The position numbers and the translations under genes are program-made. Below are positions 1 through 64,000 of a stretch of DNA of 64,000 nucleotides, piece by piece (position 1 is the first letter of the stretch; every line of letters begins with the position of its first letter). The notes beneath the pieces were generated by a model that made no database searches, had not been told where the DNA came from, and saw only the letters and a program-made list of their open reading frames with translations. The DNA comes from Acrocarpospora corrugata (GTDB taxonomy: Bacteria; Actinomycetota; Actinomycetes; Streptosporangiales; Streptosporangiaceae), in contig NZ_BLAD01000042.1 of NCBI RefSeq assembly GCF_009687845.1, forward strand, positions 41,087-105,086, in the 5' to 3' direction.

Positions 1-160
1 CCACGCCTGCCCGGCGAAGCCGACGTGGCCGCCAGGGCGACCGACGGGGGCGGGCGGAGGCCCGCAACGATCCAAAGGGTGGGTGGGAGAACCACCCTTA
101 CTCGCGTAACAATCGGGAAACGTGGCTATAACCTGCAAAGAATAGTTCCGGAAATGACAA
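1..160. other. No gene seen; one hairpin
   Basis: I find no convincing coding region in this stretch. It holds one perfect inverted repeat: an 8-bp stem with arms 75-82 and 92-99 and a 9-nt loop. Neither side has a T-run, so a terminator call would be weak. By the usual actinobacterial order, smc would lie beyond the left edge, so this may be the spacer before it. That placement is inferred from gene order, not seen. Confidence 0.4.
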
Positions 161-183
161 GGGACGCCCTTTCGAGGCGCCCC
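161..183 (-). terminator. Terminator-like hairpin after the small coiled-coil gene
   Basis: Read on the minus strand, the arms 183-176 and 168-161 form an 8-bp stem around a 7-nt loop, with one G-U pair that would be an A-C mismatch on the plus strand. A moderately T-rich stretch follows. It lies about 35 bases past the stop of the minus-strand gene at 218-412, so it probably ends that transcript. Confidence 0.55.
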
Positions 184-217
184 TGACAATTGTTCATTCG
201 TGTTGTGACCCGGCCTC

Positions 218-412
218 TCAGGTGAGAGCCGGCTCGCGATCCTGCAGCCTTACCAGAGCCTCATCACGAGTTTGCGCGGCTAGCGCATCGTTTTGTGCCT
301 GGAGTCGGGTGAGTTCTGCCTCCAAGTCACGGATGCGCTGCTGGAGGCGACGCATTTCCGAGACCATACGAGGGTCAGGACCGCCGACGTGGCCGAGTAG
401 AGCCTTCGCCAT
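218..412 (-). CDS. Small coiled-coil protein of unknown function
   Basis: A 64-residue protein. After a short N-terminus (MAKALLGHVGGPDPR) it is one continuous heptad-like helix rich in Leu, Arg, Glu and Gln (about residues 16-55), predicted to form a coiled coil. The start at 412 is chosen because GGAGG lies 10 bases upstream at 427-423. A longer frame reaches 502 but its added residues are Arg/Pro-rich and look non-coding. It sits downstream of acyP on the same strand. I recall small proteins of this type in this position in other actinomycetes, but I know of no assigned function. The coiled coil suggests oligomerisation or a protein partner. Confidence 0.75.
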   Translation of the reverse strand: MAKALLGHVGGPDPRMVSEMRRLQQRIRDLEAELTRLQAQNDALAAQTRDEALVRLQDREPALT

Positions 413-601
413 GGTTAAGGGTCCTCCACGCTGAGTGACCAGACTGGTTCGCGCACTTCGAGCCGCGGGAGGGGTGCGCGTGGTTCTTCTCAAGAGTCGC
501 ACCGGCTGCGGAGGCGGTCAAGTTGAACGCTTCACAATGAGCCGCCGATGGACACTGTCGACATGTAAATATACCTCATTTGGGTGGTTTAAGGGAAGGG
601 G

Positions 602-874
602 CTATCGCTCCACAAAGCCGACAACCGTCCCTTTCGGATCACTCCACCGCTCTATCACACCCGTGACCTGGCCGGGCGTGTCACCCCCGCTTAACAGGTC
701 AAGTAAGACGCCGCAAGATTCCCGTGGTCCTTCGGCCACAACCTCAACCCGACCATCCGCTAGGTTGAGTGCCCACCCCGCCAGACCGAGTTCCAGTGCC
801 TTCGCACGCACCCACCAGCGAAACCCGACACCCTGCACCCGGCCCCGCACCCAAGCCGTCAGTCGCACATCCAC
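602..874 (-). CDS. acyP: Acylphosphatase
   Basis: A 90-residue enzyme that hydrolyses the carboxyl-phosphate bond of acyl phosphates in the cytoplasm. Family motifs are clear: the phosphate loop [12 protein letters not shown] near residues 10-21, with the Arg at about residue 18 expected to bind phosphate, and [13 protein letters not shown] near 37-49, whose Asn aligns with the catalytic asparagine. Length is typical. It starts with GTG at 874, preceded by AGGGGG seven bases upstream. It follows mutM after 39 bases, probably in the same transcript, which matches the usual actinobacterial order. The 413-601 spacer downstream holds no gene that I can support. Confidence 0.95.
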
Positions 875-913
875 GACAAACCCCCTGACCTTGGCAAATA
901 TCCTAGCGGGGGC

Positions 914-1774
914 CTACCAGCGACCATTCTTGGGCCTGGGCTGACATTTGGGGCAGCTGTAACTGGACCTGTTCATAAAGGCGTCCCGGCGGACCGGAGT
1001 GCCGCACCGCGGGCAGGGTTCGTCCCGGCGCCCGTACACAGCGAGTGACCGGTCGAAGTACCCGCTCTCCCCGTTGACGTTGACGTAGAGGCGGTCGAAG
1101 GACGTGCCGCCCTCGCCGAGCGCCTCGGCCATCACCGAACGCGCGGCGGCCAGCAGTTCGGCCACCTTCGCGCTGGTCAGGGTCTCGGTCGGCCGGGCCC
1201 AGTGCAGCTTCGCCCGCCACAGCGCCTCATCCGCATAAATATTTCCAACGCCACTGATAAGCGATTGATCTAGAAGCGCCCGCTTCACCCCGGTCTGCCT
1301 ACGCCGAATCTTGATCGCGAACTCGGCGTCATCGAACGAATCCTCGAACGGATCCGGCGCGATATGCGAAATCGGTTCCGGAACGTTACGCGACGGCCGT
1401 ACCGCCAGCGGAGCCACCAGCAGATGCCCGAACGTGCGCTGGTCCACGAACCGGAGTTCGGGACCGCCGTCGGTGAAGCCGAGGCGGACCCGCAGGTGCT
1501 TCTCCGCGGGCTTCTCCGGCTCGATCATGAGGAGTTGCCCGCTCATCCCCAGATGGGCCATGAGCGCGTCCTCAGCCACCGAAAGCGGGAGCCACAGGTA
1601 TTTGCCCCGCCGCTCCGCCGACAGCACCGTACGGCCCACCAGCAGATCCGCCAGCGCACCGGTGTTCCGCCGGACCGCGCGCGGATGCAGCACCTCGGCG
1701 GAGGCGATCTCCCGCCCGGCCACCCAGCTCTCCAGCCCGCGCCGGACGACCTCTACTTCCGGCAATTCCGGCAT
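914..1774 (-). CDS. mutM: Formamidopyrimidine-DNA glycosylase (Fpg)
   Basis: A bifunctional base-excision repair enzyme that removes 8-oxoguanine and ring-opened purines and then nicks the abasic site. The 286-residue product begins MPELPEVE, giving the catalytic Pro2 and Glu3 after Met removal, and has the conserved Lys at about 58 (RRGKYLW). A helix-two-turn-helix region ([16 protein letters not shown], about residues 169-185) precedes a C-terminal zinc finger with two CxxC pairs (CPRC and CPKC). Length is normal for the family. Fourteen bases separate it from the upstream rnc stop, so the two are probably co-transcribed. Confidence 0.97.
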
Positions 1775-1788
1775 CTACGCTCCTGTGC

Positions 1789-2526
1789 TCAGGTCCGGCC
1801 GACAGCCGCTTCGCGCGCGTCGCGGTGGGCCCGGATCGCCGTCCAGGCGGCTTCCGCGGCCTGCTGCTCGGCTTCCTTCTTGCTGCGCCCGGCGCCGGTG
1901 CCGTACTCCTGCCCGCCGACCCGGACCGTCGCCACGAACGATTTGGCGTGGTCGGGGCCGCTCTCGTCGACGTGATACTCGGGCACCCCGAGCATCTCCG
2001 ACGCGGTCAGCTCCTGCAGCGAGGTCTTCCAGTCCAGACCGGCTCCGAGCGAGGCGGAGCGCTTGATCAGCGGGTCGAAGAGCAGGTGCACCACCCGGAA
2101 CGCCTCCTCCAGGCCCTTGTCCACGTAGACGGTGCCGATCAGGGCTTCCAGGGTGTCGGCCAGGATCGAGGACTTGTCCCGCCCGCCGGTGCCCTCCTCG
2201 CCCCGGCCGAGGCGCAGGAACCGGCCCAGGTCGAGGGTGCGGGCCACGTCCGCGAGCGCCCGCATGTTGACCACGGCGGCGCGCAGCTTCGCCAGCTGGC
2301 CCTCAGGCAGGTCGGGGTGGCCGCGGAACAGCGTGTCGGTGACGACCAGGCCGAGCACCGAGTCCCCCAGGAACTCCAGCCGCTCGTTGGTGGGCAGACC
2401 ACCGTTCTCGTACGCGTAGGAGCGGTGGGTCAGCGCCCGCTCCAGGATGTCGGTGCTCAACCGGACGAGCAGCACCCGCTCCAGCTCGTCGCGGACGGCT
2501 TCCACGGCGACAGGCTTGCCGTTCAT
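1789..2526 (-). CDS. rnc: Ribonuclease III
   Basis: A double-strand-specific endoribonuclease of 245 residues used in rRNA and mRNA processing. The signature ERLEFLGDS (residues 48-56) carries Glu48, Glu51 and Asp55, and DTLEALIG supplies Asp124 and Glu127, so the metal-binding set is complete. A C-terminal dsRNA-binding domain (about 165-238) ends in the [13 protein letters not shown] helix. The ATG at 2526 follows a strong GAGGAGG site. It lies downstream of rpmF across a 232-base spacer that holds a 16-bp hairpin. That hairpin could be a processing or autoregulation site, as in the E. coli rnc leader, but this is inference. Confidence 0.97.
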
Positions 2527-2596
2527 GATCTTCCTCCTCGTGCATGGCTACGCCGAAGCACGGTGGCAGGTGGATCATCTTGACGAAGCCCGAAGG

Positions 2597-2634
2597 CGTG
2601 GTGGGCGTCGGGTGTATACCCGGCGTCCACCACG
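2597..2634 (-). promoter_or_regulatory. 16-bp hairpin between rpmF and rnc
   Basis: Arms 2597-2612 and 2619-2634 pair over 16 positions around a 6-nt loop. On the minus strand, the sense of both neighbours, two positions are A-C mismatches. On the plus strand they become G-U pairs. No T-run follows on either side, so it is not a classical terminator. It sits about 70 bases before rnc and could be an RNase III processing site or a weak rpmF terminator. Confidence 0.5.
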
Positions 2635-2758
2635 GCCGCGGGCGGCCGCCACCGCACACGCTTCTATCGAAGCGCTTGTGAAGCAAGGTAACGCCGACCG
2701 GGTCTGTTTGACGACCCGATCGGCGCCGGAAATCCCAGAACCGTCGCGCGCCGCCCGC

Positions 2759-2938
2759 TCAGGAGGACGGCTCGATGACCTGGCGGCGGTTGTACGTGCC
2801 GCACTCGTGACACACGATGTGCGGGCGCTTCGGAGAGCGGCACTGCGGGCAGCTCACGAGCGCGACCGCGGTCGTCTTCCACTGGGACCTGCGGGCGCGG
2901 GTGTTGCTCCGCGACATTTTCCGCTTCGGAACGGCCAC
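2759..2938 (-). CDS. rpmF: 50S ribosomal protein L32
   Basis: A 59-residue ribosomal protein starting with GTG at 2938. It reads [20 protein letters not shown] and continues with a zinc-ribbon type CPQC near residues 30-33 and CHEC near 43-46, so this is the four-cysteine form of L32. Length is typical. It begins one base after the TGA stop of the DUF177 gene, which argues for translational coupling. DUF177-rpmF is a near-universal bacterial pair. Confidence 0.97.
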
Positions 2939-2939
2939 G

Positions 2940-3497
2940 TCAGGCCTCCTGATCGTCTTTGTTGTTTTCGAGTTTCAGACCCTGCAGCGACGCCCACCGG
3001 CCGTCCACCCGGTCGTGTGAGTGGTCGGCGCCGGCGTCCGCCAGCTTGACCCCGCACTCCGGGCAGAGCCCCGGGCAGTCCTCGCGGCAGACCGGGCTCA
3101 ACGGCAGCGCGAGCACCACCGCGTCACGGAAGGACGGCTCCAGATCGAGCAGTTCGCCATGGAGGAGTGAATCGTCCTCGCTGGCGTCCTCCGCCGAGTA
3201 GAAGAAGAGCTCCTGGAACCCGACCTCGATCTCCGAGGTCAGCGGATCCAGACAGCGCGAACACTCCCCGCTGAGGGGAACCTTCGCCGTGCCCGTCACG
3301 AGCACGCCTTCCATGACCGCCTCAAGCCGGAGTTCCAGCTCGACATCGGCGTCCTTGGGGACACCGATCATGCCAACCGAGAGATCTACCGGTGCCGGAA
3401 GGCTCGGACTCGTCTTACGCATCAACCCCGGTCGCCGGCCCAGATCATGAGTTGAGATCACCCAGGGAGCTCGGGGGTTGAGGCTGTGCAGAGTCAT
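2940..3497 (-). CDS. DUF177 (YceD-family) protein
   Basis: A 185-residue member of the YceD/DUF177 family, which almost always precedes rpmF and has been linked to 23S rRNA or L32 accumulation in other bacteria. Four cysteines are arranged as CSRC (mid-protein) and [12 protein letters not shown] (near the C-terminus), as is typical. The start at 3497 ([11 protein letters not shown]) gives the usual N-terminus. An in-frame ATG at 3539 would add 14 residues with no family resemblance. It is one base from rpmF downstream. The spacer to coaD upstream is filled by a copy of the dispersed 115-bp element. Confidence 0.88.
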
Positions 3498-3568
3498 CCT
3501 GCTTTCCGGAAGGCATGGCGAATCATCGCCGTCAGACAAGGCCAGTTAGCAACGATACCAGCTGTGAA

Positions 3569-3683
3569 ATGGCCGCGCCTCCGGCACGGCGGGCTTGGCC
3601 GCTGGGGAGCCTGTGTCTTCCCTCGTCACTCCGGCCGCTCCGCGACCTGCGTTCCTCAGTCCAGACACCGGCGCGGCCAAGCC
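3569..3683 (+). repeat. Dispersed 115-bp hairpin element, copy 1
   Basis: One of four near full-length copies of a structured repeat (others at 21243, 41809 and 49957). It has a 5' hairpin (arms 3572-3579 and 3583-3590), then a long nested hairpin with outer arms reading GGCTTGGCCGC and GCGGCCAAGCC and inner arms near GTGTCT and AGACAC. This copy has one mismatch in the first stem and one in the inner stem. Its right end is six bases past the stop codon of the minus-strand gene coaD. Confidence 0.85.
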
Positions 3684-3689
3684 GGACCT

Positions 3690-4169
3690 TCAGACGCGCA
3701 TGCGTTCGACCAGGAGGCGCAGGACCAGGTCCGGGACGAGGCCGGAGACGTCGCCGCCGTAGCGGGCGATCTCCTTGAGGCGGCTGGAGGAGAGGAAGGA
3801 GTACTCCGGGTTGGTGGACATGAAGAGGGTTTCCACGCCGGACATGCGGTAGTTCAGCTGGGCCATCTGGAGTTCGTAGTCGAAGTCGCTGACCGCGCGC
3901 AGGCCCTTCACGATGGTGGGGATGCTCTGCTGTTTGGCGAAATCGACCAGGAGTCCGTGGAACTTCTCCACCCGCACGTTGCCGTACTCCTTGGTGACGG
4001 CCTGGAGCATGTCGATGCGTTCCTCTACGGTGAAGAGGCTCTTCTTCTCGATATTGATCAAAACGGCGACGACGACCTCGTCATAGAGCCGGGACGTCCG
4101 GCCGATGATGTCGAGATGACCATTGGTGACAGGGTCGAATGACCCCGGACAAACAACTCGGCGCACCAC
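3690..4169 (-). CDS. coaD: Phosphopantetheine adenylyltransferase
   Basis: Catalyses the penultimate step of coenzyme A synthesis, transferring AMP from ATP to 4'-phosphopantetheine. The 159-residue protein starts with VCPGSFDPVTNGHLD, the nucleotidyltransferase TxGH-like motif with His18, and has the C-terminal SSSRLKE that corresponds to the ISSTxxR phosphate-binding motif. Length is normal. It follows rsmD by 18 bases, forming the rsmD-coaD pair common in Gram-positive bacteria. Beyond its stop lies copy 1 of the dispersed element. Confidence 0.97.
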   Translation of the reverse strand: MVRRVVCPGSFDPVTNGHLDIIGRTSRLYDEVVVAVLINIEKKSLFTVEERIDMLQAVTKEYGNVRVEKFHGLLVDFAKQQSIPTIVKGLRAVSDFDYELQMAQLNYRMSGVETLFMSTNPEYSFLSSSRLKEIARYGGDVSGLVPDLVLRLLVERMRV

Positions 4170-4187
4170 ACACCCCTTAGATCAGCC

Positions 4188-4742
4188 TCATTCGGCGTGA
4201 CCGTACCAAACGGTCGCTTCACCGTAACGACGGGCCCGGCCCTCCTCGAAACCGGGGGGCCATCGAAGATCCTTCCCTCTTGTCTCCCGCTCGACCGCGA
4301 CCAACGCGCCGGACGCCAGCCAGCCGTTGTCCCGCAGCGCCAGCAGCACCTCCAGCACCGTCTCGTCACGCACCGCGTACGGCGGGTCCGCGAACACGAA
4401 GTCGTACGGCTCCGCGCACGGCTGCGCCACCACCCGCTCCACCCGGTCGGCCCGCAGCACGGCCCCGGGCAGCCCGAGCGCGTCGATGTTCTCGCGGATC
4501 GTCCTGGCCGCCTTCGCGTCCGACTCCACCAGCAGCGCGTGCGACGCGCCGCGACTCAGCGATTCGAGCCCGACGGCGCCCGACCCCGCGTACAGGTCGA
4601 GGGCACGTTCCGGCACCCCGAGCACCGACCCCACGGTGGCGAAAAGCCCTTCCCTGGCGCGGTCGCTGGTCGGCCGGGTGCTCCTCCCGGGGGGCACGGC
4701 CAGCCTGCGTCCACCCGCGCTTCCTGCGATGACCCTGGTCAT
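4188..4742 (-). CDS. rsmD: 16S rRNA (guanine966-N2)-methyltransferase
   Basis: A 184-residue SAM-dependent methyltransferase acting on the 30S subunit. It begins MTRVIAGSAGGRRL, has the SAM motif LDLYAGSGAVGLES near residues 47-60 and the catalytic motif DPPY near 116-119. The frame stays open far upstream, but that part runs antisense through recG and is a shadow. The ATG at 4742 matches the family N-terminus. I see no Shine-Dalgarno site. GATAAT ends 6 bases before the ATG, which would fit a leaderless transcript. Confidence 0.93.
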   Translation of the reverse strand: MTRVIAGSAGGRRLAVPPGRSTRPTSDRAREGLFATVGSVLGVPERALDLYAGSGAVGLESLSRGASHALLVESDAKAARTIRENIDALGLPGAVLRADRVERVVAQPCAEPYDFVFADPPYAVRDETVLEVLLALRDNGWLASGALVAVERETRGKDLRWPPGFEEGRARRYGEATVWYGHAE

Positions 4743-4925
4743 CCGGACATTATCCCTGGTCAAGAGTGAGTAAGAGGTATCGCTAAATAGGGAAGGGTGA
4801 TGGCCTCCACCCCTGACTGCCTGCAAGATGGGTCTTGCGGCCTTCACGGTGACCCAGGGGAAGGCCGGCCGGTGTGATCGTGAGCCCTTCCGCACGCCGG
4901 CGCCCTCGGCACCTGACCCGAGGGT

Positions 4926-5001
4926 GGGCCCAGCCGGGGACGGCATTCGGGGGGAGGCCGTCCCAAGGCTGGGCCCTGGGTCATTTTCATGCCCAGGGCC
5001 C
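4926..5001 (-). terminator. Two mutually exclusive hairpins between recG and rsmD
   Basis: This 326-base gap (4743-5068) has no gene. Hairpin A pairs 4926-4935 with 4967-4976 and 4937-4944 with 4957-4964, an 18-bp stem with small bulges. Hairpin B pairs 4971-4980 with 4992-5001 (10 bp). They share 4971-4976, so both cannot form at once. Smaller stems lie nearer rsmD, for example GCAAGA/TCTTGC around 4825-4840. They probably end recG transcription. The overlap resembles a switch, but no T-run is present. Confidence 0.5.
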
Positions 5002-5068
5002 CACCCGGCCCCCCGCTCAACGCGATTGGTCCCAGACCTACGCCGTTTCGAGACCGACGCCGGGCCTT

Positions 5069-7249
5069 TCAGGCCTTTTCCAGGTATTCGGAGCGCTCGT
5101 TGCTGACCAGTGCGTCGAGTTCGGCCTTGAGCTGGGGGTGCGATTCCAGCAGCGGATCCGCGGCCAGCAGGGTCAGCGCCTCCTCGCGGGCCGACTCGAT
5201 CACGTCCTCGTCGCGGAGCAGCTGGAGCATGCGGAGCGAGGACTTGCGCCCTGACTGGGCCGCGCCGAGCACGTCGCCCTCGCGGCGCTGTTCGAGGTCC
5301 ACCCGGGACAGCTCGAAACCGTCCAGCGTGCGGGCCACCGCGTCCAGGCGCAGCCGCGCGGGCGTGTCGGGGACCGACTCGCTGACCAGCAGGCAGAGCC
5401 CCGGCAGGCCGCCCCGGCCGACCCGGCCGCGGAGCTGGTGGAGCTGGGAGACGCCGAACCGGTCCGCGTCCATGATGACCATGACGGAGGCGTTGGGCAC
5501 GTCCACGCCGACCTCGATGACGGTGGTGGCCACCAGCACGTCGATCTCGCCCCGGGCGAACGCGCGCATGATCGCGTCCTTCTCCTCGGGGAGCAGCTTG
5601 CCGTGCAGGACCTCCACCCGCAGGCCGTGCAGCGGGCCCTCGGCGAGCAGGCTCGCCACGTCCAGCACCGCCAGCGGCGGCCGGCGCTCCTCGCCTTCGC
5701 CCTCGTCCTTGTCCTGCTTGGCCAGGTCGCCCTCGTCGCCCTCCTGGTCGCCGATGCGCGGGCAGACGATGTACGCCTGCCGCCCCAGCCCGACCTCCTC
5801 GCGGATGCGCTCCCAGCTGCGTTCCAGGTAGTGCGGCTTCTCGGCGGCCGGCACCACGTGCGTGGTGATCGGCGCGCGGCCGGAGGGCAGCTGGCTGAGG
5901 GTGGACACCTCCAGGTCCCCGAAGACGGTCATCGCGACCGTGCGCGGGATCGGCGTGGCCGTCATCACCAGCACGTGCGGCCGCCCGCCCTGGGACTTCT
6001 CGCGGAGCGCGTCCCGCTGCTCGACGCCGAACCGGTGCTGCTCGTCCACGACCACCAGGCCGAGGTCGGCGAACTGGACCCTGTCCTGGAGCAGCGCGTG
6101 GGTGCCGACCACGATCCCGGCCGCCCCGGAGGCCGCGTCCAGCAGGTTGGAGCGGCGGGCCGCCGCGCCCATCGAGCCGGTCAGCAGCGCCACCCCGGTC
6201 CCGCCGAACATGCCTCCGCCGGCCAGGTCGCCCAGCATGGCGACGATCGAGCGGTGGTGCTGCTGGGCCAGCACCTCGGTCGGGGCGAGCAGGGCGGCCT
6301 GCCCGCCGGAGTCGACCACCTGGAGCATGGCCCGGAGCGCGACCACGGTCTTGCCCGCGCCGACCTCGCCCTGGAGCAGCCGGTGCATGGGATGTTCGCC
6401 GGCCAGGTCGGCGGAGATCTCCGCGCCGACCTCGCGCTGCCCGTCGGTGAGCCGGAACGGCAGCCGCGCGTCGAAGTCGGCGAGCAGGCCGCCCTCCTTG
6501 CCGGGCCGGGCGGTGGCGGGCCACTGCGCGGCCGCGATCCTGCGGCGCACCAGCACGGCCTGGAGCAGGAACGCCTCGTCGAACTTGAGCCGCTTCCTGG
6601 CGCGGGCGATGTCGCCGTGGTCGCGCGGCCGGTGGATGGCCTTCAGCGCGTCCGTCAGCCCCGGCAGGCCCAGCCGCCTGCGCAGCTCGGCCGGCAGCGG
6701 ATCGTCGAGCTGGAGCACGTCCAGCACGGTCCGGACCGCGCGCTGGATCTTCCAGGTGGCCAGGTTCTGCGCGGAGGAGTAGATCGGGACGGGCGCGGTG
6801 CTGAACTCCTCGGCCGTCTCCTCGTCCTCGGTCACGTAGTCCGGATGGGTGAGGGACCGCCGCTTGACCCCGTTCGGGGTGGAGAAAACGTTGACTTTTC
6901 CGGAAAAAGTGGCCTCGGTCCCGGGAAGGAGCCGCTGCTCCGCCACGTACGCGCCCTTGCCGAAGAAGGCCAGCCGCAGCCGGTCCTTCCCGTCGGTCAC
7001 CTCCACGTCGAGCCAGCTGCCCTGCCGGTTCTTCATCGGCCGCCGCTGCACCGCGGACACCCGACCGACCACGGTCACGTGGTCGTCGTGCTCCAGCGAG
7101 GCGATCGGGGTGAGCTCGCCGCGCTCCGCGTATCGCCGCGGATAGTGGCGCAGCAGCTCGCCCACCGTGCTGATCCCCAGCGCGCTCGCCAGCGGAGCGG
7201 CCGTCTTGTCCCCCACCGCGCGCTTCAACGGCTCATCGAACCTGGTCAC
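5069..7249 (-). CDS. recG: ATP-dependent DNA helicase RecG
   Basis: A 726-residue superfamily 2 helicase that remodels stalled replication forks and Holliday junctions. An N-terminal wedge/OB domain (about residues 50-160) is followed by the helicase core: Walker A GEVGAGKT, the DEQH box (VVVDEQHRFGVEQR), TATPIPRT, the ATTVIEVGVDVP segment and the QLRGRVGRG motif. The GTG at 7249 (VTRFDEPLKRAVG) is chosen because the longer frame runs through the upstream gene. No strong SD is visible. The gene follows the DhaL-domain gene by 34 bases, as in many Gram-positive genomes. An acidic insert (about residues 515-540) is rich in Asp, Glu and Lys. Confidence 0.95.
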   Translation of the reverse strand: MTRFDEPLKRAVGDKTAAPLASALGISTVGELLRHYPRRYAERGELTPIASLEHDDHVTVVGRVSAVQRRPMKNRQGSWLDVEVTDGKDRLRLAFFGKGAYVAEQRLLPGTEATFSGKVNVFSTPNGVKRRSLTHPDYVTEDEETAEEFSTAPVPIYSSAQNLATWKIQRAVRTVLDVLQLDDPLPAELRRRLGLPGLTDALKAIHRPRDHGDIARARKRLKFDEAFLLQAVLVRRRIAAAQWPATARPGKEGGLLADFDARLPFRLTDGQREVGAEISADLAGEHPMHRLLQGEVGAGKTVVALRAMLQVVDSGGQAALLAPTEVLAQQHHRSIVAMLGDLAGGGMFGGTGVALLTGSMGAAARRSNLLDAASGAAGIVVGTHALLQDRVQFADLGLVVVDEQHRFGVEQRDALREKSQGGRPHVLVMTATPIPRTVAMTVFGDLEVSTLSQLPSGRAPITTHVVPAAEKPHYLERSWERIREEVGLGRQAYIVCPRIGDQEGDEGDLAKQDKDEGEGEERRPPLAVLDVASLLAEGPLHGLRVEVLHGKLLPEEKDAIMRAFARGEIDVLVATTVIEVGVDVPNASVMVIMDADRFGVSQLHQLRGRVGRGGLPGLCLLVSESVPDTPARLRLDAVARTLDGFELSRVDLEQRREGDVLGAAQSGRKSSLRMLQLLRDEDVIESAREEALTLLAADPLLESHPQLKAELDALVSNERSEYLEKA

Positions 7250-7283
7250 GTCAACCAGTTCTACCGTGCCCGGGCGACAACAA

Positions 7284-8840
7284 TCATTCGACACCGATGA
7301 GCAGCGGGTATCCGCCCTGGCCGCCCTCGTGGTGGACGACCTCGACATCGGGCCGGGCCCGCTCCACGTGGTGCTGGACGGCGCGGGCCAGCCCGGGGGG
7401 CGCGCCGGCCCCGGAGACCAGGGTCACCAGCTCGCTGCTGGCCGACAGCAGGCGGTCGGCGACGTCGGCCGCGACCGCCGCGAGAGCCGTACCGATCAGG
7501 GCGACGTCGCCGTCGACCACGCCGAGCACGTCGCCGGGGCGGCAGAGCCCGGCGCTGGTCATGGCCTCCCGGTTGGCGATCCACACGTGCCCGTGCCGGG
7601 TATGCCCGGCCGCGTCCGTCATGGCCACCACGTCGTCGTCGAACCGCCGGAGCCGGTCGTGCACGGCCAGCGCGGCCAGTCCCTGCACAGAGGCCTTGGT
7701 GGGCAGCACGCTCACCCGCACGCCCTCGTCCCTGGCGATCTCGGCCGCCGCGACGGCCACCGCCCGCACGCCCGTGTCGTTGGGCAGCACCGCCACCTCG
7801 GCCCCGGCCTCCCTGATCGCCGCGAGCACCGCCGCCAGCGGCGGGCTCGACCCCGGCTCGCGGATCACGACCACGGCTCCGGCCCGCCGGAACAGCGCCG
7901 CCAGCCCCTCCCCCGCCGCCACCGCGACCACTCCGCGCCCGGGGCTCGGCTCGTGCGTGCGCCCGCCGAGATAGGCAACTTTGATCCGGTACGGCCGGCC
8001 GACCTCCAGGGCCGCCTCGATGGCCGCCCCGGCGTCGTCCACGTGCACATGCACGTTCCACAGCCCGTCCCCGCCGACGATCACCAGCGATTCGCCGAGC
8101 TCGTCCAGCTCCTCCCGGAGCCGGGCCACGGCGTCCTGACCGGCGTCCAGTAAGTACATGACCTCGTAACCCGGCCCGGCCTCGCTCATCAGGGTGATCT
8201 TCGTGGTGGGCGCGGGCACCTCGTGATGCTCCGCGTACGCCTCCGCGACCACCTCGGCCAGCGTCTCCAGAATGATCACCAGCCCGGCCGCGCCCGCGTC
8301 CACGACGCCGTTGCGGGCCAGCACCTCCAGCTGCCCGGTGGTCCGGCCCAGCGCCAGCCGCGCCTCCCTGGCGGCGGCGCCCACCACCTCGCCGAGCTCG
8401 CCGGTGGCGTCCCGCACGGCGTCGGCCACGGCGGCCAGCACGCTCAGCAGCGTGCCCTCGACCGGCCGCATCACCGCGGCCCTGGCCAGTTCGGCGGCCC
8501 TGACCAGGCCGTCCCGCAGATCCCGCCCCCGGCCCTCGGCCTCCGCGAGCACCTGCGCGAGCCCCCGGAACGCCTGGCTGACGATCACCCCGGAGTTGCC
8601 CCGCGCGCCGAGCAGCGCGCCATGGGCGAGCGCCTGCCAGGCCCGGCCGTCCTCGGCCTCGGGCAGCGCGTCCAGCGCCTCGGCCGCCGACAGCAGCGTG
8701 AGATGCAGGTTCGTGCCGGTGTCGCCGTCGGGCACCGGGAAGACGTTCAACGCGTCGATCTCCGCCCGGGACCGCCCCAGCGCGTCCGCCGACCGCCGCA
8801 CCCAGGACCGGACCGCGGCCGGATCGAGCACCTGCAACAT
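7284..8840 (-). CDS. DhaL/FakA-like (DAK2 domain) protein
   Basis: A 518-residue protein. The N-terminal ATP-binding DhaL domain (about 1-195) has NVFPVPDGDTGTNL and GARGNSGVIVSQ, whose aspartates bind Mg-ATP. The C-terminal half matches the FakA/YloV middle and C domains. In Firmicutes FakA is the fatty-acid kinase working with FakB (DegV) acyl carriers. No DegV gene is seen in this window, so the substrate here is inferred. The ATG at 8840 (MLQVLDPAAVRSW) follows AGGGGG and matches the DhaL start. Longer frames reach into the promoter region. It is divergent from rpmB and upstream of recG, a conserved arrangement. Confidence 0.88.
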   Translation of the reverse strand: MLQVLDPAAVRSWVRRSADALGRSRAEIDALNVFPVPDGDTGTNLHLTLLSAAEALDALPEAEDGRAWQALAHGALLGARGNSGVIVSQAFRGLAQVLAEAEGRGRDLRDGLVRAAELARAAVMRPVEGTLLSVLAAVADAVRDATGELGEVVGAAAREARLALGRTTGQLEVLARNGVVDAGAAGLVIILETLAEVVAEAYAEHHEVPAPTTKITLMSEAGPGYEVMYLLDAGQDAVARLREELDELGESLVIVGGDGLWNVHVHVDDAGAAIEAALEVGRPYRIKVAYLGGRTHEPSPGRGVVAVAAGEGLAALFRRAGAVVVIREPGSSPPLAAVLAAIREAGAEVAVLPNDTGVRAVAVAAAEIARDEGVRVSVLPTKASVQGLAALAVHDRLRRFDDDVVAMTDAAGHTRHGHVWIANREAMTSAGLCRPGDVLGVVDGDVALIGTALAAVAADVADRLLSASSELVTLVSGAGAPPGLARAVQHHVERARPDVEVVHHEGGQGGYPLLIGVE

Positions 8841-9073
8841 GACCGGCCCCCTGTGTCCCGACCGCCACCACCGGCCACCCGGGTTACTCCGCCGATGCGC
8901 TACCGTTGGCCGGTACGAGATTATCCGGTCCGCTGAGCCGCCGTTTGGCGTCGTGTCGGCTGGCATCGGCTATTCTTGTGTGGCTAGCCGGTTGTCCCGG
9001 CATGCTCGGATGAGCCGCTTTTCGGCAGGCCGGGCCGTATCGACTGATCCAGGACTCTGAAGGAGCGATGACC

Positions 9074-9259
9074 GTGGCTTCCGTCTGCGACATCTGCGCT
9101 AAGAAGCCGATTTTCGGCAACAACGTCTCCCACTCGCACCGCCGTACCCGGCGCAACTGGAAGCCGAACATCCAGACCGTCCGCGCGACGGTCAACGGGA
9201 CGCCGAAGCGGCTCAACGTGTGCACCTCCTGCATCAAGGCAGGCAAGGTCACCCGCTAG
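9074..9259 (+). CDS. rpmB: 50S ribosomal protein L28
   Basis: A 61-residue ribosomal protein starting [17 protein letters not shown] and continuing with the family core [16 protein letters not shown]. Two cysteines near the N-terminus and two near the C-terminus (CTSC) make this the zinc-binding form. The GTG at 9074 is preferred over the ATG at 9068 because GAAGGAG (9059-9065) is 8 bases from GTG but only 2 from ATG. The promoter probably lies in 8841-9058, shared with the divergent DhaL gene. TATTCT at 8971 is a possible -10, but I cannot place a good -35. Confidence 0.95.
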
Positions 9260-9276
9260 CCCCCACGTTCTTCCCG

Positions 9277-9303
9277 AGCCCGCCACCCACCGGGTGGCGG
9301 GCT
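9277..9303. terminator. Shared terminator between rpmB and thiD
   Basis: A perfect 12-bp stem (9277-9288 with 9292-9303) and a 3-nt loop fill the 57-base gap between two convergent stop codons. T-runs are short on both sides. Its position suggests it ends transcription from both directions. Confidence 0.75.
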
Positions 9304-9316
9304 TCGTGCTGCCCGC

Positions 9317-10102
9317 TCAGCGCCAGCGCCAGGCGTGGTCCACCGGGCCGATTCCGGCGCCCAGCGGGAAGCCGTGCGCGATCGCGCCGGTGACGTAGGT
9401 CTTGGCCCGCTCGACCGCGGTGGGGACGTCGTCGCCGAAGGCCAGCCGGCTGGCGATGGCGGAGGCCAGGGTGCAGCCGGTGCCGTGGGTGTGGCGGTTG
9501 TCCAGCCGTTCGGCGCGGTAGCGGTGCTCGGTGCTGCCGTCGGTGAGGAGGTCGACCGGGTCGCCCGGCAGGTGGCCGCCCTTGATCAGGGCCCAGCGCG
9601 GGCCCAGTTCGAGCACGGCGTCGGCGGCGCGGCGGAGGTCGTCCTCGCCCTCGACCTTGACGCCGGTGAGCTGTTCGACCTCCCAGAGGTTGGGGGTGAC
9701 GACGGTGGCGGTCGGCAGCAGGCGGGATTTCACCGTGCCGACGGCCTCGGGGGCGAGCAGCGAGTCGCCGTGTTTGGACACCCCGACGGGGTCGACCACC
9801 ACGGGGGCGGACAGTTCGGCGAGGAATTCCGCGACCGTCTCCACCAGGATCGGGGAGGCCAGCATGCCGGTCTTCACGGCCTGCACGCCGATGTCCCGGA
9901 GAACCGAATTCAGCTGGGCCCTTACCGCCTCGGCGGGGAGTTCCCAATAGCCCTGCACGCCGATCGAGTTCTGCGCGGTCACGGCGGCGATCACGCTCAT
10001 CCCGTGGGTTCCGAGCGCCAGCATCGTCTTCAGGTCGGCCTGGATGCCCGCCCCGCCGCCGGAGTCCGAGCCGGCGATCGTCAGCACACGCGGAGGAGTC
10101 AT
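9317..10102 (-). CDS. thiD: Hydroxymethylpyrimidine/phosphomethylpyrimidine kinase
   Basis: Phosphorylates HMP and HMP-phosphate for thiamine synthesis. The 261-residue ribokinase-fold protein opens with [21 protein letters not shown] and ends with the anion-hole motif [13 protein letters not shown], whose GTGC signature is diagnostic. The start at 10102 (MTPPRVL) is conventional. A nearby in-frame ATG at 10111 is possible, and GGAGG overlaps the two. It converges on rpmB and follows the DUF397 gene by 26 bases. It is about 3.5 kb from thiL, the last kinase of the same pathway. Confidence 0.95.
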
Positions 10103-10128
10103 GTCCTCCATCCAACCAGGTGCTCCCG

Positions 10129-10353
10129 TCACCTGAAGAAGTCGAACTCGCCGTCCTTCACGCCGCCGACGAAGGCTTCCCATTCGGCCCGGCTGTAGAT
10201 GATCACTTCGCCGTCACGGTGCCGGCTGTGCCGGACGGCCACCCGGTCACTGCCGTCGTCCAGCGGGCCCACCTCAACGCACTGCCCGCCGCCGTTCGAG
10301 CTCCTTGAACTGATGTGCCATGCGACACCCCCGAGTTCGTCCGCCGCACTCAT
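10129..10353 (-). CDS. DUF397 domain protein
   Basis: A 74-residue protein consisting of a single DUF397 domain: [18 protein letters not shown], a [14 protein letters not shown] strand and [15 protein letters not shown]. Such small proteins occur in large numbers in actinomycetes, nearly always beside an XRE/DUF5753 regulator, as here (stop of the regulator 20 bases upstream). In Streptomyces, whiJ- and abaA-type loci use this pairing in developmental control, the small protein probably acting as an antagonist or partner of the HTH protein. The exact role here is unknown. Confidence 0.92.
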
Positions 10354-10373
10354 CCCGCGTCCCTCCGTGTCCC

Positions 10374-11228
10374 CTACCCAAAGCGCCTCGCGGCGTTCCG
10401 TATGAGCTTCGCTGATTCGGCCGGAACAAGAGTTTTTGTTTGAATCGAATCATATGCCCGCATGAAATTGTCAGCATTGTCGGCTTCAGCGTAGACAGCG
10501 CCGCCGCGGGTTTCGGCATAGGCCACATCGGGATATGGGTCTGGCATATCAAAGATCAGAAAACCACCCTCGGGACTCGCGTGCGCGCCTGCGTTGAACG
10601 GGACGATTCGGACGGCCACATCGGGGCGTTCTGTCGCCGCGGCGAGGTGTCTCAGCTGGGCGGACATCACTTTGGGACCGCCGATAATCCGATGCATGAG
10701 AGCTTCGTCGAGGATCATTTCGATGCGCGGATGGGGTTCGAATTCGAGCATCTTTTGCCTGTCCATCCGGAACTCCAGCCATTGCTGAATCCGTTCGGGA
10801 TGAGCGCCGGCGTCACTTGCCGTAATGACGGCGGAGGCGTACTCACGGGTCTGAAAGAGGCCGGGAATGACCATCGGCTCATAGATGCGGATTCGCTCGG
10901 CGCGGGACTCCAGCCAGGCGCGGTCGAGCATGCCGCCGAGAGCCTCCGGGGTGTAACCGTCCCACCAGCCGGTCTGCCAGACTTCGCGGCTGAGGCGTTC
11001 CATTCCCTCGCGTTTGGTCTCGTCGTTGATGCCGTACAGGTTGAGCAGGGCAATCACGTCGGGAGTGCGGGCGGGGACCAGGCCGCCTTCGATGCGGCTG
11101 ATGGTGGCCGGGTCGCGCTGGATGTACTCGCCGGCGTCCCGCAGGGTGAGTTTGGCGGCTTCGCGGAGCTCCCGGAGTTGTTTGCCGAGCCACTGGGTTC
11201 GTAGCGTCGGGCCTCTTCTGCCGGCCAT
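10374..11228 (-). CDS. XRE-family regulator with DUF5753 domain
   Basis: A 284-residue putative DNA-binding regulator. The N-terminal helix-turn-helix (about residues 12-70) contains LRELREAAKLTLRDAGEY and RDPATISRIEGG. The rest is the DUF5753 effector domain, with the typical YEPMVIPGLFQTREYA segment at about 116-130. Together with the adjacent DUF397 gene it forms a WhiJ-like pair. The ATG at 11228 follows GAAGGG. A CAAATCT-N10-AGATTTG palindrome starts 30 bases upstream and probably serves as its own operator. Similar pairs are numerous and often variable between strains. Confidence 0.92.
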   Translation of the reverse strand: MAGRRGPTLRTQWLGKQLRELREAAKLTLRDAGEYIQRDPATISRIEGGLVPARTPDVIALLNLYGINDETKREGMERLSREVWQTGWWDGYTPEALGGMLDRAWLESRAERIRIYEPMVIPGLFQTREYASAVITASDAGAHPERIQQWLEFRMDRQKMLEFEPHPRIEMILDEALMHRIIGGPKVMSAQLRHLAAATERPDVAVRIVPFNAGAHASPEGGFLIFDMPDPYPDVAYAETRGGAVYAEADNADNFMRAYDSIQTKTLVPAESAKLIRNAARRFG

Positions 11229-11257
11229 TGCGAAACCGCCCTTCTCAAATTAAGCGG

Positions 11258-11281
11258 CAAATCTGGGTGCGGCCAGATTTG
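11258..11281 (-). promoter_or_regulatory. Putative operator of the XRE/DUF397 pair
   Basis: Perfect 7-bp inverted repeat CAAATCT (11258-11264) and AGATTTG (11275-11281) with a 10-base spacer, one helical turn plus the arm length apart, lying 30-53 bases before the regulator start. AT-rich in a GC-rich setting. The rest of 11282-11441 shows no gene. Confidence 0.55.
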
Positions 11282-11441
11282 TGTTGTGCAAGTTTGCGTG
11301 ACACTTGATCCGATGTCAGGTTATCAATGGATCAACGTGACGCTCAGCATTCTCCGGAAAGCGGACAGGAATCGGAACCATTTCGGCTTGATTCCTTTCT
11401 CGGAATCCAGAATTCGGCGGGCCGAAAGGGGAACTCCCGGC

Positions 11442-12323
11442 TCATAAAGCCCGCACGGCCGCCAGCCGGGCCGCCAGGGCGTCCACTTCGGCGTCCTCGG
11501 GAAAGCGGACGCGGGGCCACCAGGGCGGGACGGGCTGGCCAGGGACGCCGCCGAGGATTCCGCCGACGATGGCGGCGACGGTGTCGGTGTCACCGCCCAG
11601 GGTCACCGCGTGGATCTGGGCGGCCACCAGATCGGTGGAGTGCCGGATGGAGTGCACGACCGCGGCGACGGTGGTGGCGGCCTCGGTCGGGATGCCCGCG
11701 AGCGGCGGGGTCCAGGTGCCGGCGGCGGCCCGGCGGACCGCCTCGAACTCGGCGAGGCCGAGGTGGTCGGCCTCGGCGACGGCGGCGGGCAGGATCCCGG
11801 TGGCGTCGTCGAGGGCTTGGCTGGCCATGGCGGAGACGATCGAGGCCGCGCCGATGGCGACGGGGTGCGGGTGCGTGCCCCCGGAGAGTTCGGTCACCAG
11901 GGCCCGGCGGCGCGCGGGGTCGCCGGGCGGTACCACCCAGCCGGCGGGCGCGATCCGCATCGCCGCACCATTGGTGGCCCGGCCTTGAGGCGATATTTCC
12001 GGTAATGGCTCCCCGGCGGCGAAGTTTCTGAGGGCGCGCCGGGTGGTCGAACCCATACCGCGGATCTGATCGGCCTCGGCGGCGAGGCGGCGCAGGAACT
12101 CCCCGGCGGTCGGCGTCGCCTCCCCGGCCAGCAGGCGGGCGACGATCATCAGCTGGCTGGTGTCGTCGGAGGTCGTGCCGGCGGGCCAGCCCCGGCTGGA
12201 CGGCAGGTCGAACAGCCGGTCCCGGTCGACGCGCTCGGGCGGGGCGGTCTCCCACGGCACCCCGAGCGCGTCTCCGGCTACCGCACCGCGAATCGCCGCC
12301 GCCACCTGTCGCGTGATGGTCAC
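11442..12323 (-). CDS. ADP-ribosylglycohydrolase family protein
   Basis: A 293-residue DraG/ARH-like enzyme expected to cleave ADP-ribose from proteins or other acceptors using two metal ions. Metal-site motifs are present: TTSDDTSQL near residue 50 and GGDTDTVAAIVG near 250, with GDALGVPWE at the N-terminus. The GTG at 12323 starts two bases after the stop of the upstream membrane-protein gene, so the two are likely co-translated. The longer frame to 12377 overlaps that gene and lacks family similarity. No ADP-ribosyltransferase is recognised nearby, so the substrate is unknown. Confidence 0.88.
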   Translation of the reverse strand: MTITRQVAAAIRGAVAGDALGVPWETAPPERVDRDRLFDLPSSRGWPAGTTSDDTSQLMIVARLLAGEATPTAGEFLRRLAAEADQIRGMGSTTRRALRNFAAGEPLPEISPQGRATNGAAMRIAPAGWVVPPGDPARRRALVTELSGGTHPHPVAIGAASIVSAMASQALDDATGILPAAVAEADHLGLAEFEAVRRAAAGTWTPPLAGIPTEAATTVAAVVHSIRHSTDLVAAQIHAVTLGGDTDTVAAIVGGILGGVPGQPVPPWWPRVRFPEDAEVDALAARLAAVRAL

Positions 12324-12325
12324 GG

Positions 12326-13618
12326 TCAGAGCGTGGGGGGCGCCGCGATGGCGCAGTCGCCACCGGTCAGAACGCACTCACTGGGCGGGGTGGGGCTGCC
12401 GCTGGCGATCACGTCCACGATCAGCTCCTCCCCGGCCACCAGCGGCACGAGGGACGAGAGGATGAGCTGCCCGTTCCTGACCTCGAACTGCGCGCCCTCG
12501 ACGGTGAGGATCTCGCCGCTGACGGGGATGCGCACCCGGAGGTCGGCGATGTCGTCGCTCCCGCTCTGCACGATGATGCGGGCGCTGTAACCGTCGAAGT
12601 CCTCCTGGGTCACTTCGAAGGCGACCGTGACCGAGGGGACCGCCAGCCGCAGCGCGTTCTGGTCGGGCTCGTCGTTGCTCACCGGACCGTCGCCCTCTTC
12701 GAGGGCGGTTCCCGCGCCGGTCGGCACGTCGTCCTCGGTGGGCGTGGGCGTGGCCGTCTTCTTGGCCTTCGGCGACGCGGTACGGCTCGGCGTGGGTTTC
12801 GCCTGCACGACCGGCACACTCGCCTTCGGCGTGGGCTTCGCCTTGTCGGCCGGCGGCGAATCAGCGGGCGAGTCGGCGGGCGAGTCCTCCGGCGTGGCGA
12901 AATCGGTCGCCGACGGCTGCGGCACGGCCGGGGCGGCCCCGCACCGCGCGGGCTCACACGTGGCCGCGGGCGCCTCGAAGACCAGGTCGGTACGGTCCCC
13001 GACCAGCCTTACTCCCGCGAACGTGACCCCCACCGCCACCAGCACCGACAGCCCGGACAGCAGCGCGGTCCGCCCGAACCGGCTCCGCGCCCCTGGCTCG
13101 GCGAACACCTCCGGCCCGCTGTCCCGCTTCCCGGACAGCTCCACGGCGACCCCGGAATCCGGCCACCGATAGCTGACCTCGGCCTGCGGCGCCAGTTGCG
13201 GATCGGCCCGCGTCGCCTCGCCGTCGCCGACCGGCGGCGTGCCCGGCCCGAATCCCGCCGCCTCGGGAAGCCCCGGCTCGTACGGGTTCGGCCGCGCCTT
13301 GCGCCGGAACGGCGTCACCACGCTCCGCTCGGTCGGCGCGGCCTCGACCGGCGGCGTGCGCTTGGGCGGGAGGTCCCACCGGTAGGCCGGGTGGATGGCG
13401 GGACGGTCCTCGTCGGCGGGCGGCTGAGCGGTGTCCTCCGGCCAGCGGTAGGTGAGCTCGGGCCCGTCTCCGGTCAGGTGCCCGAGCCACCGCTCGAACC
13501 CCTCGGGTGATTCTGGGGAAATGTGCTGGTCAGCTGTGGCGTCCGCGGCCGTGCGGGGATGGTCGGCATTGGGGTTGTCCCCATCACCGCTATCTCGTCC
13601 AGTCCTGTGACGACCCAT
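12326..13618 (-). CDS. Single-pass membrane protein with YRW motifs and extracellular beta domain
   Basis: 430 residues, function unrecognised. Residues 1-183 are hydrophilic and Pro-rich, probably cytosolic and disordered, and contain three spaced YRW motifs (57-59, 79-81, 150-152). A transmembrane helix spans about 184-203. Outside it come two cysteines (221, 226), then a long Pro/Thr/Ser/Lys linker (about 230-300) rich in PTP and PADSP repeats. The last ~110 residues form a Val-rich domain that resembles a beta-sandwich or carbohydrate-binding fold, with two more cysteines near the end. The gene is translationally linked to the ADP-ribosylglycohydrolase downstream. Confidence 0.8.
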   Translation of the reverse strand: MGRHRTGRDSGDGDNPNADHPRTAADATADQHISPESPEGFERWLGHLTGDGPELTYRWPEDTAQPPADEDRPAIHPAYRWDLPPKRTPPVEAAPTERSVVTPFRRKARPNPYEPGLPEAAGFGPGTPPVGDGEATRADPQLAPQAEVSYRWPDSGVAVELSGKRDSGPEVFAEPGARSRFGRTALLSGLSVLVAVGVTFAGVRLVGDRTDLVFEAPAATCEPARCGAAPAVPQPSATDFATPEDSPADSPADSPPADKAKPTPKASVPVVQAKPTPSRTASPKAKKTATPTPTEDDVPTGAGTALEEGDGPVSNDEPDQNALRLAVPSVTVAFEVTQEDFDGYSARIIVQSGSDDIADLRVRIPVSGEILTVEGAQFEVRNGQLILSSLVPLVAGEELIVDVIASGSPTPPSECVLTGGDCAIAAPPTL

Positions 13619-13688
13619 GACGGTCCTTCCTGTTGGCGACCGTCATACTTCATAACAGATCTAAAACGCCTTTGTCACAAATTTCACA

Positions 13689-14633
13689 TCATCCCCTGAA
13701 GTGATCCCAGCCCCCGGGAGCCTCCGCACGGCCTTTGACCTGCACATTCTGGCCGGGAACGACTTCTCCGACGATTCGCCACTCGGGCGGGAGCCGTACC
13801 TCGGGCGGGAAGACGGCCGCGAGCGCGTGGTCCTCGCCGCCGGTGAGAATCCAGTCGAGCGGATCAACGCCCAGGTAGGCGGCCGCCGCGCCGAGCAGCG
13901 CGGGAACGTGGAACGAGTCAGGCTCCAGCACTATCCCGGTCCCGCTGGCCTTGGCGATGTGGCCGAGATCCTGCACCAGGCCGTCGCTGACGTCCATCAT
14001 GGCGGTCGCCCCGAGTGCCGCCGCCCTGGGTCCTTCGGCGTAGGGCGGCTCCGGGCGTCGGTGCGCGCGGAGCAGCTCCTCGAAGGAGTCCACCGCGACC
14101 CCGCCGGACAGCAGCGCGAGCCCGGCCGCCGCGTACCCGAGCCGACCGGCGACGGCGACCTGGTCCCCCGGCCGGGCGCCAGAACGGGTGATCGGTGCGA
14201 TTCCGCCGAGATCTCCCAAAGCCGTAACTCCCAGCACGATCATGGGTGAGCTGGCGATGTCACCCCCCGCGACGCTCGTTCCCACCAGGCCGCATTCGTC
14301 ACGGAACCCGTCGGTGAGCTCGTCCAGCCACGCGATCGGCGTGTCCGCGGGCATGCCCAACCCCACGAACAGCCCCGTGGGAGTCGCGCCCATGGCAACG
14401 ATGTCGGAAAGATTCTGCGCTGCCGCTTTACGACCGATTTCGTAGCCGCTGGACCAATCACGGCGGAAGTGTCTACCCTCAAGGAGCAGATCCGTCGTCA
14501 CGACCACGCGTCGATCGGGCGCTGCCAGGACCGCGGCGTCATCACCTGGGCCGAGCAGCACCGACGCACTGTGGGACAGACGCCCCGCAATGCGGCCAAC
14601 AACACCGAATTCGCCTAGTTCTCCGACTGTGAT
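13689..14633 (-). CDS. thiL: Thiamine-monophosphate kinase, apparent ATC start
   Basis: Converts thiamine phosphate to the diphosphate cofactor. Family motifs are clear: GPGDDAAV, VVTTDLLLEGRHF, MDVSDGLVQDL and TGGEDHALAAVF. The homologous N-terminus continues upstream of the first standard start (GTG at 14561) as TVGELGEFGVVGRI, which is typical ThiL. The only codon in register after an ideal AGGAGG is ATC at 14633, six bases downstream, giving 314 residues, the normal length. A GTG nearby is out of frame and stops after seven codons. ATC initiation, or a base error at that position, is the best explanation. The frame and identity are certain; the start is not. Confidence 0.9.
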   Translation of the reverse strand: MTVGELGEFGVVGRIAGRLSHSASVLLGPGDDAAVLAAPDRRVVVTTDLLLEGRHFRRDWSSGYEIGRKAAAQNLSDIVAMGATPTGLFVGLGMPADTPIAWLDELTDGFRDECGLVGTSVAGGDIASSPMIVLGVTALGDLGGIAPITRSGARPGDQVAVAGRLGYAAAGLALLSGGVAVDSFEELLRAHRRPEPPYAEGPRAAALGATAMMDVSDGLVQDLGHIAKASGTGIVLEPDSFHVPALLGAAAAYLGVDPLDWILTGGEDHALAAVFPPEVRLPPEWRIVGEVVPGQNVQVKGRAEAPGGWDHFRG

Positions 14634-14697
14634 GTCACACCTCCTGGTGTTCGGGGTACGTTGACCTTTCGGTGGTGATCAATCCCGGGAGGACCTG

Positions 14698-14931
14698 ATG
14701 GTGCAGGCCTACATCCTTATCCAGACCGAGGTCGGCAAGGCCGCAGCCGTGGCGGCCGCGATCGCCAAGATTCCCGGTGTCACGCAGGCCGAGGACGTCA
14801 CCGGTCCGTACGACGTGATCGTCCGGGCCGAAGCCCGCAACGTCGACGAACTCGGCAAGCTCGTGGTGGCCCAGATCCAGGCCGTGGACGGGATCACGCG
14901 AACGCTGACCTGCCCGATTGTCCATATTTGA
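14698..14931 (+). CDS. Stand-alone Lrp/AsnC ligand-binding domain protein
   Basis: A 77-residue protein consisting only of the RAM (ACT-like) effector domain of Lrp/AsnC regulators: AYILIQTEVGK, the VTGPYDVIVRAEA strand and an ending in TCPIVHI. It lacks a helix-turn-helix, so it cannot bind DNA by itself. Such proteins form dimers or higher oligomers and may bind amino acids. GGGAGG lies 5 bases before the ATG. It is divergent from thiL and its stop overlaps the next gene start (TTGA), a conserved cluster in actinobacteria. Confidence 0.9.
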   Translation: MVQAYILIQTEVGKAAAVAAAIAKIPGVTQAEDVTGPYDVIVRAEARNVDELGKLVVAQIQAVDGITRTLTCPIVHI

Positions 14932-15359
14932 GATTCTTGGTGAAGTCACTGGCCGCCCTGCTCCTGGTGCTCGTGGCCGCGTGCTCCAGCGCCGTACGGG
15001 TGACACCGCCGAGCCCGCAGGGTCCGGCGGCGGCCGCGTGTGAGCGGCTGGCCAACCAGCTGCCCCGGGAACTGGACGGGGAGCCCCGGGTGGCGTCGGA
15101 ACCGCCGTCGCCCTACGTGGCGGTCTGGGGGGCCGGGCAGATCACGCTGCGCTGCGGCGTGCGGCGTCCGGCGGCGATGGCCCCGACCGACACGGTGAAC
15201 GACGTCAACGGGGTCGCCTGGTACGCGGACCCGTACAAGCCCACCCTGTTCACGGCGGTGAACCGGGAGGCGTACATCGAGGTGACGATCTCGGTCATCC
15301 ATCAGCCGGGCAACGTCCTGGTGCAGCTCGCGGACCCGATCAAGGCCGCGGTCCCCTAA
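14928..15359 (+). CDS. DUF3515 lipoprotein
   Basis: A 143-residue actinobacterial DUF3515 protein. It has a hydrophobic signal segment (AALLLVLV) ending in the lipobox LVAAC, so it is probably exported and lipid-anchored. Two further cysteines (in AACERL and LRCGV) could form a disulfide. The TTG at 14928 overlaps the preceding stop. A GTG at 14940 would give a shorter signal peptide and is equally possible. Function is unknown. Its place between the Lrp-like gene and ddl is common to many actinomycetes. Its stop overlaps the convergent ddl stop. Confidence 0.85.
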   Translation: MRFLVKSLAALLLVLVAACSSAVRVTPPSPQGPAAAACERLANQLPRELDGEPRVASEPPSPYVAVWGAGQITLRCGVRRPAAMAPTDTVNDVNGVAWYADPYKPTLFTAVNREAYIEVTISVIHQPGNVLVQLADPIKAAVP

Positions 15360-16450
15360 CGCAGCCCGGTCGGCCGGTGCAGGGCCAGCTGGATCAGCCG
15401 GTCCACCAGCTGCCCGTAGGACAGCCCGGTGGCCGCCCACAGCTGCGGCGCGACCGACAGTGAGGTGAAGCCGGGCATCGTGTTGATCTCGTTCAGGATC
15501 AGCTCGCCGGACGGCGTGTAGAAGAAGTCCACCCGGGACAGCCCCTCGCACCCCAGCGCCTCGAACGCGCGGATCGCCATCGCCCGCAGCTCCGCGGTGG
15601 TCCCGGCCGGCAGGTCGGCGGGCACCTCCAGCGCCATCTGGCCGGGGTAGTACTTGGCCTCGAAGTCGAAGAACTCCTGCCCGCCCTGGACCAGCACCTC
15701 GCCCGGCAGGCTGGCCTCGGGCGCGGCGTCGCCGAGCGACTCCAGCACCGCGCACTCCAGCTCCCGGCCGGGGACGGCGGCCTCGACCAGCACCTTCGGG
15801 TCGTGCTCGCGGGCGAACTCGACGGCCGCCTCCAGCTCCTCGGGCGTGCTCGCCTTGGAGATGCCCTGGGAGGAGCCGGCCCGCGCGGGCTTGACGAAGA
15901 CCGGCCAGCCCAGCTCGTCGATCTCCTTCAGCACCCGGGCCCGGTCGGTGCGCCAGGCCCGGTCCCGCACCACGACGTAGGGCCCGACCGGCAGCCCCGC
16001 CGACTTCAGGATCAGCTTCATGTACGCCTTGTCCATGCCGACCGCGCTGGCCAGCACCCCCGACCCGACGTACGGCACCCCCGCCATCTCCAGCAACCCC
16101 TGCAGCGTGCCGTCCTCCCCGAACGGCCCGTGCAGCACCGGGAACACCACGTCCACGCCGCCGAGCGAGCGCGGGATCTCCCCTGGTTCCAGCGCCACCA
16201 CGGTCCCGGTCGCCGACGGCAGCGCCAGCGCCGCGCCGGAGGTGTCCACCTCGGGCAGTTCGGTGCCCTCGATCGCGTAGCTCTGGCCTGGCGCGGCCAG
16301 CACCCAGCGCCCGTCCTGGGCGATCCCGATCGGCACGACCTCGTACGCGTCCCGGTCGATCACCTCCAGCACGCTCCCGGCCCCCATCAGGGAAACCGCG
16401 TGCTCAGAGTTGCGTCCGCCGAATACCACCGCTACGCGAATCTTGCTCAT
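15356..16450 (-). CDS. ddl: D-alanine--D-alanine ligase
   Basis: Makes the D-Ala-D-Ala dipeptide of peptidoglycan in the cytoplasm. The 364-residue ATP-grasp protein begins MSKIRVAVVFGGRNSEHAVS, with the Glu of SEH in the substrate loop. It has HGPFGEDGTLQG, the KPARAGSSQGISK ATP loop and NEINTMPGFTSLS, where Glu and Asn bind magnesium. The loop KAYMK rather than a VanA-type sequence suggests a standard D-Ala ligase rather than D-lactate. The start at 16450 matches the family. A longer frame to 16498 does not. It converges on the DUF3515 gene, their stops overlapping. Confidence 0.97.
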   Translation of the reverse strand: MSKIRVAVVFGGRNSEHAVSLMGAGSVLEVIDRDAYEVVPIGIAQDGRWVLAAPGQSYAIEGTELPEVDTSGAALALPSATGTVVALEPGEIPRSLGGVDVVFPVLHGPFGEDGTLQGLLEMAGVPYVGSGVLASAVGMDKAYMKLILKSAGLPVGPYVVVRDRAWRTDRARVLKEIDELGWPVFVKPARAGSSQGISKASTPEELEAAVEFAREHDPKVLVEAAVPGRELECAVLESLGDAAPEASLPGEVLVQGGQEFFDFEAKYYPGQMALEVPADLPAGTTAELRAMAIRAFEALGCEGLSRVDFFYTPSGELILNEINTMPGFTSLSVAPQLWAATGLSYGQLVDRLIQLALHRPTGLR

Positions 16451-16524
16451 GACGCCCGAATCTACCCTGTGTGGTGGCCAAAACGCCTTGTCAGCCACGC
16501 GTGGGCGACACGGACCGATCGGGC

Positions 16525-17532
16525 TTAAACCCCATACCTCTCAGGCTTGGGGGTTCGTGACATCAGCAACATGGCCGCTTCCGCCGGGGTCATGCCGTCG
16601 TGCACCACGCCGACCACGACCTCGGTGATCGGCATCTCCACGTCGTGCTTGGTGGCCAGATCCAGCACCGACTCGCAGGACTTCACGCCCTCCGCGGTCT
16701 GCCTGGTGACGGCCACCACCTCGGCCATCGTCATGCCCCGGCCCAGGTTCTCGCCGAAGGTCCGGTTGCGGGACAGCGGCGAGGTGCAGGTCGCGATCAG
16801 GTCGCCCATCCCGGCCATCCCGGCGAAGGTGTGCGGGTCCGCGCCGAGCACCTGGCCGAGCCGGGAGATCTCGGCCAGGCCGCGGGTCATCAGGGTGGCC
16901 CGCAGGTTGTCCCCGAGCCCCATCCCGGCCGCCACCCCGACCGCGAGCGCGATCACGTTCTTGACCGCGCCGCCGAGCTCGACCCCGACCACGTCCTGGT
17001 TGGTGTAGGTCCGGAACCACGGCAGGTGGCAGGCCTCCTGGAACCGCTCCGCCACCAGCGGGTCCGAGCAGGCCACCACGGCGGCGGCCGGCTGCCGCTG
17101 GGCCAGCTCACCCACCAGATTGGGCCCCGACAGCACGGCCACCTGCCCGGGCGGAACCTCGGCCACCTCGATGATGACCTCGCTCATCCGCTTCGTGGTA
17201 CCCAGTTCGACGCCCTTCATCAGGCTGACCAGGACCGCTCCAGGCGGCAGGAACGGCTTCCAGGCGGCCAGGTTCGCGCGCAGCGTCTGGGCCGGCACGG
17301 CCAGCACCACGAAGTCCGCCCCGGCCATCGCCTCGGCCGGATCCACGGTGGCCCGCAGGGTCTCGGGCAGCCGGAGTCCTGGCAGGTAGTCGGGGTTCTC
17401 ATGGTCTCGGTCGATCGCGTGCACGATCTCCGCCCGCCGCCCCCACAGCGTCGTCGGGGTGCCCGCCTCGGCGAGGATCATCCCGAATGTCGTCCCCCAC
17501 GAGCCGGTTCCGAGCACGGCAGCCTTGGTCAT
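16525..17532 (-). CDS. gpsA: Glycerol-3-phosphate dehydrogenase [NAD(P)+]
   Basis: Reduces dihydroxyacetone phosphate to sn-glycerol 3-phosphate for phospholipid synthesis. 335 residues: Rossmann motif VLGTGSWGTTFG at the N-terminus, SLMKGVE and the catalytic-lysine region VELGGAVKNVIALAVG. Length is usual. It follows plsC by 20 bases, and PlsC uses the acylated product downstream in the same pathway, so the pair forms a small phospholipid-precursor operon, with ddl following on the same strand. Confidence 0.97.
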   Translation of the reverse strand: MTKAAVLGTGSWGTTFGMILAEAGTPTTLWGRRAEIVHAIDRDHENPDYLPGLRLPETLRATVDPAEAMAGADFVVLAVPAQTLRANLAAWKPFLPPGAVLVSLMKGVELGTTKRMSEVIIEVAEVPPGQVAVLSGPNLVGELAQRQPAAAVVACSDPLVAERFQEACHLPWFRTYTNQDVVGVELGGAVKNVIALAVGVAAGMGLGDNLRATLMTRGLAEISRLGQVLGADPHTFAGMAGMGDLIATCTSPLSRNRTFGENLGRGMTMAEVVAVTRQTAEGVKSCESVLDLATKHDVEMPITEVVVGVVHDGMTPAEAAMLLMSRTPKPERYGV

Positions 17533-17552
17533 TCCCTCACCGTACGCCGAAG

Positions 17553-18251
17553 TCAGTCGTTAGCGCGGACGCCCGGGGCCTTCTCGCCCCTGAGCTCCGC
17601 CAGCTGGGTCGTGATCGCCGCCATGATGTCGGCGGTGGCCTCGCGCAGCGCGTCCGGGCCGAGGTCGTGGTAGCGCGAAAGGTCGACCGGCGGCCCGGTC
17701 AGCACCCGGAAGGTCTTGCGGGGGAACAGCCGGATCTTCTTCTCGCCGTACGGCAGCAGCTCCTGGGCCCCCCAGTGCGCGATCGGGATGACCTGGGCCC
17801 CCGTGGTCAGCGCCAGCCGGGCGACTCCGGTCTTGCCGGCCATCGGCCACAGATCCGGGTCACGGGTGATCGTGCCCTCCGGGTAGAAGAGCACGCAGCC
17901 GCCGTCGCGCAGCCGCTGCTCGGCGATCTCCAGCGAGCTGTTGGCCGCCGCGCTGCCGCGCTCGACCGGGATCGCCAGCATGGCGCGCACCACGTGGCCG
18001 AGCACCGGCACCCGGAACAGGCCCGCCTTGGCCAGGATCACCGGCCAGCGGCCGTTCACCTGCAGGTAGTGCGAGATCAGCACGGGGTCGGTCCAGGACA
18101 GATGGTTGGTCGCCACGATGATGCCGCCCCGCCGGGGGATCAGATCCCCCCGCCGCCAGTCACGCTTGACCAGCAGCAGCGAGAGCGGCTTGACGATCAC
18201 GATGGCGACGCCCTCCCAGAAACGGGTAGGTCGTCCGGCACGGCGGCTCAT
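17553..18251 (-). CDS. plsC: 1-acyl-sn-glycerol-3-phosphate acyltransferase
   Basis: Adds the second acyl chain to lysophosphatidate at the inner membrane face. The 232-residue protein has the HX4D motif in NHLSWTD (about residues 49-55), the substrate motif YPEGTITRD and a third block in VIPIAHWG. A hydrophobic N-terminal helix (VAIVIVKPLSLLLV) probably anchors it. It leads the plsC-gpsA-ddl run and is divergent from cofC, with about 80 bases between them for promoters. Confidence 0.93.
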   Translation of the reverse strand: MSRRAGRPTRFWEGVAIVIVKPLSLLLVKRDWRRGDLIPRRGGIIVATNHLSWTDPVLISHYLQVNGRWPVILAKAGLFRVPVLGHVVRAMLAIPVERGSAAANSSLEIAEQRLRDGGCVLFYPEGTITRDPDLWPMAGKTGVARLALTTGAQVIPIAHWGAQELLPYGEKKIRLFPRKTFRVLTGPPVDLSRYHDLGPDALREATADIMAAITTQLAELRGEKAPGVRAND

Positions 18252-18331
18252 CGTCTTTCCTCACCTGTCCCCAAACGCACCGATCTGTGCCGGTCAGTCT
18301 CCCGGTTACGTCAAGCGAATGTCGAGGCGCG

Positions 18332-18979
18332 ATGCTTAAGGTTATGCAGGAAGCACGCTGGTCGATCGTGATCCCGGTGAAGACCCTGATCAGGGCCAAG
18401 ACCCGGCTCGCGGGCGCGGCCGGAACCCACCGCGAGGACCTGGCCGTGGCCGTCGCCGCCGACACGACCTCGGCCGCCCTGGCCTGCCCCCTGGTCGCCC
18501 GCGTGATCGTCGTCACCGCCGACCCGATCCCCGCCGCCCGCCTGGCCGCCCTCGGCGCCGTCGTGGTCCAGGACCCGGACAAGGGCCTGAACACCGCGCT
18601 CCGCGCCGGCTTCGCCCATTCGGTACTGCTCGCGCCCCACGACCCGGTCGCCGCCCTCCAGGCCGACCTGCCCGCCCTCCGCCCCGCCGAACTCGCCCAA
18701 GTCCTGGCCGCGGCGGCGCAGTTCGACGAGTCCTTCGTCCCCGACGCCACCACCGTCGGCACGACCCTCTACGCCACCCTGCCGGGGGTCCCGTTCCACC
18801 CCCGCTTCGGCGGCGAGTCCCGCAACCGGCACCTGTCCGGCGGCGCGAAGGAGCTGGCCCTCGACGACATCCCCACGGTCAGGCGCGACGTGGACACGGT
18901 CGAGGACCTGCGCACGGCGGCGGCGCTGGGCCTGGGCCCGCACACCGCCGCCGTCGCCGCCAAGTTCCTAGTGGACTGA
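18332..18979 (+). CDS. cofC: Phospholactate/PEP guanylyltransferase (CofC/FbiD)
   Basis: A nucleotidyltransferase for coenzyme F420 synthesis. It activates 2-phospholactate or, in actinobacteria as known for FbiD, phosphoenolpyruvate with GTP. The 215-residue protein opens WSIVIPVKTLIRAKTRLA, with Lys and Arg for the triphosphate, and has LQADLPALRP, the metal-binding Asp segment, and FHPRFGGESRNRHL near the C-terminus. The ATG at 18332 has GAGG upstream. A second ATG at 18344 would remove four residues. It overlaps the convergent exporter gene by 12 bases. No other F420 gene is in the window. Confidence 0.92.
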   Translation: MLKVMQEARWSIVIPVKTLIRAKTRLAGAAGTHREDLAVAVAADTTSAALACPLVARVIVVTADPIPAARLAALGAVVVQDPDKGLNTALRAGFAHSVLLAPHDPVAALQADLPALRPAELAQVLAAAAQFDESFVPDATTVGTTLYATLPGVPFHPRFGGESRNRHLSGGAKELALDDIPTVRRDVDTVEDLRTAAALGLGPHTAAVAAKFLVD

Positions 18980-20407
18980 CTCCTCCTCGCGGGCCTTCTC
19001 CGGCAGCAGGAACGAGACCACGAAGGTGAGCGCCAGCATCCCGACGACCGCCCACAGCGTGACCTCCATCGCGTTCTCGAAACTCGGCCCGGTCGGCACG
19101 TCCCCCAGCAGGTCGAAGAAGACCGTGCCGAGCAGCGCCACCCCGAACGCGTTGCCGAGCTGCTGGATCGCGGTGAGCGTGCCGGAGGCCGACCCGGTCT
19201 CCTCCGGCTCGACCCCGGCCAGGACCAGGTCGAAGAAGGGCGCCATCAGCAGGCCCATGCCGAGCCCGGTCAGCACCAGCGTGGGCGTGAGCTGCCACGG
19301 GGTGACGCCGAGCCCGGCGATCTGCAGGGTGACCCAGACGCCGATCACCCCGAGGATCATGATCGTGGTGCCGGCCTGGAAGCAGCGGCGGCCGAACTTG
19401 AGCAGCGGCTGGGCCAGCCCGAACCCGAAGATCATGCCGACCGACCAGGGCACCCCGGCCAGCCCGGCCTTGAGCGGCGAGTACCCGAGCCCGATCTGGG
19501 TGTACAGGTTGAAGACCAGCATGAAGCCCGACATGCTCGCGAAGAACACCAGGCCGGTGGCCAGGCCGCCGTTGAAGGCCCGCTTCCTGAACAGGCTGGG
19601 CACGATCAGCGGGTCGCCGCCGGACCGGCTGCGCCGCGACTGGTAGCGGCCGAACAGGCCGAACACCGCGAGGGACGCGGCGATCATCACGAACGCCCAG
19701 GCGGGCCAGCCGTACTCACGGCCCTGGACCAGCGGGAACACGATCAGCAGGCCGGCGACCGAGGCCAGCGCGACGCCCAGCAGGTCCAGCCGGAGCGGAT
19801 GCGGCGACCGCGACTCGGGCAGGAAGCGCAGCCCGGCCGCGAACGCGAGCAGCCCGACCGGCAGGTTGATCAGGAAGATCATGCGCCAGCCGGTGCCGAA
19901 CAGGTCGGCGTCGATCAGCCAGCCGGCCAGGATCGGCCCGCCCACCGAGGCCAGCCCCATGACCGGCCCGAACATGCCGAACGCGGTGCCCATCTCCTTG
20001 GGCGGGAACATCTCCTTGATCATGCCGAGCCCCTGCGGGATCATCACGGCCGCGAACAGGCCCTGCGGCACGCGCGACCCGATCAGCATCTCCGGCGACT
20101 GGGCCAGCCCGCACAGCAGCGACCCGAGCGTGAAGCCGGCCGCCCCGATCAGGAACATCCGGCGCCGCCCGTAGATGTCGCCGAGCCGCCCGCCGGTGAG
20201 CAGGCCCACCGCCATGGCCAGCATGTAGGCCGCGCCGAGCCACTGCAGCACGCTCTCCGAGCCGCCCAGGTCGGCCAGGATGTGCGGACCCGCGATGTTG
20301 GTGACCATGGCGTCGATCAGGTCCATGATCTCCGCGCCCAGGATGACGAAGAGCGCGGGCCAGCGCCACCGGTAGCCGACGACCTCGTCGGTGACTGTCG
20401 TGGTCAT
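18968..20407 (-). CDS. DHA2-family MFS drug exporter
   Basis: A 479-residue multi-pass inner-membrane transporter of the EmrB/QacA type, likely a proton-driven efflux pump. Visible motifs are GGRLGDIYGRRRMFLIG (motif A, after TM2) and ASVGGPILAGWLID (motif C, antiporter signature), with about 14 hydrophobic segments. The start at 20407 (MTTTVTDEVVGYRW) follows GGAGG. The longer frame crosses the operator. It is divergent from a TetR gene, with three operator palindromes between them, so substrate-induced derepression is the likely control. The substrate is not predictable. Confidence 0.93.
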   Translation of the reverse strand: MTTTVTDEVVGYRWRWPALFVILGAEIMDLIDAMVTNIAGPHILADLGGSESVLQWLGAAYMLAMAVGLLTGGRLGDIYGRRRMFLIGAAGFTLGSLLCGLAQSPEMLIGSRVPQGLFAAVMIPQGLGMIKEMFPPKEMGTAFGMFGPVMGLASVGGPILAGWLIDADLFGTGWRMIFLINLPVGLLAFAAGLRFLPESRSPHPLRLDLLGVALASVAGLLIVFPLVQGREYGWPAWAFVMIAASLAVFGLFGRYQSRRSRSGGDPLIVPSLFRKRAFNGGLATGLVFFASMSGFMLVFNLYTQIGLGYSPLKAGLAGVPWSVGMIFGFGLAQPLLKFGRRCFQAGTTIMILGVIGVWVTLQIAGLGVTPWQLTPTLVLTGLGMGLLMAPFFDLVLAGVEPEETGSASGTLTAIQQLGNAFGVALLGTVFFDLLGDVPTGPSFENAMEVTLWAVVGMLALTFVVSFLLPEKAREEESVH

Positions 20408-20420
20408 GGGGGGCCTCCAA

Positions 20421-20469
20421 GAACAGTGTTCAGATTCCAATGAACACTGTTCTAGCATGAACAGTGTTC
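20421..20469. promoter_or_regulatory. Triple TetR operator
   Basis: Three 11-bp near-palindromes of the form GAACA-N-TGTTC occur at 20421-20431, 20442-20452 and 20459-20469. The last two also form a perfect longer inverted repeat with arms 20441-20451 and 20460-20470. They lie between the exporter start (20407) and the TetR start (20537), the expected place for an autoregulating TetR site. Confidence 0.8.
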
Positions 20470-20536
20470 AGCAGACAAGAGTCCTGTTCGCCTTCACGAT
20501 CGTCGTTCATTACAGTGCGGGGAAAGGAGTGATGAG

Positions 20537-21283
20537 ATGAGCGAGACCGACCTGCCGGCCCCGCCATGGGACCGCAACCGCAGACGCCCGGCCCCGGCGA
20601 AGGTGCCCCTCACCAGGGAACGGATCGTCGACGCCGCCTTCACCGTGCTCGACAGGGAAGGCTACGACCGCTTCAGCATGCGGCAGGTCGCACTCGAACT
20701 CGGGGTCGCCGTCTCGGCGCTCTACGTGCACGTCGCCAACAAGGACGAGCTGTTCGAGCTCATGTACAACCGCACGTTCGACGGCGCGGAGCTGCCCGAC
20801 CCAGACCCGGAGAACTGGCAGGAGCAGATCAAGGAGTTCGCCCGCCGGGGCCGCGCCCGCCTGCGCAGCCACCGCGACCTGGCCCGCATCTCGATGGGCC
20901 ACGTCCCGTTCAGCCCCGAGTTGCTCCCGCACGTGGAACGGCTGATGGCCATCTTCCGCTCCAGCGGCATGCCCGACCTGGTCGCCGCCATGGCCGGGGA
21001 CCTGCTCTCCACCTACATCGAGGGCTTCTGCCTGGAGGAGAGCATGTGGCTGGAGCGCTACCGCGACATGGACGAGGCGACCTGGGAGACCAAGCGCAAC
21101 GAGATCATGGGCTACTTCGCCGAACTGCCGCCCGACCGTTTCCCCAACATGGTGGCGATGGCGCCGTACATGGTCGACGAGTCCAACGACTACCGCTTCG
21201 AGCTCGGCGTGGACATCCTGGTCCGCGGCCTGGCGTCTTACATTGGCCGAGCCTCCGGCTCGGCGGGCTCGGCCGCTCCTTAG
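20537..21283 (+). CDS. TetR-family repressor of the adjacent exporter
   Basis: A 248-residue regulator. The HTH (about residues 24-70) has RERIVDAAFTVLDREG and the recognition helix GVAVSALYVHVANKDEL. The rest is a TetR_C-type ligand domain with a Trp/Met-rich pocket. AAAGGAG precedes the ATG. Divergence from the exporter and the operator palindromes point to local control of efflux. Oddly, about the last 14 residues (after ASY, rich in Gly, Ser, Ala) and the stop codon lie inside copy 2 of the dispersed 115-bp element, so the original C-terminus was probably replaced. Confidence 0.92.
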   Translation: MSETDLPAPPWDRNRRRPAPAKVPLTRERIVDAAFTVLDREGYDRFSMRQVALELGVAVSALYVHVANKDELFELMYNRTFDGAELPDPDPENWQEQIKEFARRGRARLRSHRDLARISMGHVPFSPELLPHVERLMAIFRSSGMPDLVAAMAGDLLSTYIEGFCLEESMWLERYRDMDEATWETKRNEIMGYFAELPPDRFPNMVAMAPYMVDESNDYRFELGVDILVRGLASYIGRASGSAGSAAP

Positions 21284-21357
21284 CCGGTGTCTTCCCTCGT
21301 CACTCCGGCCGCTCCGCGACCTGCGTTCCTCAGTCCAGACACAGGCGCGGCCAAGCC
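21243..21357 (+). repeat. Dispersed 115-bp hairpin element, copy 2
   Basis: Full-length copy. The first hairpin reads GCCGAGCC ... GGCTCGGC, differing from the other copies on both arms so that pairing is kept. The long hairpin has outer arms at 21267-21276 and 21347-21357 with one mismatch. The middle segment (about 21288-21340) is identical over more than 40 bases to copies 1 and 4. Its left end overlaps the TetR coding region and supplies its stop. Confidence 0.88.
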
Positions 21358-21395
21358 GAGGGGCTTCGGAAGGTCGAGGTTCGCGGGGAATGGGG

Positions 21396-21596
21396 TCATG
21401 GGATGGGGAATGTGCTCAAGGTGATGAAGGTGATCCGGTCGCCGGTGAGCACGATGTTGACGCGCTGACCGGAGCGGAGCAGCCGGAGCGGGCCCGCGTC
21501 GAAGGCGGCGGTGCCGAAGGGCAGTTCGGTGCCGTCGTCGAGGTAGACCGAGCCGGAGCGGGTCGGCTCGTCGAAGGTCTTCACGGTGGCCTGCAC
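21396..21596 (-). CDS. Small cold-shock-domain-like protein
   Basis: A 66-residue protein starting with GTG at 21596: VQATVKTFDEPTRSGSVYLDDGTELPF. The pattern of a short beta strand, a turn around a Gly-rich SGSVYLDDG and then LRLLRSGQRVNIVL resembles an OB/cold-shock fold, without the full RNP motifs of CspA. I recall proteins like this near hup and cofC in actinomycetes. A nucleic-acid-binding role is likely but unproven. No SD is evident. The stop faces copy 2 of the dispersed element. Confidence 0.75.
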   Translation of the reverse strand: MQATVKTFDEPTRSGSVYLDDGTELPFGTAAFDAGPLRLLRSGQRVNIVLTGDRITFITLSTFPIP

Positions 21597-21666
21597 GGCA
21601 CCAGCGTAACCGCGGGGCACGGAAACGGCGCCCCACCGAATCGGAGGCGCCGTCCGCAAGCTCGTG

Positions 21667-21966
21667 CTACTTCTTTTTGGCGTGCTTCTTGCCGCCGGCG
21701 TTGACCAGCTCCTTGAAGTCCGCGCCTGGGCGGAATTTGGGCGCCCAGCTCTCGGCTACCTTGATCGGCGCGCCGGTCGAAGGGTTCCGAGCCGTACGGG
21801 CCGGCTTGTGCACCATTTCAAAAGCGCCAAAGCCCGTGATGGAGACCTTGTCCCCGCCCGCGACCGCGTGCTGGATGGCCTCAAGAACGGCGTTGACCGC
21901 CTCGGTGGCCGTCTTCTTGTCCCCGACGCGGTCAGCGATCGCGTCGACGAGTTCCTTCTTGTTCAT
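21667..21966 (-). CDS. hup: HU-family nucleoid protein
   Basis: A 99-residue DNA-bending protein. It begins MNKKELVDAIADRVGDKK and has the dimer core and DNA arm GFGAFEMVHKPARTARNPSTG, where the Pro in RNPSTG intercalates into DNA. It ends in a short basic tail KKHAKKK, so it is the standard HU form without the long Lys/Ala tail of HupS/HBP proteins. The ATG at 21966 follows GGGGGAGG. The longer frame to 22020 lacks homology. It follows a small coupled gene and leuD. Confidence 0.96.
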   Translation of the reverse strand: MNKKELVDAIADRVGDKKTATEAVNAVLEAIQHAVAGGDKVSITGFGAFEMVHKPARTARNPSTGAPIKVAESWAPKFRPGADFKELVNAGGKKHAKKK

Positions 21967-22025
21967 GTGGTTCCTCCCCCTTACGCGCTTGAAAGTAAGG
22001 GAGGAACGCGCGCGACTCAATCACC

Positions 22026-22277
22026 TTACGTGATTTGGTCTTCACTCGGCGTGTCGAATTTGCCGTCCAGATAGGCGATGAAGCCGTCCAGGCGGGCAGT
22101 TGCGTGGGAAATGTCGCGTTTAGCCACATCACAGATGGCCAGCAGCCGCTTGGCCAGCCGCGCCCGCTCGTTCAGGGGCACGGCCAGCGTCCTGACGCGG
22201 CGCTGCGTGTCCCGCAGCCGCCGCGCCAGCTCGTCTTCTGGTCCGCCCGATCGGGTCAGACGGTCGTCGGCAGCCAT
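22026..22277 (-). CDS. Small helical protein of unknown function
   Basis: An 83-residue protein overlapping the end of leuD by 22 bases, so it is probably translated by coupling. It is charged and helical: residues 10-35 are Arg-rich ([16 protein letters not shown]) and 35-70 contain [30 protein letters not shown]. No signal peptide or membrane helix is visible. I do not recognise a domain. It sits between leuD and hup on the same strand. The coding frame is supported by the overlap and by good third-position GC, but no homology is known to me. Confidence 0.65.
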
Positions 22278-22843
22278 CGCTGCCGACCATTCTCGTACGT
22301 GGCGATGTCGTCGGCATGACGCAGGGTCAGCCCGATGTCGTCCAGGCCCTCCAGCAGCCGCCAGCGGGTGTAGTCGTCGATCTCGAACGACCAGGCGCCC
22401 TCGCCCAGCCGGACCTCGCGCGCCACCAGGTCGACGGTGATCTCGACCGCCGGGTCGGCCTCCACGGCGGCCTGGAGTTCCTCGACCACCTTGGCCGCCA
22501 GGATGACCGGCAGCAGGCCCATCTTGGTGGAGTTGTTGCGGAAGATGTCGCCGAACCTGGCGGCGATCACGGCGCGGAAGCCGTACTGCTGGAGCGCCCA
22601 GACGGCGTGCTCGCGGGACGAGCCGGTGCCGAAGTCGGGCCCGGCCAGCAGGATCGAGGCGCCCGCGTAGCTCGGGTCGTTCAGCACGAAGGCGGGGTCC
22701 TCGCGCCAGGCGGCGAACAGGCCCCGCTCGAAGCCGGTACGGCTGACCTGCTTCAGCCAGACGGCCGGGATGATCTGGTCGGTGTCGACGTTGCTGCGGC
22801 GCAGCGGTACGGCGGTGCCGGTGTGCGTGGTGAAAGCGTCCAT
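22256..22843 (-). CDS. leuD: 3-isopropylmalate dehydratase small subunit
   Basis: The swivel subunit that, with LeuC, isomerises 2- to 3-isopropylmalate in leucine synthesis. 195 residues beginning [26 protein letters not shown], with [17 protein letters not shown] as the substrate-binding loop. Length is usual. The ATG at 22843 lies 14 bases after the leuC stop, with GGAGA in the gap. A longer upstream frame is antisense-like noise over leuC. The last 22 bases overlap the next gene. Confidence 0.97.
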
Positions 22844-22857
22844 GATCGTTGGTTCTC

Positions 22858-24246
22858 CTAGGCCAGGTCTGCGGGGGCGGTCAGTCTGCCGGTGACGGCG
22901 GTCGCCGCGGCGACCTGCGGGGACACCAGGTGGGTCCGGCCGCCCTTGCCCTGCCGGCCCTCGAAGTTGCGGTTGGAGGTGGACGCGCTGCGCTCGCCCG
23001 GGGCGAGGGTGTCCGGGTTCATGCCCAGGCACATGGAACAGCCGGCCTCCCGCCATTCGGCCCCGGCCGCCTTGAAGACCTCGTGCAGGCCCTCCTTCTC
23101 CGCCTCCAGCTTGACCAGCATGGAACCGGGCACGATCAGCGTCCTGGTCTTGACCGTACGGCCCCGGAGGATGTCGGCGGCGGCGCGCAGGTCCTCAAGC
23201 CGCCCGTTGGTGCACGAGCCGACGAAGACCGTGTCCACCTCGACCTCGCGCAGCGGCGTGCCCGCGGTGAGCCCCATGTAGGTCAGCGCCCGCTCGGCCG
23301 CCGACCGCTCCACCGGGTCGGCGAACTCCTCAGGCGTGGGGACGACACCCGCCAGCGGAGCCCCCTGCCCCGGGTTGGTCCCCCAGGTCACGAACGGCGT
23401 CAGCGTCGCCGCGTCGATCTCCACGACCTGGTCGAAGACCGCGTCGTCGTCGGTACGCAGGGTCCGCCAGTAGGCCACCGCCTCGTCCCAGGCGCCCTCG
23501 CCCGGAGCGTGCGGACGGCCCTTGAGGTAGGCGAACGTGGTCTCGTCCGGGGCGATCAGCCCGGCCCTGGCGCCCGCCTCGATGGACATGTTGCAGACCG
23601 TCATCCGGCCTTCCATCGACAGGTTCCTGATGGCCTCGCCGCGGTACTCCACGATGTAGCCCTGGCCCCCGCCGGTGCCGATCTGGGCGATGATCGCCAG
23701 GATCAGGTCCTTGGCGGTCACCCCGTACGGCAGCGCGCCGCTGACCTCGATGGCCATCGTCTTCGGCCGGTAGGCGGGCAGCGTCTGGGTGGCCAGCACG
23801 TGCTCGACCTCGGAGGTGCCGATGCCGAAGGCGATGCCGCCGAACGCGCCGTGGGTGGAGGTGTGCGAGTCGCCGCAGACGATGGTCATGCCGGGCTGGG
23901 TCAGGCCGAACTGCGGGCCGATGATGTGCACCACGCCCTGCCCCGCGTCACCCATCGGGTGCAGCCGCAGGCCGAACTCGGCGGCGTTCTTGCGGAGCGT
24001 CTCGACCTGGGCCCGGGACACCGGGTCGGAGATCGGGCCGAGCACGGTCGGGACGTTGTGGTCCTCGGTCGCGATGGTCAGGTCGGGGCGCCGCACCTTC
24101 CGGTCCGCGAGTCGCAGGCCGTCGAACGCCTGTGGGCTGGTCACCTCGTGGATGAGGTGCAGGTCGATGAAGAGCAGGTCGGGCTCGCCCTCGGCGCGCC
24201 GCACGACATGCTGTTCCCAGACTTTCTCGGCCAGTGTGCGACCCAT
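22858..24246 (-). CDS. leuC: 3-isopropylmalate dehydratase large subunit
   Basis: The [4Fe-4S] catalytic subunit of isopropylmalate isomerase. 462 residues with the conserved [12 protein letters not shown] and [14 protein letters not shown] and the cluster cysteines in FVGSCTNGR and [15 protein letters not shown] lies 11 bases before the ATG. It is divergent from an IclR-type gene. That layout matches LtbR/NdgR regulation known in Corynebacterium and Streptomyces, in which the regulator binds the shared intergenic region. Two direct repeats with inverted cores lie there. Confidence 0.98.
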
Positions 24247-24284
24247 GGTTTCAACGCCTCCTTGCGTCTTTTCCCCCGAGTGAT

Positions 24285-24392
24285 CATCTCTTATGATGAG
24301 ACTGAAATATCGGGATATGGAACTTTACCGGCTGCCACTTGGCCTCGCGTTTGCATCTCGGATAGCGAGACGGCAGTATCGGGGTATGGACA
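24285..24392. promoter_or_regulatory. Two direct repeats in the leuC-iclR control region
   Basis: Units at 24285-24323 and 24354-24392, exactly 69 bp apart, share about 29 of 39 positions. Each contains a TCTC-N7-GAGA inverted core and ends in a TATCGGGnTATGGA segment. The second unit ends across the start codon of the IclR gene (ATG at 24386). They look like duplicated operator/promoter units for the divergent genes. Confidence 0.6.
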
Positions 24393-25102
24393 ACTCTAGC
24401 GGAGTCGGGGTACTCGACAAGGCCGTTCTCGTGCTCAACGCCCTGGAGGCGGGCCCGGCTTCGCTGGCTCAGCTGGTGCAGGCCACCGGCCTGGCCAGGC
24501 CGACCGCGCACCGGCTGGCCGTGGCCCTGGAGCACCACAGAATCGTGTCCCGCGACACCCAGGGCCGCTTCATCCTCGGCCCCCGCCTCTCCGAGTTGTC
24601 CACCGCGGCCGGCGAGGACCGGCTGCTGGCCGTCGCCGGGCCCGTCCTCATCCACCTGCGCGACCAGACCGGGGAGAGCGCCCAGCTCTACCGCCGCCAG
24701 GGCGACGAGCGGGTCTGCGTGGCCGCCGCGGAACGCGCCAGCGGCCTGCGCGACACCGTCCCGGTCGGCTCCGCCCTGCCGATGGCGGCCGGCTCCGCCG
24801 CCCAGATCCTGCTCGCCTGGGAGGAGCCCGATCGTCTGCACCGCGGCCTGCGCGGCGCCAAGTTCACCGCCGCGACGCTGGCCAGCGTGCGCCGCCGGGG
24901 CTGGGCGCACAGCGTCGGCGAGCGCGAGCAGGGCGTGGCCAGCGTCTCGGCTCCCATCCGCGGCGCGGGCGGCAAGGTCATCGCGGCCGTGTCCGTCTCC
25001 GGCCCGATAGAGCGGCTCAGCCGCACACCTGGCCGCCTGCACGCGATCCCGGTGGTCACCGCGGCCGAACGCATCACCGAAGCGATGCGCCGCAGCAACT
25101 GA
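24386..25102 (+). CDS. IclR-family regulator (LtbR/NdgR-like)
   Basis: 238 residues. The N-terminal winged HTH covers about 5-65 (LDKAVLVLNALEAGPASLAQLVQATGLARPTAHRLAVAL) and a C-terminal effector domain follows. Adjacency and divergence from leuCD suggest the LtbR/NdgR group, which controls leucine genes in relatives. The start at 24386 (MDNSSGVGVLDKAV) matches the family. There is no SD, and CAGTAT ends 6 bases upstream, which would suit a leaderless mRNA. An in-frame upstream ATG at 24293 would add 31 residues encoded by the repeat region and is unlikely. Confidence 0.9.
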   Translation: MDNSSGVGVLDKAVLVLNALEAGPASLAQLVQATGLARPTAHRLAVALEHHRIVSRDTQGRFILGPRLSELSTAAGEDRLLAVAGPVLIHLRDQTGESAQLYRRQGDERVCVAAAERASGLRDTVPVGSALPMAAGSAAQILLAWEEPDRLHRGLRGAKFTAATLASVRRRGWAHSVGEREQGVASVSAPIRGAGGKVIAAVSVSGPIERLSRTPGRLHAIPVVTAAERITEAMRRSN

Positions 25103-25147
25103 TTCGCGGCGATTCCGGGGCGCTGACCGGCCGGGCAGGACCGGACA

Positions 25148-25180
25148 GGCTAACCGATTAGAGTGCATGCCCTGTTAGCC
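25148..25180 (+). promoter_or_regulatory. Inverted repeat before the acidic-protein gene
   Basis: GGCTAAC (25148-25154) and GTTAGCC (25174-25180) form a perfect 7-bp inverted repeat with a 19-base spacer, 14 bases before the GTG start at 25194. It could be an operator or overlap a promoter. No function is assigned. Confidence 0.35.
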
Positions 25181-25193
25181 CTAGGCTGGCGGG

Positions 25194-26897
25194 GTGACAG
25201 ATCGCATCGAGGCGGCCGCGGCGGAACTGCGTCCCCTGCTCCAGGAGTTCATCCTCTGGGCGCCGTCCCACGCGCCAGGCAGCGACCCCGACCTGGTGGG
25301 CCCGGTGGCGCTGTGGCACCGGCTCACCGCGCGCGACGACGTCGGGCTGTGGAAGCGCGGCGATCTGCAGACCGTGCTGCTGGAACGGATCCCGCAGGTG
25401 GTCGAGGACCCGGACGAGGCGGCCGACGGGATGGTGCCCGCGGTCCGGGCCTACCTGACGTTCCTGGCCGAGACCGGCCGCCTCACCAAGGGCTCCGACC
25501 CGCTCGACGTCCTGCTCGCCGAACTGGCCGAGCTGGAGGACGAGTTCGTGGACAAGATGGAGGACACCCTCTCCGAGCGGGACTGGGACGAGGTGGAGGA
25601 CGACGAGGTCGACGAGGACGAGAGCCTCGGCGACTTCGAGCCGTTCGCCGACGAGATCGCCGAACTGCCCACCATCCGGCTCCGCCCCGACGTCGAGCTG
25701 GCGGCCGCCGCCCGCGCCGTCCCGCTGATCGGGCAGGCCCGCGACCTGGCCGTCTGGGTCGGCGTCAAGCGCAAGGTCGGCGACGAGACCCTGCTCAGCG
25801 AGGACGAGATCAGCGAGGCGCTGGCCGCCCTGTCGCTGACCGAGCCGCAGCAGCTGTGGAACCTCTGGAACCTCGCCATCGACCTGGAGTTCCTCACCCC
25901 CGACGGGGAGGACACGGTCAGCGTCGACTCCGACACCGCCGCCTGGCCGTTCGAGGACGACGAGGACGTGCTGGACGCCTGGATGCTGGGCCTGCACTCG
26001 ATCGACTACGGCGACCCCGAACTCGACGACGACGACCTCACCCTGGCCCTGTCCGGCCTGACCCGCGAACTCCTGGTCCGCGTCCTGGTCGGCGGCCTGC
26101 GCAAACCCCTCGCCGAGCTCCGCGACGAGCTGGCCGAGGCGGTCGCCGAATACGACGACCTCGGCGCCGACGCCTGGTCGGCCGCCGACGACCCGCTCGC
26201 CTCCGTGCTCGGCTGGCTGCAGGGGTACGGGCTGGTCGAGGTCACCGATGACGACGAGGTCGCGCTCACCGCGCTCGGCGTCGAGGGTGTGGTGCACCTG
26301 GTGGACGACGAGGACATCGAGGTCGACGCCAGGACCGCCATCGACGCGATGACCGCGCACGACCTGCTCTCCGCCAGCGCCGACATGTCCGAGGAGGAGG
26401 CGGACGCCGAGTTCGCCGCCTGGATGCGCCTGCGCGACGCGGCCACGGCCGCCCAGGAACTGCTCGACGCCGCCGTCGAGGACGAGTCCGACGCGCTAAT
26501 CCGGGTCCAGGCCGCCAGCATGGTCGGCTCACTCGGCGAGGTCGCCATTCCGGCCTGGCTGGACGCGCTGAAGGAGCCGTCCCTGCGGCCGTACGCGGCG
26601 ACGCACCTGACCCAGCTGGACGTGGAGGACGCCCCGGAGCCCACTCAGGCCGACACGCACTGGCTCATCCTGGACATGTGGACGATCTCCGCCGGTCTGG
26701 GCCGGCCGGAGTTCGTCAGCAGCCTGGAGGACATCGGCCCGGCGACCGACCTGATCGGCCTGCTCGAGGTGATCTGGAAGGTCCGCCACCCGCACGTCGA
26801 GGAGCTGCTTGAGGCGATCGGCGACGCCCACCCGGACAAGCAGGTCAACAAGGCCGCCAAGCGCGCCCTGTTCAAGGCGCGCTCCGGCGAGAAGTAA
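25194..26897 (+). CDS. Acidic protein of unknown function
   Basis: 567 residues, strongly acidic, with Asp/Glu clusters near 125-155 (for example EVEDDEVDEDES), 248-280 and 285-292. No signal peptide or membrane segment. Residues 175-245 and 355-400 look like small winged-helix or helical bundles (LLSEDEISEALAALSLTEPQQLWNLW). The last 130 residues contain HEAT-like helix pairs (AIPAWLDALKEPSLRPYAATHL). I recognise no catalytic motif. It starts with GTG at 25194 and stands alone, ending three bases before the convergent thioesterase gene. It may be a scaffold or nucleic-acid-associated protein, but nothing here proves it. Confidence 0.75.
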   Translation: MTDRIEAAAAELRPLLQEFILWAPSHAPGSDPDLVGPVALWHRLTARDDVGLWKRGDLQTVLLERIPQVVEDPDEAADGMVPAVRAYLTFLAETGRLTKGSDPLDVLLAELAELEDEFVDKMEDTLSERDWDEVEDDEVDEDESLGDFEPFADEIAELPTIRLRPDVELAAAARAVPLIGQARDLAVWVGVKRKVGDETLLSEDEISEALAALSLTEPQQLWNLWNLAIDLEFLTPDGEDTVSVDSDTAAWPFEDDEDVLDAWMLGLHSIDYGDPELDDDDLTLALSGLTRELLVRVLVGGLRKPLAELRDELAEAVAEYDDLGADAWSAADDPLASVLGWLQGYGLVEVTDDDEVALTALGVEGVVHLVDDEDIEVDARTAIDAMTAHDLLSASADMSEEEADAEFAAWMRLRDAATAAQELLDAAVEDESDALIRVQAASMVGSLGEVAIPAWLDALKEPSLRPYAATHLTQLDVEDAPEPTQADTHWLILDMWTISAGLGRPEFVSSLEDIGPATDLIGLLEVIWKVRHPHVEELLEAIGDAHPDKQVNKAAKRALFKARSGEK

Positions 26898-26900
26898 CCG

Positions 26901-27401
26901 TCAGCGGAGCGGGAAGATCGCGCAGGTCGTGGTGCCGTGCGCGTAGAGCTTGCCGTCCGCTGAGCCGACGACCTTCGCCTCGGCCGTGGCCACGGTCCGG
27001 CCGACGTGCAGGGTTCTGGCCTCGCAGCGGAGCGGGCCGGTGTGCGCGAAGGCCGGCCGGATCATGTTCACGTTGAGCTGGATCGTGGTGTATGCCTGGC
27101 CGGGCGGCAGCGCGGTCATGACCGAGCAGCCGAGGGCGGAGTCGAGCAGCGTGGCCAGGTAGCCGCCGTGGATGCTGCCGAGCGGGTTGTACTGGTGCTC
27201 GCCGGTCTGGCCCTCGAAGACGGCTACGCCGGGCTCCACGCTGAGCAGGGTGAAGTCCAGGGTGCCCGCGATCGGCGGCGGCGGGACCTTGCCGTCCAGC
27301 ATCGCCTGGAGGAACTCCAGGCCGCTGAGCTCCGCGAAGTCGGCCGGGAGCTGGCTGGGGGGCGTCCACGAGTGCGTGCGCGTGTTCGTCGTCGTCGTCA
27401 T
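26901..27401 (-). CDS. PaaI-family hotdog thioesterase
   Basis: A 166-residue hotdog-fold protein expected to hydrolyse acyl- or aryl-CoA thioesters. The motif NPLGSIHGGYLATLLDSALGCSV (about residues 74-96) is the PaaI/DUF4442-type active-site helix, in which the conserved HGG and Asp are present. The ATG at 27401 opens with a Thr/Asn-rich leader (MTTTTNTRTHSW). The longer frame to 27437 has no support. It converges on the acidic-protein gene. Substrate is unknown. Confidence 0.9.
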   Translation of the reverse strand: MTTTTNTRTHSWTPPSQLPADFAELSGLEFLQAMLDGKVPPPPIAGTLDFTLLSVEPGVAVFEGQTGEHQYNPLGSIHGGYLATLLDSALGCSVMTALPPGQAYTTIQLNVNMIRPAFAHTGPLRCEARTLHVGRTVATAEAKVVGSADGKLYAHGTTTCAIFPLR

Positions 27402-27457
27402 GAGTCTAATTTTCGAACCCAGCCGCGTTGAACGCAAATCGGACCAGTCTGGGCAAA

Positions 27458-27487
27458 CGAAAAAGACCCCCCACCAGGTGAGGGGTC
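27458..27487 (-). terminator. Terminator of the tRNA cluster
   Basis: On the minus strand a 10-bp stem (27487-27478 with 27474-27465, one G-U pair) is followed by TTTTT and then TCGTTTGC. It begins 6 bases after the encoded CCA of the last tRNA-Glu. A classical intrinsic terminator. Confidence 0.88.
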
Positions 27488-27492
27488 CTGCT

Positions 27493-27568
27493 TGGTAGTC
27501 CCGAGCGGATTCGAACCGCCGCTACCGCCTTGAGAGGGCGGCGTCCTGGGCCACTAGACGACGGGACC
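27493..27568 (-). tRNA. tRNA-Glu (anticodon CTC), CCA encoded
   Basis: The 73-nt cloverleaf runs from 27568 to 27496 and CCA is encoded at 27495-27493. The acceptor stem starts GGTCCCG and closes with CGGGACT (one G-U). The anticodon loop CTCTCAA sits on a 5-bp CCGCC/GGCGG stem, reading GAG codons. The T-loop is TTCGAAT. It is identical to the copy at 27649 and is the last gene of the three-tRNA unit. Confidence 0.95.
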
Positions 27569-27624
27569 AAGCTTTCGTAACGCATGTCCTGACAGGAAAC
27601 TTTGCAAGCTTTCAAGTCAGCACG

Positions 27625-27646
27625 CAAATCTCTCTAGAGAGATTTG
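27625..27646 (-). repeat. Perfect 22-bp palindrome between the tRNA-Glu genes
   Basis: CAAATCTCTCT followed directly by its reverse complement. It begins 3 bases after the 3' end of the upstream tRNA-Glu and could fold into a hairpin in the precursor, perhaps for processing or partial termination. It has no T-run. Its ends, CAAATCT and AGATTTG, match the arms of the XRE operator at 11258. Confidence 0.6.
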
Positions 27647-27648
27647 TG

Positions 27649-27721
27649 TAGTCCCGAGCGGATTCGAACCGCCGCTACCGCCTTGAGAGGGCGGCGTCCT
27701 GGGCCACTAGACGACGGGACC
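27649..27721 (-). tRNA. tRNA-Glu (anticodon CTC), no encoded CCA
   Basis: Identical over its 73 nt to the tRNA-Glu at 27496-27568, 153 bp away, but followed by CAC instead of CCA, so its 3' end needs CCA addition. Same anticodon loop CTCTCAA. A recent tandem duplication is the simplest origin. Confidence 0.95.
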
Positions 27722-27747
27722 ATGCACCGTGTGTCACGGAGATGCAG

Positions 27748-27819
27748 CTGGGGTACCAGGACTCGAACCTAGACTAACTGAACCAGAATCAGTCGTGCTG
27801 CCAATTACACCATACCCCA
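27748..27819 (-). tRNA. tRNA-Gln (anticodon CTG)
   Basis: 72-nt cloverleaf. Acceptor stem TGGGGTA/TACCCCA, discriminator G, anticodon stem ACTGA/TCAGT with loop TTCTGGT, so it reads CAG. CCA is not encoded. It is first in transcription order, before the two tRNA-Glu genes. In organisms lacking GlnRS it is charged with Glu by GltX and amidated by GatCAB; both are encoded in this window. Confidence 0.95.
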
Positions 27820-27979
27820 TCAACACCGCTCACCCCTTACGGAGTTCGTGTGCGACTCCGAAAGAATAGCCCAGCCAGGGACCCACTACCAAAACGATTG
27901 CCAGGCCCACGGAGATCGTGTCGTCTTCGCGGCTTGTGCGAACCTGTACGGACCCAACCACCGTGAGGAGTCGCCACCG

Positions 27980-29947
27980 ATGACCCCGTTCCACTCCCCC
28001 AGCTCGCTGCCCTACCGGCTCCCCCCGTTCCGGGAGATCCGGGAGGAGCACTACGCCCCCGCGTTCGAGCAGGGAATGGCCGAGCATCTCGCGGAAGTCG
28101 AGGCGATCGCGGCCAGTCCCGAGCCGCCGACCTTCGAAAACACCGTGGAAGCGCTGGAACTCTCCGGGCAGCTGCTCGACCGGGTGTCGACCGTCTTCTT
28201 CAACCAGGCGTCCTCGGACACCACCCCCGGCATCCAGGCCATCCAGCAGACGGTCACCCCCCAGCTCGCCAAGCACAGCGACGCGATCCACCTCAACGCC
28301 CGTCTGTACGCCCGGCTGAAGGCCATCCAGACCGGCGACCCGGCCGAACAATGGCTGCTGGATCGTTACCGCACCGACTTCGTCCGCGCGGGCGCGGAAC
28401 TGGACGACGCCCAGCAGGCCCGGCTGCGCGCCATCAACGAGGAGCTGTCCTCGCTGGCGACCACCTTCCAGCAGACCCTGCTCAGCGACACCAACGAGCG
28501 GGCCGTCGTGGTCGAGGACGTGGCCGAACTGGACGGGCTCGCCCCCGACACGGTCCAGGGCCTCAGGGAGACGGCCACCGAGCGCGGCCTGGACGGCAAG
28601 TACCTGATCACCCTGGTCCTGCCGACCGGGCAGCCCACGCTCGACTCACTGACCGATCGGGCGCTGCGCGAGCGGGTGCACCGGGCCTCCACCGGCCGGG
28701 GCGCGGCCAACGCCGAGCTGATCACCCGGATCGCCACGCTCCGGCGGGAGCGGGCCGGCCTGCTCGGCTACCGCGACCACGCGGCGTACGTGCTGGCCGA
28801 CCAGACCGCCGGCGCCACCGGCGCGGTCACCGAGATGCTGGACAAGCTGGTCACCCCCGCCGTCGCCAACGCCCGCCGCGAGCAGGAGGCGCTGGAGGCG
28901 GACGCCGGCTTTCCGATCGAGGCGTGGGACTGGTCGTTCTACGCCGAACGGGTGCGCAAGGCGCGCTACTCCATCGACAGCGCCCAGATGCGGCCGTACT
29001 TCGAGCTCGACCGCGTCCTGCACGACGGCGTCTTCTACGCCGCCACCCGCCTGTACGGCCTGCGTTTCGAGGCCCGCCCCGAGCTGGCCGGCTACCACCC
29101 GGACGTACGGGTCTGGGAGGTCTTCAACGAGGACGGCTCCCCGCTGGGCCTGTTCCTGGGCGACTTCCACGCCCGCGCCTCCAAGCGCGGCGGCGCCTGG
29201 ATGAACAGCCTGGTCAAGCAGTCCGCCCTGGAGGGCGCCCGCCCGGTCGTGGTCAACAACCTGAACATCGTCAAGGGCGAGCCGACCCTGATGACCTTCG
29301 AAGAGGTCAACACGATGTTCCACGAGTTCGGCCACGCCCTGCACGGCCTGTTCTCCGACGTCCGCCACCCCCGTTTCTCGGGCACGGCGGTCCCCCGCGA
29401 CTTCGTCGAGTACCCCTCCCAGGTCAACGAGATGTGGGCGACCCACCCGGAGATCCTGGCCAACTACGCCAAGCACCACGAGACCGGCGAGCCGATGCCC
29501 CGGGAGCTGGTCGACCGCATGATGGAGGCGCAGAAGTTCAACCAGGGCTTCGCCACGGTCGAGTACCTGGCCGCCACCCTGCTGGACTGGGCCTGGCACA
29601 CCGACTACGCGGAAGGCGACGCGGAGACCTTCGAGGCGGCGGCCCTGGGCCGCGCGGGCGTCGACCTGCCGGCCGTGCCGCCACGCTACCGAAGCAACTA
29701 TTTCGCCCACATCTGGGCGAGCGGCTACAGCGCGGGCTACTACTCCTACATCTGGAGCGAGGTCCTCGACGCCGATACCGTCGAATGGTTCACCGAGAAC
29801 GGCGGCCTGCTCCGCGAGAACGGCGACCGCTTCCGCCGCGAACTCCTGTCCAAGGGCGGCAGCGTGGACCCGATGGACGCCTTCCGCTCCTTCCGCGGCC
29901 GTGACCCGCGCATCGAGCCCCTGCTGGAGCGCCGCGGCCTCCAGTAG
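27980..29947 (+). CDS. dcp: M3-family oligopeptidase/peptidyl-dipeptidase
   Basis: A 655-residue zinc metallopeptidase of the thimet oligopeptidase/Dcp family that degrades short peptides in the cytoplasm. The zinc motif FHEFGHALHGLFS (HExxH) lies at about residues 449-461, and the downstream glutamate ligand is in FVEYPSQVNE. No signal peptide is visible. The start at 27980 (MTPFHSPSSLPYRLPPF) has GAGGAG upstream. The frame is open back to 27848 without support. Symbol dcp is by family resemblance. It stands alone between the tRNAs and gltX. Confidence 0.92.
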   Translation: MTPFHSPSSLPYRLPPFREIREEHYAPAFEQGMAEHLAEVEAIAASPEPPTFENTVEALELSGQLLDRVSTVFFNQASSDTTPGIQAIQQTVTPQLAKHSDAIHLNARLYARLKAIQTGDPAEQWLLDRYRTDFVRAGAELDDAQQARLRAINEELSSLATTFQQTLLSDTNERAVVVEDVAELDGLAPDTVQGLRETATERGLDGKYLITLVLPTGQPTLDSLTDRALRERVHRASTGRGAANAELITRIATLRRERAGLLGYRDHAAYVLADQTAGATGAVTEMLDKLVTPAVANARREQEALEADAGFPIEAWDWSFYAERVRKARYSIDSAQMRPYFELDRVLHDGVFYAATRLYGLRFEARPELAGYHPDVRVWEVFNEDGSPLGLFLGDFHARASKRGGAWMNSLVKQSALEGARPVVVNNLNIVKGEPTLMTFEEVNTMFHEFGHALHGLFSDVRHPRFSGTAVPRDFVEYPSQVNEMWATHPEILANYAKHHETGEPMPRELVDRMMEAQKFNQGFATVEYLAATLLDWAWHTDYAEGDAETFEAAALGRAGVDLPAVPPRYRSNYFAHIWASGYSAGYYSYIWSEVLDADTVEWFTENGGLLRENGDRFRRELLSKGGSVDPMDAFRSFRGRDPRIEPLLERRGLQ

Positions 29948-29956
29948 GCAGGCTGA

Positions 29957-29984
29957 CCCGACGGCCGCCGTGGCGGCCGTCGGG
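29957..29984. terminator. Convergent terminator between dcp-like gene and gltX
   Basis: A 13-bp perfect stem (29957-29969 with 29972-29984) in the 41-base gap between the two stop codons. The loop is two bases as drawn, so the top pairs are probably open. A short GTTCTC follows on the plus strand. It likely serves both directions. Confidence 0.7.
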
Positions 29985-29988
29985 GTTC

Positions 29989-31356
29989 TCAGAGCTTCGC
30001 CAGCGCCGTCCTGAGCCGGTCGAGGGTGCGCTCGCGGCCGAGCACCTCGATGGACTCGAACAGCGGGAGACCGACCGTGCGGCCGGTGACGGCCACCCGG
30101 ATGGGGGCCTGGGCCTTGCCGAGCTTGAGGCCGTGCCCGGCGCCCACCTCTTCCAGGGCGGTCTTCAGGGATTCGGGGTCCCAGTTCACGGTTTCGACAC
30201 GCGCGGCGTACCCGGACAGCATCTCGGCCGCGCCGGGCTTCATCGCCTTGTCCCAGGACGCCTGGTCGTGCACCGGCTCGGCCAGGAACAGGAAGTCGAC
30301 GTTGGCGGTGATCTCGGAGAGCACCGCCACCCGGGTCTGGGCCAGTTCGGCGACCCTGGCGAAGGTGTCCCGGTCCCAGTCGGCGTCGAGCCAGGGCGCG
30401 CAGCGCCGGATGAAGACCTCCAGCGGCAGGGCGCGGATGTACTCCCCGTTGAAGGCGCGCAGCTTCTTCTCGTCGAAGAAGGCCGGCGAGAGGTTGACGT
30501 CCGCCAGCGAGAACAGCGGGACCATCTCGGCCCAGGGCATGATCTCCCGGTCGTCGCCGGGGCCCCAGCCGAGCAGCATCAGGTAGTTGACCATCGCCTC
30601 GGGCAGGTAGCCCTCGTCCCGGTAGGACTCCAGGGCCACCTTGTCCCGGCGCTTGGACAGCTTCTGGCGCTTCTCGTTGACGATCACGGGCACGTGCGCC
30701 CAGACCGGCGGTGGGTGGCCCAGCGCGGCCCACAGCAGCTGCTGCTTGGGCGTGTTGGACAGGTGCTCCTCGGCCCTGACCACGTGGGTGATCCGCATCT
30801 CCACGTCGTCGACCACGTTGGCCAGCACGAACAGCGGCGAGCCGTCGCCCCTGGCGATGACGAAGTCCTCCATCGCGTCGTTGGGGAACTCCACCGTGCC
30901 GCGAACCTGGTCCTCCACCACGGTGACCCCGTCGTCGGGGGTGCGGAAGCGCAGCGCGCCCTCGGTCCTGCCCAGATCGCGGCAGTGCCCGTCGTAGCCC
31001 TGGTGCTCTGAGCCGGTGCGCGCCTTCACCTCCTCGCGGGTGCAGGTGCAGTGGTAGGCCCGGCCGTCCTTGCGCAGCAGCGCGGCGGCCTCCCGGTGCT
31101 GCTGCTCGTACGCCGACTGGAAGTACGGCCCCTCGAAGCACGGCGACCCGCCGTCGACGCCGATCCAGGCCAGCGCCGAGATGATGCCCTCGGTCCACTC
31201 CGGGCGGTTGCGGGCGGCGTCGGTGTCCTCGATCCGCAGCACGAACCGGCCCCCGGACTGCTGCGCCAGCGCCCAGTTGAACAGCGCGGAGCGGGCCCCG
31301 CCGACGTGGAACATGCCGGTCGGCGAGGGCGCGAAGCGGACTCGTACCTCAGTCAC
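29989..31356 (-). CDS. gltX: Glutamyl-tRNA synthetase
   Basis: Charges tRNA-Glu and, if non-discriminating, tRNA-Gln. 455 residues, class [21 protein letters not shown] carries the HIGH-type motif and KLSKRRDK the KMSKS-type loop. A four-residue zinc-like site CTCTREE lies in the insert. Slightly shorter than E. coli GltX. It starts with GTG at 31356 and overlaps the end of the FAH-family gene by 8 bases, so they are co-translated. tRNA-Glu and tRNA-Gln are 2 kb away and gatCAB is in the same window. Confidence 0.96.
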
Positions 31357-32119
31357 GTGCGACCACCCTGTTGGTGAGAGTTCCGATGCCTTCGATGCCC
31401 ACGCTGACCTGGTCGCCGGGGAACATCGGCCCGACTCCGGCGGGGGTGCCGGTGAGCAGCACGTCGCCGGGGAGCAGCGTCATCACGGCGGTCACGTGGG
31501 CGATGAGCGTGGGGATGTCGAACAGCAGCTGCGAGGTGCGCCCGCTCTGCCGCAGCTCCCCGTTGACCGAGGTGGTCAGCGCCAGGTCGGTCGCGTCCAG
31601 GTCGGTCTCGATCCACGGCCCGAGCGGGCAGAAGGTGTCGAAGCCCTTGCCCCGGGTGAACTGCACGTCCCGTTTCTGCAGGTCGCGCGCGGTGACGTCG
31701 TTGGCGCAGGTGTAGCCGAAGATGACGTCCTTGGCCCGCTCGACCGGGACCTCGCGGCAGAGCCGCCCGATGACGACGGCCAGCTCGCCCTCGTAGTCGA
31801 CCCGCTCGGACAGGCCCTCCGGGTAGACGATGGCCTCGCCGTGGCCGATCACCGAGGTGGATGGCTTGAGGAACATGATCGGCTCGGTGGGCACGTCGTT
31901 GCCCATCTCCTTGGCGTGGTCGGCGTAGTTGCGCCCGATCGCGACCACCTTGCTGGGCAGCATCGGCGCGACCATTCTGACCTCGGCCACCGGGAAGCGC
32001 TCCCCGGTCAGCTGGACCCCGCCGAACGGGTGCCCGTCGATCTTGGCGAGCACCTGCTCGTTCTCTTCCAGCACGCCGAACGCGACGCCGCCGCCCGTGG
32101 AAAACCTTGCGATACGCAC
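31349..32119 (-). CDS. Fumarylacetoacetate hydrolase family protein
   Basis: A 256-residue FAH-fold enzyme. Such proteins include 2-hydroxyhepta-2,4-diene-1,7-dioate isomerases and oxaloacetate decarboxylases. The motif [16 protein letters not shown] is followed by the metal site, with [12 protein letters not shown] (Glu and Glu) and the [13 protein letters not shown] segment (Asp). The GTG at 32119 ([11 protein letters not shown]) gives the standard N-terminus. A GTG at 32125 is also possible. It is the first gene of the gltX transcript, a pairing common in actinobacteria. The physiological substrate is not defined here. Confidence 0.88.
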
Positions 32120-32251
32120 GCCCACCAGGCTAGTGCCAGCGATCAGGTGGCTCTCACCGGGTGATGTCTGGGAAATTTGTGTGGTTACTTGACCCAATCA
32201 CCACGATTCGGCCAGCATGAGCGCGCCCCCTGCGTGATGGAAGGAACAGGC

Positions 32252-33910
32252 GTGCCCAGCGGTACCAGAGTTGTCGGCGTGTTGGCCCTGTTCCTGGCGG
32301 GGAGCCTGGCGGTCGCGCTGCCCGCGAACGCGGCCAGGACGGCGGAGTGCCAGGGTGACTGGCTGCCCGCGACGCCCACGTCCGAGGACGTGATGGCGGG
32401 CAAGCTGTCCTTCCTCGATCTGCCGGCGGTCCAGGTGGGCGAGAAGGTGAACTGGAAGCTGGATCCGTACAAGAACAGGTCCTGGCAGATGGTGTTCCAC
32501 TCGCTGCGCTGGATGGGGCGGCTGGTGGCCGACTACGAGTCCACCAGCAACGCGAAGTACCTGGCCAGGGCCACCGAGGTGGCCAAGGACTGGGTGGCCA
32601 GGAACCCGCCGGGCGGCGGCGCCGCCTACGCGTGGGCCGAGCATCCGGTGGCGCTGCGGGCGCCCGCGCTGGTCTGCCTGAGCAGGCACGTGCCGGACAA
32701 GTGGCTGAAGGACAGCCTGGCCCAGCACGCCAGGATCCTGGCCAACGACCGGAACTACGAGTGGGGTCACAACCACGGGCTGGACCAGGACATCGGCCTG
32801 CTCGGCATCGCCTGCCGTTACAACCAGAAGGGCTGGCGCGACCAGGCGATCCGCCGGATGGTGAAGACCACCACCCTCGACGTGGACTCCCAGGGCGCGC
32901 TGCGCGAGCAGGCCCCCCGCTACGCGATCTACTTCCACGACCGGCTCAGGGTCGCCATGGACAAGATCAAGGACTGCGGCCTGAAGGTACCCGCGGAACT
33001 GGACCGGCGCTGGGACCTGCTGCCCGAGCACATCAGCGCCGCCACCCAGCCGGACGGCTTCCTGGTCCCGCTCGGCGACGGCCCGGCCGACGTGCAGCCC
33101 GCCACCTTCGACCGCCCCGACTCGCTGGTGCAGGTCTACCGCGCGGGTTACGTCTTCGGCCGCACCGCCTGGGACAACAAGGAGTCCGCCTACTACTCGA
33201 TCCGGTACGGCCCCGGCCTCAAGTTCCACGGCCACGAGGACCACCTCGGCGTCACCTACTACGCCCAGGGCCGCAACATCCTCACCGAGGCGGGCTTCCA
33301 CTCCTACGAGAACACCCCGTACCGCCGCTGGACGATCACCCCCGAGGCGCACAACGTGCCGATCGTGGCCGGGAAACGTTTCCGCGGCGGGGTGGCCTCC
33401 GCGCTGACCAGGAAGTCGATCGGCGAGGACCGGCAGTCGTACACGCTGACCGACACCGCCTACGGCGCCCGCCGGACCCGCGCCGTGCTGGTCAACCACG
33501 ACAAGAAGGACGTCATGGCCGTGTACGACACGGTCAGCTCCGGCAAGGTCCGCAACCTGTGGCACCTGTCGCCCAGGCTGGCGGTGGCCTCCAACGCGGG
33601 CGGCAAGGTCGTGGTGAGCGACGGCGACTGGCGCGCGTCGATCGTGCAGTTCGCGCTGCCGGGGTGCAAGCAGGTCAGCGGGCAGAAGATCGTGCGCGGC
33701 CAGACCTCGCCCTACCAGGGCTGGATCTCCGGGGCGTACATGAAGAAGGACGCCGCCCCCGTGGTGGTCTCCCCGTCGGCGAAGGGCCTGCTCACCGTGG
33801 TGGTGCCGGGCACCGACCAGCCGGAGGTGTCCTGCTCGGGCCGGACCGTCATCGTGCGTACTCCCAACGGCCCGGCCACATTCAAGATGTCCGGTAAGGA
33901 CCTCGTCTAA
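32252..33910 (+). CDS. Secreted heparinase II/III-like protein
   Basis: 552 residues with a Sec signal peptide (VPSGTRVVGVLALFLAGSL, then a likely cleavage after PANA). The N-terminal half is an alpha/alpha toroid, with WGHNHGLDQDIGLLGIA carrying the catalytic Asn/His pair. The C-terminal half is the heparinase II/III beta domain, with FHGHEDHLGVTYYAQG and EAHNVPIV typical of polysaccharide lyases. It probably depolymerises a uronic-acid polymer outside the cell. The GTG at 32252 has AAGGA 7 bases upstream. An ATG at 32237 is possible. It is convergent with cimA, five bases apart. Confidence 0.85.
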   Translation: MPSGTRVVGVLALFLAGSLAVALPANAARTAECQGDWLPATPTSEDVMAGKLSFLDLPAVQVGEKVNWKLDPYKNRSWQMVFHSLRWMGRLVADYESTSNAKYLARATEVAKDWVARNPPGGGAAYAWAEHPVALRAPALVCLSRHVPDKWLKDSLAQHARILANDRNYEWGHNHGLDQDIGLLGIACRYNQKGWRDQAIRRMVKTTTLDVDSQGALREQAPRYAIYFHDRLRVAMDKIKDCGLKVPAELDRRWDLLPEHISAATQPDGFLVPLGDGPADVQPATFDRPDSLVQVYRAGYVFGRTAWDNKESAYYSIRYGPGLKFHGHEDHLGVTYYAQGRNILTEAGFHSYENTPYRRWTITPEAHNVPIVAGKRFRGGVASALTRKSIGEDRQSYTLTDTAYGARRTRAVLVNHDKKDVMAVYDTVSSGKVRNLWHLSPRLAVASNAGGKVVVSDGDWRASIVQFALPGCKQVSGQKIVRGQTSPYQGWISGAYMKKDAAPVVVSPSAKGLLTVVVPGTDQPEVSCSGRTVIVRTPNGPATFKMSGKDLV

Positions 33911-33915
33911 AGCGT

Positions 33916-35490
33916 TCAGGGCGTGTAGCCGGCGCGGAGCAGGCCGAAGGTGACGGCCTGCTCCAGGGCCTGCCAGGACGCCTCGATGATGTTCTCGTCC
34001 ACCCCGACGGTCGCCCACTCGGCGGTGTCGTCGGTGGAGGTGACCAGCACCCGGGTGACCGCGTCGGTGCCGTGCGTGCCCTCCAGGATGCGGACCTTGA
34101 AGTCGACCAGCTCGACCGCGCTCAGCTCCGGGTAGAGACCCTCCAGCGCGCCCCGGACCGCCCGGTCCAGCGCGTTGACCGGGCCGTTGCCCTCGCCGGT
34201 GGCGACGATGCGCTCGCCCTTGGCGTGCAGCTTCACGGTCGCCTCGGAGACCACCTCGCCGGTCGGGCGGCGCTCCACGATGACCCGCCACGACTCGACC
34301 GCGAAGTGCCGGCGGCGCTCGCCGTGCACGCTGTCGCGGAGCAGCAGCTCGAAGGAGGCGTCGGCGGCCTCGAACGTGTAGCCCCGGGACTCCAGCTCCT
34401 TGACCCGGTCGACCAGCTCGCGGGCCTGGTCACCGGTCAGCTGGTAGCCCAGCTCGCGGCCCTTCAGCTCGACCGAGGCGCGCCCGGCCATGTCCGAGAC
34501 CAGCATCCGCATGTCGTTGCCGACCTCGGCCGGGTCGATGTGCTGGTAGAGGTTGGGGTCCACCTTGATGGCGGAGGCGTGCAGGCCGGCCTTGTGCGCG
34601 AACGCCGACATGCCGACATACGGCTGGTGCGAGTTCGGGGTGACGTTGGTGACCTCGGTGATGGCGTGCGCGATCCTGGTCATGTCCCGCAGCGACTGCG
34701 GCGGCACCAGCTCGTAGCCGCGCTTGAGCTGCAGGTTGGCGACCACGGTGAACAGGTTGGCGTTGCCGGAGCGCTCGCCGTAGCCGTTGGCGCAGCCCTG
34801 CACGTGGGTGGCGCCGGCCCGGACGGCGGCCAGCGTGTTGGCGACCGCGCAGCCGGTGTCGTCGTGGCAGTGGATGCCGATCCTGGCCGAAGACTGCACG
34901 GCCGCGTGCACCACGTCGGCCAGCTCGTCGGGGAGCATGCCGCCGTTGGTGTCGCACAGGGCGATCACCGAGGCGCCCGCCTCGGTGGCGGTGCGGATGA
35001 CCTCCAGCGCGTACGCCGGGTTGGACTTGTAGCCGTCGAAGAAGTGCTCTGCGTCCAGGAACACCCGCTGGCCCTCCGCCCGCAGGTGCGAGACCGTGTC
35101 GCGGATCATCGCGAGGTTCTCCGCCAGCGTGGTCCGCAGGGCCAATTCGACGTGCCGGTCGTGACTCTTGGCGACAAGCGTCACGACCGGCGCGCCGGAT
35201 TCGCGCAGAGCGGCGACCAAGGGGTCGTCGGCCGCCTTCACCCCGGCCCGGCGGGTCGCGCCGAACGCGGTGAGCTGCGCGTGCTTCAGGTCGAGCTCGG
35301 TCTGAGCCCGCCGGAAGAATTCTGTGTCCTTGGGGTTGGCCCCCGGCCAGCCGCCCTCGATGAAGCCGACGCCGAGGCCGTCCAGGTGGCGCGCGATGAC
35401 CAGCTTGTCGGCGACCGAGAGGTTCAGGCCTTCCTGCTGCGCGCCGTCGCGCAGGGTCGTGTCGTACACATGGAAAGCGTCGTCAGCCAT
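33916..35490 (-). CDS. cimA: Citramalate synthase
   Basis: Condenses pyruvate and acetyl-CoA to citramalate, opening the threonine-independent route to isoleucine. 524 residues with the HMGL-like TIM barrel: VYDTTLRDGAQQEGL, the metal-binding HCHDD(T)G (IGIHCHDDTGCAVANT) and GNANLFTVVANL, then a LeuA-type dimer/allosteric C-terminal domain (about 400-524). Length and the DTTLRDG opening favour CimA over LeuA. The 5' leader carries a short Leu/Ile peptide gene and an intrinsic terminator, so attenuation by branched-chain aminoacyl-tRNA is likely. Confidence 0.92.
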   Translation of the reverse strand: MADDAFHVYDTTLRDGAQQEGLNLSVADKLVIARHLDGLGVGFIEGGWPGANPKDTEFFRRAQTELDLKHAQLTAFGATRRAGVKAADDPLVAALRESGAPVVTLVAKSHDRHVELALRTTLAENLAMIRDTVSHLRAEGQRVFLDAEHFFDGYKSNPAYALEVIRTATEAGASVIALCDTNGGMLPDELADVVHAAVQSSARIGIHCHDDTGCAVANTLAAVRAGATHVQGCANGYGERSGNANLFTVVANLQLKRGYELVPPQSLRDMTRIAHAITEVTNVTPNSHQPYVGMSAFAHKAGLHASAIKVDPNLYQHIDPAEVGNDMRMLVSDMAGRASVELKGRELGYQLTGDQARELVDRVKELESRGYTFEAADASFELLLRDSVHGERRRHFAVESWRVIVERRPTGEVVSEATVKLHAKGERIVATGEGNGPVNALDRAVRGALEGLYPELSAVELVDFKVRILEGTHGTDAVTRVLVTSTDDTAEWATVGVDENIIEASWQALEQAVTFGLLRAGYTP

Positions 35491-35543
35491 TGGGGTTTCC
35501 GTCTCCTTGTTGGAGGTCCTGCCCGCGCGTGCTCATTCGGGTG

Positions 35544-35613
35544 CCAAACAAAAAGACCCCTCACGGGCGTGAGAGGTCTGCGCGCTGGCGGTGTCCTGTG
35601 TCAGCCAGCGCGC
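35544..35613 (-). promoter_or_regulatory. Attenuator of cimA
   Basis: In minus-strand order: a 10-bp GC hairpin (arms 35613-35604 and 35589-35580) overlapping the leader stop codon, then directly an 11-bp terminator stem (35579-35569 with 35564-35554, one G-U) followed by TTTTTGTTTG, 54 bases before cimA. GGTCTGC in the leader codons can pair with GCAGACC at the foot of the terminator, an alternative fold. Confidence 0.82.
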
Positions 35614-35651
35614 CTGCCGATAATGAGCAGACCGTAAGACATGGTGCTCAT
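35601..35651 (-). CDS. cimA leader peptide (MSTMSYGLLIIGRRAG)
   Basis: A 16-residue ORF in the cimA leader with consecutive CTG CTC ATT ATC codons for Leu-Leu-Ile-Ile. The stop TGA lies inside the hairpin that precedes the terminator. A second ATG at 35642 could also start it. SD is weak. Its makeup fits sensing of charged Leu/Ile tRNAs by ribosome position. It ends in RRAG, as the ilvB leader ends in RRRAA. Confidence 0.75.
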   Translation of the reverse strand: MSTMSYGLLIIGRRAG

Positions 35652-35727
35652 GAGTCTGCCACACGACTCCACCATTCGGCGCATTGATCTCAGGATTCGA
35701 GATGTCGCCATGATCTAGGGTGGTCGC

Positions 35728-36378
35728 ATGAAGGCGTCATACCAGGATCCGTCGGTCCCCGACTATGTGGCGGCGCACGCCACCCAGCCCGACCAGGTGC
35801 TGCGCGAGCTGGCGGTGGAGACGACCGCGCTGACCGGCGGCCACGCCGGCATGCAGATCGCCCCCGAGCAGGGCACGCTGCTCACCATGCTGGTCCAGCT
35901 GACCGGGGCGAAGCTGGCCGTCGAGGTCGGCACCTTCACCGGCTACTCCTCGATCTGCATCGCGCGCGGGCTGGTGCCCGGCGGGAAGCTGATCGCCTGT
36001 GACGTGAGCGAGGAGTGGACGGGGGTGGCCCGGCGGTACTGGGAGAAGGCCGGGCTCACCGACCGGATCGAACTGCGGCTCGCCCCCGCGCAGCAGACGC
36101 TGGAGGCGCTGCCGGAGGACGAGCCGATCGACTTCGCCTTCATCGACGCCGACAAACCCGGCTATCCGGGGTACTACCACGAGCTGATCGACCGGCTCGC
36201 GCCCGGCGGGCTGATCTGCGCGGACAACACCCTCCAGGGCGGGCGGATCGCCGACGCGGAGGCGGGCGGGAACGTGCCCGCCATGCGCGCCTTCAACGAC
36301 CTGGTCAGCGCCGACCCGCAGGTCGACTCGGTCCTGCTCCCGATCGCGGACGGACTTACGCTGATCCGCAAGCGCTAG
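35728..36378 (+). CDS. O-methyltransferase (caffeoyl-CoA OMT-like)
   Basis: A 216-residue class I SAM methyltransferase. Motif I is [20 protein letters not shown] (about residues 63-82), the metal-binding Asp is in [12 protein letters not shown], and the second aspartate/asparagine pair is in [10 protein letters not shown]. The divalent-cation-dependent COMT/CCoAOMT family methylates catechol-type hydroxyls. Physiological substrate unknown. Divergent from cimA, with 76 bases between them. Its TAG stop shares CTAG with the convergent ilvE stop. Confidence 0.92.
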
Positions 36379-37466
36379 CAGATCTTGTGTACCCAGCCGT
36401 GGTTGTCCGGGCGGGTGCCGTACTGGATGCCCATCAGCTCTTCGCGGATCTTGAGGGTGACCGGGCCGGGGGTGCCGTCGCCGACCGTCCACTCGCGGTC
36501 CGCGCCCTTGACCGAGCCGACCGGGGTGACCACGGCGGCGGTGCCGCAGGCGAAGACCTCGGTGAGCACGCCGGAGGCGCAGCCGTCCTGCCACTCCTCG
36601 ATCGAGATGCGGCCCTCCTCTACGGTGAGGCCGAGTTCGGCGGCGAAGGTGAGGATCGAGTCGCGGGTGATGCCGGGCAGCAACGTGCCGGTCAGCGCGG
36701 GGGTCAGCAGACGGTCGCCGAAGACGAAGAACAGGTTCATCCCGCCCATCTCCTCGACATACCTGTGCTCGAACGCGTCCAGCCAGACGACCTGGTCGCA
36801 GTCCTGCTCGACGGCCTGCCGCTGGGCCACGAACGCGGCCGCGTAGTTGCCGCCGCACTTGGCGAAGCCGGTCCCGCCGGGCGCCGCCCGGGTGTACTCG
36901 GTGGACAGCCACACCTTGACCGGCTTCACCCCGCCCGCGAAGTACGACGCCGCCGGGGACGCGATCGCCATGTACCGGTAGCTCTTGGACGGGTAGTTGA
37001 CGCCAAGCCCGACCTGGGTGGCGATGATGAACGGCCGCAGGTAGAGGCTGTGCCCCTCGGTGGTCGGCACCCAGTCCCGGTCCGCCTGAACCAGCAGTTC
37101 GAGCGACTCGACGAAGGTCTCCTCGGGCAGCTCCGGCATCGCCATCCGGGCAGCCGACAGGTTGAACCTGGCCGCGTTGGCGAACGGCCGGAACGCGACG
37201 ATCGCCCCGTTCGCCTGCCGGTACGCCTTGAGCCCCTCGAACAGCTCCTGCGCGTAGTGGAAGACCGACGTCGCCGGGTCAAGCACCAGCGGCCCGTACG
37301 GCTCGACGCGGGCGTCGTGCCAGCCCTGTCCCTCGGTGAAGTCGATCGACACCATGTGGTCGGTGAAGATCTGCCCGAAGCCCGGGTTCGCCAGAATCCG
37401 CTCGCGCTCCTCGCGCCCGCGGGCGTTCGGATTGCGCTGCTGGTCGAAACTGAGCTGGCTGGTCAT
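36375..37466 (-). CDS. ilvE: Branched-chain amino acid aminotransferase
   Basis: The last step in Val, Leu and Ile synthesis, PLP-dependent fold type IV. 363 residues. [15 protein letters not shown] lies in the small domain, the PLP lysine is in [13 protein letters not shown] (about residue 204), and [13 protein letters not shown] supplies the carboxylate-binding region. Length is typical of the larger type II-like actinobacterial IlvE. GAAGGAAC precedes the ATG. It is downstream of leuB but separated from it by a strong terminator, so it probably has its own promoter in 37467-37519. Confidence 0.97.
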
Positions 37467-37519
37467 GGCAAGTTCCTTCTCTCTACTCTGCTAAGGGAAA
37501 CCTAGGGCATTTTGCGGGT

Positions 37520-37562
37520 AACAAAAAAGCGCATGGTGGCCCTTACCGGGGCCACCATGCGC
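37520..37562 (-). terminator. Strong intrinsic terminator after leuB
   Basis: On the minus strand a 13-bp perfect stem (37562-37550 with 37541-37529, 8-nt loop) is followed by TTTTTTGTTAC. It begins 30 bases after the leuB stop and separates leuB from ilvE. Confidence 0.92.
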
Positions 37563-37592
37563 CTTCTGTGCGCTCTGCGGATGTGGCCGGCG

Positions 37593-38639
37593 TCAGCCGG
37601 CTACTCGGGCGGCGATGTCGTCGCCGATCTCACGGGTCTTGCGGGCCACCCACGCGCCCTGCCGTTCGACCAGGTCGTCGGCGACGGCCTGCTCGACCCT
37701 GGCCGCGGCCTCGGCGAAGCCGAGATGGTCCAGCAGCATCGCGACGGACAGGATGGTCGCCGACGGGTCGGCCTTGTGCTGGCCGGCGATGTCCGGGGCG
37801 GAGCCGTGCACCGGCTCGAACATGCTGGGCGCGGTCCGGTCCGGGTTGATGTTGCCGCTGGCGGCCAGGCCGATGCCGCCCGCGATGGCGGCGCCGATGT
37901 CGGTGATGATGTCGCCGAACAGGTTGTCGGTGACGATCACGTCGAACCGCTGCGGCTGCGACACGAAGAACATGGAGGCCGCGTCGACGTGGCAGTAGTC
38001 GGTGGCGACCTGCGGGAACTCCTCGGCGACCCGGTTGACCGTGCGCTGCCACAGGTCGCCGGAGAAGGTGAGCACGTTAGTCTTGTGGACCAGGGTGAGC
38101 TGCTTCCGCTCCCGGGACGCGGCCTTGGCGAAGGCATACCGCACGACCCGCTCCACGCCGTGGGCGGTGTTCACCGAGTCCTGAGTGGCGATCTCCTGCG
38201 GGGTGCCCTTGCGCAGCACGCCACCGGCGCCCGCATACGGCCCCTCGGTGCCCTCGCGGACGACGACCATGTCGATGTCGCCGGGCAGCACCTTGCCGAG
38301 CGGGGTCTCCACGCCGGGGAACAGCTTGACCGGCCGCAGGTTGACGTAGTGGTCGAGCTGGAACCTGAGCTTCAGCAGCAGGTCGCGCTCCAGCACGCCG
38401 GGCGGCACGCTCGGGTCGCCGACCGCGCCCAGCAGAATCGCGTCGTAGCCGCGCAGTTCCGCGAGGACCGGGTCGGGAAGGGTCTCACCGGTGGCGTGGT
38501 AGCGCTTGGCGCCGAGATCGTACTGAGTCGTCTCGACCTTGACGCCGGCCGCGTCCAGCACCTTGAGGCCCTCGGTGACGACCTCGATCCCGATCCCGTC
38601 GCCGGGGATCACCGCCAGCCGGATGTTGCTCGAATCCAT
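37593..38639 (-). CDS. leuB: 3-isopropylmalate dehydrogenase
   Basis: Oxidatively decarboxylates 3-isopropylmalate using NAD. 348 residues beginning [43 protein letters not shown] and the metal-binding [10 protein letters not shown] are all present. The end of the substrate loop ([18 protein letters not shown]) matches LeuB rather than isocitrate dehydrogenase. It is separated from the upstream ROK gene by 45 bases, which may include a promoter, and is followed by a strong terminator. Confidence 0.98.
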
Positions 38640-38684
38640 GCCGGTACCCTACCCGTCCATCTCGAAGATCGAGAACCCATCTCA

Positions 38685-39875
38685 TCATGCGAGCGCGACG
38701 GTCTGCTCGAACACCTGGTCCCTGGCCGCCGCCAGGCCCACCGCGAGCGCGCCGAGCAGCACGGCGTCCGGCCCGATGGACGAGATCTGGATCCGCGGCG
38801 CGCGGAGCGCCACCAGCGACTCCAGCCGTTCGGCCACCGGACCGGCCAGCAGGTCGCCGGCCTGCGCGCCGATGCCGCCGCCGAGCACCACCAGCTCGGG
38901 GTCGAGGACGGCGGCCACCCCGGCCAGCGCGTGCGCGATGTGGTCGACCTCGGCGGCCAGCACCCGGCCGGCGGTCGCGTCCCCGGCCCTGGCCGCGTCG
39001 AACACGTCCTTGGCGGTGGCGGCGTCCAGGCCGAGCCGCCGGGCCAGCGCCAGCACGCCGTCGGCGGAGGCCACCGACTCGAACATGCCCCGGCCCGGGT
39101 TGACCCTCGGGTCGCCCTCCCCCACCGGCAGGTACGAGATCTCCCCCGCCGCGCCCCGGGAGCCGCGGTAGAGCCTGCCGTCGATGACGACGCCCATCCC
39201 GATCCCGGTGCCGATGGACACGAACACGAAATGCGAGACGCCCTGGCCCAGGCCGTACGCGCCCTCGCCGACGGCGGCCAGATCGACGTCGTTCTCCAGC
39301 ACGTACGGCGCCGCCACCACCTCCGCGAGCCGCTCGACCGCGCCTGGCAGCTCCCAGCCGGGCAGGTTGGGCGCCAGCAGCAGCGCGCCGGTCTCCTTGT
39401 CGTGGATGCCCGGCGTGCCGAACACCGACAGGGTGATGTCCTCGGCCGTCAGCCCCGCGCCGGCGAGCAACTCGGCCGCCAGGCCGGTCAGCTGCGCGAT
39501 CAGCTCCGCCGGGTGGTCCGCCCTGGACGGCTCGTCGCGCCGGGCCACGATGTCGCCCACCAGGTCGGCGAGCGCGACCCGGACGTAGTTGCGCCCGATG
39601 TCCACCGCGAGCACCCACCCGGCCTGTGGCCGGATCTCGTACAGCAGCGCCGCCCGGCCCGCGTTGCCGGTCCGCAGACCGACCGCGCGGACCAGTTTGG
39701 CGCGCTCCAAATCCGCGAGAGCCACGGATATCGTCGGTTTCGACAGACCGGTGGCCTGGGCGAGTTCCGGCCGGGAGACCTGGCCCATCCGGAAGATCTC
39801 GCCGAAGACGGCCCGCTCGTTCATGACCCGGAGCAGGCTCGTCGTGTTCGCGGTCACGCCGCCGATGCTCACCAC
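38685..39875 (-). CDS. ROK-family transcriptional regulator
   Basis: 396 residues. The N-terminal winged HTH (about 20-75, GQVSRPELAQATGLSKPTISVALADLERAKLVRAVG) is followed by a ROK sugar-kinase-like domain with AVDIGRNYVRVALADL and GTGIGMGVVIDGRLYRG. The zinc-site GHxxxxxxxxxCxCGxxGC motif is not visible: GAAGEISYLPVGEGDPRVNPGRGMFE lies there instead. It may thus be a ligand-responsive repressor that does not phosphorylate sugar. The GTG at 39875 is assumed; a GTG at 39854 would also suit. Target genes unknown. Confidence 0.88.
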   Translation of the reverse strand: MVSIGGVTANTTSLLRVMNERAVFGEIFRMGQVSRPELAQATGLSKPTISVALADLERAKLVRAVGLRTGNAGRAALLYEIRPQAGWVLAVDIGRNYVRVALADLVGDIVARRDEPSRADHPAELIAQLTGLAAELLAGAGLTAEDITLSVFGTPGIHDKETGALLLAPNLPGWELPGAVERLAEVVAAPYVLENDVDLAAVGEGAYGLGQGVSHFVFVSIGTGIGMGVVIDGRLYRGSRGAAGEISYLPVGEGDPRVNPGRGMFESVASADGVLALARRLGLDAATAKDVFDAARAGDATAGRVLAAEVDHIAHALAGVAAVLDPELVVLGGGIGAQAGDLLAGPVAERLESLVALRAPRIQISSIGPDAVLLGALAVGLAAARDQVFEQTVALA

Positions 39876-39939
39876 ATCCCAAGATTGGCATATCCCCCGT
39901 TGCGGCGAGGGCGCAGTTGATCACGGCGGAGCGGCGGTT

Positions 39940-40050
39940 CTAACGCTGCGGGGAGCCGCCGTTGTCCCGGCGGTCGAGAGCGATCTGGATCGCGTCTGCG
40001 GCCTCGTCCCGGGCCTCGTCCGGACGGTTCCAGGGATACATGTCATACAT
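39940..40050 (-). CDS. Small 36-residue conserved-looking protein
   Basis: A small ORF below the usual length cutoff. It begins MYDMYPWNRPDEARDEAAD, continues as an acidic helix (AIQIALDRRD) and ends NGGSPQR. AGGAGG lies 8 bases before the ATG, and the Tyr/Trp-rich opening does not look like noise. I recall similar short actinomycete proteins but no function. The SD sits inside a perfect 11-bp hairpin, so translation may be gated. It lies between ROK and serA on the same strand. Confidence 0.65.
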   Translation of the reverse strand: MYDMYPWNRPDEARDEAADAIQIALDRRDNGGSPQR

Positions 40051-40080
40051 GGCAGACCTCCTACCTTGGGGAGGTCTGCC
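40051..40080 (-). promoter_or_regulatory. Hairpin sequestering the SD of the 36-residue gene
   Basis: A perfect 11-bp inverted repeat (40051-40061 and 40070-40080, 8-nt loop) ends at the base just before the ATG at 40050. The 3' arm contains the AGGAGG ribosome-binding site, so the RNA hairpin would block it. Confidence 0.7.
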
Positions 40081-40111
40081 AGATTACCCCAGTCATCTCA
40101 TTGGACGACCT

Positions 40112-40134
40112 AGCATCTCAGGATCTGAGACGCT
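40112..40134 (-). other. Short hairpin after serA
   Basis: Ten-position stem with a 3-nt loop centred on 40123, with one G-U pair on the minus strand. It begins four bases after the serA stop codon. No T-run. Possible weak terminator or 3'-end protection. Confidence 0.4.
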
Positions 40135-40137
40135 GGG

Positions 40138-41727
40138 TCAGTCCTCCAGGTCCACCGTGCGGCCGCTGTCGGCGCCGATCTCGGTGCCGATCTGGTCCAC
40201 CACGTCCGCCGGGATGGCCGAGTCGACGGTCAGCGCGATCAGCGCCTTGCCGCCCTTCTCGCCCCGGGCCACCTGCATCGAGGCGATGTTGACCCGGTGC
40301 TCGCCGAGCAGCCGGCCGACGATCCCGACGATGCCGGGCCGGTCGGTGTAGGTGAAGAAGGCCAGGTGGTCGGTGGGCTCGATCTCCATGGTGAAGCCGT
40401 TGACCTCGACCAGCTTCATGATCTGCCGGGGGCCCGACAGCGTCCCGGACACCGAGACGGTCCGCCCGTCGGCGAGCACGCCGCGCACGGTGATCAGGTT
40501 CCGCCAGTCCGGCGACTCCGAGCTGGTGACCAGCTCCACGATGGTGCCGCGGTCCTTGGCCAGCAGCGGCGCGTTCACATAGGTGACCGCGTCGGTGACC
40601 ACGTCGGTGAAGACGCCCTTGAGCGCGGCCAGTTCCAGCACCCGCACGTCCTGCCCGGCGATCTCGCCGCGCACCTCGACGTCCAGGCGGGTGGCGACCT
40701 CGCCGGCCAGCGCGGTGAAGATCCGGCCGAGCCGCTCGGTCAGCGGCAGGCCCGGCTTGACGTCCTCGGCCACCGCGCCGCCCTGCACGTTCACCGCGTC
40801 CGGCACGAACTCCCCGGCCAGCGCCAGCTTGACGCTGCGGGCCACCTGGGTGCCCGCCTTCTCCTGGGCCTCGTGGGTGGAGGCGCCCAGGTGCGGGGTG
40901 ACGACGACCTGGTCGAGCTCGAACAGCGGGCTGTCGGTGACCGGCTCCTTCGGGAACACGTCGATCCCGGCCCCGGCCACCCGGCCCTCCTTGATCGCCG
41001 AGTAGAGCGCGTTCTCGTCGATGATGCCGCCGCGGGCCACGTTGATCAGCCGCACGTTCGGCTTGACCTGGTGCAGCTCCCGGTCACCGATGAGGCCGAT
41101 GGTCTCCTTGGACTTGGGCAGGTGCACGGTGATGAAGTCGGCCTGCTGCAGCACCTCCTCCAGCGAGACCAGCCGCACCCCCATCGCCGCGGCCCTGGCC
41201 GGCTGCAGATAGGGGTCGTACGCGATGATCTCCACGCCGAACGGCTGCAGCCGCTGCGCGACCAGCTGGCCGATCTTGCCGAGGCCGAGGATGCCGACGA
41301 CCTTCTCGTCCAGCTCCACGCCGGTGTACTTGGAACGTTTCCATTCGCCGTTCTTGAGCGCGCCGTGCGCCTGGGCGACGTTCCTGGCCGAGGCCAGGAT
41401 CAGCGCGATGGTGTGCTCGGCGGCGCTGGTGATGTTCGAGGTCGGCGCGTTCACCACCATGACCCCCGCCTTGGTGGCGGCTTCGACGTCGACGTTGTCG
41501 AGGCCGACGCCGGCGCGGGCGACGACGCGCAGCTTGGGAGCGTGCGCGATGGCCTCGGCGTCCACCTGGGTGGCGCTGCGGACGATCAGAGCGTCCACGT
41601 CGGCGAGCGCGGGCAGGAACTGGGACCGGTCGGCTCCGTCGGTGTGGCGGACCTCGAAGTCCGCCCCGAGCACGGCCAGACCGGCGTCGGACAGCTCCTC
41701 TGCGACCAGGACGACTGGCTTGTTCAC
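40138..41727 (-). CDS. serA: D-3-phosphoglycerate dehydrogenase
   Basis: First step of serine synthesis. 529 residues: NAD-binding core with VGILGLGKIGQLVAQRL and the PTSNITSAAEHTIALILA and GASTHEAQEKAG motifs. The Arg, Glu and His catalytic set is in RLINVARGGIIDE, FPKEPVTDSPLFELDQVV and TPHLGAS. An intervening domain and a C-terminal ACT domain (about 455-529) allow serine feedback, as in the long actinobacterial form. It starts with GTG at 41727 preceded by GAAGGAC. Upstream is copy 3 of the dispersed element. Confidence 0.97.
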   Translation of the reverse strand: MNKPVVLVAEELSDAGLAVLGADFEVRHTDGADRSQFLPALADVDALIVRSATQVDAEAIAHAPKLRVVARAGVGLDNVDVEAATKAGVMVVNAPTSNITSAAEHTIALILASARNVAQAHGALKNGEWKRSKYTGVELDEKVVGILGLGKIGQLVAQRLQPFGVEIIAYDPYLQPARAAAMGVRLVSLEEVLQQADFITVHLPKSKETIGLIGDRELHQVKPNVRLINVARGGIIDENALYSAIKEGRVAGAGIDVFPKEPVTDSPLFELDQVVVTPHLGASTHEAQEKAGTQVARSVKLALAGEFVPDAVNVQGGAVAEDVKPGLPLTERLGRIFTALAGEVATRLDVEVRGEIAGQDVRVLELAALKGVFTDVVTDAVTYVNAPLLAKDRGTIVELVTSSESPDWRNLITVRGVLADGRTVSVSGTLSGPRQIMKLVEVNGFTMEIEPTDHLAFFTYTDRPGIVGIVGRLLGEHRVNIASMQVARGEKGGKALIALTVDSAIPADVVDQIGTEIGADSGRTVDLED

Positions 41728-41808
41728 TGATTTGTCCTTCGAGAATTACGGGCGCGATCAGCGCGAGCTTGCCGGGACTTAGGACGGCCCCGAGTCTAGC
41801 TGTGTCTA

Positions 41809-41921
41809 CTTGCCGCGCCTTCGGCGCGGCGGCCCGGCCGCCTTCAGCCGGTGTCTTCCCTCGTCTCTCCGGTCGCTGCGCTCCCTGCGTTCCTCAGTCC
41901 AGACACCGGCGCGGCCGGGCA
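41809..41921 (+). repeat. Dispersed hairpin element, copy 3 (diverged)
   Basis: The most diverged full copy, about one base shorter. Both arms of the outer stem have changed together: CCCGG/CCGGG here, where other copies have CTTGG/CCAAG. The inner stem uses G-C where copy 4 uses T-A, and the first hairpin is a perfect GCCGCGCC/GGCGCGGC. It fills half of the 384-base gap 41728-42111 upstream of serA. The remainder (41922-42111) holds only likely promoters, with no gene I can support. Confidence 0.82.
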
Positions 41922-42111
41922 GATCCCACATATGACCCAGGGCGGAGGGATGGGGGTGTTGTGACGGAGGGGGATCGTGAGACTTCTTCGCGTATCGGGG
42001 CAGAACGAGCGGCCTACCCAGATTGGACCGTGCCCATACACACTGGCTCCAGCTTGGTATTGATCGCACCTATTCTTGGCGATTAGCCTGCTAAACCGTG
42101 GTTCGGTACCT

Positions 42112-42978
42112 ATGGTTTCGTATATGAGCATCGGGAACCCCGCTCTCGGCGAAGTGCTCGCCCAGCACGGCAGCCCGCACCGTCTGCTGGCGGCGCTGGC
42201 CGAATGGGGAATCCTGGTGGCGGTCAGACCTGATCGTTCGGTCGTGCTCGGCACGACGCAGGGCGGGGAACGTGTGCTGCTGGGCTACACCGGCCCGGCC
42301 ACCTACGCGCGGCATCGAGGCAGTCATGCGCTGTCCGCCTGTGACGCGGACACGATTCTCGACATCCAGCGGGTGACCGGGGTCCGGGAGATCGTCATCG
42401 ACGCGGCGGGGCCGGCCGCGGCGGCGGTTCCCATCGAGGATCTCCAGCGGTATCTGCAGAGCACCCGGAGCGGTCCCGCCCCGGTGCTGGCGGCCTCCGC
42501 GCCCAACGCGTACGCGACCGGGAGCATGGCGATGATCACCAAGCCGCCGGTCCGGACCATGCCCGCGCCCGCCCCCACGCCGGTCTCGTCGTCCTCCTGG
42601 GTTCCGCAGCCACGTCAGCATCTGTCCGGGGCGATGACCGTCGTCGATCCCGGATACCAGCGCACCAACCATCCGATCCTGCCCGCGCTGCGGGTGGCCA
42701 TCGCCGAACTGCTCCGCGACTTCGCGGTGATCCACCATGTGTGGATCTCCGAGGCCCGGACCGTGTCCGGCTCGTCGGGGATAATGCTGCACGTCAAGGT
42801 GCACACCCCGGCCGCCGAGGACATCGTCCGCGATCTGCACCGCGGGGTGCGGTCCCGGCTGCCGCAGCTGGCCGCGAGCGAGGCGCCGGTGCTGATGGCC
42901 CGGGTGGCGGACGCGCACACCGAACGCCGGATGATCGAACTGGGCGCGCACGTGGTCTGCGCGGACGTCCGGGAGTAG
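42112..42978 (+). CDS. SseB-like protein
   Basis: 288 residues. The first 125 match the SseB N-terminal fold: LLAALAEWGILVAVR, VLLGYTGPATYARHRG and a closing VREIVIDAAGPAAA. A Pro/Ala/Ser-rich linker (about 128-185) follows, then a C-terminal SseB_C-like domain (about 185-288, LRVAIAELLRDFAVIHHVWISEARTV). Members are cytosolic and of unclear function in actinomycetes. The name comes from E. coli enhanced serine sensitivity, and the gene faces away from serA here. The start is uncertain, 42112 or 42124 (MSIGNP); no SD is visible. Confidence 0.75.
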   Translation: MVSYMSIGNPALGEVLAQHGSPHRLLAALAEWGILVAVRPDRSVVLGTTQGGERVLLGYTGPATYARHRGSHALSACDADTILDIQRVTGVREIVIDAAGPAAAAVPIEDLQRYLQSTRSGPAPVLAASAPNAYATGSMAMITKPPVRTMPAPAPTPVSSSSWVPQPRQHLSGAMTVVDPGYQRTNHPILPALRVAIAELLRDFAVIHHVWISEARTVSGSSGIMLHVKVHTPAAEDIVRDLHRGVRSRLPQLAASEAPVLMARVADAHTERRMIELGAHVVCADVRE

Positions 42979-42994
42979 CCCCGAATCAGGGGCT
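42977..42994 (+). terminator. Short hairpin at the end of the SseB-like gene
   Basis: A 6-bp stem AGCCCC/GGGGCT with a 6-nt loop overlapping the TAG stop and followed by TTGAGC. Weak terminator candidate. Confidence 0.4.
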
Positions 42995-43095
42995 TTGAGC
43001 CGAAAAATCGTGACCTGCGTGGGTCTATAACACCTTGCTGGGCAATCGGGATCACCGCCTAGTCGGTCGGGCGCTTGGTGGGCTTCAATGACGCC

Positions 43096-44427
43096 ATGAT
43101 TCCCGCGACCTCCGGCCGGGTCCCCACCGGCGTGCGCATCGGCTACGCCGTCGGCTCGTTCTGCACGGCCAACTTCGCCGCCATCCCGGGGCTGCTGCTG
43201 CTGATCTACATGACCAACGTGCTCGCGGTCGATCCGCTGCTGGCCGGGATCGTGGTGTTCCTGCCCAAGGCGTGGGATCTGATCGCGAACACGCTGATCG
43301 GGCAGTGGTCGGACCGGACGGTCTCCCGCTGGGGGCCGCGGCGGCCGTGGATGCTGGCCGGGACCGCCGTGCTGCCGATCGCGTTCGCGGTCATGTTCAT
43401 CGGGCCGCCGCTGAAGGGCGTGCCGGCCGCGATCTTCGTCGGGCTGGTGTTCCTGGTCGCGGCGACGGGGTACGCGCTGTACGAGGTGCCGTACAAGGCG
43501 ATGCCGGCCGAGATGACGCACGACTACCACGAGCGCACGTCGCTGCTCCAGTGGCGGATGGTGTTCATCGCGATCGCCATCGCGATGAGCGGGGTGCTGG
43601 CGCCGATGCTGGCGGGGGACACCATCGAGGGTTATCGGACGATGGGCTTCGTGTTCGCGGCGATCCTGCTGGTCGCCATGATCGGCTCGTTCTTCGGGAC
43701 GGCGAACGCGCCGTACACCGGGCAGCAGGAGTCGGAGGGCTCGCTGCGGGTGCAACTGGCGGCGGCCAAGGACTCCAAGCCGTTCCTGTGGCTGCTCGGG
43801 CTGTGCAGCGCACAGACCCTGGCCGCCGGGGTGATGCTGGCGGGCGCGCCGTACTTCGCGGCGTACACGCTGGGCAACCCGGAGTCGACGACCACGCTGT
43901 TCGCGGCGCTGGTCGGGCCGATGCTGATCACCATGCCGCTGTGGGTGTGGCTGGCCAGGGTGCTGGACAAGCGCGGCGCGATGATCCTGTCCGGCCTGCT
44001 GTTCATGGCGGGCGCGACCCTGGCCACGGCCAGCCCCCTGTTCGGCCCGCTCTACGCGCACTTCTGCATCGTGGTGGTCGGCGTCGGGTACGCCGGGCTC
44101 CAGCTCCTCCAGTTCTCCATGCTGGCCGACGTGATCGCCTACGACGGCCAGGTCAGCGGCAAGCGCAGGGGCGGCGTCTTCACCGGCCTGTGGACGGCGG
44201 TGGAGAGCGCGGTCGCCGCCTTCGGCGCCACCATCTACGGCGTGACCCTGTCCGTCGGCGGCTTCCTGGAGTCCGACCCCGCCAACCCGGTCACCCAGCC
44301 GGGCTCGGCCGTCACCGCCGTCCTGATCGGCATCACGGTCATCCCCGCGCTGATCATCCTCTCCGGCGTCCTGATGACCCTCAAGTACGATCTGAGCGCC
44401 GACAAGCTGGCCCCGGCGGTCACGTGA
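43096..44427 (+). CDS. GPH-family (MelB-like) sugar symporter
   Basis: A 443-residue, roughly 12-helix transporter. Early motifs GYAVGSFCTANFAAIPGLLLLIYMTN and KAWDLIANTLIGQWSDRT are typical of glycoside-pentoside-hexuronide:cation symporters; the Asp of KAWD aligns with MelB cation-site residues. VPYKAMPAEMTHDYHERTSL is the central GPH loop. Substrate is unknown. The start at 43096 gives MIPATSGRVPTGVRIGYA. No SD is evident and TTG/GTG codons upstream are in frame. The end overlaps the convergent permease remnant by 8 bases. Confidence 0.88.
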   Translation: MIPATSGRVPTGVRIGYAVGSFCTANFAAIPGLLLLIYMTNVLAVDPLLAGIVVFLPKAWDLIANTLIGQWSDRTVSRWGPRRPWMLAGTAVLPIAFAVMFIGPPLKGVPAAIFVGLVFLVAATGYALYEVPYKAMPAEMTHDYHERTSLLQWRMVFIAIAIAMSGVLAPMLAGDTIEGYRTMGFVFAAILLVAMIGSFFGTANAPYTGQQESEGSLRVQLAAAKDSKPFLWLLGLCSAQTLAAGVMLAGAPYFAAYTLGNPESTTTLFAALVGPMLITMPLWVWLARVLDKRGAMILSGLLFMAGATLATASPLFGPLYAHFCIVVVGVGYAGLQLLQFSMLADVIAYDGQVSGKRRGGVFTGLWTAVESAVAAFGATIYGVTLSVGGFLESDPANPVTQPGSAVTAVLIGITVIPALIILSGVLMTLKYDLSADKLAPAVT

Positions 44428-46920
44428 GCCGCCGCCCGAGCCGGATCCCGGTCCGCGCGAACACCCCCGTGATCAGGGCCGCCACCAGCGGCAGCACCAG
44501 CACCATGCCCGCCAGCAACGCCCAGGGCACGGCCACGATCGGCGTGGAGACGAACTCCAGGGCCGTGGAGGTGTCCGCGCCGTAGGTGCTGCCGCCCTGG
44601 GGTATGCCGGTGACGGCCCAGGCGGCCAGCACGCCCGGCGGCAGACCGGCGAGCACCCCGGTCAGCGTGCCCAGGCCGGCGATGAACGCGCCCTGGCTGG
44701 CGACGATGAGGCGGCGGGTCCACGGCGAGGCGCCGACGGCGGCCATCGTGTCCAGGTCCGGGCGGGCGTCGGCGGCGGCCAGCGCGGTCGCGACGACGGC
44801 CGCGACCAGCACCAGCAGCCCGGCCACCAGGGCGAGCACGGCCAGCGTCAGATCTTCCTCCCGCACCTGCGAGCCGCGCTCCACCGTCAGCTGGGCTTGG
44901 CCGCTCAGGGCGGACACCCGGGCGCCGAGCCGCCGCTCCTGCTCGGCGCTCAGCCGCAGCATGGCCGGATCGATCAGCAGCGCGGTGGTGCGGGCGGTCA
45001 GCCGGGAGGCATCGGCAAGCCCGGCCGGGACGAGCGCGCCGAACGGCGGCGGGCGGTCGGCGTGGGCCGCGACGGCGGGCACGGTGACCCGGGTGAGTTC
45101 TTCCCCCATCCCGGGCACGGAAAGCCGTGCCCGCCCGCCGCGCACGCCGTTGGCGTCGAAGCTCACGGCCTTCCCTGCCGCGAGCGCGGCGGCGGCGGCC
45201 GGATCGTCCCTGCCGAGCACGTACCTGAGCAGGTCGGGGCCGCCGAAGACCACGTCGCCCAGCCTGCCGAAGGAGTGGCTGCACCCGTCGCAGGAACGGA
45301 CCAGGCTGGCCCGGCGCTCCAGCGGAGGCAGCACGTCCCCGGCGGCTCGCACCGTCCTGACCTCGATGAGCGGCACGCCGGGCAGCTCTGCCTCCATCGC
45401 CGAGCGCACCCCCGCCCACTGGTCCTCGTCGAGATCCTCGGCGAACGCCATGGCGGTGCCCGGCACGTTCACAGAGATCGAGTTGACCCGCCGATCGGCG
45501 CCCTGACTGGACAGCAGCACCGCGATGGTGGTCAGCCCGGTCATCGCCGCCAGCACGGCGGCCACCGCGGGCGAGGTGCGGCCGCGGTTGCGGGCGGCGT
45601 CCCTGGCGGCGAGCCGGAGCGGCAGCGGCAGCCAGGCGCGGGTCCGGCCGGCCACCCGGACCAGCAGCGGGGTCAGCGCGACCAGCCCGAGCACCAGCAC
45701 CAGCACGCCGAAGACGAGTGCCAGCATCGCGACCGACGGGCTCCCCATCAGACGCGTGACGATCCCGCAGCAGGCGACTCCGGCCACCACCAGGACCAGG
45801 CCGAACACGGGCAGGCCCGCGCGGTCCCTGACCCGGTCCCTGCGCCCGGCCAGCACGGCGGCCACCTCGGCCCGACCTGCCTGGACGGCCGGAGTCAGCG
45901 CGGCCAGCAGCCCGCTGGCCAGGGCCAGCGCCGCCACCCCGGCCAGCGGCCAGCCCGGCACGTCGAACGGCCCGTAGACCGGGACCGGCTGGTTGGCGCG
46001 GTACACCGTCACCGCGGCGACGCCGATGCCCACCGGCACCCCGGCAAGGGGCGGCCAGGCCGCCGAGCAGCAGCCCGTCGGCCAGCGTCAGGGCGCGCAG
46101 GTGCCCGGCCTCCGCGCCCTGCGCGGCCAGCAGGCCGAGCTCACGCCTGCGGCGGCGCAGCCCCACCGCGAACGCGGGCCCGGCCAGCAGCACCACCTCC
46201 AGCACGATCAGCAGGATGCCGAGCAGGCCGCTGGTCGTCCCCGCGTCGAACTCGGTGGGCCGCGGGTACACGCTGGGCACGTCCGGCGGGTCGGCGGCGA
46301 CGGCGCGGGAACGCACCACCAGCCCTTCCCGGTTCAGCCGCTGGACCTGATCCCAGCCGACCGGCGCGGGCGTGTCGACGAGCCACTGGACCTCGTGCAC
46401 CCGCACGGGCGCGGCAGGGCCGGGCGCGGCCCCGTCCGCGGGTTCCGGCACCAGCGCGGGCGGCGAGCCAGGGCCGGCGGTTCCGGGCAGCGTGATCATC
46501 GCGTCCATCGGCGTCATGTTCCTGATCGACTCGGCCACGCCGACCACGCGGACCCGCCGGGCGGCCAGCGAATCCGGATCGTCGAGCCGATCGGCGCCAG
46601 TTCGGCCAGCGCGACGGAGACGGCCGTCTCGCCCGCGTCGGCGGGCATCCGCCCGGACACCCGGACGTAGATTCCCTCGGTGAGCGAGTCGCGGGAGTCG
46701 ATCTCGTAGGCGTAGATCCACTTTCTCGCGCCGGCGATGTCCACGAGCTGCTCGCCCGAGGTGATCCGGGTGACCCGGCCACCGGCCGCCGCCGCGATCT
46801 GGGCGTCGGGCTCACCAGGGCCACCGGCACCGCGATCATCAGGAAGATCAGCGAGCTGCGGCCCCGGTCCCGCCACAGGTCGCGGCGGGACAGGCGCAGC
46901 ATCGCGCGCAAGGCGCTCAT
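44420..46920 (-). pseudogene. MacB/FtsX-type ABC permease, disrupted
   Basis: A large FtsX-like permease (expected about 830 residues) split over three reading frames. The N-terminus (MSALRAMLRLSRRDLWRDRG) stays in frame through one helix to about 46835. It then jumps to PDAQIAAAAGGRVTRI, where the distance between these family segments is too short, so bases are probably lost. At about 46565 the frame shifts again to RRVRVVGVAESIRN. At about 46048-46051 a run of four G on the plus strand where three would keep frame shifts it into VPVGIGVAAVTVYRANQ. The last 500 residues are intact. It overlaps the ATPase stop (ATGA). Real decay or sequence error. Confidence 0.8.
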
Positions 46921-47620
46921 CGGGCGCTCACCAGCGGCTCGGCGGTGTCGGCGATCCTGCCGTCGCGCAGGAACACGACCCGGTCGGCCCAGGCCGCGTA
47001 CCGGGACTCGTGGGTGACCAGCAGCACGGCGGCGCCGGCCTCGCAGCGCTCGCGCAGCAGCTGCAGGACCGCGTCGCCGGTCGGGGTGTCGAGCGCGCCT
47101 GTGGGCTCGTCGGCCAGCAGCAGGGAACGCCCGCCGACGAGCGCGCGGGCGATGGCCACCCGCTGCCGCTGGCCGCCGGACAGCTCCTCGGGGAACCGGT
47201 CCCCGGCGTCCGCCAGCCCGACCTCGCCCAGCACCGTCCCGGCCTCGGCCCGCGCCTGTCTGGTACGGACTCCGTCCAGCTCACGCGGGAGCATCACGTT
47301 CTCGATCGCGGTCAGCGAGGGAATCAGGTTGAGATCCTGGACACGTAACCCGCGTGCCTGCGGCGCAGAGCGGCGAGCTCCCGCGCGGACAGCCCGTCCA
47401 GCCGGACGCCGCCGAGCTCGGCCGTGCCGGAGGTGGCGCGTTCGAGCCCGCCGGCCAGGTTGAGCAGGGTCGACTTGCCGGACCCCGACGGACCCATGAC
47501 CGCGACCAGCTCCCCGGCCGCGACCTCCAGGCTCACCCCGCGCAGGGCGGAGACCGCCTGCTCCCCCGTGCCGTGGACTTTGGTGACCTCGGTCAGGCGG
47601 GACACCGGTGCTGTGCTCAT
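46917..47620 (-). pseudogene. ABC transporter ATPase (LolD/MacB type), frameshifted
   Basis: Two frames together give a complete ATPase of about 230 residues. The first has MGPSGSGKSTLLNLAGGLE (Walker A) and ends RRRHAGYVSRIST. The second resumes with MLPRELDG, LSGGQRQRVAIARAL (signature), LLADEPTGALD (Walker B) and VLLVTHES. At about 47339-47342 one T is missing: GTGTCCAGG occurs where GTG TTC CAG GAT would give the usual VFQDLNLI. Restoring one base joins the frames. ATGA overlaps link it to PadR upstream and the permease downstream. Confidence 0.85.
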
Positions 47621-48132
47621 CGAGACTCCTGGGGGGACGCGCCGAGAACGGCTTCGCAGTGGTCGAGCCAGCGCTGCTCGGCCTCGGCCTGAAAGATCAT
47701 CGAGTCGTAGACCAGGCGCTGCGGCAGTTCCGCGCCGCGTTTGGCCCTGGTCAGGGACTGCAGGGTGCGCATGGTGGCCGAGCGCTGGGCCTGCACCACG
47801 CCGCGCACGTCCACGCCGGGGGCGGTCACCGCCATCGCGAGTTTGATCACCAGTTCGTCGCGCGGCCGGTCGGACTGGGCGATGGGGGTGCTGAACCAGC
47901 GCTCCAGTTCCGACCGGCCGGGTTCGGTGATGGCGTAGACCACCCGGCCCTGCTCGTCCTGCTCGCCGGGGGCCACCAGGCCGTCGCGCTCCATCCGGGC
48001 CAGCGTCGTGTAGACCTGGCCGATGTTGAGCGGCCAGGTCGCCCCCGTGGAAGCCTCGAATTCGGCGCGCAGCTGGTAGCCGTATCGCGCCCCCTGGCTG
48101 AGCAGGGCGAGCAGGCCGTGGCGGATCGACAT
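47617..48132 (-). CDS. PadR-family regulator
   Basis: A 171-residue repressor. Winged HTH in residues 1-85: MSIRHGLLALLSQGARYGYQLRAEF and WPLNIGQVYTTLARMERDGLV. A C-terminal helical Vir-type dimer domain follows. It probably controls its own operon with the ABC exporter, to which it is joined by an ATGA overlap. A 24-bp palindrome abuts its start. The longer frame to 48189 crosses that site. It is intact although the transporter is broken. Confidence 0.92.
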   Translation of the reverse strand: MSIRHGLLALLSQGARYGYQLRAEFEASTGATWPLNIGQVYTTLARMERDGLVAPGEQDEQGRVVYAITEPGRSELERWFSTPIAQSDRPRDELVIKLAMAVTAPGVDVRGVVQAQRSATMRTLQSLTRAKRGAELPQRLVYDSMIFQAEAEQRWLDHCEAVLGASPQESR

Positions 48133-48134
48133 AG

Positions 48135-48158
48135 ATACTGAGTATGCATACTCAGTAT
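48135..48158 (-). promoter_or_regulatory. 24-bp perfect palindrome, PadR operator
   Basis: A 12-base arm ATACTGAGTATG followed directly by its reverse complement, just two bases before the PadR start codon at 48132. AT-rich centre. Position and symmetry fit PadR autoregulation, perhaps overlapping the -10 region. The rest of 48159-48342 shows no gene. Confidence 0.75.
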
Positions 48159-48342
48159 GCCCGAAGCAAATCGATGTGACGAGGATCACACTTGCGCGGA
48201 TGGAACGTAGCCATCAGGGCTGACGGCTCTACCGATCTTCCGATCCCACGACAAAAGGGTCGATTACTCGGTATTCCGGGTTGAAGGGGGACCATAATGC
48301 TGATTTCCATCCAGCGTCTAACCCCTCCACCTGGAAGGAAGC

Positions 48343-49260
48343 ATGAACAAACCCCTGCGAGCGCTCCTCTGCCTGACCGCGATCGTCGCCGTCGGCTGTG
48401 GCACGACCCCCCTCCCCGCCGCCTCTCCCGTCGCCGCCGCGGCCGGACTGTCGGCCGAGTCCGGATCCTCTGGATCTTCGGCGGGAACCTCCTCTGGGTC
48501 GGCGACCGCGGCATCGATAGTCGCGCGCTGTCGGGTCGCGGCGGCGAAGCCGGTCCTGACCTCGGCTGGACGCCTCCGCGCGAGCGTGTCCCGAGCCGGA
48601 TGCACCAAGGAGGCCCGCCTCCGCATCCGGATCAAGAAGTCCGTCCTCGGTCCTGACCGGGTCGTCAAGAGCGGCTCGCGGATCGTCCGCAACGCGCGCC
48701 TGACCACGACCAGCACCGCGAACTGCGCCCCCGGCGTGTTCTACACCACGGCCACCGACTCGGCCGGCCACGTCGCGGTCTCCAGGAAGGTCCGGGTCAG
48801 GTGCCCCGCGGCGCCCAAGCCCACCCCCACGCCGACCCCCACCGAGAACCCGGGCGCGGGCGGCGGCGGGACCGGCGTCGGCACCGCGATCGAGAACGAG
48901 GTCGTCCGGCTGACCAACGCCGAACGCGCCAAGGCCGGCTGCAAGCCGCTCGTGCACGAGGCGCGCCTGCACAAGGCCGCCCTCGGTCACTCGGCCGACA
49001 TGTCCGCCAAGAACTACTTCGACCACGACTCCCAGGACGGGCGCGGGTTCGACGACCGGATCAAGGCCACCGGCTACTCCTTCTCCTCCATCGGCGAGAA
49101 CATCGCCCAGGGTCAGCGCACGGCCGAGTCCGTGATGAAGGACTGGATGGGCAGCCCCGGCCACCGGCAGAACATCCTCAACTGCGACTACACCCAGATC
49201 GGCGTCGGGTACGTCGCCGCCGGCGGTCCGTACTGGACTCAGGACTTCGGCAGGCCGTAA
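48343..49260 (+). CDS. CAP/SCP-domain lipoprotein
   Basis: 305 residues. A signal peptide ending in a lipobox (LTAIVAVGC) predicts export and lipid anchoring. Residues 20-58 are a Ser/Ala/Gly linker. Residues 58-165 form a Cys-containing beta domain, then a PTPTPTPTENPG linker. The last 125 residues are a CAP domain: VVRLTNAERAKAGCKPL, ALGHSADMSAKNYFDHDS, GENIAQGQ and WMGSPGHRQNILN, including the His/Glu cavity residues. CAP proteins bind lipids or act on the cell wall; the role here is unknown. GGAAGGAAGC precedes the ATG. Confidence 0.92.
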   Translation: MNKPLRALLCLTAIVAVGCGTTPLPAASPVAAAAGLSAESGSSGSSAGTSSGSATAASIVARCRVAAAKPVLTSAGRLRASVSRAGCTKEARLRIRIKKSVLGPDRVVKSGSRIVRNARLTTTSTANCAPGVFYTTATDSAGHVAVSRKVRVRCPAAPKPTPTPTPTENPGAGGGGTGVGTAIENEVVRLTNAERAKAGCKPLVHEARLHKAALGHSADMSAKNYFDHDSQDGRGFDDRIKATGYSFSSIGENIAQGQRTAESVMKDWMGSPGHRQNILNCDYTQIGVGYVAAGGPYWTQDFGRP

Positions 49261-49264
49261 ACGC

Positions 49265-49300
49265 CTCTACCGGCCCGCGTGGCAGCGCGGGCCGGTAGAG
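49265..49300 (+). terminator. 15-bp hairpin after the CAP-domain gene
   Basis: Perfect 15-bp stem (49265-49279 with 49286-49300, 6-nt loop) four bases after the stop codon. No strong T-run follows, only TCATGTTCTC. Probable terminator of the CAP gene or a processing structure. Confidence 0.65.
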
Positions 49301-49353
49301 TCATGTTCTCGGCAATCTGGACACCAGAGATCTGGAAAGCGGATACTCCAGAC

Positions 49354-49890
49354 ATGAGCTCGCAGCCACCCGTACGCGCCTCGGATGGGGACCGCGATCG
49401 CGCGCTCAACGAGCTTCGCGACCGGGCCGCCGAAGGCCGCTTGTCGATGGAGACCTTCGTCGGGCGGGTGGATCAGGCCCTGCGCGCCCGCAGCCGCGAC
49501 GAGCTGGACGAACTCATCGCGGACCTGCCGCACCGCGGCCGCTGGCGACGCCGGATCACCGAGGCCGTCGCGTCCGCCTCCGACTTCACCTCCCGGCTGC
49601 AGAGCGCCTGGCGCCGCCCGCGCCTCCCGCGCCTGGCGCTCCCGCCCGACAGCAGAATCCGCTACGTGGTCGGCCGGGGCTCCTCCTGCGACCTCGTCCT
49701 GTCCGACCTGACCGTCTCCCGCGTCCACGCCGAACTCCGCCGCGAAGAGGACTACTGGCTCCTGGTCGACCTCGGCTCACTCAACGGCACCCGCCTCAAC
49801 GGCTGGCGCCTGGTCGGCCCGGCCCGGGTCCGCACCGGCGACGAGATCGCCTTCGGCGACTGCGCCTTCCTGGTCTCCGCCCCCGCCTAA
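49354..49890 (+). CDS. DUF1707-FHA domain protein
   Basis: 178 residues. DUF1707 (about 8-55) shows VRASDGDRDRALNELRDRAAEGRLS. After a basic linker comes an FHA phosphothreonine-binding domain (about 95-178): VVGRGSSCDLVLSDLTVSRVHAEL and LVDLGSLNGTRLNG, with the Arg, Ser and His ligands. It may read signals from Ser/Thr kinases, none of which lies in the window. The start at 49354 (MSSQPPVRAS) is chosen for DUF1707. An upstream ATG at 49303 also exists. Confidence 0.9.
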   Translation: MSSQPPVRASDGDRDRALNELRDRAAEGRLSMETFVGRVDQALRARSRDELDELIADLPHRGRWRRRITEAVASASDFTSRLQSAWRRPRLPRLALPPDSRIRYVVGRGSSCDLVLSDLTVSRVHAELRREEDYWLLVDLGSLNGTRLNGWRLVGPARVRTGDEIAFGDCAFLVSAPA

Positions 49891-49924
49891 AGAAAACGGC
49901 GCCACCCCACAAGGAGTGACGCCG
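49889..49924 (-). terminator. Terminator of the ilv operon
   Basis: On the minus strand a 12-bp stem (49924-49913 with 49908-49897, two G-U pairs that would be mismatches on the other strand) with a 4-nt loop is followed by TTTTCTTT. It begins 150 bases after the ilvC stop, with copy 4 of the dispersed element in between. Confidence 0.85.
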
Positions 49925-49956
49925 CAATCAATCTTTCCGACTCCCCCTTTGGCCCC

Positions 49957-50071
49957 GGCTTGGCCGCGCCTGTGTCTGGACTGAGGAACGCAGGTCGCGG
50001 AGCGGCCGGAGTGACGAGGGAAGACACAGGCTAAGGAGCGGCCAAGCCCGCCGATCCGAAGGATCGGCCAA
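49957..50071 (-). repeat. Dispersed 115-bp hairpin element, copy 4
   Basis: A full copy in the minus orientation, starting just 2 bases after the ilvC stop codon. The first hairpin is GCCGATCC/GGATCGGC, a third variant with pairing kept. The inner stem GCCTGTGTCT/AGACACAGGC and outer stem are both perfect in this copy. Beyond it lies the ilvC terminator. Confidence 0.88.
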
Positions 50072-50073
50072 TG

Positions 50074-51096
<1,023 letters not shown>

Positions 51097-51621
51097 TTAG
51101 GCGGTCCGGTCGAGCGCCCGGAGCGAGCGGTCGGTGATGGAGCGGGCACCGCGGCCGATGGCCACCATGCCCGACTGCACGAGTTCCTTGATGCCGAACG
51201 GCTCCAGCACGCGGACGAACGCCTCCAGCTTGTCCGCCGTGCCGGTGACCTCGATGGTGACCGCGTCCGGCGCGACGTCGACGCAGCGCGCGCGGAACAG
51301 GTTGACCAGTTCCAGGACGTGGCTGCGGGAGTCCGCGTCCGCCCTGACCTTGATCAGCATGAGCTCGCGCTGCACGGACTGGGTGGTGTCCAGTTCGACG
51401 ATCTTGAGCACGTTCACCAGCTTGTTGAGCTGTTTGGTGACCTGCTCAAGCGGGAGTTCCTCCACGTTGACCACGATGGTCATCCGGGAGATGTCGCTGT
51501 GCTCGGTGGGCCCGACGGCCAGCGAGTCGATGTTGAACCCGCGGCGGCTGAACAGCGCGGACACCCGGGCCAGCACGCCGGGCTTGTTCTCCACCAGAAC
51601 GGAGAGGGTGTGGCGGCTCAT
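51097..51621 (-). CDS. ilvN: Acetolactate synthase regulatory subunit
   Basis: Small subunit that activates IlvB and confers valine feedback. 174 residues: an N-terminal ACT domain (HTLSVLVENKPGVLARVSALFSRRGFNIDSL) and a C-terminal ALS_ss domain, as usual for the long form. The ATG at 51621 shares an A with the ilvB stop (TGATG), so translation is coupled. A 24-base gap leads to ilvC. Confidence 0.97.
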   Translation of the reverse strand: MSRHTLSVLVENKPGVLARVSALFSRRGFNIDSLAVGPTEHSDISRMTIVVNVEELPLEQVTKQLNKLVNVLKIVELDTTQSVQRELMLIKVRADADSRSHVLELVNLFRARCVDVAPDAVTIEVTGTADKLEAFVRVLEPFGIKELVQSGMVAIGRGARSITDRSLRALDRTA

Positions 51622-53357
51622 CAGTCCTCGTGCTCCCACTTCGGCGCCATGTCACGGGCATACTTGATCTCGTCGTTGCTGGTTCCTGCGGCGACCATCG
51701 GCCACACCATGGCGTCCTCGTGGACGACGAAGTCGACCACCACCGGGGCGTCGTTGATCTCCATCGCCTTCTGGATGGTGGCGTCCACGTCCTCGGGCCG
51801 CTCGCACCGCAGACCGACGCAACCATACGCCTCCGCGAGCTTCACGAAGTCCGGGATCCGGCGCGTCGACTGCAGGTTCGTGTTGGAGTACCGCTGGTCG
51901 TAGAAGAGCGTCTGCCACTGGCGGACCATGCCGAGGTTACCGTTGTTGATCACCGCGACCTTGATCGGCACACCTTCCAGGGCGCAGGTGGCCAGCTCCT
52001 GGTTGGTCATCTGGAAGCAGCCGTCCCCGTCGATGGCCCAGACCACGCTGTCCGGGGCGCCCATCTTGACGCCCATCGCGGCCGGCACCGCGAAGCCCAT
52101 GGTGCCCAGGCCGCCGGAGTTGATGAACGTGCCCGGGTTCTCGTAGCCGATGAACTGGGCGGCCCACATCTGGTGCTGGCCGACCCCGGCCACGTAGTAC
52201 GCGTCCGGCCCGACGATGGAGCTGAGCCGCTCCAGCACGTACTGCGGGGCCAGCGAGCCGTCCTCGAACGTCTCGTAGCCCAGCGCGTACGTCTGCTTGA
52301 GCGCGTTCAGCGCCTGCCACCACTGGGCGTAGTCGCCCTTGCGGCCCTCCGCCTTGACCGCCGCGATCAGGTCGGTGAGGACCTCCCGGCAGTCGCCGAC
52401 GATCGGCACGTCCGCGTGCCGGTTCTTGGAGATCTCGGCCGGGTCGATGTCCGCGTGCACGATCTTCGCGTGCGGCGCGAAGGTGTCCAGCCGGCCGGTG
52501 ACCCGGTCGTCGAAGCGGGCGCCGAGCGCGATGATCAGGTCGCTGCGCTGGAGCGAGCCGACCGCGGCGACCGTGCCGTGCATGCCGGGCATGCCCAGGT
52601 GCTGCGGGTGGCTGTCGGGGAAGCTGCCGCGGGCGGTCAGGGTGGTGATGACCGGGATGCCGGTCAGCTCGGCCAGTTCGCGCAGCTGGGTGGCGGCGCG
52701 GGCCTTGTGCACGCCGCCGCCGACGTACAGCACCGGGCGGTGGGCTTCGGCGATCAGCCGGGCCGCCTCGCGGATCTGCTTGGAGTGCGGGCGGGTGACC
52801 GGGCGGTAGCCCGGCAGCAGCATGGTGACCGGCCAGACGAAGGTGGTCATGGCCTGGAGTGCGTCCTTGGAGATGTCCACCAGCACCGGGCCGGGGCGGC
52901 CGGTCGAGGCGATGTGGAAGGCCTCCACGATCGTCCTGGGGATGTCGGCCGCGTCGGTGACCAGGAAGTTGTGCTTGGTGATCGGCATGGTGATGCCGGA
53001 GATGTCCGCCTCCTGAAAGGCGTCCGTCCCGATCGAGGCCGACGCGACCTGGCCGGTGATGGCGACGATCGGCACCGAGTCCATGTACGCGTCCGCGATC
53101 GGGGTGACCAGGTTGGTCGCGCCCGGACCGCTGGTCGCCATGCAGACGCCCACCCGGCCGGTGGCCTGCGCGTAGCCTTCGGCGGCGTGGCCGGCGCCCT
53201 GCTCGTGCCGGACGAGCACATGCCGGACCTTGGTCGAGTCGTAGAGGGGATCGTAGGCGGGCAGGATGGCGCCGCCTGGAATCCCGAACACCGTGTCGAC
53301 CCCGACGTTCTCCAGTGCCCGCACCAGGGCCTGGGCACCTGTCATCTGTTCGGTCAT
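51621..53357 (-). CDS. ilvB: Acetolactate synthase large subunit
   Basis: ThDP-dependent enzyme joining pyruvate with pyruvate or 2-oxobutyrate. 578 residues with [13 protein letters not shown], the catalytic Glu in [14 protein letters not shown], an FAD-type middle domain and the ThDP motif [16 protein letters not shown] ending in INN. The ATG at 53357 (MTEQMTGA) has AGGA 8 bases upstream and is preferred to the ATG at 53372. Behind it is a classical leader-peptide attenuator. Confidence 0.98.
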
Positions 53358-53403
53358 CGGCTCGTTCCTCATGTGGCTGAGCGTGTGTGGTGTGATGGCT
53401 GGG

Positions 53404-53477
53404 CATAAAAAATGCCCCGTCCGCTGGGCGGAGCTGGGGCGGCGCGCAGGACTTCGGACCTCGTCAGGCTGCGCGCC
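53404..53477 (-). promoter_or_regulatory. Attenuator of ilvBNC
   Basis: Minus-strand order: a 9-bp hairpin (53477-53469 with 53449-53441) overlapping the leader stop, then a terminator with stems 53440-53436/53418-53414 and 53432-53428/53424-53420, followed by ATTTTTTATG. It ends 47 bases before ilvB. ACTTCG in the leader can also pair with CGAAGT downstream, an alternative fold. Confidence 0.88.
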
Positions 53478-53511
53478 TGCGAAGTACTACGAGAATCCCA
53501 CCGGAATGCAT
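53464..53511 (-). CDS. ilvB leader peptide ([15 protein letters not shown])
   Basis: A 15-residue ORF with ATT CTC GTA GTA CTT in a row, encoding Ile-Leu-Val-Val-Leu, the end products of the pathway. GGTGGAG precedes its ATG. The stop codon lies in the hairpin before the terminator. Leader peptides of this kind are known for ilvB in actinomycetes. Confidence 0.9.
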
Positions 53512-53586
53512 GGCTCCACCTTGGCCGATCCATGGCCGCTGCGTCAAATCATGTGGGACAACAATCTCACCATACGAAACAACGCA

Positions 53587-53620
53587 TCGGCCAAGCGCGC
53601 CGTGCCGAAGGCGCGGCCAA
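53587..53620 (-). repeat. Remnant of the dispersed element, copy 5
   Basis: 34 bases matching only the left end of the element, TTGGCCG with the first hairpin (GCCGCGCC/GGCACGGC) and the start of the next arm. It begins 2 bases after the stop codon of the GGDEF-EAL gene, exactly as copy 4 begins after ilvC. The rest of the unit is missing. Confidence 0.7.
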
Positions 53621-53622
53621 TG

Positions 53623-56265
53623 TCACGCGGTGTTCTGGAGGCTGGTGAGGTTGGTCCGCATCAGCGAGTCCACACCTTGGGCGCCCATGGGCCGGGCCAC
53701 CAGATAACCCTGGCCCCGGCTGCAGCCCATCTCCCGGAGGAGTTCCAGCTGCTCGGGGCGCTCGATGCCCTCGGCGACCACGGTCAAACCGAGGTCGTGG
53801 CCGAGTCGCACGATGGTCCGGGTCAGCAGGGTGAGCGTCTCGTCCAGGCCGAGGCCGGAGACGAACGACGGGTCAATCTTGATCATGTCCACCGGGAGCT
53901 GCCTGAGGAACGCCAGCGAGGCGTAGCCGGTGCCGAAGTCGTCGATGGCCAGCCGCACCCCGAGCTCGCGCAGCTCCGACAGCTTGTCGACGGTGTCCCC
54001 GGCGTCCTCGACCAGCATCTCCTCGATCACCTCAAGGGTGAGCGCGCTCGGCGGCAGGCCGCTGTCGGCCAGCGCCGCCGAGATGGTCTGCACGAAACCG
54101 GGCGCGGTGATCTGCCGCTTGGACAGGTTGAGCGCCAGGCCGATGTCCCACGAGGAGGCCCGCCAGGCGGCCACCTCGCGGCACGCCTCGGTCAGGATCC
54201 ACTCGCTCAGCGGCACGATCAGGCCGGTGTCCTCGGCCGCGTCCAGGAACTGCTCCGGCGGGACGAACGTGCCGCCGCGGCACCAGCGCACCAGCGCCTC
54301 CACCGCGGTCACCCGGTTCCCTGCCAGGTCCACGATCGGCTGGTACTCGATCACGAACTGCTGCTCGAGCAGCGCCCGCTGCAGGTCGGCGGCGATCTCC
54401 AGGCGGCGTACGGCATCCGCGTGCATGTGCGCCGCGAACACCTCCACCCGCCGCCCGCCGAGCCCCTTGGCCCGCGCCATCGCCACGTCGGCGTTGCGCA
54501 GCAGATCCCCCGGCGAGGTCTCGTCCTCGGCGAACGCGACGCCCACGCTGGCGGTCAGCGCGATGTCCCGGTCGGCCACCCGGAACGGCTCAGACGACAC
54601 CGCGCGGACCAGCCGCTCGGCCAGGTCCACCGCGAGCTGCGCGTCGCCGCCGGACTCCAGCAGCACCGCGAACTCGTCACCGCCCCAGCGCGCGAGCGTG
54701 TCGTCCGCTCGAACCGCGGCGCGCAACCGCCGGGCGGCCTGCCCGAGCAGGTAGTCCCCGCTGGCGTGGCCGACTGAATCGTTCACGCCGGTGAAGCCGT
54801 CCAGGTCCAGGAAGATCACGGCCGGGCGGCTGGCCCGGGGCAGCACCTCGCGGGTGCGCTCCTCGAAGTAGGCCCGGTTGGGCAGGCCGGTCACGCCGTC
54901 GTGGAAGGTCAGGTGGGTGACCTGGTTGCGCAGCGCGACCTGGTCGCTGACGTCCCTGGTGGTGACCAGGACCAGGTCCTCGCGCCGGACGTGCCGGGTG
55001 GCCACCGACTCGGTGGGCCGCCAGGTGCCGTCGGCGGCGCGGACCCGGCATTCGATCCGGCAGGTGCCGTACCGCTGCGGGCTCTCGTCCTCGATCATGC
55101 GGCGGAGCTGGGCCTGGATGCCGGGCACGTCCTCCGGGTGCAGGTAGTCGAAGATCGACTTGCCGGTGAGCTCGACCGGGTCGTAGCCGTAGGTCTCCTC
55201 GACGCCCGCGCTGATCTCCTGCACGGTGCCCTCGTGGTCGCACATCAGCACCACGTCGCCGGTGTCGGCGGCCAGCTGGTGCAGCTGGCGTTCGCTGATC
55301 GCCATCTGGTTGCGCAGGCCGTCCGCGGCCAGCATCAGCCCGGTCAGCCGGACCAGCAGCACGGCCAGCACCGAGACCACCACGATGGTGAGCGCGGGCC
55401 CGCCGGCGAACGCGTCGGCCCCGACCACCACGGTCGCCGCGGCCACCAGCGCGTACGGCGTGGCCGCCACCACCGGCAGCGGCGTCGCGGCGGCCCGCAG
55501 CCGGGCGGGCACCCGGCCCCGGGAGCCCTCCTCGATCCACGGCGCGACCGCCAGCAGCAGGAACGCGGCCGGGGCGACCAGACCGGCCACCATGGTCGGC
55601 GACTGCTCGCCGTTCAGCCGGGTGACGGCGGTGGCCAGCTCGGCCAGCGTGATCGCGGACAGCACCAGCAGCCCGGCCAGCCCGACCGCCCGGTTGGCCG
55701 CCCGGGAGATCGCCACCTTGGGCGCGACCGCGCAGGCGGCCAGCAGGCAGAGCACCGGCAGCGCCAGCGTGGAGTAGAACGCGCCGGTGTCCTCGGCCTG
55801 CGCGGCCATCGGCCCGAGCAGCACCGCCCAGGTGATCGCGAAGATCGAGGCCGCGCCCAGGTAGGCCTCGGTGGCCTGCCGGAACACGCCCCGGCGCTGC
55901 GGCGGCGGCACCGCGGTCAGCCAGCAGCCGATCATCAGCAGCAGCGAGCCGACCAGCATCAGCAGGTCGGCGAAGGTGAGCACGAACGCGGTGCCGGCCG
56001 CCACCGGGCGGACCCCGATGCCGAACAGCCAGGTGAGCGCGCCCCCGGCGAGCCAGCGCCAGGCGACCGCCTCGCGCCGGTGCGCGGAGGCGTTCCTGGT
56101 CGAGGCCACCACCAGCGAGACGGCGGCGAGCAGCCCGGTCACCAGGCCGGCCACGGCCGTCACCGCGGTGTCGGAGCCACCCGCGATGAGGGCACCGGCG
56201 ATCACCGCCGCGCCGAGCCCGGCCGCGGCGATCAGCGAGACCCTCGGGTCCCTCCTGCCGTTCAC
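53623..56265 (-). CDS. Membrane PAS-GGDEF-EAL protein
   Basis: 880 residues for cyclic-di-GMP turnover. About nine transmembrane helices occupy 1-310, a PAS domain 330-430 (QLAADTGDVVLMCDHEG), GGDEF 450-610 with the intact active site ARWGGDEFAVLL, and EAL 625-870 with VEALVRW, NLSKRQ, DDFGTGYASL and KIDPSFV. Both catalytic signatures look intact, so it could make or break c-di-GMP. In Streptomyces RmdA/RmdB-type proteins of similar design control development. The stop TGA leads directly into the element remnant. The upstream gap 56266-56455 shows no gene. Confidence 0.93.
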   Translation of the reverse strand: MNGRRDPRVSLIAAAGLGAAVIAGALIAGGSDTAVTAVAGLVTGLLAAVSLVVASTRNASAHRREAVAWRWLAGGALTWLFGIGVRPVAAGTAFVLTFADLLMLVGSLLLMIGCWLTAVPPPQRRGVFRQATEAYLGAASIFAITWAVLLGPMAAQAEDTGAFYSTLALPVLCLLAACAVAPKVAISRAANRAVGLAGLLVLSAITLAELATAVTRLNGEQSPTMVAGLVAPAAFLLLAVAPWIEEGSRGRVPARLRAAATPLPVVAATPYALVAAATVVVGADAFAGGPALTIVVVSVLAVLLVRLTGLMLAADGLRNQMAISERQLHQLAADTGDVVLMCDHEGTVQEISAGVEETYGYDPVELTGKSIFDYLHPEDVPGIQAQLRRMIEDESPQRYGTCRIECRVRAADGTWRPTESVATRHVRREDLVLVTTRDVSDQVALRNQVTHLTFHDGVTGLPNRAYFEERTREVLPRASRPAVIFLDLDGFTGVNDSVGHASGDYLLGQAARRLRAAVRADDTLARWGGDEFAVLLESGGDAQLAVDLAERLVRAVSSEPFRVADRDIALTASVGVAFAEDETSPGDLLRNADVAMARAKGLGGRRVEVFAAHMHADAVRRLEIAADLQRALLEQQFVIEYQPIVDLAGNRVTAVEALVRWCRGGTFVPPEQFLDAAEDTGLIVPLSEWILTEACREVAAWRASSWDIGLALNLSKRQITAPGFVQTISAALADSGLPPSALTLEVIEEMLVEDAGDTVDKLSELRELGVRLAIDDFGTGYASLAFLRQLPVDMIKIDPSFVSGLGLDETLTLLTRTIVRLGHDLGLTVVAEGIERPEQLELLREMGCSRGQGYLVARPMGAQGVDSLMRTNLTSLQNTA

Positions 56266-56455
56266 GCTCGTCGCCCTTTACATCCGGTCACATCGTCAGT
56301 TTGCGCGGCGGCAGCTCTTGACTTCAGGCCAATGGCCCAGTCGTCACCGATCTGATAACAGGGATCCGCGCGTTAGGTAACGCTACGGACCAGAGGTCAC
56401 GGGCCAGGCACGGTCCGGATCCATCTTCACTAGACGGCGCGTTCAGTAACCGAAG

Positions 56456-57361
56456 TCAGTACACCCCGCTGATCACGTTGACCAGCGGCTCACCGGCGCG
56501 GAAGCGGAGCAGTTGGGCGCGGACCAGCTCGATCGCCCGCCGGGTGGAGGCGGGCGTGCTGCCGGCCACGTGCGGGGTGAGGAACAGGCCGGGCGCGGAC
56601 CAGAGCGGGTGCCCCGGCGGCAGCGGTTCCGGGTCGGTGACGTCCACGGCGGCCCGCAGCCGCCCCGAGTTCAGCTCTGCGACCAGGGCCGTCGTGTCCA
56701 CGACCGAGCCGCGCGCGGCGTTCACCAGGACCGCGCCGTCCTTCATCCTGGCCAGGAAGTCGGCGTCCACGAAGCCGGCGGTGGCCTGGGTGGCGGGCAC
56801 CAGCAGCACCACCACGTCGGCCTCCGGCAGCAGGGCCGGCAGGTCGGCCTCGGCGTGCACGCCGTCCCTGACGGTTCTGGCCACCCGGACCACGTTCACC
56901 TCGAACCCGGCCAGGCGGCGTTCGAGCGCCTCGCCGATCGAGCCGTACCCGACGATCAGCACGGTGGAGTCGGCGAGCACGCCGGTGTGGTGGTAGCGCC
57001 ACTGGCCGGCCAGTTGGTCGGCGGTGAACCCGGGGAACTCGCGGAGCACCGAGATCATCGCGCCGACCGCCCATTCCGCGGTCCCGGCGTCGTGCACGCC
57101 GCGCGCGTTGCACAGCACCACGCCCTCAGGCACATGCGGCCGGTACGGCTCGACGCCCGCCGTCACCGTCTGAATCAGCCGCAGCCGTTTCATCCGTGAC
57201 AGCAGTTCGGGGATCTCGGGCACGGGCATGAGTGTCGGCACCCAGACGTCGACGTCCTCGACGCCCGGCGGCTCGGTGGTGCCGTCATACACGGCGAATT
57301 CGATATCGGGCAGGTCGGACGGTATTGCCGCGGCCGCCTGGGGGGCGATCCAGATCTTCAC
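56456..57361 (-). CDS. D-isomer specific 2-hydroxyacid dehydrogenase
   Basis: A 301-residue NAD(P)-dependent oxidoreductase. The NAD motif VLIVGYGSIGEALERRL is followed by LVNAARGSVVDTTALVAEL with the catalytic Arg, VTDPEPLPPGHPLW with Glu, and TPHVAGSTP with His. It lacks the C-terminal regulatory domains of SerA. The GTG at 57361 (VKIWIAPQAAAA) has AAGG upstream. The longer frame to 57709 runs over the divergent gene. Substrate is unknown (glyoxylate/hydroxypyruvate reductase-like). Confidence 0.92.
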   Translation of the reverse strand: MKIWIAPQAAAAIPSDLPDIEFAVYDGTTEPPGVEDVDVWVPTLMPVPEIPELLSRMKRLRLIQTVTAGVEPYRPHVPEGVVLCNARGVHDAGTAEWAVGAMISVLREFPGFTADQLAGQWRYHHTGVLADSTVLIVGYGSIGEALERRLAGFEVNVVRVARTVRDGVHAEADLPALLPEADVVVLLVPATQATAGFVDADFLARMKDGAVLVNAARGSVVDTTALVAELNSGRLRAAVDVTDPEPLPPGHPLWSAPGLFLTPHVAGSTPASTRRAIELVRAQLLRFRAGEPLVNVISGVY

Positions 57362-57428
57362 AGCTGACAACCTTAGGGAACCTTTCGCCGAAGAAGCCAG
57401 TATGGGGAGGAACAGGAGGGTGGCAATC

Positions 57429-58523
57429 ATGAAACTGAGCTGGATTGGCGCGGCGCTGCTGGTGGCGGGGTGTTCGGCCGCGCCCGCGGTGGACACCGCG
57501 AGCGACCCCGGCGGCGCGGGGCCGCCGACGCCGACGCTGGCGAGCGTGACCCCGGTACCGCCGGCCGGGCCGCCGCACACGCTGGTGCAGGGGCTTGAGG
57601 TGCCGTGGGCGATCGCGTTCCTGCCGGGCGGGGACGCGCTGGTGACGGAGCGGAACTCCGGACGGCTGCTGCGGGTGAGCGCGCAGGGCCAGACGAGCGT
57701 GGTGGCCACGATCGAAGGGGTGGCCGCCGGCGGCGAGGGCGGCCTGCTGGGCGTCGCGGTGTCCCCGACATTCGCGGAAGATCACTATGTCTTCCTGTAC
57801 TTCACCGCGGGTGACGACAACCGGATCGTGCGCGCCCCCTACGACCAGCAGCTCGGCGACCCGGTCGCCATCGTCACCGGCATCCCCAAGGGCGGCAACC
57901 ACAACGGCGGCCGCCTGGAGTTCGGCCCCGACGGCTTCCTGTACGCCGCCACCGGCGAGGTCGGCGACCGCGGCCTCTCCCAGGACAAGGCGTCACTCGG
58001 CGGCAAGATCCTGCGCATGACCATGCAGGGCACCCCCGCCCCCGGCAACCCGTACGGCACCCTGGTCTGGAGCATGGGGCACCGGAACGTGCAGGGCATG
58101 GCCTGGGACAACGCGGACAACATGTACGCCACCGAGTTCGGCCAGAACACCTACGACGAGATCAACCTCATCAAGCCGGGCGTGAACTACGGCTGGCCGG
58201 AGGTCGAGGGGGTCTCCGACGACAACCGCTACGCCAACCCGATCGTGACATGGTCCACCGACGAGGCGTCGCCGTCCGGGCTCGCGTACGCGGACGGCTC
58301 GCTCTGGGCGGCGGCGCTGCGCGGCCAGCGGCTGTGGCAGGTCCCGGTGACCGACCAGGGCACGGCCGGGAAGCCGGTGGCCCGCTACGTGGACGAGTTC
58401 GGCCGGATGCGCGCCGTGGCCACCGCGCCGGACGGGCTGCTGTGGGCCTCGACCAGCAACCTGGACGGGCGCGGCTCGTCCCGCGAGGGCGACGACCGCA
58501 TCCTGGTCATCCCGACCGACTGA
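57429..58523 (+). CDS. PQQ-dependent sugar dehydrogenase-like lipoprotein
   Basis: 364 residues with a lipobox (AALLVAGC), so membrane-anchored outside the cell. A six-bladed glucose/sorbosone dehydrogenase beta-propeller: PWAIAFLPGGDALVTERNSGRLLRV, GGEGGLLGVAVSP, GGNHNGGRLEFGPDGFLY with the catalytic His, and WSMGHRNVQGMAWD. The family oxidises aldoses with PQQ. No PQQ synthesis genes are in the window. GGAGG lies upstream of the ATG at 57429. Its stop abuts the VanW-like gene stop. Confidence 0.92.
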   Translation: MKLSWIGAALLVAGCSAAPAVDTASDPGGAGPPTPTLASVTPVPPAGPPHTLVQGLEVPWAIAFLPGGDALVTERNSGRLLRVSAQGQTSVVATIEGVAAGGEGGLLGVAVSPTFAEDHYVFLYFTAGDDNRIVRAPYDQQLGDPVAIVTGIPKGGNHNGGRLEFGPDGFLYAATGEVGDRGLSQDKASLGGKILRMTMQGTPAPGNPYGTLVWSMGHRNVQGMAWDNADNMYATEFGQNTYDEINLIKPGVNYGWPEVEGVSDDNRYANPIVTWSTDEASPSGLAYADGSLWAAALRGQRLWQVPVTDQGTAGKPVARYVDEFGRMRAVATAPDGLLWASTSNLDGRGSSREGDDRILVIPTD

Positions 58524-60482
58524 TCACTCCGCCGCCGGGGGGCAGACCACCGCCCCCTGTGGCCGGTAGGTGGTGGTGATCGTCTCGGTCTTGGCGTCGC
58601 CGCCGTCGACGGGCGTGCTGGTCCGGGTGGTCCTGATGGTGAAGCCGTCCACGCCGGTGATCGGCGCGCAGTTCTCGGCCGGGCCGATGGTGGTGGTCGC
58701 GGGGACGACCTTGGTCCGGCCGGACTGCTTGACCTCGACGTCGTGGTGGGCGGTGCTCCAGAGCGCGACCGTGACCGCGGTGCCGGTGGCGGTGGCGCGG
58801 ATCAGCACGCCGTACGGGGAGTCGTTGCGCCAGCGCAGGTCGGGGCCGGGGTAGGAGATGGCGACCTCCAGGCCGGGCGGGTACTGGGGGACGAAGGTCT
58901 CGTGCGGGGTGGCCTCCACGGTTTCCAGACCGGCGTACAGGACGGCCTGGTACATGGCGGTGGCGAACTGGGAGATGCCGGCCACGTCCTGGCCGCGCTT
59001 GCCGCGCACGTCGACCGCCTCGACCGAGCCGCTGTAGCCGGCGACGCCCTCGCGGCGGCCGGTGGCGGCGTTCAGCGAGAACGTCTCGCCCGGTTTGACC
59101 ACCCGGCCGTCGAGCAGGCGGGCCACGGTCTGGATGTTGCTCACCCGGGGCTGGCAGCACGGGTACGCGGCGGAGCGGGCGCTGATCTGCTCGGTGACGC
59201 CGAGGGTGGCCGCCTCGTCGTCGCTCAGCGCGGGCCGCGCGACGGTCAGCGGGACGCTCACCCGGTGGCTGCCGCCCGCGCCGATCGCCTTGATCACCGC
59301 AGTGCCCAGTTCGATGACGTCCACGGCCCGGCCGGGCTTGGCCTTCACCAGGACGGGACGCTCGCCGGCGGTGCTGAAGGTGGCGTCCCTGGGGGCGAGC
59401 TCGGGCGGGACCAGCGGGAGCCCGCGGACGGCCGCCGCGGCGTCGAACCGCGCGTCCAGGCCGCCGGACCCGTCCGCGTAGAAGATCAGATGAGCGGCCA
59501 CGGCCTCCGGCGTCAGCCTGACCTCCGCATCCTTGGTCACCAGCGTCAGCGGCTTGGCCACCGCCCGCTTGGCCCAGGCGACCGCCTCGTTCACCCCCGA
59601 CTTGGTCACGGTCGGCCGGACCTGCCGGGGTTCCACCTCGACCATCAGATCCGAGGTGAGGTACGCCTTGTGCACGTCGGCGGCGATCTCCTCGATGTCG
59701 AGGGCGACCCCCGCCTCGGGTTCGATCGCGACCGGGCGGGTGCCGTCGAACCGCACCCCGCCCTCGACCATCTTCTTCTCCAGCTCCCGCCCCACGCTGG
59801 TGGAGATCACGTTGAGCAGCTTGGCGCGGTCGACGGCGATCACCGGCTCGATCTCGCGGTGGCCGGTCAGCCCCTGCCACACCTCGAAGGGGCTGGGGAA
59901 GCCCGCCGGGGCCGACTGGATCGTCGCGGGCACGTCCAGGGACAGGCCGCTGTCGTCGGGGTTGAGGCTGACCCGATGCTGGCCCTGCTTGATCACGATC
60001 GCGGTGGCGATGTGGCCGGCCATCCTGGCCCGTAATCGGCTCTCCGCCTCGGGCGGGCTGAGCCCGCCCAGGTCCACGCCGAGGATGGTGGTCCCCGGCA
60101 GGATGCCGCCGGTCATGAAACCGGCCGGGACCAGGTAGACCAGCAGGACCATGATGAGCAGGGTGATCGCCAGCAGGCGGCCCCAGCGCAGGTGCGGGTC
60201 CTCGGGTTCCGGCACCAGCTCGGGGGAGAGCGCCGCGCCGGGCTTGGTCCCCGCCATCGGCCACGGCTCGACCGTCAGCGGCGGCGGGAGCTGGCTTTCC
60301 TGGGTGGTGGTCGGCGCGGTGAGCGGGCGGCTACCGAAGATGTCCGAGGAGACGCCGGGCGGCAGGAAGGTCGGGCCGGTCGGGGCGGCGCGCATCTGCT
60401 GCCGTCGCCGACGGGGAACGGGCGGAGCTGCCGACGCGACCGGGTCCGTCGGCGGGTCGATGGACGCTCCGGCGTTCCGCAC
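58524..60482 (-). CDS. VanW-family cell-wall protein
   Basis: 652 residues. A cytosolic Pro-rich N-terminus (1-100), one transmembrane helix (about 103-124), then tandem peptidoglycan-binding-like PG_binding_4 domains (GTTILGVDLGGLSPPEAESRL and a second copy near 260-330), and the VanW domain (about 445-600) with SAAYPCCQPRVSNIQTVA and FSLNAATGRREGVAGY. The C-terminus carries a G5-like TITTTYRPQG. VanW proteins occur with glycopeptide-resistance genes but are widespread; the function is not established. It is convergent with the sugar dehydrogenase gene with no gap. Confidence 0.92.
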   Translation of the reverse strand: MRNAGASIDPPTDPVASAAPPVPRRRRQQMRAAPTGPTFLPPGVSSDIFGSRPLTAPTTTQESQLPPPLTVEPWPMAGTKPGAALSPELVPEPEDPHLRWGRLLAITLLIMVLLVYLVPAGFMTGGILPGTTILGVDLGGLSPPEAESRLRARMAGHIATAIVIKQGQHRVSLNPDDSGLSLDVPATIQSAPAGFPSPFEVWQGLTGHREIEPVIAVDRAKLLNVISTSVGRELEKKMVEGGVRFDGTRPVAIEPEAGVALDIEEIAADVHKAYLTSDLMVEVEPRQVRPTVTKSGVNEAVAWAKRAVAKPLTLVTKDAEVRLTPEAVAAHLIFYADGSGGLDARFDAAAAVRGLPLVPPELAPRDATFSTAGERPVLVKAKPGRAVDVIELGTAVIKAIGAGGSHRVSVPLTVARPALSDDEAATLGVTEQISARSAAYPCCQPRVSNIQTVARLLDGRVVKPGETFSLNAATGRREGVAGYSGSVEAVDVRGKRGQDVAGISQFATAMYQAVLYAGLETVEATPHETFVPQYPPGLEVAISYPGPDLRWRNDSPYGVLIRATATGTAVTVALWSTAHHDVEVKQSGRTKVVPATTTIGPAENCAPITGVDGFTIRTTRTSTPVDGGDAKTETITTTYRPQGAVVCPPAAE

Positions 60483-60617
60483 GCCTCGCTCTCCTCCGGC
60501 TCAGGGGAATCACCCTTCAGTTAACCCTAAAGCACTCACTTCTGAATATGTCACTAATTCAAGTCCTTCAAGTTGTCATCCCTCTCGTCAAGTCCCACCA
60601 ATGACGAGCGGGCGTTC

Positions 60618-60644
60618 GGCTCGCCCGCCGGGAGCGGGCGAGCC
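60618..60644. terminator. Hairpin after gatB
   Basis: A perfect 11-bp stem (60618-60628 with 60634-60644) and a 5-nt loop, starting 11 bases past the gatB stop on the minus strand. No T-run. The rest of 60483-60617 shows no gene; promoters for the VanW-like gene may lie there. Confidence 0.6.
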
Positions 60645-60654
60645 TGACCTTCGG

Positions 60655-62157
60655 CTATTCGGTCACGCCGAGCTTGTCCAGGATCAGCTGGCGAGCCCGG
60701 CCGGCGTCGGCCTTGCCGCGGCTGGCCTTCATGACCCCGCCGACCAGCGCGCCCACCGCCGCGATCTTGCCGCCGCGGATCTTGTCGGCCGCGTCGGCGT
60801 TGGCCGCGATGACCTGGTCGATGATCGCCGACAGCTCACCGTCGTCGTTCACGATCTGCAGGCCGCGGGCCGCCACCACGTCGTCCGGGGAGCCCTCCCC
60901 GGCCAGCACGCCCTCCAGCACCTGGCGGGCCAGCTTGTCGTTGAGCGCGCCGGAGGCGACCAGCTCGGTCACCCGGGCGATCTGGGCGGGGGTGATCGGC
61001 AGGGCGGCCAGCGTGGTGCCCGCCTCGTTGGCGCGGCGGGCCAGCTCGCCCATCCACCACTTGCGGGCGTCCGCCGCCGGAGCGCCGGCCGCCACCGTGG
61101 CCTCGACCAGGACGAACGCGTCCGCGTTGTGCATGGCGGCCATGTCCAGGTCGGACACGCCCCAGTCGGCCTGGAGCCGGCGGCGCCGGACCGAGGGGAG
61201 CTCGGGCAGTTCGGCCTTGAGCCGGGCCACCCACTCCGGGTCGGGCTCGATCGGCACCAGGTCGGGCTCGGGGAAGTAGCGGTAGTCCTGCGCCTCCTCC
61301 TTGGAGCGCCCGGACGTGGTCAGGCCGGTGTCCTCGTGGAAGTGGCGGGTCTCCTGGACGATCCGGCCGCCGTCCGCCAGGATCGCGGCCTGCCGCTCGA
61401 TCTCGCTCCGGACCGAACGCTCCACGCTGCGCAGCGAGTTGACGTTCTTGGTCTCGGTCCTGGTCCCCCACTCGGTGGCGCCGCGCGGCATCAGCGAGAC
61501 GTTGACGTCGCAGCGCATCGAGCCCTCCTCCATCCGCACGTCGGAGACGCCCAGTGAGCGCATCACCTCGCGGAGCTCGGTCGCGTACGCGCGCGCGACC
61601 TCGGGGGCGAGCCGGTCGGTGCCGGGGATCGGCTTGGTGACGATCTCGACCAGCGGGATGCCGGCCCGGTTGTAGTCCACGATCGAGTAGTCCGCGCCCT
61701 GGATCCGGCCGGTCGCGCCGCCCACGTGGGTGGACTTGCCGGTGTCCTCCTCCAGGTGCACCCGCTCGATCTCGATGCGGACGGTGCGGCCGTCCACCTC
61801 GACGTCGAGGTAGCCGTCGAAGCAGAGCGGCTCGTCGTACTGGCTGATCTGGTAGTTCTTCGGCATGTCCGGGTAGAAGTAGTTCTTCCGGGCGAACCTG
61901 CACCAGCCGGCGATCGAGCAGTTCAGCGCCAGGCCGATCCGGATCGTCGACTCGATCGCCATCTCGTTGGCCGTCGGCAGCGAACCCGGCAGGGCCAGGC
62001 AGACCGGGCAGACGTGGGTGTTCGGCGGGGCGCCGAACGCGGTCGGGCAGCCGCAGAACATCTTCGAGACGGTGCCCAGCTCAACGTGCGTCTCCAGGCC
62101 GAGCACCGGCTCGAACTGCGCCAGCGCCTCGTCGTACGGCATCAGCGTGTCGGTCAC
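60655..62157 (-). CDS. gatB: Asp/Glu-tRNA(Asn/Gln) amidotransferase subunit B
   Basis: Kinase and tRNA-binding subunit of GatCAB, which turns Glu-tRNA-Gln into Gln-tRNA-Gln. 500 residues: [36 protein letters not shown] (zinc cysteines), and a C-terminal helical YqeY-like tail. The GTG at 62157 overlaps the gatA stop (GTGA). The longer frame to 62694 runs over gatA and is a shadow. It completes gatC-gatA-gatB. Confidence 0.98.
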
Positions 62158-63644
62158 AGGGCCGGAGCCTCCTTCAGCAGCGGGCCGCCCCAGCGGTCCT
62201 CGAACGCCTTCTCGACAGCGGCGCCGACCCGGTAGCAGCGGTCGTCGCCCAGCACCGGGGCCATGATCTGCAGGCCCACCGGCAGCCCGTCCTCGTCGGC
62301 GCGGCCGCACGGCACCGAGATGGCCGCGTTGCCCGCCAGGTTGGACGGAATGGTGCACAGGTCGGCCAGGTACATGGCCATCGGGTCGTCGGCCCGCTCC
62401 CCGATCGGGAACGCCGTGGTCGGCGTGGTCGGCGAGATCAGCACGTCCACCTGGTGGAAGGCGGCCTCGAAGTCGCGGGCGATGAGGGTGCGGACCTTCT
62501 GGGCCGAGCCGTAGTAGGCGTCGTAGTAGCCGCTGGACAGCGCGTAGGTGCCGAGCATGATGCGCCGCTTGACCTCGGGGCCGAAGCCGGCCGCCCGGGT
62601 CAGCGCCATGACCTCCTCGGCGCTGCGGGTGCCGTCGTCGCCGACCCGCAGCCCGTAGCGCATCGCGTCGAAGCGGGCCAGGTTGGAGGAGCACTCCGAC
62701 GGCGCGATCAGGTAGTACGCGGGCAGCGCGTAGGTGAACGAGGGGCAGGACACCTCGACGACCTTGGCGCCGAGCGACTCCAGCAGGTCCACGGCCTCCT
62801 GGAAGCGGGCCAGCACGCCGGGCTGGTAGCCGTCGCCGCCGAACTCCTTGACCACGCCGATGCGCAGCCCGTCCACGGACGCCTGCCTGGCGGCCTCGAC
62901 CACCGGGGGCACCGGCGCGTCGATCGAGGTCGAGTCCATCGGGTCGTGCCCGGAGAACGCCTCATGCAGCAGCGCCGCGTCCAGCACGTTGCGGGCGAAC
63001 GGGCCGGGCGTGTCCAGCGAGGACGCGAAGGCGATCAGCCCATACCGCGACGAACCACCGTAGGTGGGCTTCATGCCCACGATGCCGGTCACCGCGGCCG
63101 GCTGCCGGATCGAGCCGCCGGTGTCGGTGCCCGTGCTCAGCGGCGCCTCGTAGGCGGCCACCGACGCGGACGCGCCGCCGGACGAACCGCCGGGGATCCT
63201 GGTCAGGTCCCACGGGTTGCGGGTCGGACCGTAGGCGGAGTTCTCGGTGGAGGAGCCCATCGCGAACTCGTCCAGGTTGGTCTTGCCGAGGATGACCAGC
63301 CCGGCCGCGCGCAGCCGCTGGGTCACGGTCGCGTCATACGGCGGGCGCCAGCCCTCAAGGATCTTGGAACCGGCCGTGGTCGGCATGTCGGCGGTGGTGA
63401 ACACGTCCTTGTGCGCGATCGGCACCCCGGCCAGCGGGCCGAGCCGCTCCCCGGCCGCCAGCCGCTCGTCCACCGCGCGCGCCTGGGCCAGCACCCCGTC
63501 GGGGTCGACGTGCAGGAACGCGTGGACCTTGGGCTCGACGGCCGCGATCCGGTCCAGGTGCGCCTGGGCGACCTCGACGGACGAGGTCTCCCCCGTGGCG
63601 ATCAGCCGGCCGAGTTCCGCCGCCGTCTTGTGGATCAGGCTCAC
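62154..63644 (-). CDS. gatA: Asp/Glu-tRNA(Asn/Gln) amidotransferase subunit A
   Basis: The amidase subunit that releases ammonia from glutamine. 496 residues with the amidase-signature triad: Lys79 (GVPIAHKD), Ser154 in [10 protein letters not shown] and Ser178 in [11 protein letters not shown]. It starts with GTG at 63644, overlapping the gatC stop, and overlaps gatB by 4 bases at its other end. tRNA-Gln and GltX elsewhere in the window fit this indirect route. Confidence 0.98.
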
Positions 63645-63940
63645 GCTTCCTCCCCGAGGATCCTGGGCACCCGGAACCGGTCGTCCTGGACGGCGGGCGC
63701 GCCGGACAGCGCCTGCTGCGGGGTGAGGCTGGGCCGCACCTCGTCGGGGCGGAACACGTTGGTCAGCGGGAGCGCGTGCGAGGACGGCGGGATGTCGGCG
63801 CTGGCGACCTCGGCGACGCGGGCCACCGCGCCGACGATCTGGTCGAGCTGGGCGGCGAAGTGGTCGAGTTCCTCATCGGCCAGCGCCAGCCGGGACAGCC
63901 GGGCGAGGTGAGCGACCTCATCGCGGGTTATGGCGGACAT
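63641..63940 (-). CDS. gatC: Asp/Glu-tRNA(Asn/Gln) amidotransferase subunit C
   Basis: The small subunit that wraps GatA and GatB together. 99 residues: [25 protein letters not shown], then a helical middle and the extended C-terminal strand ([26 protein letters not shown]). Length is typical. First gene of the gatCAB unit; its promoter must lie in 63941-64000 or beyond the window. Confidence 0.96.
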
Positions 63941-64000
63941 GAGTCTCGAACCCGTTTCTGAATGGAAGTCTGGACACAGCCATCCTAGGGGCTGTGCTTA

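Follow-up and report, generated by a model that had tools for sequence, protein, structure and literature searches.

The 115-bp unit at positions 21243-21357 of the analysed DNA, a 64,000-nucleotide stretch of the Acrocarpospora corrugata genome (hereafter the window), belongs to a group of widespread small structured repeats with mobile-like behaviour that are similar in type to REPINs and further orphan repeats. Its copies are dispersed, are present in some genomes and absent from others at orthologous sites, conserve a fold with a strand asymmetry, and carry genome-biased variants. The family is probably one of non-autonomous mobile structured elements that depend on a mover acting in trans, are selected for the fold of one strand, and exchange sequence between copies.

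The original prediction of four full copies and a remnant on one plan was confirmed by an alignment of the four window copies from end to end, with a mean column identity of 84% over the elements and 20 bases of flank; the accompanying view of a dispersed, non-coding, non-autonomous element was likewise supported. Three copies are direct (+), and copy 4 and the remnant, a solo hairpin, are inverted. On the strand on which copies 1 to 3 read forward (the given strand), the order is junction motif, hairpin 1, outer arm, bulge, inner arm, loop, and the inner and outer 3' arms. The features of the window are as follows.

3569-3683, plus strand: copy 1 (3563..3683 with its 5' junction motif TGTGAAATG)
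21243-21357, plus strand: copy 2
21246..21264, plus strand: hairpin 1 of copy 2, GCCGAGCC TCC GGCTCGGC (read from the sequence; helix 6, 98.2% of cells paired, n=48 sequences)
21266..21276, plus strand: 5' arm of the outer stem of copy 2, GGCTCGGCCGC (read from the sequence; helix 1 of the 48-sequence alignment)
21283..21291, plus strand: 5' arm of the inner stem of copy 2, GCCGGTGTC (read from the sequence; helix 2 of the 48-sequence alignment)
21292..21337, plus strand: loop of copy 2, TTCCCTCGTCACTCC...CTGCGTTCCTCAGTCCA, conserved across genera (sequence comparison)
21338..21346, plus strand: 3' arm of the inner stem of copy 2, GACACAGGC (read from the sequence)
21347..21357, plus strand: 3' arm of the outer stem of copy 2, GCGGCCAAGCC, which is the 3' border
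41809-41921, plus strand: copy 3 (41800..41921 with its 5' junction motif CTGTGTCTACTT), upstream of a serA-type gene
49957-50071, minus strand: copy 4 (49957..50073 up to the gene), directly after the ilvC-type stop codon at 50074-50076
50074-51072: ilvC-type gene carrying copy 4 at its 3' end
53587..53620, minus strand: remnant, hairpin 1 and the start of the outer arm, adjoining the stop codon of a GGDEF/EAL gene

Copy 1 lies between a gene with a YceD domain and a gene with a cytidylyltransferase-like (coaD-type) domain. A TetR-type gene (20537-21283) overlaps copy 2 and has its stop codon (21281-21283) inside the element, so that about the last dozen codons of this gene come from the insertion. 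The bulge is mostly 5-7 bases long, and the loop, of about 46 bases, is almost invariant between genera. In some genera (L327, L330, L342, L227), the apical loop forms an extra hairpin with a GAGGAACGAG loop, and GAGNGANG-like motifs recur within the conserved loop. One copy (L142/L093) has its apical loop inverted between its arms. Readings of the loop as hammerhead-like or k-turn-like were weighed by visual inspection alone and abandoned. Table 1 of PMC10117815 lists a rep-PCR primer for Mycobacterium intracellulare that includes GAGCGAAGCGA, which also occurs in the loop of the element; the target of the primer is possibly an analogous repeat.

Outside the 115-bp unit as originally drawn, the element has a degenerate 5' junction motif, approximately CTGTGNNNATG (69 regex-selected copies), and a 3' tail like CGGGACATACGACTTAYGGCGCGGAGRTTGCC in 25 of 80 regex-selected copies. 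On the opposite strand the tail looks, by eye, like a promoter ending at the base of the stem. The tail-like stretch CATACGA at copy 3 is also found in the empty sites of three relatives, with CATGCGA in the congener G003, and host sequence may account for some of the tail signal. Since the CAGTGA that precedes the element at ilvC is part of the gene, the junction motif can overlap host sequence.

The original prediction depended on further copies in the rest of the genome, and these were found. A search of the A. corrugata genome with copy 2, in which 40 of 141 candidates were scored, gave at least 43 matches with E no greater than 1. At least 37 of them cover 87 or more query bases; 6 are short, and two or more of the short ones are not separate fragments (C164, and another that lies inside another copy on the opposite strand). 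The four congeners, scored for 40 candidates each, contained at least 39, 43, 19, and 47 matches. A pattern scan of named genomes returned at least 85 stretches; with one exception, the 80 listed come from Acrocarpospora, Streptosporangium, Herbidospora, Sinosporangium, Planotetraspora, and Nonomuraea. The exception, the sole non-actinobacterial match among those listed, in Rubritepida (L046), was an unrelated 21-mer without structure and was rejected.

As originally proposed, a covariance model was built and related genomes were searched with it. This model, R1, was derived from an alignment of 48 sequences (A3) and detected the element in 71 of 150 genomes and 34 of 68 genera of the family, with 23 candidates scored per genome. 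Across the class (8 candidates scored per genome), 19 of 394 genomes matched; 17 of these, including A. corrugata itself, belong to the same family and 2 to one genus of another family. A more permissive rerun on 24 genomes again matched all 22 low-copy carriers and neither of the 2 others. Rfam 15 gave no match for the window at the gathering threshold and none on the element for three loci at E up to 5. Narrow tests of phage and plasmid records with one copy as the query, and of viral contigs with one 21-letter pattern, also gave no match. No description of the element was found in a literature search, in which the sequence strings were limited to three short ones from the loop. In Streptosporangium pseudovulgare, the element is arrayed in tandem and repeats roughly every 115 bases. 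In Streptosporangium carneum (L090, L041, L043, L088), it is nested within its own loop; the nested copies have a short (C)TCA on either side, which could be a small duplication.

The claim that paired changes preserve the structure was upheld in larger alignments. A3 was made with MAFFT from 48 sequences hand-picked for diversity among 131 distinct copies. Both sides have changed in 19 of its 29 predicted pairs and 97.7% of cells are paired, the structure having been predicted from the same alignment on which the pairs were counted. None of 500 shuffles paired as well, and sliding the partners by one to three columns lowered pairing to 48% or less. In a second alignment, A4, which contains 57 R1 matches (55 distinct) from other loci, both sides have changed in 26 of 29 pairs and 96.4% of cells are paired; A4 was fitted to R1, its loci were found with R1, and some of its species are possibly the same as in A3. 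It comes from a search of 49 out of 55 further loci, omitting L214, L224, L225, and L233 (partial or without hairpin 1) and the own-genome loci L318 and L332. Chance is excluded as the source of the pattern because of the number of long matches in the genome and these counts of pair changes.

Within the window itself, the mirrored arm changes that were first described held in part. The first-stem arms of copy 1 were corrected to GCCGCGCC/GGCACGGC, with one C-A mismatch on the given strand that is G-U on the opposite strand, and the outer-stem arms of copy 2 to CTCGG/CCAAG, again with C-A on the given strand and G-U opposite. The inner-stem arms, GCCTGTGTC/GACACCGGC in copy 1 and GCCGGTGTC/GACACAGGC in copy 2, are half-changed, so that mirroring in the window is partial and does not hold throughout.

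Mismatches of this kind also distinguish the strands in the larger alignments. Read on the opposite strand, G-U cells outnumber A-C cells by 32 to 8 in A3, one invariant U-G pair being left out, and by 91 to 5 in A4, where about 36 of the 91 come from that same, nearly invariant pair; the units are cells, not independent events. The G·U pairs favour the opposite strand and thus identify it as the strand that folds. In RNA folding of this strand, the nested hairpin was the structure of minimum energy for each of the four window copies (z of -2.83, -3.76, -4.92, and -1.67), compared with one of the four on the given strand (z of -0.84, -1.57, -4.68, and +0.61). With RNA parameters, the given strand of copy 1 folded no better than its shuffles, and its opposite strand reached only z=-1.67. 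DNA folding covered the given strand of two copies and yielded the nested hairpin in one. The folding form is likely to be RNA of the opposite strand, and it may instead be single-stranded DNA with G-T pairs.

Variants of the bulge are biased toward particular genomes, and copies within a genome are partly homogenised. With the species of loci assigned by hand, the bulges TGGGGA, TCCTTA, or CCCTTA were present in 25 of 30 A. corrugata copies. Among the A. macrocephala copies, 15 of 17 have CTTCA, CCTCA, or TTTCA, as do 18 of 24 from A. pleiomorpha. The rule is not strict: GGGGA types make up 3 of 4 copies in A. catenulata, TCTGGGA occurs in 2 of 24 in A. pleiomorpha, and A. phusangensis has 4 copies of mixed types. 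Bulges also differ at orthologous sites. Hairpin 1 was identical in 5 of 8 orthologous filled pairs and different in 3; in the pair L108/L120, both hairpin-1 arms differ and there are 3 mismatches elsewhere. In L030/L206, hairpin 1 is identical, both inner arms differ, and the flanks are at 95-96% identity. Within the A. corrugata genome, both main bulge types occur with all three of the most frequent hairpin-1 alleles. This points to block exchange between copies, most likely by gene conversion, and some of the block differences may have arisen by re-insertion at the same site. Mirrored arm differences in the window are accordingly in part block replacements. The fold that they were taken to signal is conserved, but some arm differences switch as blocks (the 3 of 8 pairs for hairpin 1). 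Exchange therefore weakens the mirrored-change argument drawn from four copies and leaves the fold unaffected, since stems differ between genera and pairing is kept.

A comparison of orthologous intergenic regions with and without the element, also part of the original proposal, revealed differences in occupancy. Copy 3 is absent from the orthologous site in all four congeners (G001-G004), where some host sequence was also replaced, so that it is not a clean insert. Copy 4 is absent from G001, G002, and G004; in G003, the end of a contig shows the start of it. The remnant hairpin is present in G003, is absent from G002 and G004, and has no clear counterpart in G001. The site orthologous to copy 1 is empty in G002 (L109/L170). 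Several alignments were misplaced by the aligner, and junctions were read by eye. In the comparison of L110 with L020, GCTTAG is followed by the element and then by CGGGTCGCG, and the junction motif belongs to the insert; in that of L049 with L113, the insert lies just past a T-run. No clear target duplication was seen by eye at L110/L020, L049/L113, or copy 1/L109. A few bases were replaced at L020/L110 and L092/L181, and about 48 at L015/L174. At the 3' end of ilvC, a copy is present in A. corrugata, in G003, in Herbidospora solisilvae (L073), and at L125, and none in G001, G002, and G004; this pattern may reflect recurrent insertion or an old insertion followed by losses, and thus loss as well as gain. 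Empty sites, as aligned, point to gain without a clear target duplication, and at most sites gain seems the better reading than loss.

These results are best accommodated by a non-autonomous, mobile element of about 115-140 bp, whose selected form would be a folded single strand opposite to the given one. From 5' to 3', this strand would present the long nested hairpin with a purine-rich loop and then the short hairpin. New copies would enter intergenic DNA at or near short matches to the 5' end of the element, with no clear target-site duplication, by means of a mobilising enzyme presumed to be supplied in trans. Copies in one genome would then exchange sequence, most probably by gene conversion, so that paired arm variants spread as blocks, and the arms would stay complementary because the fold is selected, either in a transcript or in a mobile intermediate. 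The imperfect insertion at copy 3 and the bulges that are not strictly genome-specific slightly weaken this explanation.

The placement of the copies bears on the alternative that they are host regulatory RNAs, terminators, or attenuators kept at gene ends for their function, which we consider unlikely. By a simple home-made gene caller based on codon usage, 34 of 36 A. corrugata copies examined are intergenic. In a hand tally of gene ends facing a copy, 17 of 32 3' ends and 2 of 31 5' ends were no more than 15 bp away from it; this, the strong covariation, and the occurrence of copies at the 3' end of ilvC in two Acrocarpospora genomes, H. solisilvae, and L125 would fit such a module. However, congeners differ in whether they have copies 3 and 4, gene orientations are mixed, no U-run was seen by eye after either hairpin, and tolerance of insertions predicts an identical gene-end pattern. 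A 3'-end module of the host, which the original prediction had offered as one option, is thus disfavoured as the main role. Among genes recurring beside copies, most of the recurrent matches were reading frames of the element itself; one recurring group comprised L103, L219, L112, and others.

Quite improbable, on our assessment, is a selfish bacterial RNA in which the folded transcript would be the mobile intermediate, would be launched in part from the promoter-like tail, and would be bound at its purine-rich loop by a protein of the host. Movement by RNA copying (retroposition), with the folded transcript as the mobile intermediate, is very doubtful. It would account for the strand-biased fold and for a 3' border (given strand) that lies at the stem base beside the promoter-like tail. 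On the other hand, no 5'-truncation series was seen, and the reverse transcriptase domain RVT_1 was found in only 9 of 23 carriers, being absent in 14, and in 2 of the 10 genomes that had no match.

The matching transposase or RAYT-type gene suggested at the outset was sought through Y1, RVT_1, and IS110, and none of them tracks the element: each was surveyed as a mover and set aside, its presence not following that of the element. The survey used 21 hand-picked copy-rich genomes with at least 9 R1 matches (G065, G100, and G144 also reach 9 and were left out) and a comparison set of 10 genomes without an R1 match; one of these, G033, is of the same genus as G108 and was assessed under stricter filters. 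All three domains were missing from 6 of 23 carriers (G003, G031, G036, G108, G110, and G148). Their present-day absence is no proof of past absence. A search of 2.18 Mb of DNA found neither a composite element split around a reading frame nor a full-length relative with the same ends, the half probes being sensitive to Acrocarpospora-like copies only.

A classic MITE of a DDE transposase, or an IS110 derivative, would likewise be small, non-coding, and dispersed. Such an origin is hard to credit, since the borders have no terminal inverted repeats and, by eye, no clear target duplication (the nested S. carneum copies are ambiguous), and the IS110 C-terminal domain (PF02371) was present in 15 of 23 carriers, absent in 8, and found in 7 of the 10 genomes that had no match.

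A REP/REPIN-type element whose mover is a Y1 (RAYT) transposase that works on single-stranded DNA, the other version originally put forward, is highly improbable and is largely refuted as a present-day mechanism: Y1_Tnp was found in 10 of the 21 copy-rich genomes (absent in 11, and in G003) and in 4 of 10 genomes without a match, R1 detected no element in 41 Y1 loci of the 58 Y1 matches listed, and orientation relative to replication was 26 to 17 (p=0.22; two genomes, a small sample, with circular chromosomes, rounded lengths, and a midpoint terminus assumed). The Y1 tnpA of A. corrugata (L143, 1480-2600) lies beside a divergent tnpB-like frame, an arrangement that by eye is that of IS605, with no element nearby. 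The element does resemble REPINs as outlined in PMC3116915 in its short hairpin after a short 5' motif, the lack of a clear target duplication, and its tandem or nested clusters.

Like REP/REPIN sequences with their RAYTs, the element has short hairpins, is extragenic, and is both dispersed and clustered; unlike them, it is longer, has a large loop conserved across genera, shows strand-biased covariation, and has many carriers without Y1. REP hairpins are adjoined by a 5' GTAG tetranucleotide, which the junction consensus CTGTGNNNATG of the 69 copies does not reproduce. Palindrome-associated elements derived from IS200/IS605 have hairpins near both ends and no clear target duplication. The element shares both traits, but many of its carriers lack a Y1 transposase. 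Bacterial candidate structured RNAs in Rfam similarly have a conserved fold with compensatory changes, whereas the element has no Rfam 15 match and, in its behaviour, is like a mobile repeat and unlike a gene-linked RNA. Cyanobacterial small dispersed repeats and other orphan repeats are tiny, structured, and dispersed, and their mover is unknown. The cyanobacterial repeats belong to another host group and are likened to the element by description, not by sequence. The present family is also short and non-coding, with polymorphic sites and none of the tested movers tracking it. SDR, NEMIS, and ERIC are named in PMC3116915.

The finding that paired hairpin changes can travel as blocks, as seen at orthologous sites, cautions against reading mirrored changes as independent compensation. 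Were the selfish-RNA reading true, the element would be a SINE-like bacterial parasite without a transposase of its own, a Y1 enzyme, or a dedicated reverse transcriptase. Many bacterial repeats are orphans with unknown movers. The probable non-autonomous mobile family described here is tractable in this respect, given its abundance, the empty sites in close relatives, a model that reaches half of the sampled genera, and carriers that lack all three tested movers.
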